A DNA stretch of 31,047 nt from a virus (IMGVR_UViG_3300044703_000142:1-31047), one strand, 5' to 3'; shown: positions 1 through 31,047, counted from the stretch's first letter. Numbers and translations are program-made. The notes: a model not told the origin generated them from the letters alone.

Positions 1-351
1 CTACTGCAGCGCTCCGTCCAGTTTTGCCTTTGCCTTTGACACTTCGGCTCTGAGACGAAACTTCCTTTGCAGTAGCATCGCGACCATACACAAGAATCCA
101 AAACCCCAAATTCCAATGAACGCTAGGAGCATATAACCGGCAGTTCCGCTGAAGGGGTTCTCGATGCGGAATATGGGGAAGATCACGGCTGCCGCCACGA
201 ACGCGGTCAGAAGCACGAAATTAGCTCCGATCATGAAGAAGGTCTTAGTGTGTATTAAGTCCGACCATACGCTTTCGCGCTCAAGCTCGGCTATTTTCTG
301 CTTTAGCGCGTCTACATCCCTCTGAGACATCGGCCGACCAGCTTTGGCCAT
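1..351 (-). CDS. Small two-helix membrane protein, unknown function
   Basis: A 116-aa protein read leftward; the stop codon is at the first bases of the window. Residues 9-27 are charged and could form a short helix. Hydrophobic stretches at about 38-60 and 73-94 look like two transmembrane helices, and the C-terminal tail is basic. The ATG at 351 is preceded on the minus strand by a GGGAGG ribosome-binding site about 8 nt away, which supports the start. It is transcribed away from the phage operon that begins at 587, so it may be an accessory gene at the element edge. I recognise no family. Confidence 0.6.
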   Translation of the reverse strand: MAKAGRPMSQRDVDALKQKIAELERESVWSDLIHTKTFFMIGANFVLLTAFVAAAVIFPIFRIENPFSGTAGYMLLAFIGIWGFGFLCMVAMLLQRKFRLRAEVSKAKAKLDGALQ

Positions 352-491
352 TGCTTATACCTCCCGGTATTCCTGTTCCGCCCCGCCCCTAGCGGTCGCA
401 TAACCCGACAAACCGGCAGCCCGCGGCACTGAATATACCTGAGCGTGCACGCTTATCATGTGGAAAAGAAATATCTCAACGTAAAAAATGT

Positions 492-554
492 TGTAAACGA
501 TCTACACTCCTACTGTCAGCACAGTTTACATTCCTATTGTTTAGTGTTACACTA
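492..554 (+). promoter_or_regulatory. Probable sigma70 promoter with palindromes upstream of the virion operon
   Basis: A -35-like TTTACA (525-530) and a -10-like TACACT (548-553) are separated by exactly 17 bp and point at the portal gene. They are embedded in symmetry. TGTAAAC (492-498) and GTTTACA (524-530) form a perfect 7-bp inverted repeat. TAGTGT-T-ACACTA (542-554) is a perfect palindrome covering the -10. TACACTCCTACTGT (503-516) is repeated with two changes at 527-540. Such overlap suggests repressor or activator control of the operon; the binding protein is unknown. Confidence 0.5.
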
Positions 555-586
555 CAGCCAATGTTGATTTATCCTTTGATGTAGTT

Positions 587-1810
587 GTGTTCGGTTTAAG
601 CAAAGTATTTAGACGCAAGTCTGCTAGCGACGTTGAACAGAAGAGCTTAGCTTCCCCGGAAGCATGGCTTGCTGAGCTGTTCGGTAGCGTTCCGTCAGCT
701 TCAGGCCTCACCGTCACCCCCCGATCGGCAATGACATGCACCCCTGTTCGGTGCGCTGTTCAAACGATTGCCGAGCCGATGGGAGCGTTGCCTTGCATCG
801 TCTATCGCCGAACCGAAGAGGACGCGAAACTGCGCGCCACGGATCACCCGGCGCATGCGCTCTTGCATGATCAGGCAAACGAGTGGACGCCCGCGGCTGA
901 TCTTCGCGAACAGCTAACGCGAGACGCCCTCCTATTCGGCGATGGCTTAGCGTTCATTAATCACGTGGATGGCAAGCCGACGGAGTTGCTGCGCTTGCAG
1001 CCCGACGCGATCACCATCCAAGCAAATCCCAGCACTGGCGAGCCTGTGTATCGTCAAGGCGAAACCACCATCCCCCGTGAGAACATCTTCCATCTTCGCG
1101 CCCCGTCAATCGATGGGCTACGGGGTGATAGTCCCGTGCGGCTCGCAAGCGAGGCGATCGGGCTGGCAATCATTATGGAACGCCATGCCGCTCAGCTCTT
1201 CGGCAATGGCGCGCGCCCTTCCGGCGTGCTCCGCTTCCAAAACAAACTTGGCGACGAAACTGCCAAACGCATCAAGGCCGCATGGCAAGCTGCGCATGGT
1301 GGCGGAAAAAATGGCGGCACTGCTGTTCTAGAGGAAGGCGGCGAATTCCAGTCGCTAGCCCTTACCAGCACCGATGCGCAGTTTTTGGAGCTGCGCAAAT
1401 TTGCGATTGAAGAGATCGCGCGCGCCTTCCGAGTGCCGCCTCACATGCTTTTCGAATTAGGCCGCGCGACATGGGCTAACAGCGAACAGATGCGGCAGGA
1501 TTTTTTGACGTTCTGCCTTATGTCCTGGATTAAGCGCTGGGAAGGCGAAATCCGCCTGAAGCTGTTTACCCCTGAAGAGCGCGACACCTACTTTGCCGAG
1601 TTCCTGCTCGATGACTTGCTGCGAGCCGACTTTGCAACTCGCATGGAAGGCTACAGCAAGGCTATCGCGGCCCGCATTCTCAATCCGAACGAAGCCCGCG
1701 CGGCGGAAAATCGCGCGCCCTACGCCGGCGGCGACAAATTTGAAAACCCGAACACCACCACGCCTGCCGGCGCGAATGACAACAGCGCACCTGAAAAGGT
1801 GGCGGCATGA
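587..1810 (+). CDS. Phage portal protein, HK97 family
   Basis: The 407-aa product has the length and sequence character of HK97-type portals (Phage_portal, PF04860). These form the dodecameric ring at the capsid vertex through which DNA is packaged. Supporting segments are the early 'PVRCAVQTIAEPMGALP', 'LLFGDGLAFI', 'GLRGDSPVRLASEAIGLA' and 'FRVPPHML', all typical of the wing and clip regions. Translation starts with GTG at 587. An in-frame stop at 542 allows no earlier ATG, and the start lies about 34 nt after the proposed -10. No good Shine-Dalgarno is visible. The stop overlaps the next gene's start (ATGA), so the two are probably translationally coupled. Confidence 0.93.
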   Translation: MFGLSKVFRRKSASDVEQKSLASPEAWLAELFGSVPSASGLTVTPRSAMTCTPVRCAVQTIAEPMGALPCIVYRRTEEDAKLRATDHPAHALLHDQANEWTPAADLREQLTRDALLFGDGLAFINHVDGKPTELLRLQPDAITIQANPSTGEPVYRQGETTIPRENIFHLRAPSIDGLRGDSPVRLASEAIGLAIIMERHAAQLFGNGARPSGVLRFQNKLGDETAKRIKAAWQAAHGGGKNGGTAVLEEGGEFQSLALTSTDAQFLELRKFAIEEIARAFRVPPHMLFELGRATWANSEQMRQDFLTFCLMSWIKRWEGEIRLKLFTPEERDTYFAEFLLDDLLRADFATRMEGYSKAIAARILNPNEARAAENRAPYAGGDKFENPNTTTPAGANDNSAPEKVAA

Positions 1811-2130
1811 GCGCACACGTCGCATTCTTTGGTGACGTCAAGCGCACCTTCAAGATCACGCCTGAGCTGGTCATTGAACTAGAGCGGAAAACGGGCGCCG
1901 GCATCGGCGGACTTTGCCGGCGGCTGTTCGCTGGCGAGTTCGCGCACGGCGACATTCTGGAAACCATCCGCCTTGCCCTGATCGGCGGCGGTGAAAACCC
2001 CGAGGCCGCGGCCTCATTGGTCGACGCCTATGCGGCGCACCGCCCTCTTTCTGAAACCTATCCCTTAGCCGTCAGCATCCTAGAGGCGCTTTGGTTCGGC
2101 CGCGCAAAGGGCTCCGATGGACAAGCTTGA
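1807..2130 (+). CDS. GTA gp10-like tail assembly chaperone family protein
   Basis: A 107-aa protein resembling the GTA gp10-like family (Phage_TAC_11, PF11836). It has an N-terminal beta segment ('VAFFGDVKRTFKITPELVIELE') followed by 'GIGGLCRRLFAGEFAHGDILETIRLALIGGG', the usual pattern of a small chaperone that binds tail tube or tape measure protein. The start overlaps the portal stop and its end overlaps the protease-capsid start by 14 nt. A position between portal and protease is odd for a tail chaperone. A second, longer copy of the same domain occurs at 3707, so this may have been recruited for another head or connector role (inference). Confidence 0.7.
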   Translation: MSAHVAFFGDVKRTFKITPELVIELERKTGAGIGGLCRRLFAGEFAHGDILETIRLALIGGGENPEAAASLVDAYAAHRPLSETYPLAVSILEALWFGRAKGSDGQA

Positions 2131-3700
2131 AATCAAGGCGAGCCTAAGCGTCGATGACGCCGGCACCGTGACGGGCATCGCTTGGCCGTTCGGCACAGCC
2201 GATCGCGCGCGCGACCTGATCGAAAAAGGCGCATTCAGCAGCCCGGCGCGGCTGCCGATGCTATTCGCGCACGACCAGGCACAAGTGATTGGCGTATGGG
2301 ATTCGATCAGCGAAACCGAGGCCGGCCTGACTGTTAAAGGCCGCTTGCTGATCGATGACGTGGCGCGCGCCCGTGAAGTTCGGGCGCTTGTGCGGGAAGG
2401 CGCGGTTAGCGGCCTTTCGATCGGCTTTGTCACAAAGAAAGCCGCGCCGCGCCATGGCGGCGGGCGGACCATCACAGCCTTAGACCTACACGAGATCAGC
2501 ATCGTTCCCGTGCCGTCGCATCCCGGCGCACGGATCATTTCGGCCAAAAGTGCCGAGCAACCGGCCGGCATGGCCAATCAGAAGGAGTCCACTGTGGACA
2601 ATGAGAATACGGAAGCCGCGCCGGACTACGCGGCACTTGAACAGAAGATGGGCGAGCTTGCGGAGGCCGTGAGTGGCGTTCGCAAGATCACCGATCGGCT
2701 GGACAAGATCGAAGCACGTGTGAACCGCCAAGGCGTGACGCTGAAGGCGGATAACGACAACGGCGGGCTTGAAGCCAAGGCGTTCGTTTCGTTCTGCCGG
2801 CGCGGCATTGAACGCGTGAGCCCGGATGAAATCAAATCCCTCACCGTCGCCAATGACGCCACTGCTGGCTATCTGGCACCGGAAAGCTTCGCAAGCGAGC
2901 TGATCAAGCTGCTTCGCGAATACTCTCCGATCCGCGCCTATGCGCGCGTGATCAGCGTGGGCGCTTCTGAGGTCAAATACCCGCGGCGCATCGGCAGCAC
3001 CGTTGCGGCATGGGTTGACGAAACGGAAGACCGCACCGCAAGCGACCCGGCTTATGAGCAGGTCAGCATCAAGCCGTATGAGCTGGCGACGTTCACTGAC
3101 GTTTCGAATCAGCTTTTGGAAGACAACGCCTATAACCTCGAAGGCGAGCTGTCGGCTGACTTTGCGGAAACGTTTGGGAAGGCGGAAGGGACGGCTTTCG
3201 TTACCGGCAGCGGCACTGGCCGGCCCAAGGGCCTGCTGACCGCCTCCGGCATCTCGGAAGTCAAGACAGGCAATGCGTCAGCATTCCCGTCCAGCAACCC
3301 GGCGGACGTGATTATCGGCATGTTCCATGCGCTTCCGACTGCGCATGCGCAGCGCGGCGTGTGGCTTATGAACCGCAACACGCTGGCGACGGTGCGCAAG
3401 TGGAAGGACGGGCAAGGCCGTTATCTCGTTATTGATCCGATTTCGGAGGGCGCTGCGATCACTCTGCTGGGCCGGCCGATTGTCGAGGCAATCGACATGC
3501 CCGATATCGCGGCCAATGCTTACCCGATCCTGTTCGGCGACCTTCAAGGTTACCGCATCATTGATCGCGTGAGCCTGTCGGTTCTCCGTGATCCCTATAC
3601 GCTTGCGACCAAAGGGCAGGTCCGCTTTCACGCTCGCAAGCGCGTCGGTGCGGACGTGACGCACCCTGACCGGTTCGTGAAGCTGAAGGTCGCGGCGTAA
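2117..3700 (+). CDS. HK97 prohead protease-major capsid protein fusion
   Basis: A 527-aa fusion. Residues 1-150 are an HK97-type prohead protease (PF04586) with the catalytic set visible: His52 in 'LFAHDQ', Ser101 in 'GLSIGF' and Glu126 in 'LHEISIVPVP'. Residues 165-210 are charged and coiled-coil-like, matching a scaffolding delta domain. Residues 220-527 are an HK97-fold major capsid protein (PF05065), with 'GYLAPESFASELIKLLREYSPIRAYARV' as the N-terminal arm and a 'GRYLVIDP...LLGRPIVEAIDMP' core. Fused protease-capsid genes are known in this phage group; self-cleavage would release the mature capsid. It overlaps the gene before it. An internal ribosome-binding site and GTG at 2582-2596 could supply extra capsid protein. 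Confidence 0.95.
   Translation: MDKLEIKASLSVDDAGTVTGIAWPFGTADRARDLIEKGAFSSPARLPMLFAHDQAQVIGVWDSISETEAGLTVKGRLLIDDVARAREVRALVREGAVSGLSIGFVTKKAAPRHGGGRTITALDLHEISIVPVPSHPGARIISAKSAEQPAGMANQKESTVDNENTEAAPDYAALEQKMGELAEAVSGVRKITDRLDKIEARVNRQGVTLKADNDNGGLEAKAFVSFCRRGIERVSPDEIKSLTVANDATAGYLAPESFASELIKLLREYSPIRAYARVISVGASEVKYPRRIGSTVAAWVDETEDRTASDPAYEQVSIKPYELATFTDVSNQLLEDNAYNLEGELSADFAETFGKAEGTAFVTGSGTGRPKGLLTASGISEVKTGNASAFPSSNPADVIIGMFHALPTAHAQRGVWLMNRNTLATVRKWKDGQGRYLVIDPISEGAAITLLGRPIVEAIDMPDIAANAYPILFGDLQGYRIIDRVSLSVLRDPYTLATKGQVRFHARKRVGADVTHPDRFVKLKVAA
2582..2596 (+). promoter_or_regulatory. Internal ribosome-binding site and GTG start inside the protease-capsid fusion
   Basis: AAGGAG (2582-2587) is followed after 6 nt by an in-frame GTG (2594). 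This lies just at the junction between the protease domain and the delta/capsid part of the fusion. Initiation here would give a 368-aa delta-capsid protein without protease. An in-frame ATG at 2570 lies just before it. The spacing is better than that of the fusion's own start at 2117, which overlaps the preceding gene. Confidence 0.5.
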
Positions 3701-3706
3701 AGTGTA

Positions 3707-4306
3707 ATGCGGCTCGCATCGGACGAAATCACTATTCGGCTTGCAGGTGAAGCAATTCACCTGCGACCGACTTTGCGCGCCGCATTTCGTCTAGAGCGAC
3801 GATACAAAGGCTTTGAGCAGATCGTTCGCGGACTCGCGGACGGCAATCTCACCATAGCGGGCGACGTTGTTCGGGAAAGCACGGACAAATACACGAGCAT
3901 TCCCGGCCTGCTGGAATGCCTAGACGACATGCCATTGCAGAAGGGCATGGAAGCGCTGATTGATCCTCTGATCCAGCACGTGTTCGCACTTGCCGGCTTT
4001 GACAAAGAGAACGAGCCGGGCGAACGCGGCGCGACCAGCAAGCTTATGAGCTTTGCCGACTATCATGAAAAGCTATTCGGCATTGCGACCGGCTGGCTGG
4101 GCTGGTCACCTGATACCGCTTGGGACGCCACTGCTGCGGAAATCCTGAGCGCCTATTCCGGCAAGCTGGACATGCTGGCCGCCATCTTCGGATCAGGCAA
4201 AGACAAGGGCGCCGGCCACGGCACCGAACCGGATTTCGAACGCGACGAAAAGAGCTGGACACGGCTGAAGCTGCTCACGGCCTCAGGGGCGAACAAGGCC
4301 GCGTGA
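3707..4306 (+). CDS. Fused tail assembly chaperone (GTA gp10 plus gp10.1-like)
   Basis: A 199-aa protein with two parts. Residues 1-45 ('EAIHLRPTLRAAFRLERRYKGFEQIVRGLADG') match the GTA gp10-like chaperone (PF11836). Residues about 112-160 ('DYHEKLFGIATGWLGWSP...ATAAEILSAYSG') match the small GTA gp10.1-like chaperone (Phage_TAC_6, PF09550). In GTA-like clusters these are two adjacent genes, and in lambda the equivalent G/GT pair is made by frameshifting. Here they are one continuous reading frame. The C-terminus is charged. The gene starts 6 nt after the capsid stop. The tail tube protein it should assist is not encoded nearby. Confidence 0.7.
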   Translation: MRLASDEITIRLAGEAIHLRPTLRAAFRLERRYKGFEQIVRGLADGNLTIAGDVVRESTDKYTSIPGLLECLDDMPLQKGMEALIDPLIQHVFALAGFDKENEPGERGATSKLMSFADYHEKLFGIATGWLGWSPDTAWDATAAEILSAYSGKLDMLAAIFGSGKDKGAGHGTEPDFERDEKSWTRLKLLTASGANKAA

Positions 4307-4310
4307 GATC

Positions 4311-4664
4311 ATGCCGTTCAAAGCACCAAAAATTTGCGGCTGCGGCCGCAAAGTCCCTGCCGATTCCATGTGCGAGTGCCAGCTTAAGCGTGAACGCCAG
4401 CGCAAGGCGCGGTTCGATGCTAAGCGCCCTTCAGCACGTGAACGCGGCTATGACGCCAAATGGGAACGCGAGCGCGCGGCCTATTTGAAAGTCAATGATA
4501 CCTGCCGACGCTGCGGTGATCCCAGCACTACGGTTGACCACATACAGCCGCACAAGGGCAATCGCGCTCTGTTCTGGAATAGGAGCAACTGGCAACCGCT
4601 TTGCACCACCTGCCACAACCGCGCCAAGCAAGCCTTTGAATGCCGTGAGGCCAGCAATGGCTAG
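4311..4664 (+). CDS. Phage HNH endonuclease
   Basis: A 117-aa protein with a complete HNH fold signature. CxxC zinc ligands occur at Cys65/Cys68 and Cys98/Cys101. The catalytic 'DHI' contains His77, the central Asn is Asn93, and the final His102 sits in 'CTTCH'. An N-terminal 'CGCGRKVP...CEC' suggests a second small zinc site. Small HNH proteins beside terminase genes stimulate cos cleavage and packaging in HK97-like phages (gp74). Here the gene is separated from TerS/TerL by several connector genes, which is unusual. It starts 5 nt after the chaperone gene and its last codons overlap the following gene. Confidence 0.9.
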   Translation: MPFKAPKICGCGRKVPADSMCECQLKRERQRKARFDAKRPSARERGYDAKWERERAAYLKVNDTCRRCGDPSTTVDHIQPHKGNRALFWNRSNWQPLCTTCHNRAKQAFECREASNG

Positions 4665-5169
4665 CAGCAAAGAGAAAGACCTTTGGTGCGCTGTAATTCT
4701 ACAGGCGATCGAGGATGCGATAGAGCCAAGCCAATGCCCTGCTTATCAGCGCTCGCTTTTACGCGATCAGGCGCGGATATGGCTGACGCATCCGAACAAG
4801 CACTTTCGCGACGTGTGCAATCTAGCTGGCATGGACGCTGAGCAAGTCCGAACACGGGCGAAGCTAATTATTGCAGAAGCCGACGCTAAGCCCACGAAGC
4901 GGCAACCAAAGAGAAGCGCGCGGACAGTCGAGTGCAACGGCTTAAGCATGACGTTGCCTGAATGGGCGAAGCTTAGCGGCATATCCGAAGAGTCAATCCG
5001 ATCGCGAATAAGCCGTGGTTGGTCATTTGAGGAAGCTATCAGCATCCCAGCCGGCCGGAAGCGTAGGCCGGGGGTGGTCAAAGACTTTCAAGAGAACGCG
5101 GGGACCGGCGGGGGGTGCTCCGCACAGGTTTTTCCCGAAATAGAGTTTTTTAGTGAAACGGCGCAATAG
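4657..5169 (+). CDS. Phage protein of unknown function with HTH-like C-terminal domain
   Basis: A 170-aa protein. The start is placed at ATG 4657, inside the end of the HNH gene, because the upstream extension of the frame is only the HNH shadow. Residues 8-65 ('AYQRSLLRDQARIWLTHPNKHFRDVCNLAGMDAEQVR') resemble a conserved phage protein commonly seen near HNH/TerS genes. Residues 88-130 ('NGLSMTLPEWAKLSGISEESIRSRISRGWSFEEAISIP') resemble the small DNA-binding module often attached to phage HNH or homing nucleases. The tail (GTGGGCSAQVFPEIEFF) is low complexity. A DNA-recognition helper to the adjacent HNH protein is plausible but unproven. Confidence 0.6.
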   Translation: MASSKEKDLWCAVILQAIEDAIEPSQCPAYQRSLLRDQARIWLTHPNKHFRDVCNLAGMDAEQVRTRAKLIIAEADAKPTKRQPKRSARTVECNGLSMTLPEWAKLSGISEESIRSRISRGWSFEEAISIPAGRKRRPGVVKDFQENAGTGGGCSAQVFPEIEFFSETAQ

Positions 5170-5171
5170 GT

Positions 5172-5486
5172 ATGTCTGTAGTTACCCTTGCTGATCTGAA
5201 GCGGCACCTAAATATCACTTTCGATGACGATGACGCCTTGCTGGCCAACAAGCTTGCGGCTGCCAAGCAAGCGATAGCCGGCTTTATTGGCGCGCCGCTC
5301 GATAGCACCACGTTCCCAGAAGAGACATACCCGGACGGCATTCCCGAACCGCTATGTGAAGCCGTGCGTCAGCTTGCGGCCCATTTCTATGAGAACCGCG
5401 AACCGGTGCTGATCGGCGAAAGCACCAATCAGGTGCCGTTCGGCATCTTTGATCTCGTCGGGCCGTATCGCGGCTACGTGTTCTAA
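5172..5486 (+). CDS. gp6-like head-tail connector protein
   Basis: A 104-aa protein beginning 'MSVVTLADLKRHLNI' and containing 'DDDALLANKLAAAKQAIAGFIG' and 'EAVRQLAAHFYENREPV'. This is the typical pattern of the HK97 gp6-like connector (Phage_connect_1, PF05135) that docks under the portal. The length is normal. It starts 2 nt after the preceding stop, and its TAA shares a base with the next ATG. Confidence 0.88.
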   Translation: MSVVTLADLKRHLNITFDDDDALLANKLAAAKQAIAGFIGAPLDSTTFPEETYPDGIPEPLCEAVRQLAAHFYENREPVLIGESTNQVPFGIFDLVGPYRGYVF

Positions 5487-5899
5487 TGCGCGACATTGAT
5501 CGGCTGAACAAACGGCTTGCTGCCGTTCCCAAGGCGGTGCGAGAGGCCGTGCAACCCGCCCTGCAAAAGAGCGGGCAAGAGCTGGTCGACGCTATGCGCC
5601 AGCTTGCCCAGCCCTCGCGGGATACTGGTGCGCTCATTGATAGCATCACCATGACACCGGGCGGGCAGCAAACGCCAGCCTATTCCCAGCCCGGCGGCTC
5701 GCAAACTGTTCCGGAAAACGCGGTCTATGTCACGGCCGGCAATACCGACGTTCGCTACCCGCACCTTGTGGAATACGGGACCAGCAAAGCGGCAGCGCGG
5801 CCGTTTTTTTGGCCAGCCTTCCGGCTGTTGCGAAAGCGGATCGGCAATCGCACGAAGCGCGCCATTGGGAAGGCCGTGCGCGAGGGTTGGGCGCAATGA
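5486..5899 (+). CDS. HK97 gp10-like head-tail joining protein
   Basis: A 137-aa protein of the HK97-gp10 family (PF04883). It has an N-terminal helix ('DIDRLNKRLAAVPKAVREAVQPALQKSGQELVDAMRQLAQ'), then 'SRDTGALIDSI', then the family signature 'YPHLVEYGTSKAAARPFFWPAF'. Family members act at the head-tail interface. The ATG overlaps the preceding TAA by one base, and the end overlaps the next gene's ATG (ATGA), so the connector genes form one coupled unit. Confidence 0.9.
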   Translation: MRDIDRLNKRLAAVPKAVREAVQPALQKSGQELVDAMRQLAQPSRDTGALIDSITMTPGGQQTPAYSQPGGSQTVPENAVYVTAGNTDVRYPHLVEYGTSKAAARPFFWPAFRLLRKRIGNRTKRAIGKAVREGWAQ

Positions 5900-6312
5900 G
5901 CACTGAACCTTCCCTCGCCCTGCAAAAGCTTATCCGCGGTCATCTATCGGGCAATGCGGCGGTAACGGCGCTAGTCCCGGCCGAAAACATCTTTGATCGC
6001 AGCGGCACACCCGAAATCTTCCCGTGCATCCTGATAGGTGACGGCTACACCAATCATGCCGACTTGATCGAAAGTTTCCACGAAAACACCTTCGCGGACG
6101 TGCATGTTTGGACTGAGGAGCCCGGCCTTGCCGAGGCCAAAGCCATTGCGGCAGCGGTGCGCGGTGCACTGCGCAGCGGGCCGTGGGCTGTAGACGGGCA
6201 TCGATGCATCAATCTGAGGGTTAGCCGCACGCGGTTCCTACGCGACCACGATGGCGGCTTTGCGCATGCCATCGTTTCGATTGAGGCCATCTTGCAAGAG
6301 GCCGTGTCGTGA
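5896..6312 (+). CDS. DUF3168 tail completion / terminator-like protein
   Basis: A 138-aa protein of the DUF3168 family (PF11367), related to tail terminators. Visible family features are 'LQKLIRGHLSGNAAVTALVPAENIFD' at the start, 'FPCILIGDG' and 'HVWTEEPGLAEAKAIAAAVRGAL' in the middle, and a C-terminal beta stretch ending 'HAIVSIEAILQ'. I chose ATG 5896, which overlaps the previous stop. The longer open frame upstream is only the shadow of the gp10-like gene. In normal siphophage order the major tail tube gene would come soon after this gene; here the head-closure protein follows instead. Confidence 0.85.
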   Translation: MSTEPSLALQKLIRGHLSGNAAVTALVPAENIFDRSGTPEIFPCILIGDGYTNHADLIESFHENTFADVHVWTEEPGLAEAKAIAAAVRGALRSGPWAVDGHRCINLRVSRTRFLRDHDGGFAHAIVSIEAILQEAVS

Positions 6313-6593
6313 GGGCGAGCAAACTTGATCGGCTGATCGAGATCGAGACTGCCGCGACCTATTTGGACGAATACGGAACGCCCACAGACACGTGGGCTTG
6401 TATCGCAAGCTTGCGGGCCGAGCTGATCCAGGACGCGGCGACTGAATATCTATTTCGCACCCGCTTTATCGACGGGATAACTACGGCCGAGCGCGTCGCC
6501 TATGGCGAGCTACAGCTTCACGTCAAACAGGTGAAGGAAATCGGCCGGCGCCGCGGGCTGGAAATCCATGCCTTCGAGGCGGTGCCAAAATGA
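6309..6593 (+). CDS. Phage head closure protein (head-tail adaptor)
   Basis: A 94-aa protein with the usual fold pattern of SPP1 gp16/HK97 gp7-like closure proteins (PF05521). It opens with 'KLDRLIEIETAATYLDEYGTPTDTWACIASLRAELIQ' and ends in a short beta-rich half. The GTG start at 6309 overlaps the preceding stop, and the stop overlaps the TerS ATG. In most phages this gene precedes gp10 and DUF3168; here it follows them. Confidence 0.85.
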   Translation: MRASKLDRLIEIETAATYLDEYGTPTDTWACIASLRAELIQDAATEYLFRTRFIDGITTAERVAYGELQLHVKQVKEIGRRRGLEIHAFEAVPK

Positions 6594-6991
6594 GGGGCCG
6601 CAAACCAGAGCTGCAAACCGATCAGGCGGCCGTCATCACCATCCCAAACCCGCCTGCCTGGCTATCCAAAGAGGCGAAGGCCGAGTGGCGGCGGATCATG
6701 CCGCTGCTGATCGAGCGGCGCATTCTCACTGAAGCCGACATGGGCAGTGTCGAAAACTACTGCCTCGCGATCGGCCAAATTCGGGCGGCAGAACGCACCA
6801 TCCGGCAGGAAGGCATGACGGTGCAAGGTGCTAGCGGTTTGCGTGCGCACCCGGCGCTGAAAATACAATCGCAAGCCCTAACGCACTCGCGCCAGCTCGC
6901 TGCCGAGCTGGGGCTAACGCCGGTGTCCCGATCGCGCCCTGCCATCCGTGAAGACAATGAAGACCAAAGTTCATCCGACTTGGGTCTTTGA
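6590..6991 (+). CDS. terS: Terminase small subunit, P27 family
   Basis: A 133-aa P27-type small terminase (Terminase_4, PF05119). It begins 'MRGRKPELQ', then 'PPAWLSKEAKAEWRRIMPLLIERRILTEADMGSVENYC', the conserved helical DNA-binding part, and then 'GLRAHPALKIQSQA', the usual oligomerisation region. The product recognises packaging sites and stimulates TerL. It overlaps TerL by about 40 nt, indicating coupling. A second, unrelated-looking P27-type gene lies in the other element at 21124, so packaging specificity could differ between the two. Confidence 0.9.
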   Translation: MRGRKPELQTDQAAVITIPNPPAWLSKEAKAEWRRIMPLLIERRILTEADMGSVENYCLAIGQIRAAERTIRQEGMTVQGASGLRAHPALKIQSQALTHSRQLAAELGLTPVSRSRPAIREDNEDQSSSDLGL

Positions 6992-8561
6992 TTCCTCGCC
7001 CATTCCTGATCCGCACGGCCGCGGTGAACGCGCCGCGCGGTTTATGCGCGCGCTTAAGCATCCCAAATCACATGCGCCGGGCCGGCAGTTTGAACCGGCG
7101 GCCTTTTGGGAGCGCATCGTGCGCGGCATCTATGGGCCGTCTACCGCGGATGGCCAGCGGCTCATTCGCACCGTTTATGCTCAGATCCCACGCGGCGCTC
7201 GGAAGACCACCATCGGCGCGGGCTTAGGCTTGCTTCACACGTTCGGCCATGAACGAACGGCGGGCGGTTCCTGCATCATTGCTGCCGGTGCTGAGGATCA
7301 GGCGCAACTCGCATTCGACGAAGCCCAAGCCTTTGTAAAAGCCACGCCGGCACTGCGCAAAGCGGCGCGCGTTGTCGAGTCTCAGCTCGAAATTGAACAC
7401 CCCGGTTCCGGCTCTTTGCTTCGCGCCATCCCGGCTGAAGGCGACGTGCAACACGGCAAGACGCCCTATTTCGTCCTGATCGATGAATTGCATATCTGGA
7501 AAAATCGGCGGCTATGGCGCGCCCTCAAAACCGGCCTGCTAAAAATCCCGAACACGCTCTTAGTGATCATCACCACGGCGGGCCGTGGGCAGGACAATCT
7601 TGCGTATGAGGAATACCGCTACGCCAAGCGCATCGCCCTAGGTGAAATCCACAATCCGTCTTACCTACCGATTATCTTTGAACCGCCCAAGGAATATGAC
7701 TGGCGCGACGAACGCGTTTGGCACTCAGTTAATCCGGGGCTAGCGCACGGCTTTCCGGACCTGATCGGCATGCGGCAAGCCGCAATCGAAGCCGGCGAAA
7801 AGCCGGCCGATCGCGAAGATTTCCGGCAATACAATCTGAACGAATGGCTAGACCATTCCGCCTCACCCTTTGTGGAAATGAGCGTCTATGACGCCGGATC
7901 GCAAGCGATCGATCTAGCCGCCCTTAAGCACCTGCCGTGCTGGATTGCGGTGGATATGAGCACCACCACCGACCTAACGGCGGTGGTTGCCTGTTTCCGC
8001 GACGGCGACAATTACACCGTTGTCCCGCATTTCTTCTGTCCCGGCGACCAACTCCGAGCCCGCGCCGATCGCGACGGCGTTCCCTACGTTCAATGGGCAA
8101 AGGACGGCTTCATTAACGCAACGCCCGGCAACGTGATCGATTATCGCGCCGTGTTGGGGCTGATCCGCGAGCTGTATGCCGGTTTCGACGTTCGCGAGAT
8201 CGCATTCGACAAGGCTTATGCGCAGCCCGTCATGGCACCCCTGTTAGAAGAGGGCTTACCCGTAGTCACCATGCAACTTGGATGGGTTACGCAGTCACCG
8301 GCCCTTAATGAGTTAGAACGCGCCATCATTGCCCGGCAGTTCCGACATGGTGGTCACCCGGTGCTTAGGTGGTGCTTCTCTAACGTCGCGATTCAAACTG
8401 ACCCTGCCGGCAATCGCACCATGCACAAGGGCAAGAGCACCGGTCGGATCGATGGCGCATTTGCGACATGGATGGCCGTCGGGCGCGGCGCTGCCGGTAA
8501 CGATGAACGCTCAATTTACAGCAACGTGTCTGCACGCCCGGAAGGGCTGCTAGTTTTCTAA
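6948..8561 (+). CDS. terL: Terminase large subunit (packaging ATPase/nuclease)
   Basis: A 537-aa protein. The N-terminal ATPase has a Walker-A-like 'PRGARKTT' (residues 81-88) and a Walker B 'VLIDE' (176-180), followed by a coupling 'LLVIITTAG'. The C-terminal RNase H-like nuclease shows acidic residues Asp336 ('AVDMSTTTD'), Asp421 ('IAFDKAYA') and Asp502 ('GRIDGAFA'). The length is typical. Two starts are possible: GTG 6948, or ATG 6957 three codons later. Both lie within the terS gene, so translation is coupled. The Walker A differs from the common 'PRKNGKS' form but keeps the Lys-Thr. Confidence 0.95.
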   Translation: MKTMKTKVHPTWVFDSSPIPDPHGRGERAARFMRALKHPKSHAPGRQFEPAAFWERIVRGIYGPSTADGQRLIRTVYAQIPRGARKTTIGAGLGLLHTFGHERTAGGSCIIAAGAEDQAQLAFDEAQAFVKATPALRKAARVVESQLEIEHPGSGSLLRAIPAEGDVQHGKTPYFVLIDELHIWKNRRLWRALKTGLLKIPNTLLVIITTAGRGQDNLAYEEYRYAKRIALGEIHNPSYLPIIFEPPKEYDWRDERVWHSVNPGLAHGFPDLIGMRQAAIEAGEKPADREDFRQYNLNEWLDHSASPFVEMSVYDAGSQAIDLAALKHLPCWIAVDMSTTTDLTAVVACFRDGDNYTVVPHFFCPGDQLRARADRDGVPYVQWAKDGFINATPGNVIDYRAVLGLIRELYAGFDVREIAFDKAYAQPVMAPLLEEGLPVVTMQLGWVTQSPALNELERAIIARQFRHGGHPVLRWCFSNVAIQTDPAGNRTMHKGKSTGRIDGAFATWMAVGRGAAGNDERSIYSNVSARPEGLLVF

Positions 8562-8571
8562 GAGTAATTTT

Positions 8572-10539
8572 ATGGCCGATGATACCGAACGATTAGTAGT
8601 CGAATTGGAAGCCCGCATTCGGGATTTCGAAAAGAATTTCGAGAAAGCGACCAAAAAGGCAAACGACGAATGGTCTAAGATCGAGAACCGCGGCAAGCAA
8701 GCGGCCCAACGCATGCAATCCGATATGGCCAAAGCCGCGGCCGGCGTGACCAGCTCGATTAGCAGTATCGGTTCACAGATTGCCGGCAGCTTTGGGCTGA
8801 CCGGCATCGCCAGTCTGACGGGGTTTCTCGCCCTTGCTGTTAAAATCAACGGTGAGTTGGCCAAGCTTGACGGCCTTGCACGCCGTGCCAACCTATCAAC
8901 CGATCGGCTTCAGCAAGTCAAGTTCGCGGCCAACGTGCGCGGCGTGTCGGATGAGGATTTCTCTGCCGGCATTGATACCAGCCTGAAACTGCTAGATGAA
9001 GCGCAACGGCAGGTGAATAGTCTACAGCGGCTGTTCAATGCCAATGGCCTCAGCATTAAGCAAAACAATGGCGAGCTGCTACAGTTTGACCAGTTGCTCG
9101 AGCAGGCCGCGCGGTTGATGGCGGGCGCGCGCACCGAACAGCAGCGAATCAAGATTGCCGAAATGCTAGGCTTATCCCGCGAATGGGTAGGCTTGCTGCG
9201 CAATGGTCCGGAAGCATTCCGCAAGCTGGCGGATGAAGCCGAGAACGCCGGGGCTGTAATCGACAAAGAGACGATCGCCCGCGCCAAGGAGTTTGACAAA
9301 AAGTGGCACGAAGCGGTGATCCGCTTCAAGGCCGGCATGACGGAAGCCCTTACCGATCTAAGCGCCGAGTTCGGCAAGTTCTGGTCAGAACTGATTGATC
9401 AGGTTCCCGGTGCCAATTTCATCCGCGACACGTTCAATAAGTGGTTCGGCGGATTGCGCGGCATGTCAATTCCCGAACTTAAGGAAGCCGTGCAACGGGC
9501 GATCGATGACGGTATGCAATTCGAAGCCGATCGCATCCAAGCCGAGATCGATCGGCGGCTTGGCAAGACCCCTCTCAAAATCAAGGTGACGCCAGAGGTA
9601 ACCGATCAACCGGCGACCGTGATCCCGCGCGACGGGAATGAGCGCAATCGGTTTGAACGTGCCGTTTTCGAGGCAAACAAACGCATCGCCGCCACAGATG
9701 CTGAGACTAAGACCATCGGCCTAAACACGGAAGCACGCGAGCGGGCAAAGCTGGTCGCGGAATTGGAGGAAGCGGCCAAGCGCGCCAACACGGAAGCCGG
9801 CTTCCAAAATGCGACCGTCACTGAAGCGCAGCGGCAGAAGATCAATCAGCTTGCGGATGCGATGGAAGCCGCGGCGAAGCGCCAGCGGGAATCCCAGCAG
9901 CGCTTTGAAGCCTTCAATGAGACACTGAAATTCGGCGGCAATATCGCAATCGAGTTCCTGGACAAGCTTGGGGACAAGACGGCCAAGTTCGCGGACCTTC
10001 TTAAGTCCGCAATGGACATGCTGAAGAAGGCGGCCCTGCAAGCGCTGGTGCTAGGCGAAGGTCCATTGAGCGGCATCTTCGGAACCAAAAGCACCGTCAC
10101 GGGCGGCACGGGCGGCATTTTCGGCCTGCTGGGCAATCTGTTCGGCGCGTCCAAGGCGGACGGCGGCATCGTGCGAGGTCCGGGCGGGCCGCGCGCCGAT
10201 CGGATACTCACGCCAACATCTAACGGCGAGTTCGTCGTGAATGCCGCCGCAACGGCCCGTAACCGGGCGCTGCTGGACGCAATCAACCGCGGGGTGCCTT
10301 CGGCCTCACTTCCGGTCCCGGCCATTCCTGGGGCTTCTGTGGCGGGCGCGCGGATCAACGCGCCGAGCATCACACAGAATGTCGCCAATACCATCAACGT
10401 CACCGGCGGCGGTGGCACCGATGAGCAGAATGAGGCGCTGGCCAAGCGGATCGCCCAGCAGATCGAAGACAAAGTGAACCAGAGCTGGGCCGAGAACGCG
10501 CGGCAGCAGCTTCGGCCGGGCGGCATGTTCCGCCGCTGA
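8572..10539 (+). CDS. Tail length tape measure protein
   Basis: A 655-aa, mostly helical protein. The first 60 residues are charged coiled coil. A hydrophobic segment follows at about 62-90. Long Ala/Glu/Lys helices occupy the middle. The C-terminal region carries the signature of many tape measure proteins, 'ADGGIVRGPGGPRADRILTPTSNGEFVVNAAA' followed by 'RNRALLDAINRG'. At about 0.15 nm per residue the length would suggest a tail near 100 nm (inference). It starts 10 nt after terL. It is the last virion gene, with no tail-tip or fibre gene following, which is unusual for a working siphophage. Confidence 0.9.
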   Translation: MADDTERLVVELEARIRDFEKNFEKATKKANDEWSKIENRGKQAAQRMQSDMAKAAAGVTSSISSIGSQIAGSFGLTGIASLTGFLALAVKINGELAKLDGLARRANLSTDRLQQVKFAANVRGVSDEDFSAGIDTSLKLLDEAQRQVNSLQRLFNANGLSIKQNNGELLQFDQLLEQAARLMAGARTEQQRIKIAEMLGLSREWVGLLRNGPEAFRKLADEAENAGAVIDKETIARAKEFDKKWHEAVIRFKAGMTEALTDLSAEFGKFWSELIDQVPGANFIRDTFNKWFGGLRGMSIPELKEAVQRAIDDGMQFEADRIQAEIDRRLGKTPLKIKVTPEVTDQPATVIPRDGNERNRFERAVFEANKRIAATDAETKTIGLNTEARERAKLVAELEEAAKRANTEAGFQNATVTEAQRQKINQLADAMEAAAKRQRESQQRFEAFNETLKFGGNIAIEFLDKLGDKTAKFADLLKSAMDMLKKAALQALVLGEGPLSGIFGTKSTVTGGTGGIFGLLGNLFGASKADGGIVRGPGGPRADRILTPTSNGEFVVNAAATARNRALLDAINRGVPSASLPVPAIPGASVAGARINAPSITQNVANTINVTGGGGTDEQNEALAKRIAQQIEDKVNQSWAENARQQLRPGGMFRR

Positions 10540-10675
10540 ATTCGGCCAAACCGATAGATATAGCGCGTCGATCATTTCTTGCACGGCAGTCCGCGCGAAT
10601 TTTTCCGCGAACACGAAATGGGCGGGCCGCTACATTATGCGTATCGACGTTCAAAATGGTCGAAAGGACCTACAC

Positions 10676-11140
10676 GTGAGTAATCAAACTAGCTTTTCGC
10701 TACCGCGCGAGCGGGGCGAGCAATTGCGCCAGCTTGCCTTCCATCACCGCAAGAGCCTTGCCGGGCTTATCTCCGACTGGATCGAGGCAGGCTTGGCGGA
10801 AGCCGGATTATCGGCCTCGCTGCCGGATGTGAAGATCGAGGCCGGCCGAGATCAGGTGACCCTCACCACTCCCGAGCTCATCGTCAGCTTCGCGACCGCC
10901 AAGGATGCTTGGGACACCGGGGAAAGCATCGATCGAGTAGCCAAGCGCGGCGGCGCTTGGGTGCATGCCGATCGGCGCGACGGCAGCATGCTCTCGATTA
11001 CACGAGTCGGGGCCGGCGTGGTGATCGAGCTGATCGATCGTGCCGGCGCAAAGAGCCGGCGGTCATTCTCGCGGGACGTGGCTTGTGCCGTCGCGCGCCA
11101 GCTCCGCGAAGCCGCCGAACAAGCATTGCCAAGCCGATAA
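10676..11140 (+). CDS. Ribbon-helix-helix-like DNA-binding protein
   Basis: A 154-aa protein. I chose GTG 10676 because AAAGGA lies 7 nt upstream; the frame can extend to ATG 10637 but without a comparable site. The N-terminus ('TSFSLPRERGEQLRQLAFHHRKSLAGLISDWIEAGLAEAG') has a beta strand followed by two helices, as in Arc/CopG-type regulators. The remaining hundred residues have a mixed alpha/beta pattern that I do not recognise ('LTTPELIVSFATAKDAWDTGESID', 'GGAWVHADRRDGSMLSI'). It lies between the tape measure and replication-like genes and could regulate either. Its stop adjoins a terminator-like hairpin. Confidence 0.55.
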   Translation: MSNQTSFSLPRERGEQLRQLAFHHRKSLAGLISDWIEAGLAEAGLSASLPDVKIEAGRDQVTLTTPELIVSFATAKDAWDTGESIDRVAKRGGAWVHADRRDGSMLSITRVGAGVVIELIDRAGAKSRRSFSRDVACAVARQLREAAEQALPSR

Positions 11141-11175
11141 AAAAAGCCGCCGGGCAAAGGAGTGCCCAGCGGCTT
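11138..11175 (-). terminator. Rho-independent terminator, best read on the minus strand
   Basis: AAGCCGC (11144-11150) pairs with GCGGCTT (11169-11175), and GGGCA (11152-11156) with TGCCC (11163-11167). This gives a long GC-rich stem. Read leftward it is followed by a run of seven T (the A-run at 11139-11145), the classical arrangement. Read rightward the stem is followed by GGGGTTTC, a much weaker tail. Confidence 0.6.
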
Positions 11176-11217
11176 GGGGTTTCAGTAGAAGGTCCAACGA
11201 CGTGCCATCGTCAGAAC
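11139..11217 (-). ncRNA. Candidate ~79-nt small RNA antisense to the rep-like gene leader
   Basis: On the minus strand a perfect extended -10 (TGCTATAAT; the hexamer lies at 11224-11229) would start a transcript near 11217. It would run into the hairpin plus T-run at 11138-11175. No convincing -35 is visible. The transcript would be antisense to the ribosome-binding site and first codons of the gene starting at 11202. That is the layout used by plasmid copy-number antisense RNAs. It also contains an 8-codon frame, MARRWTFY, without a good ribosome-binding site. The promoter and terminator are seen directly; function is inferred. Confidence 0.4.
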
Positions 11218-12257
11218 AATTAGATTATAGCAGCTCGGCCACTTGTTGCACAGAAGAAAGTGACGATCTCGACGCCAACTTTTGGCGCGAAATGGATGCG
11301 TTGGCACACGCCCTACCCGCAGCCGAACTACAAGTAGTCGAGGACGAAGAGATCGAGCGCATGCTCGGCTACCTTGAGAGCGCCGCGGCAAACGATGACG
11401 AGCCCGCGCGGTCGAAAAATGTCACCAGACAGGCGTCGGGAATAGTTGCCCCGCTGCCCCGTCCCGCGTGGTCGAAAAATGTCACGGAAGCGGGAACAAA
11501 AAATGTCACGCGACGGCATCGACGTTCAGAGGCACAGGACCGCCGAACCATTGATTCGATTCGACTTTCTGAATCCAAGCCGACGAAAGCCCGATGCCCA
11601 ACTTCAGTAGGGAAAATAACACCCTCTATTGCCCCCATTAGTGAGGCAGAAGAGAGCTATGAAGCGTTAGACAAAAGTCTGGAAAAAGCCAGCGCCGAAG
11701 GCGCTGATCTTTCCCACCTTCCGGTCTGGCCTGCTTGGGAGTTCACCACTGACGTCCTTAAGGTCATATGCGCTAATCGCGTCCTGGCACAGTTCGGCCG
11801 GACCAAGCGCATCACCCTCAATCTTGGCCACAAAGAGCTAAAGCGTGCCCTTGCCAACCCCAAGGGCTTCACTCACCACGTCAAGAAAAACGTCTCCAGG
11901 GCGCTTAATAAGGAATTTGGCTACCCCGTGCCGCTCTGGTTCACAGTCCACACCACACCCGCCGGTCGCCAGCATATCCATGGTGCTATCGCCCACAATG
12001 ACAACGAGCCCGAGGTCGATGACCGCGTAGAGGCAGCGCTACGCCATGCCGGTGGTAAATGGAAAAGCCACCGGAACAAGAAAAAGCAGGCTGACTGCCA
12101 GTCTATGTTCGATGATCCCGACGATTGGGCCTTCTACGCCCTCAATCGAGACTGGCACCGGAGCAAGAGCCTACCGGGCAAGATCGTCAGCATCACCCAT
12201 GATCTCCGCGCTGCCGGTGAGCAATATTACGCCAGGCTAAGAATGACGCACCGGTGA
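11202..12257 (+). CDS. Putative HUH-type replication/relaxase-like protein
   Basis: A 351-aa protein from GTG 11202, chosen because AGAAGG lies 9 nt upstream. The first 150 residues are acidic then low complexity, with the motif SKNVT/TKNVT occurring three times (residues 71-75, 91-95, 99-103). Residues 175-351 look like a folded domain: 'FGRTKRITLNL', 'LWFTVHTTPAGRQHIHGAI' with an HIH at 258-260 matching the HUH metal-binding motif, and 'DDWAFYALNRDW' with Tyr312 as a possible nucleophile. This resembles rolling-circle initiators, but motif spacing is not decisive. It could initiate replication of the element; another DNA-binding role remains possible. Confidence 0.45.
   Translation: MPSSEQLDYSSSATCCTEESDDLDANFWREMDALAHALPAAELQVVEDEEIERMLGYLESAAANDDEPARSKNVTRQASGIVAPLPRPAWSKNVTEAGTKNVTRRHRRSEAQDRRTIDSIRLSESKPTKARCPTSVGKITPSIAPISEAEESYEALDKSLEKASAEGADLSHLPVWPAWEFTTDVLKVICANRVLAQFGRTKRITLNLGHKELKRALANPKGFTHHVKKNVSRALNKEFGYPVPLWFTVHTTPAGRQHIHGAIAHNDNEPEVDDRVEAALRHAGGKWKSHRNKKKQADCQSMFDDPDDWAFYALNRDWHRSKSLPGKIVSITHDLRAAGEQYYARLRMTHR
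11403..11509 (+). repeat. Iteron-like direct repeats inside the rep-like gene
   Basis: A 23-bp sequence at 11403-11425 recurs at 11463-11485 with one mismatch, sharing the core GGTCGAAAAATGTCAC. A third, shorter copy, AAAAAATGTCAC, lies at 11498-11509. The first two copies are exactly 60 bp apart. They encode the repeated (S/T)KNVT peptide, so selection could act on protein or on DNA. Iterons inside an initiator gene are known from plasmids. Confidence 0.5.
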
Positions 12258-12273
12258 GCTGCTGTGTCGATTT

Positions 12274-12537
12274 TTATCGCGATTGCGCTTGAAGCTTGCG
12301 CAGATTGATCTCATCGCTGACGCAACCCTTAAAGTCGGGGTCGCTGCGGGTGTATTTCAAGGTCTGGATGCAGTAGTCGGCCGCGGCCCGCTCGAGCTTA
12401 GCCTCTGGGGTATTGCGCTCCTGGTAGAGGCCATTGACCCAGGGGAGGGCGAGGATGGCGCCGACGATCGCCACCACGGCGATCATCAAGTGAATAGGCG
12501 TGATCGAGCTTCTGGCTGTCGTTTCCTGTTCCGCCAT
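12274..12537 (-). CDS. Small single-pass membrane protein
   Basis: An 87-aa protein with a hydrophobic helix at about residues 16-34 ('HLMIAVVAIVGAILALPWV') and a polar C-terminal domain with two cysteines ('YCIQTLKY', 'FKGCVSDEINLRKLQ') that could be disulfide-bonded outside the membrane. On the minus strand a strong GGGAGGGGGG lies just before the ATG at 12537. It is convergent with the rep-like gene, ending 17 nt from its stop. I do not recognise a family. Confidence 0.6.
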   Translation of the reverse strand: MAEQETTARSSITPIHLMIAVVAIVGAILALPWVNGLYQERNTPEAKLERAAADYCIQTLKYTRSDPDFKGCVSDEINLRKLQAQSR

Positions 12538-12577
12538 ATCCCCCCCTCCCGGTAGTTGCTTGAGGCTACGCGATTTA

Positions 12578-12595
12578 GCGATTTAGCGAAATCGC
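12578..12595. promoter_or_regulatory. Palindromic operator-like site
   Basis: GCGATTT-AGCG-AAATCGC is a perfect 7-bp inverted repeat. An extra direct copy of CGATTTAG (12571-12578) precedes it. It lies between the divergent genes ending at 12537 (minus strand) and starting near 12636 (plus strand). A CATAAT-like -10 follows at about 12618, so a regulator could bind here. Confidence 0.35.
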
Positions 12596-12635
12596 TATTA
12601 AGCTATTGATATTGTTGCATAATTTTGTTGACCCG

Positions 12636-12899
12636 ATGTCCGGGTCAGCGTATTACGTCGCTGCGCACTCAGGCGCGGGCATTGGGGGGCAAGCGATGTT
12701 TGTAAAGCGGATTCGGCTGGAACGTGCGGCCACGATCTTGGAGAACTCCGTCGAAGTGGCGCGGCACGACGCCGGCAGTTTGTTGACCACCATCCTGGCG
12801 CACCCCGACTTGCGGAGCTGCACCATCATCCAAGGCTGCAGTAACGAAGCGATGCTGGTGAGCGAGAGGCCGCTAACCGAGGCCTGTAGCGGCGTGTAA
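12636..12899 (+). CDS. Hypothetical small protein
   Basis: An 87-aa frame starting at ATG 12636. A TTG at 12606 would add ten residues. The sequence ('YYVAAHSGAGIGGQAMFVKRIRLERAATILENSVEVARHDAGSLLTTILAHPDLRSC') looks like a small soluble alpha/beta protein. There is no clear ribosome-binding site. Support comes mainly from a protein-like composition and the operator-like palindrome upstream. It could be spurious. Confidence 0.35.
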   Translation: MSGSAYYVAAHSGAGIGGQAMFVKRIRLERAATILENSVEVARHDAGSLLTTILAHPDLRSCTIIQGCSNEAMLVSERPLTEACSGV

Positions 12900-12952
12900 C
12901 AATACCTCCTAAGTTGCAGTCGCACGACTTCGACTTGGGAGGGTTGACGAAG

Positions 12953-13237
12953 ATGAAGAAGCTAGCCGTCCTGTTGTTTGCGGCGAGCTGCTCGGGGTGC
13001 ACTGGCATGAGCGGCAGTTCGAACAGCTTTGACAACGTGGAGCGCGTTAGGATCGGGATGAGCGAACAGGAGCTGATCGCGATTATGGGCAAGCCTGACC
13101 TAACGCGAAACCACGGTGACGGGAAACAGGTTTGGGTATGGCGCAATCCAATGGCGCTTACAGGGCTCAGCGTCGTCTCGTTTGGTCTGAAGGACGGCAA
13201 GGTCTCGGAAATCCCGAACGTCGCTGCGCTACGCTAG
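12953..13237 (+). CDS. BamE/SmpA-like outer-membrane lipoprotein
   Basis: A 94-aa protein from ATG 12953, with GGGAGG about 9-12 nt upstream. It has a lipoprotein signal peptide ('MKKLAVLLFAASCSGC', lipid-modified Cys16). A short domain with the SmpA/OmlA pattern follows: 'VERVRIGMSEQELIAIMGKPD' and then 'VWVWRNP', as in BamE-like proteins that fold into a two-helix, three-strand module at the periplasmic face of the outer membrane. It is shorter than BamE. It is a cargo gene beside phage modules; small lipoproteins of this type are sometimes carried by prophages. Confidence 0.6.
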   Translation: MKKLAVLLFAASCSGCTGMSGSSNSFDNVERVRIGMSEQELIAIMGKPDLTRNHGDGKQVWVWRNPMALTGLSVVSFGLKDGKVSEIPNVAALR

Positions 13238-13446
13238 CTCGGGCAGCAAAGGGCCGCTGGCGAGTCAAAACCGGGCGGCCGGTTGCAGACAGCCGATCGC
13301 GCGGCCGGCGAATCCAGGGCTTCTCTGGAGCGACACGGCTGCGCAAAAAGCGTGCCATGGCAATTTCTAGGAAAGTTCGATCAGCCCCTTGATCGCCTAG
13401 GATGGCAACCCAATGTGCGCGGCGCGAAACACATGGGAGGATTATC

Positions 13447-14100
13447 GTGAAGGCGACAGGCACCAGACAAACAGATACTGGCACTCTAAACCGCGCCGAC
13501 GACGAAGAGGAACGCGTCAAGCAGTTCATCCGCGACCGCATCGATGGCGATCCGGAAAAGGCGGCAGAGTTCGTCCAAGCAATACGTGCAACTATGCGGA
13601 ACAGCAAACCGCGTCGCGTGGACGCCGGGCCTTGGCGCATGATCATTAAGCGCTGGCAGTGCGGCGACAACAACGTCTGCTTTGCGGGTATCGATACTCG
13701 AAAAAAGGGCAAGGCGGACCTTGTTCCGATGGTCAGCGATCCGGGGGACAAGTCGCGCGGGGTGCGCATTCGGGAACGCAATTGGATCCACCTGGATTAC
13801 ACCATGCGCCTCCAGCCGAGTTCAGCCGCGGAGTTCGCCACTCAGTTAGAGCAGCAATTCGGACTGCAGCTAGAGCCAGAGGAGGAGCGCACGGGCGAGC
13901 ACCCCCTAGCCCGGCAGATGCGGGAGGCCGGTGCGGTTAACATCGTTTTCGGCGAAGCAGCGGAGCGGCACTCCGAGAATCCCGAGGCTGCCCTGAAATA
14001 CTTCGTGGCTGAAGTGCGGGATCGCCGGCTGACCAATGCCGCACTCCGGGAGCTGTATGAGATATTGGCCCTAAAGACCGGACAGGTTCGGGCGAGCTAG
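13447..14100 (+). CDS. Hypothetical cargo protein
   Basis: A 217-aa protein starting at GTG 13447, six bases after a strong GGGAGGA. The frame upstream of this lacks a comparable signal. The N-terminal third is charged and helical ('DDEEERVKQFIRDRIDGDPEKAAEFVQAIRATM'). The middle has a beta-rich segment ('WRMIIKRWQCGDNNVCFAGIDTRKKGKADLVPMV'). The C-terminus is helical, with 'EHPLARQMREAGAVNIVFGEAAERHSENPEAALKYFVAEVRD'. No known motif or membrane segment is evident. The next gene follows after 18 nt with its own strong ribosome-binding site, so the two may be co-transcribed. Confidence 0.6.
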   Translation: MKATGTRQTDTGTLNRADDEEERVKQFIRDRIDGDPEKAAEFVQAIRATMRNSKPRRVDAGPWRMIIKRWQCGDNNVCFAGIDTRKKGKADLVPMVSDPGDKSRGVRIRERNWIHLDYTMRLQPSSAAEFATQLEQQFGLQLEPEEERTGEHPLARQMREAGAVNIVFGEAAERHSENPEAALKYFVAEVRDRRLTNAALRELYEILALKTGQVRAS

Positions 14101-14118
14101 AGACAAGGGAGGTGCAAA

Positions 14119-14316
14119 ATGGCGTGGGAAAAGTTCGAGTATGAGGGAGAAGATGATTGCCAGTATCAGGTGGAAGACGGCAAAATAGCCGTTTCGACGC
14201 CATGGGGAAGCAAAGAGGCCTACTTGCAAGGCCTGCCGCCTCAAACGTTAGCACGGTTAATCGCGGCCGAGCTTCGAACAGAGAAGAAAAAGGTGCGAGG
14301 CGAGCAAGGAAGCTAA
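14119..14316 (+). CDS. Small hypothetical protein
   Basis: A 65-aa acidic-to-basic protein whose ATG is preceded by a near-ideal GGGAGGTGCAAA. Its sequence contains 'FEYEGEDDCQYQVEDGKIAVSTPWGSKEAYLQGLPPQTLARLIAAEL', which reads like a small beta-sheet followed by a helix. It lies between the 217-aa protein and the HslV-like gene, 34 nt upstream of the latter, and could be part of the same transcript. No family is recognised. Confidence 0.55.
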   Translation: MAWEKFEYEGEDDCQYQVEDGKIAVSTPWGSKEAYLQGLPPQTLARLIAAELRTEKKKVRGEQGS

Positions 14317-14350
14317 CACCCGACCTGATAGATTACCCGCGATGTAAGGC

Positions 14351-15472
14351 ATGACCCTTGTTATGGCTCTCACGATCGGCGATGCGCCGATTTTGTTAGG
14401 CGATACGCTTGTTACAGCACGGGGAGCCACCGGAGAACCCGGCATGCACACCCCGGCGCTGCTAGATGTAAATGATCAATTCCGCTCTGCATCGTCGAAG
14501 GTGGTTGCGTTACGCCAGAAGGTTAACATCCTTAGCGATGATGTCATTCTAGCTTGGCAAGGATCTTACACTCAGGCGTGCTCTGTTTTTAAAGAGGTGG
14601 CGGAAGAGCTCAAAACACCGAACAGAGCAAAGTATGTTTCTGATATAGTCCGCGAGGCCGTCACAGTAGACAACCCTGATTTGACGATTATTGGCTTTGC
14701 GAGAGGCGAGTCTAAGACCAAAATATTTTGCGCCGGTCGCGTCAAGGAATACGGGTCAAAGCTCTTTAGTAATGTTATAGCGGCTGGCTCCGGTGCCGAT
14801 GATATGGCTACTCTTATCCGGAAGATGGAAGGGCCAAGTTACGTTTATGGCAATCAAGGCGTCACGGACTACGCGAATGTGATTCTCCGGGGCATTGCAC
14901 TAAGCGCACAAGCCATGGGTTTGGAGCACCTAACGTTTCAAAACCTGTGGGCTCTATGGGGCGGAGGAGTAGAGATTGCTCTGTTTGACAGAGGGAAGGC
15001 AAGGAAAGCTGGTAACCTACTTCATACGTTTTGGGACTGCTCAAAACAGGAGGACGGCTTGTGGCACCTCCGGCATGTTCCGACCTTCATAAAAATGGAG
15101 TATCAAGGGGACGTGCTTGTTACGCGCACGTTATCCGAAACGGAAGTTGATCGAATTTGTATCGTTGCGCCTCTGTTGTCCTCTCATAACGAGGGTGAGA
15201 AGTTCCACCCCGGCGGCGTTTCCCTGAGCTACGATTGGCTTTGTAGCAGCGTAGTTGCCCGAGTGGGGGAAAGGTCGGTTGATGTGTTATCGCATGTGCA
15301 GGGCAGGGGCGTGGGGCTCCCGCTTAGCTTTATACACAAGCAGAGCATTATGTTTCCCGATGAGAACACGTTTCATGTGAGAATCGCCGGGTCTTACATC
15401 AACGTCATAAGAGAAATGGTAAGCCGGGAGCTGCAGCCGGGCACCACTAGCAAGGTCATGATTAGCCAGTAG
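14351..15472 (+). CDS. HslV/proteasome-like Ntn-hydrolase family protein (predicted)
   Basis: A 373-aa protein. The N-terminus 'MTLVMALTIGDAPILLGD' places a Thr directly after Met, and counting from that Thr the Asp of 'LGD' is residue 17, exactly as Thr1/Asp17 in HslV. A lysine in 'SSKVVAL' (Lys50 counting Met) can match the catalytic Lys33 after an insertion of about 16 residues. Then come 'VILAWQGSYTQACSVF', like the proteasome 'G.ADA..L' strand-helix, and 'VIAAGSGADD' (GSG at 146-148), like HslV 'AIGSGG'. Residues 200-373 extend well beyond an HslV subunit and are unrecognised. I infer an autoprocessed or Met-trimmed Ntn hydrolase. The gene is visibly AT-richer than the phage genes and precedes a partner gene by 8 nt. 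Confidence 0.55.
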   Translation: MTLVMALTIGDAPILLGDTLVTARGATGEPGMHTPALLDVNDQFRSASSKVVALRQKVNILSDDVILAWQGSYTQACSVFKEVAEELKTPNRAKYVSDIVREAVTVDNPDLTIIGFARGESKTKIFCAGRVKEYGSKLFSNVIAAGSGADDMATLIRKMEGPSYVYGNQGVTDYANVILRGIALSAQAMGLEHLTFQNLWALWGGGVEIALFDRGKARKAGNLLHTFWDCSKQEDGLWHLRHVPTFIKMEYQGDVLVTRTLSETEVDRICIVAPLLSSHNEGEKFHPGGVSLSYDWLCSSVVARVGERSVDVLSHVQGRGVGLPLSFIHKQSIMFPDENTFHVRIAGSYINVIREMVSRELQPGTTSKVMISQ

Positions 15473-15480
15473 GATTGTCC

Positions 15481-15963
15481 ATGAACAGGGTCGTGGATAC
15501 GGCGGACAAGTATTTCGACGAGGTTTTAAAGCCCCAATATGACGCCTTCCTTTCAGACCCTAGTAGCTTTCCATCGGCCTTCAATTTAGCGAGCGCGCTT
15601 TTTCATTTCCACGAGTGGATGCTAGCGTCGCATAAGGCAGCCGTGGAAAAGCACTACGGAAAAAGCTTCAAGACAGAAGGCGCGTTTTGGGCAGAGGTTG
15701 AGTCTAGCAACGCGCAGTTTGGCTACGTGCGGGATTTGGCGAATGCTTCTAAGCACGTTGAGCTTACGAAGCGGCGATCTACGCCCATGAAGAAAGTAGC
15801 CCAGGCCTCTATGACGGATGGGGCCTTCGGCCCAGGTTTCCAAAGGGACGCCTTTCAAACAAGTCAGATCAAAATTGAGGTTGGTTCCCAGGTAATCGAT
15901 TTCGACACGTGTGCGAAAGCGCTGTTTAGCTACTGGGCTAATCTGCGGGCGGCTCTAAAATAG
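15481..15963 (+). CDS. Unknown partner protein of the HslV-like gene
   Basis: A 160-aa protein from ATG 15481; a TTG two codons earlier is possible. It looks all-helical: 'DTADKYFDEVLKPQYDAFLSDPSSFPSAFNLASALFHFHEWML', then 'FWAEVESSNAQFGYVRDLANASKHVEL', then a short beta-like C-terminus. The pattern of a helical bundle with a His-rich 'FHFHEW' and 'NASKHVEL' is reminiscent of HEPN-type or other small helical conflict-system proteins, but the HEPN RxxxxH motif is not clearly present, so I give no function. It lies 8 nt after the Ntn-hydrolase-like gene and shares its lower GC content, suggesting an operon acquired as a pair. Confidence 0.6.
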   Translation: MNRVVDTADKYFDEVLKPQYDAFLSDPSSFPSAFNLASALFHFHEWMLASHKAAVEKHYGKSFKTEGAFWAEVESSNAQFGYVRDLANASKHVELTKRRSTPMKKVAQASMTDGAFGPGFQRDAFQTSQIKIEVGSQVIDFDTCAKALFSYWANLRAALK

Positions 15964-16052
15964 CCCCTGCTACACAACTTCTCCTACAATTCTGCTACAA
16001 AATATCAGTGAGGTTCCAGACCAAGATATTGAATCTACTATCAAAATTTGGA

Positions 16053-16142
16053 TGGCGGAGAGGGTGGGATTCGAACCCACGATACGGTTACCCGTATGCC
16101 GCATTTCGAGTGCGGTGCCTTCAACCACTCGACCACCTCTCC
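16053..16142 (-). tRNA. tRNA-Ser(CGA)
   Basis: Read on the minus strand, the gene begins GGAGAGGTGGTCGAGTGG and ends in CCTCTCC-G-CCA, so the acceptor stem is a perfect 7 bp and CCA is encoded. The anticodon arm is CCGCA-CTCGAAA-TGCGG, giving anticodon CGA. The T-arm GTGGGTTCGAATCCCAC is canonical, and the extra arm is long, as in serine tRNAs. At 90 nt it is complete. It separates the two phage-related modules and is a likely integration target, although the integrase gene lies on the side of its 5' end, which is unusual. Confidence 0.97.
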
Positions 16143-16162
16143 AAGCCTTTGATGCAGCAGCA

Positions 16163-16176
16163 GTTTTCCGGAAAAC
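16163..16176. promoter_or_regulatory. Perfect 14-bp palindrome beside the tRNA 5' end
   Basis: GTTTTCCGGAAAAC lies between the tRNA gene and the 3' end of the integrase gene. It is upstream of the tRNA in its direction of transcription. It could be a protein-binding site for integration or a tRNA promoter element; there is no direct evidence of function. Confidence 0.3.
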
Positions 16177-16211
16177 AAATCTGCAGAAAAACGCCGTCTG
16201 CTACCGCTTTG

Positions 16212-17378
16212 CTACCCAATGGCTTTTGTGGAGCGCTTCTGTACCGCCAGACGCAAGGCATCGTCAACGCGCGCGGCCGCATCCTCCTGCATGCCCGGAA
16301 GGACGTGGCTGTAGAGATCGAGCGTAATCCCGACGCGGGAATGTCCGAGCCGCTCTGAGGCGACCTTGGGATGGACGCCGCTGGCGAGCAGATGAGTGGC
16401 GTGCGCATGGCGCAAATCATGGAAGCGCGAGCGGGGCAGGGCGATACGGCTGCGCAGCATCTGCCATGCATGCGTCAGGCTGCGGGGCTGCATCGGCTCG
16501 CCATCCTCCCTCGCATATACGAAGGTGGCATCCGTCTGCCGCACACCGATGCGCAGCAACTCTTCCGCTTGTCGGAGGCGATGCGTGCGCAGCTCGTCGA
16601 CCACCGTTGCAGATAGCGCCACCATGCGACCGCGGCCCGACTTCGGGGCCTTGTATCGCACGCCTTCGGCGGTTTGTTCGGCGCTCTCGACAATCGAAGC
16701 CTTGCCGGCGACAAGATCCACGTTGCGCCAGCGCAGCGCGCAGATTTCGCCACGCCGTAAGCCGCACAGCACCCCGAGAAGCACCGGAATCAGCAGTCGG
16801 CTTTGCCGCACCGTGGCCAGTAATTCGACCGTCTGACCCATGTCGAACGTGCTCATGGTGCTGCGCTCCACCTTCGGAGGGTCAACTGCATCGGCAGGAT
16901 TGCGCACCAGCAACTCCCACCGCACCGCCTGGCGCAACGCGTGTTTGATAAGGCGATGCATGTAGACGACGGTGGTGGGCGCCAATCCGCCTTTGCCGTC
17001 ACGTCGGCCGTTCGCTAGCGCGTTCGCATAGGCTTCTGAAATCTGCGCCGGCTTCAGTTTTGGTAACAGCACTCCGCCGATCGCAGGGGCGATGTTTTTT
17101 CTCACGATCTCGCAATATCGTTCGTGGGTGCGGGGCGTCACATGGGCGCGCATGTGCTGCAGCCAACGTTCAAGGAAGGCCGCCACGGTGATTCTGTCGG
17201 GCTGCTGGTAAGCGCCGCCCTTCAATTCCGAGATCAGGCGGGCGCATTCGGTCTGCGCCTGTCGTTTGTTGCCTTCGAACGAATGCCAGCGGCGTTTGCG
17301 CTTGCCGGTGGCTGCGTCGCGGACGTCCAACACGATCGCCCAGCGGCCGGGGGATCGCTCTTTGATGTGGCCCTTCAT
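16212..17378 (-). CDS. int: Tyrosine recombinase / site-specific integrase
   Basis: A 388-aa phage integrase. Residues 1-55 form an arm-binding-like domain ('GRWAIVLDVRDAATGKRKRRWHSFEGNKRQAQ'). Residues 62-160 are the SAM-like core-binding domain. Residues about 175-370 are the catalytic domain with the full set Arg208 ('GLRRGE'), Lys246 ('APKSGRGR'), His320 and Arg323 ('RFHDLRHAHATHLL'), His346 ('LGHSRVGI') and nucleophile Tyr356 ('LDLYSHV'). Length and motifs are complete, so it should be active. Its ATG overlaps the stop of the upstream RHH gene (ATGA). It ends 70 bp from tRNA-Ser, which is probably its target. Confidence 0.96.
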   Translation of the reverse strand: MKGHIKERSPGRWAIVLDVRDAATGKRKRRWHSFEGNKRQAQTECARLISELKGGAYQQPDRITVAAFLERWLQHMRAHVTPRTHERYCEIVRKNIAPAIGGVLLPKLKPAQISEAYANALANGRRDGKGGLAPTTVVYMHRLIKHALRQAVRWELLVRNPADAVDPPKVERSTMSTFDMGQTVELLATVRQSRLLIPVLLGVLCGLRRGEICALRWRNVDLVAGKASIVESAEQTAEGVRYKAPKSGRGRMVALSATVVDELRTHRLRQAEELLRIGVRQTDATFVYAREDGEPMQPRSLTHAWQMLRSRIALPRSRFHDLRHAHATHLLASGVHPKVASERLGHSRVGITLDLYSHVLPGMQEDAAARVDDALRLAVQKRSTKAIG

Positions 17379-17839
17379 TTGTTGGGGTCCCCCTCAGCGA
17401 GTTTTTCTAAGACAAGATCAGCGATCTTTTTGCCGGTGCCCTCGTGAAGGTATGCCGGACGGCGCGCATCACCTGAGGGTCGCATGGCCTCAAAGATTCT
17501 GTCGGCTGCTGCTACGGCTTCTTCGTAGGCGACAGGATTTCTAAGCCAATGGGCGTGGCCCGATCCGGTGTCGGCAAATGCACCCGTGAGATGCATTGCC
17601 CGGGCGACGATCGTGATAAAGGCGAAACCCTCGGCACTCCCGAACAACCTCTCTGTTTCCGCGGCAGTGTTGAACGATTGTTCGAGACGGTGCTCCGCCT
17701 CCTGTGCGAGTGACCGCCCCGACGAAGCCGCAGCCGCTTCTAAACCTCGCCGGATTTCATAGGTGGTCCTCATATTGAGAGGGTAGCGCTTACCCGCCAC
17801 TGCCTTTTTTCTTCCGGTTGGGTTAGCCGCGCGCGGCAT
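17375..17839 (-). CDS. Arc-like ribbon-helix-helix regulator upstream of int
   Basis: A 154-aa protein. After a basic N-terminus ('TGRKKAVAGKR') residues 18-55 ('RYPLNMRTTYEIRRGLEAAAASSGRSLAQEAEHRLEQSF') form an Arc/MetJ-type ribbon-helix-helix, with the strand 'YPLNMR' inserting in the DNA groove. The remainder is helical and of unknown role ('ERLFGSAEGFAFITIVARAMHLTGAF'). It overlaps int by 4 nt and is divergent from the AlpA-like gene. A pair of palindromic 18-bp sites lies in the divergent region, so this protein is the natural candidate repressor for both promoters (inference). Confidence 0.75.
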   Translation of the reverse strand: MPRAANPTGRKKAVAGKRYPLNMRTTYEIRRGLEAAAASSGRSLAQEAEHRLEQSFNTAAETERLFGSAEGFAFITIVARAMHLTGAFADTGSGHAHWLRNPVAYEEAVAAADRIFEAMRPSGDARRPAYLHEGTGKKIADLVLEKLAEGDPNK

Positions 17840-17868
17840 CTTCGGTACCTCTCAGCCCCAATTCGTCC

Positions 17869-17886
17869 TGCTTGATCTATCACGCA
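17869..17886. promoter_or_regulatory. Operator site 1 in the RHH/AlpA divergent region
   Basis: TGCTTGATCTATCACGCA reads TGCkTGA-TCTA-TCACGCA, a palindrome with one mismatch. It lies 30 bp upstream of the RHH gene start. It matches site 2 in its central TCTA and both outer arms. Confidence 0.6.
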
Positions 17887-17892
17887 TAGGGC

Positions 17893-17919
17893 TTGCGGTC
17901 AACGAAGCCGCATGATAAT
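17893..17919 (+). promoter_or_regulatory. Possible promoter for the AlpA-like gene
   Basis: TTGCGG (17893-17898) and GATAAT (17914-17919) are 15 bp apart; reading the -35 as CTTGCG gives 16 bp. The -10 lies directly upstream of operator site 2, so a repressor bound there would block rightward transcription. Confidence 0.4.
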
Positions 17920-17923
17920 CGAC

Positions 17924-17941
17924 TGCGTCATCTATTACGCA
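17924..17941. promoter_or_regulatory. Operator site 2 in the RHH/AlpA divergent region
   Basis: TGCGTCATCTATTACGCA reads TGCGTCA-TCTA-TTACGCA, a palindrome with one mismatch. It is centred 55 bp from site 1, with 12 of 13 bases shared in ATCTAT(C/T)ACGCAT. It ends 16 bp before the AlpA-like ATG, so it covers the start region of that transcript. Confidence 0.6.
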
Positions 17942-17957
17942 TCAACCGAGGTCTTAC

Positions 17958-18170
17958 ATGGACGAAATCAAACGAGAACTCGTTGAAAAGCTCTCGGTAT
18001 CGGTGCCGAGAGCAGGCCAAGCGCTCGCTGGGCTCGGGCGCAACGCCAGCTACGAAGCGGCTCAGCGCGGCGACATTCCGACCATCCGGATCGGCAAACG
18101 CCTTGCCGTGCCAACATCATGGCTGCGCCAGAAGCTGGGGATCAGTGAAGGCCAGCAGGCGCAAGCGTGA
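17958..18170 (+). CDS. AlpA / HTH_17-type small DNA-binding protein (excisionase-like)
   Basis: A 70-aa protein with a MerR-like helix-turn-helix of the HTH_17/AlpA type: 'SVPRAGQALAGLGRNASYEAAQRGDIPTIRIGKRLAVPTSWLRQKLGI'. The wing 'IPTIRIGKRLAVP' is diagnostic. Such proteins act as excisionase or as activators of integrase in satellites and prophages (AlpA, Xis). It is the first gene of the rightward operon, directly after the operator pair, and the next gene starts 4 nt after its stop. Confidence 0.85.
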   Translation: MDEIKRELVEKLSVSVPRAGQALAGLGRNASYEAAQRGDIPTIRIGKRLAVPTSWLRQKLGISEGQQAQA

Positions 18171-18173
18171 TCG

Positions 18174-18383
18174 ATGGCCGTCAAACAAGCATCGGGCCCG
18201 GACGCTGCTGAAACAGCGGTCCGAGCCCGGGGACTTGATCAGCTTTGGCCGGCAGATCGAGACCAAGTTGCTACACCCCCTGCCATCCGGTTTCAAGTCG
18301 CTCGTATCGAGCGTCGGTTCAGACTGCCGCCCGATACAGCTCGCGTCATCGCTGAGCATGCTTTCGGCCAGGTGCGAGCATGA
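18174..18383 (+). CDS. Small hypothetical protein of the satellite early operon
   Basis: A 69-aa protein. The C-terminal half, 'VARIERRFRLPPDTARVIAEHAFGQ', looks like a small helical motif recurrent in proteins downstream of AlpA-like genes in rhizobial elements (recalled, not searched). It overlaps the next gene by 4 nt (ATGA), which supports its being translated. Function is unknown. Confidence 0.55.
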   Translation: MAVKQASGPDAAETAVRARGLDQLWPADRDQVATPPAIRFQVARIERRFRLPPDTARVIAEHAFGQVRA

Positions 18384-18652
18384 CGGCGCGCCGCTTTCTC
18401 GATCTCGCGGGCGCCGGCTCGATTTCGTGTCCCAGCCTGCGGCGATATCACGTGCGCCCGGCGCGCCCCGGCGATCATCCGGCTTGTCGCGAGGAGGCCG
18501 TGGACTGGCGCCAATGCGTGACCATAACGCGGCTTACCGATCTTCGGCGGTGGATATTTGCTCGGCTCGATTACTTCTACGGCCCGCCTCGTGATGCTGA
18601 CGACTATGCGGAACAAAGGCTGCTGCATGCAGCAATCGGCGGGGCAAAATGA
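18380..18652 (+). CDS. Small hypothetical protein upstream of the primase
   Basis: A 90-aa protein with basic character and three cysteines. It contains 'VTITRLTDLRRWIFARLDYFYGPPRDADDYAEQRLLHAAIG', which appears helical. Both ends overlap neighbouring genes by 4 nt (ATGA), so it is translationally coupled between the 69-aa protein and the primase-helicase. No family is recognised. A role in replication or regulation is possible from position only. Confidence 0.55.
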   Translation: MTARRFLDLAGAGSISCPSLRRYHVRPARPGDHPACREEAVDWRQCVTITRLTDLRRWIFARLDYFYGPPRDADDYAEQRLLHAAIGGAK

Positions 18653-20760
18653 CTGCGCTCCCCAAAATTGAACCGCGGTCTGAGAATGTACTCAACTTTG
18701 CGCTCGATTATGCACACCGGGGATGGGCGGTGTTTCCGTGCCGTCCACAGGACAAGCGGCCGTACACCGCATCCGGCTTCAAAGAAGCGTCAACCGATGA
18801 ACTGACGGTCAAGCGGTGGTGGCAACAGTGGCCGCACGCGATGATCGGCGTTCGCATGGGCGAGGCCTCAGGTGTTTGGGCAATTGATCCCGATGCGCCG
18901 GAAAAGGTGGGTGATCCCGATGGACGCGCGGCTTGGGCTCAATTGCTGGCGAAGCATGGTGACGTCCATACCCACGCCCACCTGACGCCGGGCGGTGGAC
19001 ATCATCTGTTGTTCAAGTGGGATGCCGATCGTCCTGTTACTAACCGAGAGGGCGCACTAAAGGGCAGCGGCATCAACGTGCGTGGCCAAGGCGGCTACAT
19101 CATCGCGCCTCCTTCGGTCCGAGCAGACGGCAAGTCGTATCAGATTGCTGAGCCACTCGATTTCTTCAATTTTGCAGACGCTCCAGAGTGGCTTTATGAG
19201 CTGATACTCACTGAACCGGCTAAGTGCTCGATTAGCGAAAGGGCGGCAGGTCAAGTTCGGCCGCGCGAGCCTCGAAACAGGAGCTATGCCGAAGCCGCAT
19301 TGCGAGGAGAATGCGAAGCCGTTGCGACCAGTCGCGATGGCGAGCGCAATAACACGCTCAACACGGCTGCCTTAAAGCTTGGCTCGCTTGTCGGCGCCGG
19401 AGAGCTGTCTGAAGGCGAGGTAATTGGTGCCCTGTATGCTGCCGCAGTGGCTTGCGGATATGTCGCGGACGAGGGCCACCGGGCCACCATGGCGACAGTT
19501 AATAGCGGCCTACAGGCCGGCATCAAACAGCCACGCGAAATCCCAGACAGAGACCCGCATAAGAGCGGACAGGCCGTCCCGCAATCCTCCTCGAAGGCGC
19601 CCCCCGCAGCGCTTGAATTGCTGTGGCACGGTCAAGCGCATGACCGGGCATCCCGCTCCTGGCTGGTTAAAACGCTTTTGCCCGAGAAGGGCCAAGGCCT
19701 GGCGTCGGGGCAATGGGGTGGATGCAAGACGTTTGGAGTGTGCGACCTATCAGGCTCCGTTATGACCGGGCTGCCGTTTGCTGATCGTCAAGTAGATCGG
19801 CAGGGTGGCGTCCTGTTTATCGCTGCTGAAGGTGCCAGCGAAATTCCGATCCGTCTCCGCGGTTTGGTCGAGCACAAACTGCGGCCTGCGGCACTGTCAT
19901 CGGCGGCATCCGGCACACCCGTCAACGTCGACTTAGACAACCTGCCGTTCGCCTGGATCGAAGAATGTCCCTCTCTAAAGGATGATCAGGACTTCAATCG
20001 GATCGTGGATGCGGCGAACGTTGCTGCCAATAACATCAAAACGCGATTTGAACTTCCGCTCGCGCTGATCGTCATCGATACCTTAAATGCAGCCGCCAAC
20101 TTTAAGGACGGCAACGACGCCGCCGAAGGCCAACAGGTCATGAACCGGCTGGGCGAGCTAAGCCGGCTGACCGGCGCTTTTGTCTTGGCAGTAGATCACT
20201 TCGGTAAGGCAGTCGAAACGGGCACGCGCGGCACGTCAGCCAAGGAGGCCGCGGCCGACGTGGTGCTTGCCTTCTTGGCCGATCGGGACATTGCCGGCAA
20301 CATCAGCAACACGCGAATGGCAGTGCGTAAGCTCCGAGCCGGCGCAACCGGGAGTGAAACGCCGTTCGATCTGAAAGTAGTGGACTTGGCAGGCGAAACC
20401 ACGTGCGTGATTGAATGGAAACAGGAAGGGCAAGACGATCATAAATTAACCAGCCAACGCGAGCGGTGGCCCAGATCCACCAAGGTTCTGAAGTCGGCAC
20501 TGATCGAAGTGCTCAGCAACGAGGGCAAAGACTGCAGTCCGTTCGGGGATGGCAAGATGAAGGTCAAGGCCGTACCGGCTGCGTCGGTCCGGGCGGAGTT
20601 CATGAAGCGCTACCCGGCGGACACCATCGAGCCCAGTAAGCAGTCCGATGCCAAGCGGCAGGCCTTCAATCGAGCGATGAAACAAGCAATGGACCGCGAC
20701 CTTATCGGCGCGCGCGAGATCGGCGGAGTGGATCACCTATGGCTGGCCGGACAAGATTGA
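18649..20760 (+). CDS. Prim-Pol primase fused to RepA-type AAA helicase
   Basis: A 703-aa protein. Residues 12-185 are a bifunctional primase-polymerase domain (Prim-Pol, PF09250), with acidic residues in 'WAIDPD' (78-82), 'TPGGGHHLLF' (113-122) and 'NVRGQGGYIIAPPS' (143-156). Residues 320-600 are a RepA/AAA_25-type hexameric helicase: Walker A-like 'GQWGGCKT' (354-361), where Cys replaces the usual final Gly, 'GGVLFIAAEGA' (386-396), Walker B 'LALIVIDT' (471-478) and sensor-like 'LAVDHFGK' (513-520). The C-terminus is probably a winged-helix origin-binding part. This gives the element its own replication initiation. It is coupled to the gene before it (ATGA) and followed by a repeat-rich region. 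Confidence 0.9.
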   Translation: MTALPKIEPRSENVLNFALDYAHRGWAVFPCRPQDKRPYTASGFKEASTDELTVKRWWQQWPHAMIGVRMGEASGVWAIDPDAPEKVGDPDGRAAWAQLLAKHGDVHTHAHLTPGGGHHLLFKWDADRPVTNREGALKGSGINVRGQGGYIIAPPSVRADGKSYQIAEPLDFFNFADAPEWLYELILTEPAKCSISERAAGQVRPREPRNRSYAEAALRGECEAVATSRDGERNNTLNTAALKLGSLVGAGELSEGEVIGALYAAAVACGYVADEGHRATMATVNSGLQAGIKQPREIPDRDPHKSGQAVPQSSSKAPPAALELLWHGQAHDRASRSWLVKTLLPEKGQGLASGQWGGCKTFGVCDLSGSVMTGLPFADRQVDRQGGVLFIAAEGASEIPIRLRGLVEHKLRPAALSSAASGTPVNVDLDNLPFAWIEECPSLKDDQDFNRIVDAANVAANNIKTRFELPLALIVIDTLNAAANFKDGNDAAEGQQVMNRLGELSRLTGAFVLAVDHFGKAVETGTRGTSAKEAAADVVLAFLADRDIAGNISNTRMAVRKLRAGATGSETPFDLKVVDLAGETTCVIEWKQEGQDDHKLTSQRERWPRSTKVLKSALIEVLSNEGKDCSPFGDGKMKVKAVPAASVRAEFMKRYPADTIEPSKQSDAKRQAFNRAMKQAMDRDLIGAREIGGVDHLWLAGQD

Positions 20761-20812
20761 GTGACCACCCACAGGGCGGACGGACCGGACACTCCCTAGT
20801 GTCCGCGTCCGG

Positions 20813-20873
20813 TTCGTCCGGTTGTGGGCCCCGGATTAAACGGACGTTCGTCCGGTTCGTCCGGTTCGTCCGG
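20813..20873 (+). repeat. TTCGTCCGG 9-mer repeats (iteron-like)
   Basis: The 9-mer occurs at 20813-20821 and in three contiguous copies at 20847-20855, 20856-20864 and 20865-20873. Inverted partial copies (CGGAC) flank them. The array begins about 50 bp after the primase-helicase stop. Confidence 0.7.
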
Positions 20874-20930
20874 TCTCCGCTGGGCCATACCTTAGGTGTG
20901 GCGGGTGGGGCATCCGCGTCAGCACTGGCG

Positions 20931-21063
20931 GGTATTCAAAAGTCTAGGCTCCTTGGGAGGTTAACCGGTTGGGTGGCTTCCTCCGCTAATCGGCCACGAA
21001 AAAAGTACGTCGAGGGCCGGGGTATCAAAAAGTCCAGGTTTAAGGGTGCTTTACCGGCCGGGT
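20931..21063 (+). repeat. Imperfect ~44-bp direct repeat pair
   Basis: The segment 20931-20974 (GGTATTCAAAAGTCTAGGCT ... ACCGG..GGGT) is repeated imperfectly at 21021-21063 (GGTATCAAAAAGTCCAGGTT ... ACCGG..GGGT). The unit spacing is 90 bp. A short A/T-rich tract (ACGAAAAAAGTACG) lies between the copies. Confidence 0.5.
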
Positions 21064-21123
21064 AAGTCCGTTTGCACTGAAGGCTGCCCGATTGAAATCA
21101 AAAATCATTGAGGATCGAAAAAA

Positions 21124-21468
21124 ATGACAGCAAGACGCTCAACCGCCCCGTCGCATCTCTCGGAATCGACCCGCCGATGGTGGAAAACCGTCCTCGCCGA
21201 CTACGATTTGGACCCGCATCACTTGAAGCTGCTGCAGGCTGCGGCGGAGGCATGGGACCGGCTCCAGGACGCACGAAAGGCGATTGGGGAACACGGGACA
21301 ACGTACACCGACAGGTTTGGCGCGCCGCGGCTGAGGCCGGAATGCGCGATCGAGCGCGACAGCAGACTGGCCTTCGCTCGCCTCATTCGTGAACTCGATT
21401 TGGACGTCGATCCGCCATCAGCAGGAGCGCGGCCGCCGGCTCTTCGTTCAAACCGCAGGAGGGCCTGA
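21124..21468 (+). CDS. terS: P27-family terminase small subunit of the satellite
   Basis: A 114-aa protein of the P27 small terminase type. It has 'APSHLSESTRRWWKTVLADYDLDPHHLKLLQAAAEAWDRLQDARKAI' (DNA-binding helices), then 'GTTYTDRFGAPRLRPECAIERDSRLAFARLIRELDLD' (oligomerisation) and a short Pro/Arg tail. GAGGA precedes the ATG by about 10 nt. It is not accompanied by a large terminase subunit. In staphylococcal satellites a self-encoded TerS combines with the helper's TerL to package satellite DNA, so the same may apply here (inference). Confidence 0.9.
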   Translation: MTARRSTAPSHLSESTRRWWKTVLADYDLDPHHLKLLQAAAEAWDRLQDARKAIGEHGTTYTDRFGAPRLRPECAIERDSRLAFARLIRELDLDVDPPSAGARPPALRSNRRRA

Positions 21469-21470
21469 CA

Positions 21471-21761
21471 ATGCCCGTGAAACGCCGACAATTAAAGAGG
21501 TGGCGCCACACGGTAGCGCGGCGCGACCCGAAAAAGTGGAGAATGTTGTTCTCCTGCGGCTGGGATTATTTGAACGATCTCAAGTTCGGATTTGGACACG
21601 ACGCACAGCAAGAGGCTCGTGCAGCCGCAGCATCGGCTTGGCGGGATTTCGGCCGCGAATATCTGGCCAGCTGGCGCCCGGGCCCGCGCCGCCTGTGCCC
21701 TTGGGCTCTGGAATTCTTTGGAGAACCAGAGGGCCGGACGGGCGCGAAAGGGCGCGGGTAA
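21471..21761 (+). CDS. Hypothetical protein downstream of terS
   Basis: A 96-aa protein whose ATG is preceded by an ideal AGGAGGG 7 nt away, 2 nt after the TerS stop. It is Trp- and Arg-rich ('LKRWRHTVARRDPKKWRMLFSCGWDYLNDLKFGF', 'AASAWRDFGREYLASWRPGPRRLCPWALEFFGEP'). The basic surface suggests nucleic-acid or TerS binding. I recall similar small proteins after TerS in alphaproteobacterial elements but know no function. Confidence 0.65.
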   Translation: MPVKRRQLKRWRHTVARRDPKKWRMLFSCGWDYLNDLKFGFGHDAQQEARAAAASAWRDFGREYLASWRPGPRRLCPWALEFFGEPEGRTGAKGRG

Positions 21762-21784
21762 AAACCTCGATTTTGGTCTGTGCT

Positions 21785-22231
21785 GTGCGCGCCACGCTCG
21801 AACGCATTGCCGATCGATGCCGGCGGGGCCTGGAGCTTGATCCCGCCGATCGAATGGCGCTGGCCATTGGGCTGGGCGGTTGGCTATCCGGTTCATATTC
21901 GACGCTGGATGCGGCGTTTGGCGTGAAGCGGCAGCCGGGCGAGCGCACGAACAAGACTGTACGAAACACCCGGGAACGTGATGCACTGATCCGGCGTCTT
22001 GCGGCCGAGCACTACTCCCAACATCGCTATCCCGCCGGCGTCATGGCGCGCGATTTGACCCGATATCGCACGACCGCCTGGCGTGCGGACAAGCAAAAAC
22101 GCGACACACCCGCAAATTATGCCGGCACGTCCCGCGAGGGCATGTTTTTGATCATGCGTTGCGGAGCCCCGCCTGATAGTCCGCGGCAAATTCGTCGTAT
22201 TCTTCAAGATGATAGCCCGGACATGAATTAG
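21785..22231 (+). CDS. Hypothetical satellite protein, start uncertain
   Basis: About 148 aa from GTG 21785; TTG 21773 is an alternative, and the frame stays open far upstream only as a shadow of the genes there. Sequence such as 'ADRMALAIGLGGWLSGSYSTLDAAFGVKRQPGERTNKTVRNTRERDALIRRLAAEHYS' looks helical and basic, perhaps a helix-turn-helix protein. The end carries 'MFLIMRCGAPPDSPRQIRRILQ'. No strong ribosome-binding site is visible, so coupling to the preceding gene is likely. Confidence 0.5.
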   Translation: MRATLERIADRCRRGLELDPADRMALAIGLGGWLSGSYSTLDAAFGVKRQPGERTNKTVRNTRERDALIRRLAAEHYSQHRYPAGVMARDLTRYRTTAWRADKQKRDTPANYAGTSREGMFLIMRCGAPPDSPRQIRRILQDDSPDMN

Positions 22232-22294
22232 GGGGATTTCATGTCCGGCCGACACGAGTAAGTGCTTCGACGTTCAAACAGGAAACGCCGAACA

Positions 22295-22975
22295 ATGCAC
22301 ACGCGCACCGCGATAACCGGTCCTAAGCTCAGCGATGCCGAGTTTTTGGACCGTCTGCGCCAAACGCCTATCGGCCGTGACGTGATCATAGCGCGTGACC
22401 AAACATTGGCGCAGCGGCGCGCTGCCGCGGCTGAGAACGTTGCGACTGCATACGCCGCCGAGGCGGAAGCCTTGCGTCGGCTGGATACCGACCTAACGCG
22501 GGCTCAGCGCGAGATTGATGGATTGGCAGAAAAGCTCCGGGCGGCGCAACAGAAGCATGGCGACCTAACTCAGCAGCGCGCCGAGGTCCAAACCACCCGG
22601 CTCCAGGTTGTTAACAAGAACTTGGCGTTCCTTCAGGGCACGGCCCCGGCGGAATTGCTGGCGCTCGCCGAACTTGCGCGCATCGCGACGCATTCCGCCA
22701 AATTCCATATGCGTCAAAGGCCGAAATCGCCAACGCCGATCGGTCTCGACTCCTCAGATATCGACCGGGAGCGCCAGAAGGCGCAAGCGGAGCACCAGGC
22801 CAAGTTTGCACGGGCTCAGGCGCTCCTCCGCCGGGCACAGGAAGTTGGTAGCCAAGTTTCGGTGTTGTTGGCCTCGCCAACGGTCGACCTCGAAACGGTC
22901 GCAAGGTTGCGGGTCTATCTCGACGCAGAGGGCTTGGTAAGCAAATCTTCTCAGACTTGGACGGAATCGCGATGA
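22295..22975 (+). CDS. Coiled-coil protein upstream of the prohead protease (scaffold-like?)
   Basis: A 226-aa protein starting at ATG 22295, with AGGAAA about 9 nt upstream. The same frame extends to GTG 22262. Residues 35-110 are a continuous Ala/Arg/Glu/Gln-rich coiled coil ('EAEALRRLDTDLTRAQREIDGLAEKLRAAQQKHGDL'), and a second helical stretch spans 150-205. Its stop overlaps the protease ATG (ATGA). A coiled-coil protein coupled to a prohead protease is the usual position of a scaffold or delta-domain protein, so it could interfere with or redirect helper capsid assembly. That role is inference only. Confidence 0.55.
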   Translation: MHTRTAITGPKLSDAEFLDRLRQTPIGRDVIIARDQTLAQRRAAAAENVATAYAAEAEALRRLDTDLTRAQREIDGLAEKLRAAQQKHGDLTQQRAEVQTTRLQVVNKNLAFLQGTAPAELLALAELARIATHSAKFHMRQRPKSPTPIGLDSSDIDRERQKAQAEHQAKFARAQALLRRAQEVGSQVSVLLASPTVDLETVARLRVYLDAEGLVSKSSQTWTESR

Positions 22976-23655
22976 CCGGCAAGCCCGCGTCGCAGATGAC
23001 AATAGCAGAATTGGGGGAGGAGCATCGTGCCCTAAAGCGCGAGTTTGTCTCGCTGGGGCGCGAGATAATTCAGAACGGGCGGACCCTGTTAGCGATCCGC
23101 GGGAACGCCTCGTTCACCAAACAGGGGCCGATGATCGAGATCAAGCGCGTTCCTGGCGCCGACACGACCATTACCGGCTATGCCGCGATTTTCAACGTTG
23201 TCGATCTCGGCAAAGACATCGTCTTACCGGGTGCATTTGCTGAAACCTTGGCGAAGCACAAGCGCGATGGAACTGCGCCCGTGATGCTTTGGTCGCACAA
23301 TATGGACGAGCCGATCGGCGTTTGGGAGGAACTAGCAGAAGACGCACGTGGCCTCAAGGTAAAGGGGCGTCTACTTCCGAGCGTCCGCCGCGCGGCAGAG
23401 GCGATCGATTTAATTGGAGCGGGCGCCACCACCGGGCTTTCGATCGGATACAAGGCTCTCGACTATGATTACGACCCGAATACCGGGTTTCGCCGGCTGA
23501 AAAAACTTTGGCTGCCGGAAATTTCTGTCGTGTCGCTGCCGATGCAACCGCAGGCGCGCATTGCCGGGAAAGAGCTGCAGGGGGACGAGTGGAGTCGGGC
23601 GCTGAACCGCCTTTCCACCGCCGCCGGTGCATTTACCGACGCGGTGAGCAGGTAA
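22972..23655 (+). CDS. HK97-family prohead protease without linked capsid gene
   Basis: A 227-aa protein. Residues 54-200 form a complete prohead protease (PF04586) with His109 ('MLWSHNMDEPIG'), Ser157 ('TTGLSIGY') and Glu183 ('LPEISVVSLP'). 'MIEIKRVPGADTTITGYAAIFN' is the usual start of the domain, so residues 1-53 are an extra helical N-terminal extension ('MTIAELGEEHRALKREFVSLGREII'). An ATG at 23131 could produce the core alone. No portal or major capsid gene is near. The protease might act on a helper capsid, or be a remnant. The catalytic residues look intact. Confidence 0.9.
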   Translation: MTGKPASQMTIAELGEEHRALKREFVSLGREIIQNGRTLLAIRGNASFTKQGPMIEIKRVPGADTTITGYAAIFNVVDLGKDIVLPGAFAETLAKHKRDGTAPVMLWSHNMDEPIGVWEELAEDARGLKVKGRLLPSVRRAAEAIDLIGAGATTGLSIGYKALDYDYDPNTGFRRLKKLWLPEISVVSLPMQPQARIAGKELQGDEWSRALNRLSTAAGAFTDAVSR

Positions 23656-23659
23656 CGCC

Positions 23660-23866
23660 ATGGCTGTCCGAGCAGAAACACTTCCGGTCCTGACGTCCCC
23701 AGATCGGGCCGTGCGCTTCATTGAGGATGCCGGTGACGTACTGGCAACCCTGAATGACCTCGCAACGTGCGGGATGATCGAGCGTGAACTAACGCACCGC
23801 GTAGAGCGTGACCTTCTCGGTGTGATTAACACAATAAATTCGTGCTTCTCAGAAACGAGGCATTGA
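23660..23866 (+). CDS. Small hypothetical protein after the prohead protease
   Basis: A 68-aa protein starting 4 nt after the protease stop. The sequence 'SPDRAVRFIEDAGDVLATLNDLATCGMIERELTHRVERDLLGVINTINS' appears all-helical and slightly acidic. No motif is recognised. Its position and spacing make co-translation with the protease likely. Confidence 0.5.
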   Translation: MAVRAETLPVLTSPDRAVRFIEDAGDVLATLNDLATCGMIERELTHRVERDLLGVINTINSCFSETRH

Positions 23867-23902
23867 AGCAACAGACCAGCTAACGGAAGTGAGAAAGTAA
23901 CT

Positions 23903-24106
23903 ATGGCTACTGGTACGATCAAGCATTGGAATGCCGATCGAGGTTTTGGCTTCATCAGAAGCAATGGTTCAGACGACCTCTTCGTGCATGTGACAAACGT
24001 TGTCGGCCGGCCTGAGGCCATAGAGGTGGGCCGGAGCGTGCATTTTACCGAGAGCACGGACAGGCGGTCAGGGCGGCCGTGCGCCGTGGATGTGAGGCTG
24101 GTCTAA
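23903..24106 (+). CDS. CspA-family cold-shock domain protein
   Basis: A 67-aa protein with the full cold-shock domain: start 'GTIKHWNADRGFGFI' (RNP-1 GFGFI at 14-18), 'DDLFVHVTNV' (RNP-2 LFVHV at 26-30) and a last strand 'RPCAVDVRLV'. The five-stranded barrel binds single-stranded nucleic acid and acts as an RNA chaperone. It lies 37 nt after the preceding gene and before a strong terminator. CspA-like genes are carried by some mobile elements; the function here is unknown. Confidence 0.93.
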   Translation: MATGTIKHWNADRGFGFIRSNGSDDLFVHVTNVVGRPEAIEVGRSVHFTESTDRRSGRPCAVDVRLV

Positions 24107-24206
24107 CGCCGTGCCCAACCAACTGGAACAATGCCGCAAGCTTGGCCGCGCGGCAAAGCGGCATGAAGGTTTGTTTGGTCGGGTGCCGGTCGCGACGGAA
24201 ATGGGG

Positions 24207-24253
24207 CCGCCCGGTCGCCTTCGGGCTAGCGAAGGCGACCGGGCGGTTCTTTT
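24207..24253 (+). terminator. Strong rho-independent terminator of the satellite operon
   Basis: A perfect 17-bp inverted repeat (24207-24223 and 24230-24246) with a 6-nt loop GGCTAG is followed by TTCTTTT. It ends the rightward operon after the cold-shock gene. The stem is unusually long. Reading leftward there is no T-run, so it is one-directional. Confidence 0.85.
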
Positions 24254-24279
24254 CAAACAATCATAGCTAGGGGCTTACT

Positions 24280-25245
24280 ATGCCTACAATCTTCTTAGAC
24301 GTTTTGACGCAAACAGGCTGGCGCGTGCCTTCCGACTGGAGCGACGATAATAGCATAGAAGGGATAGCCGGTGGCGGTGGCGGGGCCGGTGGGGCTGGCG
24401 ACGGGGTAACGCCTACCAGCACTTTGTCGGGCGCCGGCGCAGGCGGCGACTACGCCAAGGTGAATAACGTCAATCTCGCGCCGGGTTCTACCGTCATTCT
24501 GGGACTTGGCAGCGGCGGAGTTGGCGGCCTGCGGGGCAACGGTGCTGCGGGCGGCGACACCTGGATGTCTCTCACCACGTCCAAGGAAGATGCCTTTCTG
24601 TTGGCCAAAGGCGGGCGCGGTTCTAATACGAGATTCGGTGGCGTTGGCGATCAAACAGCTTCCGGAGTTGGCGATGTCAAACATGGGGGCGGCAGCGGTG
24701 GCGACCGGGTAGCGGGCGGTGGCGCCGGTGGGGGCGGCGGCGCGGGCGGACCAAACGGTCCAGGAGCGAAGGGCGGCAACGGTGCTTCTGGTGCCGGCGG
24801 CGGTGGCGGAGGTAATGGCGGCGGAACCGCAGGCGCGAACGCATTGACCGAGGCGGGCGGCAACGGTGGAAACAATGCAGCGGGCAGCGGCGGCGGAACC
24901 GGCAGAACCGGAAGCAACCATGCGACGAATGGAAGCGAGGGCGGCGGCGGTGGCGGCGATACCGACTCCCAGGACAGCAGTAGAGGCGGCCATGGCGGCG
25001 CGGGCGTGGAATGGGACGCTGAGCACGGTTCCGGTGGCGGGGGCGGTGGAACAGTCACGCCGGATATAAACGAACCGCTCTTACATATTCCACTTGCTGT
25101 TAAAGGAGCCGAGGGCGGACGTTACGGCGGCGGCGGTGGCGGAAATCCGTGGGAGCGAGGTGGCGACGGCGCGCAAGGCCTAATCGTTATCACCTACACG
25201 CCAGCCGGCGCGTTGCTCACGCCATCAAATATTCGGCAGGGCTGA
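24280..25245 (+). CDS. Glycine-rich protein (phage tail/fibre-like)
   Basis: A 321-aa protein starting 'MPTIFLDVLTQTGWRVPSDW'. Most of residues 30-300 are Gly-rich runs with Ala, Asn, Thr and Asp. There is no signal peptide. The end 'GDGAQGLIVITYTP' is the typical closing strand of glycine-rich domains found in phage tail proteins, where polyglycine-II-type helices stack. Ribosome-binding site AGGGGC precedes the ATG. It follows the strong terminator, so it needs its own promoter. Its role in a satellite is unclear; it could alter host range or be a surface-exposed host protein. Confidence 0.7.
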   Translation: MPTIFLDVLTQTGWRVPSDWSDDNSIEGIAGGGGGAGGAGDGVTPTSTLSGAGAGGDYAKVNNVNLAPGSTVILGLGSGGVGGLRGNGAAGGDTWMSLTTSKEDAFLLAKGGRGSNTRFGGVGDQTASGVGDVKHGGGSGGDRVAGGGAGGGGGAGGPNGPGAKGGNGASGAGGGGGGNGGGTAGANALTEAGGNGGNNAAGSGGGTGRTGSNHATNGSEGGGGGGDTDSQDSSRGGHGGAGVEWDAEHGSGGGGGGTVTPDINEPLLHIPLAVKGAEGGRYGGGGGGNPWERGGDGAQGLIVITYTPAGALLTPSNIRQG

Positions 25246-25251
25246 TACGGT

Positions 25252-25758
25252 TTAGAAGCGAAGCCGAAAACGTCTCACTGGCATTCGTTGATGCAAATCC
25301 AAGTATGGCCGTATCAAAGGCAGTGTTTCAGTATGGAACTGCGAAAGCTTCTCTAACGCGTTTGCCTCGCGTTCGCTGGCCTTTTCGTGATTCTCAATTT
25401 TGGCTTTGAGCTGCGACTCGGCCAAATGCAGGTCTAGCATTGCGACATAAAACGACCGGAAGGACTCATCTACTTCGGGACCAAACAGGAACTGTGCTTT
25501 GTCAATGACCTGCAAATAGCGAATGTAGGTCGGCGTTGGCGCGCTCGCGTTGCGCATAACCTCAGCGATTATATCGCGGGCCTCATAATATATCGCCGAA
25601 CGCTTATCAAATAGGTCAAGGATCACTCGTTGATGAGCTGTGCGCCATTGCCTGTAGGCGATGTAGCCCGCAACCATTCCAAGCAGAACCGTGCCCACTC
25701 CTTGCATGACGTTCGCAACGAACTGCGCATGCGCCAATTGTTCTGCAGGAGTAGCCAT
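25252..25758 (-). CDS. Hypothetical single-pass membrane protein
   Basis: A 168-aa protein with one probable transmembrane helix at about 16-36 ('NVMQGVGTVLLGMVAGYIAYR') and a mainly helical cytoplasmic part containing 'RAIYYEARDIIAEVMR'-like and coiled-coil-like 'AESQLKAKIENHEKASEREANALEKL' segments. Its end meets the glycine-rich gene's end, convergent at 25245/25252. Similar small membrane proteins are common accessory genes of unknown function. Confidence 0.6.
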   Translation of the reverse strand: MATPAEQLAHAQFVANVMQGVGTVLLGMVAGYIAYRQWRTAHQRVILDLFDKRSAIYYEARDIIAEVMRNASAPTPTYIRYLQVIDKAQFLFGPEVDESFRSFYVAMLDLHLAESQLKAKIENHEKASEREANALEKLSQFHTETLPLIRPYLDLHQRMPVRRFRLRF

Positions 25759-25896
25759 TGGTTTGCTTCATTCCATCCGGTTCGGCGGCCCGCTGAAGGG
25801 CACAGTAGCTTAATGCGAGGCCCTGGTCAGGATGGCGGCAGGACGTCGTAGCTACGTTCCCGCAGCAGCCGGTAGAGGGGACGGGCGAAGAGAAAA

Positions 25897-26973
25897 TCAG
25901 GAATGAATCAGTCCAGCGAGGGCTGGTAAGAATGGCGCTATGATGGACAAGTGATCTGCTGATAGAGCAACAAACTTTTGATAGGCAGCGGCAAATCCTG
26001 ACTGGCTCTGTGTTCGCTTCATTTCCTCCACGGCTGAAAGCAGCTGTTGCAGCTTATCCTCGTCACCTACCTTAGCGCGGAGTGCAGCAGAGAGGTTTCC
26101 GAAAAGGTCGCCGCCCACTGCAATGTTTGTAGAGTTGTCGGTCGATTGGAGATTCACGCGCGCGTTCGGCCCCGTTAGATGGAAACTATAATTCCCTCCT
26201 GTCTTTGCTGGAAAAGCACCCTTTCTTTGGATTACGACTTGATAGTGAGCAGGTATTGTGTGGAATTGCTCATTGAAGACAGGATCGACTACCGTGAACA
26301 CCTCTTCCCGCCCATTTGAGAGAGTGCGGCGCAATTCGTCCCCTGCCTCGATATGAACTGATGTATCCTCGATCATTACAGTGTCAGTCGCATAAATGCC
26401 CTTTGTTCTGGCACGGACAATGCCATCAGGGGCGACAATATCGAAGTCATTGGTTGGGAAGTGTTGCGAGAACTTGACCATGTAAAACCTAGTTAAAGCG
26501 TCTCTTCTGTGTTCAATGGCCGCGGAGTATCCAATCCCCTGGCTTAATGGTGATGTATAGTTCGGGTCAGGGAACCCCTTGCCTTTGAGCGCACGGTCCA
26601 CCTCGATTGCATGCTTCAGCAAGCGTGCAAAGTAGAAGCGTAGCTCGTGAGCGGTATCCTCCGCAATTGCCGCCGCTCTGTCGTGTCCGACAAGGCGAAT
26701 TTCGGCTTCGGCCGCGTTGAAGATTGAGTCTAGCTTATTCCCAACGTACCGGCGCAGCGTCTTCCAGAATACAATCTCGGGTGAGCCGGTGAAGCCGATC
26801 CCCTCATACGAGATGCGTCGCCCGTCGAAGCCGTCGACATTTACGGGTCTGCCAGAATTGAGGCCGTGCCACGGAAAGAACCACTCGTTGGCCATCCTGA
26901 GAAATTCGTTGTCGAGTTCAGTCGCGAGCCGGTAGCCGAAAGGTGTTGTGGGCATCGAACACACCGGATTCAT
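25897..26973 (-). CDS. Large hypothetical cargo protein
   Basis: About 359 aa from ATG 26973. The frame opens with TTG at 26982, and an ATG at 26955 is also possible. No clear Shine-Dalgarno decides between them. It is soluble, with three parts: N-terminal helices ('LATELDNEFLRMANEWFFPWHG', 'IRLVGHDRAAAIAEDTAHELRFYFARLLKHAI'); a beta-rich middle ('DGIVRARTKGIYATDTVMIEDTSVHIEAGDELRR', 'EVFTVVDPVFNEQFHTIPAHYQVVI'); and a helical C-terminus after 'NSTNIAVGGDLFGNL', rich in charge. The C-terminal pattern 'AAYQKFVALSADHLSIIAPFLPAL' is seen in accessory proteins of unknown function. A defence-related role is possible but there is no catalytic motif to support it. Confidence 0.6.
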   Translation of the reverse strand: MNPVCSMPTTPFGYRLATELDNEFLRMANEWFFPWHGLNSGRPVNVDGFDGRRISYEGIGFTGSPEIVFWKTLRRYVGNKLDSIFNAAEAEIRLVGHDRAAAIAEDTAHELRFYFARLLKHAIEVDRALKGKGFPDPNYTSPLSQGIGYSAAIEHRRDALTRFYMVKFSQHFPTNDFDIVAPDGIVRARTKGIYATDTVMIEDTSVHIEAGDELRRTLSNGREEVFTVVDPVFNEQFHTIPAHYQVVIQRKGAFPAKTGGNYSFHLTGPNARVNLQSTDNSTNIAVGGDLFGNLSAALRAKVGDEDKLQQLLSAVEEMKRTQSQSGFAAAYQKFVALSADHLSIIAPFLPALAGLIHS

Positions 26974-27002
26974 CCCCCACAAGGGGAATTTTCTATTAAC
27001 GC

Positions 27003-27256
27003 AAATCAGTGTATGGTGTCCGTGGGCTTGGAAACCCGGACTCAGGACGGCAGATCCCGGTTGGCACCGGAAGGTTGCCGATACGCGCCTATGAGCATTG
27101 GCGGGGCTCTATCGCGCAATGACGCACCTTGGCGGGTGCGCCGACCTGGCCAATATGGCCGGGAGCGGTGCGCCATGTCCAGAGCGAAAGCTTAAAAGCG
27201 CGCCGGCCTGTCTCTTGAGCAGGTTTCCAACCCCGGCTGCTGGTCCCTTACCGGCG
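27003..27256 (+). ncRNA. Structured RNA, copy 1 (TTGGCR-loop hairpin RNA)
   Basis: The region shares conserved blocks with 30632-30882, and its hairpins covary with that copy. Stems are GTCCG/CGGAC (27018-27041), CCGG-TTGGCA-CCGG (27057-27070), GAGC/GCTC with TTGGCG in the loop (27093-27109), CGCACC-TTGGCG-GGTGCG (27123-27140), CTGGCC-AATAT-GGCCGG (27146-27162), AGC-GAAA-GCT (27183-27192), CCTG/CAGG (27207-27223) and GCTGGT/ACCGGC (27239-27255). AAATCAG marks the left edge. No conserved long reading frame runs through it. It lies between two leftward genes, pointing rightward, so it is unlikely to be a leader of either. Family unknown; borders are approximate. Confidence 0.7.
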
Positions 27257-27412
27257 CTTGGCCTTCCGCGTTTCCAGCGGTTCGGCCGCGCATATGGCAG
27301 CTAACGTGACACGCCGACGCTGGGTAGCGTTGTGGGCTTATTCTTATTAGCAGACGTACTCGGTCTTGATGGTGCCCCGGCTGCCGGTTTCGGTTTGCGG
27401 ATCACTCGAATC

Positions 27413-28141
27413 TTAAGAAGGTCGAATATTTGTCATTCGTTGGAGGTAAATCCAATCCTGTGTGGTACGTCGAAACCAAAGGGCCATGGTTTGGCACCCT
27501 CGGTCTGGTATGAATACCTGGAGTTCGTTTTCCTCCTGCTCGGGGGCTACGACGGTCCCGAGGCACCCCCCGACCGTTAATCGCGCTTTGGTGACAAAGG
27601 AAGTTTCCTTCCCGCTTGGATATCTCTCGATCCATTTGTCGTTTGTTTGACGGAACCATTCCCGTTGTCCTGGCTCGATTTCCAACGGTGAGGTTTCGTA
27701 GCTAAATGAGTCGATTCTCGCATTATCCGAGTTCGGGGAGTTCACTTTCGAAGAGGAGGGTAAAGCGTCACTTGGCGTTGGCAAATTGGGTACACTTAAT
27801 CCCTTGTCTGCGGTGGTAACTTTCATGATTTCGGTTTTATATGTCGGTATGAGCCCCACCGTCGCATAAAACGTAAGTGTTTTAACGGCACTCGTTTGAT
27901 CGACGCTCTGGATCGCGCGGTTTATCAGCGCGGTCTCGAACTTGATCTTTTCCAGTTCTATTGCTGCTAAGCTCTTTCTGGCTTCCGTCTCGGCGGCAGT
28001 TCTGTTCGTAAAGTATCCAGTAATCAGGGAACCAACAACTCCCCCGACGACCGTCATTATGGCGACAACTATAGTCGCGGCAGGCGTGCTGACTAGTGAT
28101 CGATCGCCTTTCGGGGCCTTGGGGTTAGGTACCACCGACAT
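27413..28141 (-). CDS. Hypothetical membrane-anchored protein
   Basis: A 242-aa protein from ATG 28141, supported by AGGACGGGA directly upstream; the frame continues 14 codons further. One strong transmembrane helix lies at about 21-45 ('ATIVVAIMTVVGGVVGSLITGYF'), followed by a coiled-coil-like segment ('EARKSLAAIELEKIKFETALINRAIQSV'). A Pro/Ser linker follows at roughly 118-150. The C-terminal domain has paired cysteines ('VGGCLGTVV', 'DRGCQTMALWFRR') and could be an extracytoplasmic beta domain. It is separated by 69 nt from the lipoprotein gene upstream. Unknown family. Confidence 0.55.
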   Translation of the reverse strand: MSVVPNPKAPKGDRSLVSTPAATIVVAIMTVVGGVVGSLITGYFTNRTAAETEARKSLAAIELEKIKFETALINRAIQSVDQTSAVKTLTFYATVGLIPTYKTEIMKVTTADKGLSVPNLPTPSDALPSSSKVNSPNSDNARIDSFSYETSPLEIEPGQREWFRQTNDKWIERYPSGKETSFVTKARLTVGGCLGTVVAPEQEENELQVFIPDRGCQTMALWFRRTTQDWIYLQRMTNIRPS

Positions 28142-28210
28142 TCCCGTCCTTTGAGTTTCTGGACACAGGTTCGGAGCGCGCACAAAAAACCGGGGGACTT
28201 CCCTCTTTGT

Positions 28211-28882
28211 TTAGGGCTGCGGCGCCTGAATTACCTCAACTTCATGCCGGTCGGGGCCGACCATCAGCGCCAACATGTATTTCTTGGGAGCCCCTCTGTC
28301 GGTTTCAGCTGGCGGATCAAGGTGTACTTGGCCACCGTAACTCTCACCGGGCATCAGAGTGTGATCTTTGATTGTCAGCGCTTCAAGCGCAGCCATGTTT
28401 CGGTCGCCGGTAACGGCAGCGGTTTCGGCCATTGCGGCGTTCTGGTCTGAAGCACGGGCCTGGGCCCAGTAACGGTTTGGTGTGGTTGCGCTGTTGAGAC
28501 CCGAAGCGACCCCGACCAAAATTGCCCGACCGACTTGTGCACTTCGTTCCTGCTCAACAAGGTCGGCGTATGAATGAACGCGGATTCCGCGCGCCTCTCC
28601 GGTCGGCAGGACTTGCGCAGCTTGAATGTCAGCAGTTCTAAAGTTCAGCGGGACTTTGGACTTGTTTTCTATCGTCACCTGGAAAACAGGGCGATCTCCA
28701 GCTCCGACGATGCGGCGATTCGGTGTTACGGTTACAATCGAGGCCGGCCGCATTGAGACCAACTGAGCGTGACCGTCTCGCATAAGCGCCTGCTGTTGCG
28801 CACGGGGCTGGAACAGTACAGCTTCCTTTGACGCGCATCCCGTACAGATTACTCCAAGCAGTAAGAGCAATAAATGTCTCAC
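28211..28882 (-). CDS. Predicted lipoprotein, unknown function
   Basis: A 223-aa protein starting with GTG 28882, preceded by AGAGGGGGCGGC. It has a short lipoprotein signal ('RHLLLLLLGVICTGC', Cys16 as the likely lipidated residue). The domain after it has beta-strand character ('ASIVTVTPNRRIVGAGDRPVFQVTIENKSKVPLNF'), a helical middle ('ARASDQNAAMAETAAVTGDRNMAALEAL') and a final beta pair ('PKKYMLALMVGPDRHEVEVIQ'). It begins 12 nt downstream of the outer-membrane barrel gene, so the two are probably co-transcribed and act at the envelope. Confidence 0.65.
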   Translation of the reverse strand: MRHLLLLLLGVICTGCASKEAVLFQPRAQQQALMRDGHAQLVSMRPASIVTVTPNRRIVGAGDRPVFQVTIENKSKVPLNFRTADIQAAQVLPTGEARGIRVHSYADLVEQERSAQVGRAILVGVASGLNSATTPNRYWAQARASDQNAAMAETAAVTGDRNMAALEALTIKDHTLMPGESYGGQVHLDPPAETDRGAPKKYMLALMVGPDRHEVEVIQAPQP

Positions 28883-28894
28883 TTGCCGCCCCCT

Positions 28895-29599
28895 CTAGTA
28901 TCCGGCGCTAAGCGGGCCAAAATTGAGCCTATAATTCACGCCAAATCTAACGATGTTGTTTGTCGCGTAATCCTTGCCTGTGATCCCGAATCCTAAATTA
29001 TACTCTTTGATCTGTGACTGCAGATAGAGGTACTCAGCTTTGGCGGTCCAGCCCCCGATCAGGGCGGCTTCTACGCCAGCCCCGACGGTCCATAGCGGCC
29101 GAATTTCCGAACTAGTCCTGGAGCCAATCTCCGTGCGGTATTCTCCCTGGCCACCGCCGGCCGTGCCGTAGATTAGGAACCGGTCCAAGGCCGCACCAAC
29201 CCGGAGGCGGCCAGTCCAGAACCATGGAAGGCTGTTTGTTAGACTGGAACCAAATACCTGGTATTTTTGCTGCTGGCCGGTGACTTGCACGTCAGATTCC
29301 AGGCCAAAGACAAAAGTTCCAGTTTGGAAATTAGTGCCACCTTGGAAGCCGACCAAAGGACCCGGTAGATGTTCGGTTGACGTGGCGCTAAAGGGCCCCA
29401 CCGCTACTCTGGCGACCGTTTCTCCTTGGCCATATCCAGCATTCAATCCCAGATATGAACCGGCCCAACTGTAATACGCCGGTGCGGGAGGCGGATACAC
29501 TATCGGCGGCGGTTCGGGATAAGGTGCTGCGGGCTGATCAGCAGCAAATACTGCAGAACTGAGCAAAGCGCCTGTAAAGCTCGCGAGCAGCGATTTCAT
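28895..29599 (-). CDS. Omp25/31-like outer-membrane beta-barrel protein
   Basis: A 234-aa protein with a signal peptide ('MKSLLASFTGALLSSAVFAADQ', cleavage after Ala), a Pro/Tyr-rich linker, then an eight-strand-type barrel (OMP_b-brl, PF13505). The characteristic opening 'YSWAGSYLGLNAGYGQGE' is followed by alternating strands such as 'TFVFGLESDVQVTGQ', 'LIYGTAGGGQGEYRT', 'GGWTAKAEYLYLQ' and the closing 'NNIVRFGVNYRLNFG'. This family is abundant in Hyphomicrobiales. GGGGGAGG lies 4 nt before the ATG. An envelope protein carried beside phage genes could influence phage adsorption, but there is no direct evidence for that. Confidence 0.9.
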   Translation of the reverse strand: MKSLLASFTGALLSSAVFAADQPAAPYPEPPPIVYPPPAPAYYSWAGSYLGLNAGYGQGETVARVAVGPFSATSTEHLPGPLVGFQGGTNFQTGTFVFGLESDVQVTGQQQKYQVFGSSLTNSLPWFWTGRLRVGAALDRFLIYGTAGGGQGEYRTEIGSRTSSEIRPLWTVGAGVEAALIGGWTAKAEYLYLQSQIKEYNLGFGITGKDYATNNIVRFGVNYRLNFGPLSAGY

Positions 29600-29846
29600 T
29601 TAGCCTCCCCCGTAAAAGCTAGCTGGTTGCTTCCGCAACTCTTGATTGGGGTACTTACGAGCCGGACTGTGGCGAATATGGGACGTGTCAATAGAAAATT
29701 AACAAGTCGTTCGATGGGGCGCGCGGCATCCCGCCGATCTTCGTCCTCACCATCCCGGGTGGCCAACTCACTCGGATCAAGGAGGGCTGGCGCGCCGGAG
29801 GGGCACCGTGCCCTGATGCTATTGTTCCTGGCGGGGTGGATGGGCG
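29600..29846. other. Intergenic region, mostly featureless
   Basis: It contains the upstream region of the barrel gene. TTGACA occurs on the minus strand at about 29684-29689, but no good -10 follows at normal spacing. An 86-codon plus-strand frame over 29627-29887 has no plausible protein features. I see no repeat or terminator. Confidence 0.5.
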
Positions 29847-30563
29847 TTAGTTGCGGTGGCTGCTGCGGGCAGACTTCCTTCCTTTAGGCTGAGCCTGACA
29901 AAGCCGATCAAATTCGGTGATGACGTGCTCAGGTCCGCGTTTCCACTTCAAGATAGCAAAGCCGTCTTTTCGCACAGCCAACCGACCCTCCAGGGCGGCA
30001 ATTGCTTTGAGAATGTAATCTATTCTCGGATTGCATTGGTCTTTTTTCAGCGTCCTATAATAAGTCTTTGTGCCCGCGATTTCGTCTAGATCGACCATAG
30101 ACCATGCGCGGGTAGCTGCATTGTGTCTAATTAGATCAAGGACCAGATTACCCACGGGTTTGATTCTCAACCGCGGATGCAAAAGGCCAAGGCTGCGCCC
30201 CTTTTTGTAGATTGCTACCCAGGAAACACCGGGAAATTCTTTCATTAGGACGCTAATTTCTCCGGTCGAGAACTGCTTACGTAACGTGCTTACGTCGTTC
30301 GGCGTCCACCTGTGATATTTGGTGGCAACGCCAAGCGCCCGTGCCCGCATACAAATGGCACCAAGCGTTCGGTTTTGCAAAAGGCGACGAAGCTTCACGT
30401 AGTCTGGATAGATTGAACGTATTAGCTTATCTTCTTTCGGCGTCCAAATGGGCCAGCCGCTAAATGTCCGGCCGTTGAGGCGAATGCGGGCGCGGCAGTA
30501 TTCAGCAAGCGCCGCATTCCGATAAAGAAAACGTGCGGCACCCCTGCTTTTTCTCGTCCCCAT
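29847..30563 (-). CDS. SANT/Myb-like DNA-binding protein, unknown role
   Basis: A 238-aa basic protein with two tandem Myb/SANT-like helix-turn-helix repeats. The first, at about 40-80, reads 'WTPKEDKLIRSIYPDYVKLRRLLQNRTLGAICMRARALG'. The second, at about 86-127, reads 'WTPNDVSTLRKQFSTGEISVLMKEFPGVSWVAIYKKGRSLG'. A third helical segment follows ('SMVDLDEIAGTKTYYRTLKKDQCNPRIDYILKAIAALEG'), reading like an HTH. Such modules are frequent in phage and mobile-element proteins that recognise DNA, sometimes fused to HNH nucleases, but no nuclease motif is visible. It starts 69 bp from structured RNA copy 2 and is transcribed away from it. Confidence 0.65.
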   Translation of the reverse strand: MGTRKSRGAARFLYRNAALAEYCRARIRLNGRTFSGWPIWTPKEDKLIRSIYPDYVKLRRLLQNRTLGAICMRARALGVATKYHRWTPNDVSTLRKQFSTGEISVLMKEFPGVSWVAIYKKGRSLGLLHPRLRIKPVGNLVLDLIRHNAATRAWSMVDLDEIAGTKTYYRTLKKDQCNPRIDYILKAIAALEGRLAVRKDGFAILKWKRGPEHVITEFDRLCQAQPKGRKSARSSHRN

Positions 30564-30631
30564 GCGTCGAAATTTAGCCCCGGATTGAGGCGCGCGAAAG
30601 CGCCCCGAATAGGGTTGTTGATTTTTTAACC

Positions 30632-30882
30632 AAATCAGCGGAACGTGTCCGTGGGCCTGAAAACCCGGACCTGAGCTATAGCCGCGCCATTCCTGGTCAG
30701 AATGCCCGCTCGATTGGCGTCGAGAGGGAAGCGGCTGAACGTAGGTAGCGCATTGGCGTGCGCTCCGACCTGGCCATTATGGCCGGGAGGGCCGCGCCAT
30801 GTCCAGAGCCTTCGGGCTTAAAAGCGCTGCCGCCAGTCGCTCAGGCTGGTTTTCAGCTCCCGGCTGCCGGTCCGTCACCGGC
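30632..30882 (+). ncRNA. Structured RNA, copy 2 (TTGGCR-loop hairpin RNA)
   Basis: The stems are GTCCG/CGGAC (30647-30670), CATTC-CTGGTCA-GAATG (30688-30704), CTCGA-TTGGCG-TCGAG (30709-30724), GCGCA-TTGGCG-TGCGC (30748-30763), CTGGCC-ATTAT-GGCCGG (30770-30786), AGCC-TTCG-GGCT (30807-30818), CCAG/CTGG (30833-30849) and GCCGGT-CCGTC-ACCGGC (30866-30882). AGCCGC/GCGGCT (30680-30685 and 30731-30736) can enclose two of them. Several differ from copy 1 by paired changes. Copy 2 ends 34 nt before ATG 30917, so it may be a 5' leader of that gene or an independent RNA. Ligand and partner are unknown. Confidence 0.7.
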
Positions 30883-30916
30883 AACGGCTCTGAAAAGCCT
30901 AAACTGAGCAAGCCCA

Positions 30917-31047
30917 ATGACCCAACTCAATCCTATGTTCCCCGCCGATCCGGCGCATGCCCCTTCTTTGCCACCAGGAGCCCCGCCCATGCGGCCGGCT
31001 TCCGAGATAGCCAAGGATCCGTTTTTCGATCCGGAGACGTTCCCTGA
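30917..31047 (+). CDS. Start of an unknown gene truncated by the window end
   Basis: An open frame from ATG 30917 to the last bases (43 codons) reads 'MTQLNPMFPADPAHAPSLPP' and then 'GAPPMRPASEIAKDPFFDPE', with the Pro-rich composition of a real N-terminus. No strong ribosome-binding site is visible (CTGAGCAAGCCCA). The gene lies 34 nt downstream of structured RNA copy 2. The overlapping longer frame from 30799 in another phase reads through the RNA and is not credible. The product cannot be named from this fragment. Confidence 0.5.
   Translation, partial: MTQLNPMFPADPAHAPSLPPGAPPMRPASEIAKDPFFDPETFP

Follow-up and report, generated by a model that had tools for sequence, protein, structure and literature searches.

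A structured RNA occurring in two copies in a phage genome and in many Alphaproteobacteria is probably a C4-type antisense unit

The sequence analyzed here (the window), a virus record from IMG/VR with a length of 31,047 bases, encodes a phage portal, capsid and terminase, together with an integrase. Two copies of one RNA are located on the plus strand, at about 26996-27260 (copy 1) and 30625-30915 (copy 2). The two copies of a structured RNA reported in the earlier note are both present, as in-register direct repeats D1-D4 that cover 26974-27255 and 30603-30882 in a single register (spacing 3624-3629) and are 72-88% alike between the copies. The number of copies stands, but their equivalence does not: copy 2 is a complete unit, comprising an upstream complementary module (a1b1), a core, a downstream complementary module (a2b2) and an ORF at 30917, whereas copy 1, in the downstream complementarity test, lacks a2b2 and is not followed by a gene on the plus strand. 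Copy 1 may thus be a unit that was truncated or an antisense RNA that stands alone and has some other target, the 3' target module having been either lost or never present. The originally proposed ends need to be extended, the functional unit of copy 2 continuing to the ATG at 30917. In 200 of 200 comparisons with dinucleotide shuffles, the native sequence of either copy had the better fold (z of -3.0 and -4.1 for copies 1 and 2, respectively). Elsewhere in the window, a tRNA-Ser (CGA) gene (16053-16142) adjoins the integrase gene (16212-17378) on the same strand, which suggests a tRNA attachment site.

Copy 1 begins with hairpin H1 and module a1b1 (27003-27047, plus strand, as for all features below unless indicated otherwise). 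Segment a1 (TTGGAAA) is the loop of this first hairpin and b1 (CTCAGGA) comes next; they are complementary to segments a' (TTTCCAA) and b' (TCTTGAG) of the core, respectively, with two G-U pairs in the b1-b' pairing. The spacer that follows (27048-27156), recognized by its sequence and hexaloop counts, contains hairpins with UUGGCG or UUGGCA hexaloops and the stems CCGG/CCGG, GAGC/GCTC and CGCACC/GGTGCG, along with the hairpin CCTGGCC-AATAT-GGCCGGG, the 3' arm of which doubles as the 5' arm of the core. The predicted antisense core (27157-27237), delineated by structure counts, folding and a score of 87.6 bits with R1, our covariance model of the core (84 positions), consists of the closing helix P1, the internal-loop stem P2, the hairpin P3 carrying b', and the single-stranded a'. 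A post-core hairpin, GCTGGT/ACCGGC (27238-27258), lies within repeat D4.

Copy 2 is preceded by a possible promoter (30605-30648; TTGATT and GAACGT separated by 17 nt), suggested by aligned upstream sequences: a block like TTTTAACCAAATCAG at this site recurs upstream of many relatives. A consensus promoter scan called no plus-strand promoter at copy 2. Hairpin H1 and a1b1 (30644-30676; a1 CTGAAAA, b1 CCTGAGC) are complementary to a' (TTTTCAG) and b' (GCTCAGG), and the spacer (30677-30780) contains the UUGGCG-loop hairpins CTCGA/TCGAG and AGCGCA/TGCGCT and the hairpin CCTGGCC-ATTAT-GGCCGGG. The core (30781-30864; 93.2 bits with R1), with b' in the P3 loop (TCGCTCAGG), is followed by the post-core hairpin TGCCGGT/ACCGGCA (30865-30883), a type that is present in 40 of the 40 tail-bearing relatives, with 31 distinct arm pairs. 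The tail (30884-30911) contains the putative target module a2b2 (a2 CTGAAAA, b2 CTGAGC), identified by complementarity and by the distance from b2 to the ATG, and overlaps the ribosome-binding region. The ORF behind it (MTQLNPMFPADPAHAPSLPPGAPPMRPASEIAKDPFFDPETFP..., 30917-31047) runs off the window and is the presumed regulated gene; similar N-termini are encoded downstream of the RNA in several relatives (for example, MTIERPMFPP and MTQSRPMFPP).

A 16-mer from the RNA was found in 34 IMG/VR records, and alignment showed 15 of them to be true relatives; because this 16-mer was the search seed, its conservation results in part from selection of the sequences. A second sequence pattern yielded further relatives, and a pattern scan of genomes detected 28 loci, all in Alphaproteobacteria. 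The R1 model matches 36 of 385 genomes (the class of a Bradyrhizobium genome), often with several copies each and up to about 11 matches in a single 2.3-Mb genome. Similar DNA in named phages amounted to chance matches only. Altogether, the search for further homologues, proposed earlier as a check, recovered 91 relatives in which the listed stems covary.

Four parts make up the core, which is about 84 nt long: the closing helix (GCCGGGxx/xxCCCGGC); a stem interrupted by a conserved internal loop (CCATGTCCAG / TTAAAA) and ending in a small capping hairpin; the hairpin with loop b'; and the single-stranded a'. Among 90 distinct cores, 98.0% of the core cells are paired, compared with 70.1% after shuffling; 511 cells, against 135 after shuffling, have changed on both sides, and such changes affect 22 of the 24 core pairs. 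The covariation score is 0.707 compared with 0.194 for shuffled alignments and at most 0.112 for slid ones; although the alignment was fitted to the tested structure and such scores are inflated by related sequences, the distance to the controls is very large. When each core was folded alone (minimum energy), the helix joining its 5' and 3' ends closed in 91 of 91 cases. The structured RNA is real, and the selected, covarying structure postulated in the earlier note is strongly supported. Each of the matched changes listed there falls in a genuine stem: CGCACC/GGTGCG to GCGCA/TGCGC in a stem closing a UUGGCG loop, AGC-GAAA-GCT to AGCC-TTCG-GGCT in P2b, CCTG/CAGG to CCAG/CTGG in P3, and GCTGGT/ACCGGC to GCCGGT/ACCGGC in the hairpin after the core. 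In the spacer hairpin CCTGGCC-A(A/T)TAT-GGCCGGG (27143-27163 and 30767-30787), the 3' arm is also used by the closing helix of the core, which makes the two folds mutually exclusive; a comparable alternative was seen by eye in distant relatives.

The complementary modules were assessed with a fixed-spacing test, which replaced an initial, only moderately selective one that accepted sites anywhere upstream. The upstream module a1b1 is present in 83 of the 91 elements, compared with 1.3% when the loops are swapped for those of other elements, and the downstream module a2b2 in 48 of the 91, compared with 1.1%; in the same test, 43 relatives, including copy 1, lack a2b2. Among tail-bearing members, the end of b2 is 6-8 nt from the ATG in 35 of 40, a position that points to the next gene as the target; the ATG usually lies 52-59 nt past the core. 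The mean loop-target energy is -20.4 kcal/mol for cognate pairs versus -10.6 kcal/mol for non-cognate ones. In the window, the copy 2 loops pair with their own two modules at -19.7 and -17.1 kcal/mol, and the copy 1 loops with their own module at -19.3 kcal/mol but with the copy 2 modules at only -6.8 and -4.1 kcal/mol; separation in the reverse direction is weaker, at -12.4 kcal/mol for the copy 2 loops on the copy 1 module.

The hairpins with UUGGCG hexaloops (two to three per unit, for instance, at 27060-27140 and 30700-30765) go along with the tail. Two or more of them occupy the spacer between a1b1 and the core in 36 of the 40 tail-bearing relatives (shuffled expectation, 0.006 per element), and they are rare in relatives without a tail. 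These hexaloops are possibly a protein site. Kissing between them and the invariant CGCCA was rejected because the loops remain UUGGCG where the site is CGCTA (L043, L044), and a leader peptide starting from the ATG in GCGCCATGTCC was dismissed as well, its reading frame being unconserved. A separate segment of the window on the minus strand (29927-29945, TGGAAACGCGGACCTGAGC), inside the ORF at 29847-30563, matches a1b1 of copy 2 at 17 of 19 positions, so the mRNA of this gene, which is divergent and encodes a D5-like regulator, could be a further pairing partner of the copy 2 loops; the resemblance may be due to chance, by our own rough estimate about 0.02.

In searches against Rfam 15, neither copy matched any family at the gathering score, a tRNA elsewhere being the sole match in the window, and the loci of 10 relatives gave no match. 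In this respect, the earlier description of the RNA as unrecognised holds; nevertheless, its layout is that of C4 antisense RNA, and matches to sRNA-Xcc1 and C4 occur below threshold. The best such match of copy 2 is sRNA-Xcc1 (RF02221; 23.9 bits against a threshold of 53, E of 0.077, 30781-30873); sRNA-Xcc1 is not among the Rfam matches of copy 1, and C4 (RF01695, threshold 45 bits) has no match at E<=10 in either copy. Distant members reach, still below threshold, 23-26 bits with the C4 model and 25.7-32.8 bits with the sRNA-Xcc1 model, and both models align to them with corresponding helices. These matches first surfaced in a C4 search of ten genomes, on R1 positions in one of these (G176). 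R1 itself picks up genuine sRNA-Xcc1 loci, with best E-values of 8e-5 to 2e-3 (roughly calibrated). One above-threshold sRNA-Xcc1 (L142) has the same tail arrangement before its gene, the product of which is homologous to the protein encoded behind a window-type RNA (L073; 47% identity, E of 2e-28).

C4 is an antisense RNA of about 77 nt that is processed by RNase P and represses translation in trans. The C4 RNAs of phages P1 and P7 belong to RF01695, and the motif c4-a1b1 was listed by Weinberg 2010. C4 contains three stem-loops and is cut by RNase P at the 5' end of P1; ribosome-binding sites are partly occluded by b', a' confers specificity from an upstream site, and a 4-nt difference in loop and target between P1 and P7 restricts cross-action (PMC5320573). 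Compared through the RF01695 model and this description, the window-type RNA shares with C4 the closing helix, two inner stems, the b' loop and the a' strand, variable specificity loops, a phage context, the upstream module (83 of the 91 elements) and, in copy 2 and 48 of the 91 relatives but not in copy 1, a complementary module at the ribosome-binding site of the next gene; in addition, the 5' end of the core is often (U)UAUGG-like, being partly conserved. It differs from C4 in its long P2 with the conserved internal loop CCAUGUCCAG/UUAAAA, in the UUGGCG-loop hairpins between a1b1 and the core, and in the regulated gene, which is not icd/ant.

The other known relative in architecture, sRNA-Xcc1, is 88 nt long by RACE in Xanthomonas campestris (PMC2996969) and, in integron cassettes of Xanthomonas, precedes symE (PMC12444791). 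It resembles the window type in core layout and length and in the internal-loop stem; several sRNA-Xcc1 loci carry an upstream complementary module, and two (L145, L142) have a tail before the ATG. The sRNA-Xcc1 internal loop (AAUACAAuAC.../GGAAu) is unlike that of the window type, and in some sRNA-Xcc1 loci a1b1 is separated from the core by a stem and T-run. The CI RNA of P4 immunity (seqA/seqB/seqC) also contains an antisense segment complementary to leader sites both upstream and downstream; it acts through premature transcription termination. The likeness of one segment matching sites on both sides in its own leader concerns this general description of CI RNA. A group I or group II intron or a self-cleaving RNA was rejected, as Rfam yielded no match to these.

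The sub-threshold matches to C4 and sRNA-Xcc1, combined with the C4-type arrangement of a1b1, core and a2b2 at the ribosome-binding site, indicate that the RNA is a variant of this known kind. We file it, on sequence grounds and below the membership thresholds of both families, as a putative, so far uncatalogued alphaproteobacterial branch of C4/sRNA-Xcc1-type antisense RNA; within Rfam and a limited literature search, we found no paper describing such a branch. The reading that we favor, at a probability of roughly 80%, is that the RNA is a C4-type antisense unit belonging to phages and other mobile elements of Alphaproteobacteria, and that its core is released and represses the next gene. 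The match of the loops to the upstream sequences and, in copy 2, to the ribosome-binding site of the next gene suggests that the RNA switches this gene off. From the observed structure and covariation, the modules and their position before the ATG, and the C4/Xcc1-like layout of the core, we infer transcription, processing and repression along the following lines. A leader transcript would start at H1 and run through a1b1 and the core of about 84 nt and, in copy 2, through the hairpin and a2b2. The core would probably be excised from it, as RNase P does for C4 RNA. Pairing of b' and a' with b2 and a2 would then block ribosome access, so that the next gene would be off while the core is abundant; in the uncut transcript, a1b1 would compete for, or mask, b' and a'.

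Both copies in the window falling below the thresholds of both Rfam families weighs against this reading, as does the absence of the downstream module from 43 of the 91 relatives, including copy 1. Members lacking it (copy 1, three Mesorhizobium loci, L046, L048 and L062, and many in small genomes), some of which are followed by a stem and a T-run, would suit a stand-alone small RNA directed against mRNAs of the host or of rival phages, with the adjacent complementary modules merely protecting or titrating it. We consider this explanation improbable given the 48 of 91 elements with a tail, in which b2 normally precedes the ATG by 6-8 nt, implicating the adjacent gene as the target.

The genes behind the units bear on the remaining alternatives. 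The genes behind tail-bearing units encode small proteins without a known function, and the downstream proteins have no function in common; tail-less units precede varied cargo, including antirepressor/Rha-like regulators, nucleases, methyltransferases and membrane proteins. A short Ant-like query had no match in the phage collection and is uninformative. Such variety suits a regulator that moves with phage cargo and gives no single physiological role. Copies within a genome have cores that are 90-100% identical outside the loops, whereas their b' loops, in many copies, agree at only 30-70%. Two units of one Sphingomonas genome (L081 and L085) are alike over most of their length except for a, b, a' and b', with complementarity kept; some paralogues share one loop, with the same b' and a different a' in one genome (G002) and the same a' and a different b' in another (G005). 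Near-identical cores with rewritten b' and a' suggest insulated specificities.

Slightly less probable still than a stand-alone RNA is a cis-acting, riboswitch-like strand-exchange switch, in which the 5' module and the tail would compete for the same loops within one transcript and a ligand or protein bound to the core would set access to the ribosome-binding site, with nothing acting in trans. Indeed, the same loops find a complement in both modules, conservation is high at the internal-loop bases CCATGTCCAGAG / CTTAAAA, the CCTGGCC/GGCCGGG hairpin excludes the closing helix such that two folds are possible, and the covariation expected of a switch acting purely in cis is much like that of a C4-type unit. 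Yet a ligand switch does not need the rewriting of b' and a' among same-genome paralogues with near-identical cores, the downstream genes are very varied, and the layout fits that of C4, an antisense RNA known to act in trans. A catalytic or mobile RNA, such as a small intron-like element or transposon guide RNA with the loops guiding insertion, would account for guide-like loops that covary with flanking 'targets', many copies per genome and the phage association, but is most improbable, considering that no Rfam intron or transposon RNA family matches, that a promoter-like sequence is found by eye directly upstream of H1 in most relatives, and that the core has the C4/sRNA-Xcc1 architecture.

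Under the C4-type reading, the loop diversification resembles, by analogy, the P1/P7 case. We tentatively propose, at somewhat less than even odds, that such RNAs form, in Alphaproteobacteria, a large family of mutually orthogonal antisense switches, in which the specificity of pairing would be driven to diversify against cross-regulation of coexisting copies or of resident and incoming phages, amounting to RNA-coded incompatibility or superinfection immunity across phage and cargo genes. Given that the downstream proteins have no known function, an immunity role is hypothetical. To a family in which C4 and sRNA-Xcc1 are the other representatives, the relatives contribute an alphaproteobacterial branch that is widespread and multi-copy. 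They also align C4 and sRNA-Xcc1 as a single architecture, flanked on either side by target modules. Same-genome paralogues with near-identical cores and rewritten guide loops constitute naturally occurring candidates for orthogonal antisense pairs and allow direct tests of specificity, cross-talk and phage immunity.

Two further loci deserve mention. Megaplasmids of Bradyrhizobium barranii carry a 78-nt piece (L040, 3001-3078) that resembles the 5' part of the unit and is apparently a remnant; R1 does not recognize it as a core. A Methylobacterium soli genome (G004) encodes both the window-type RNA and a true C4 antisense RNA (L121, 1501-1584, 55.9 bits).
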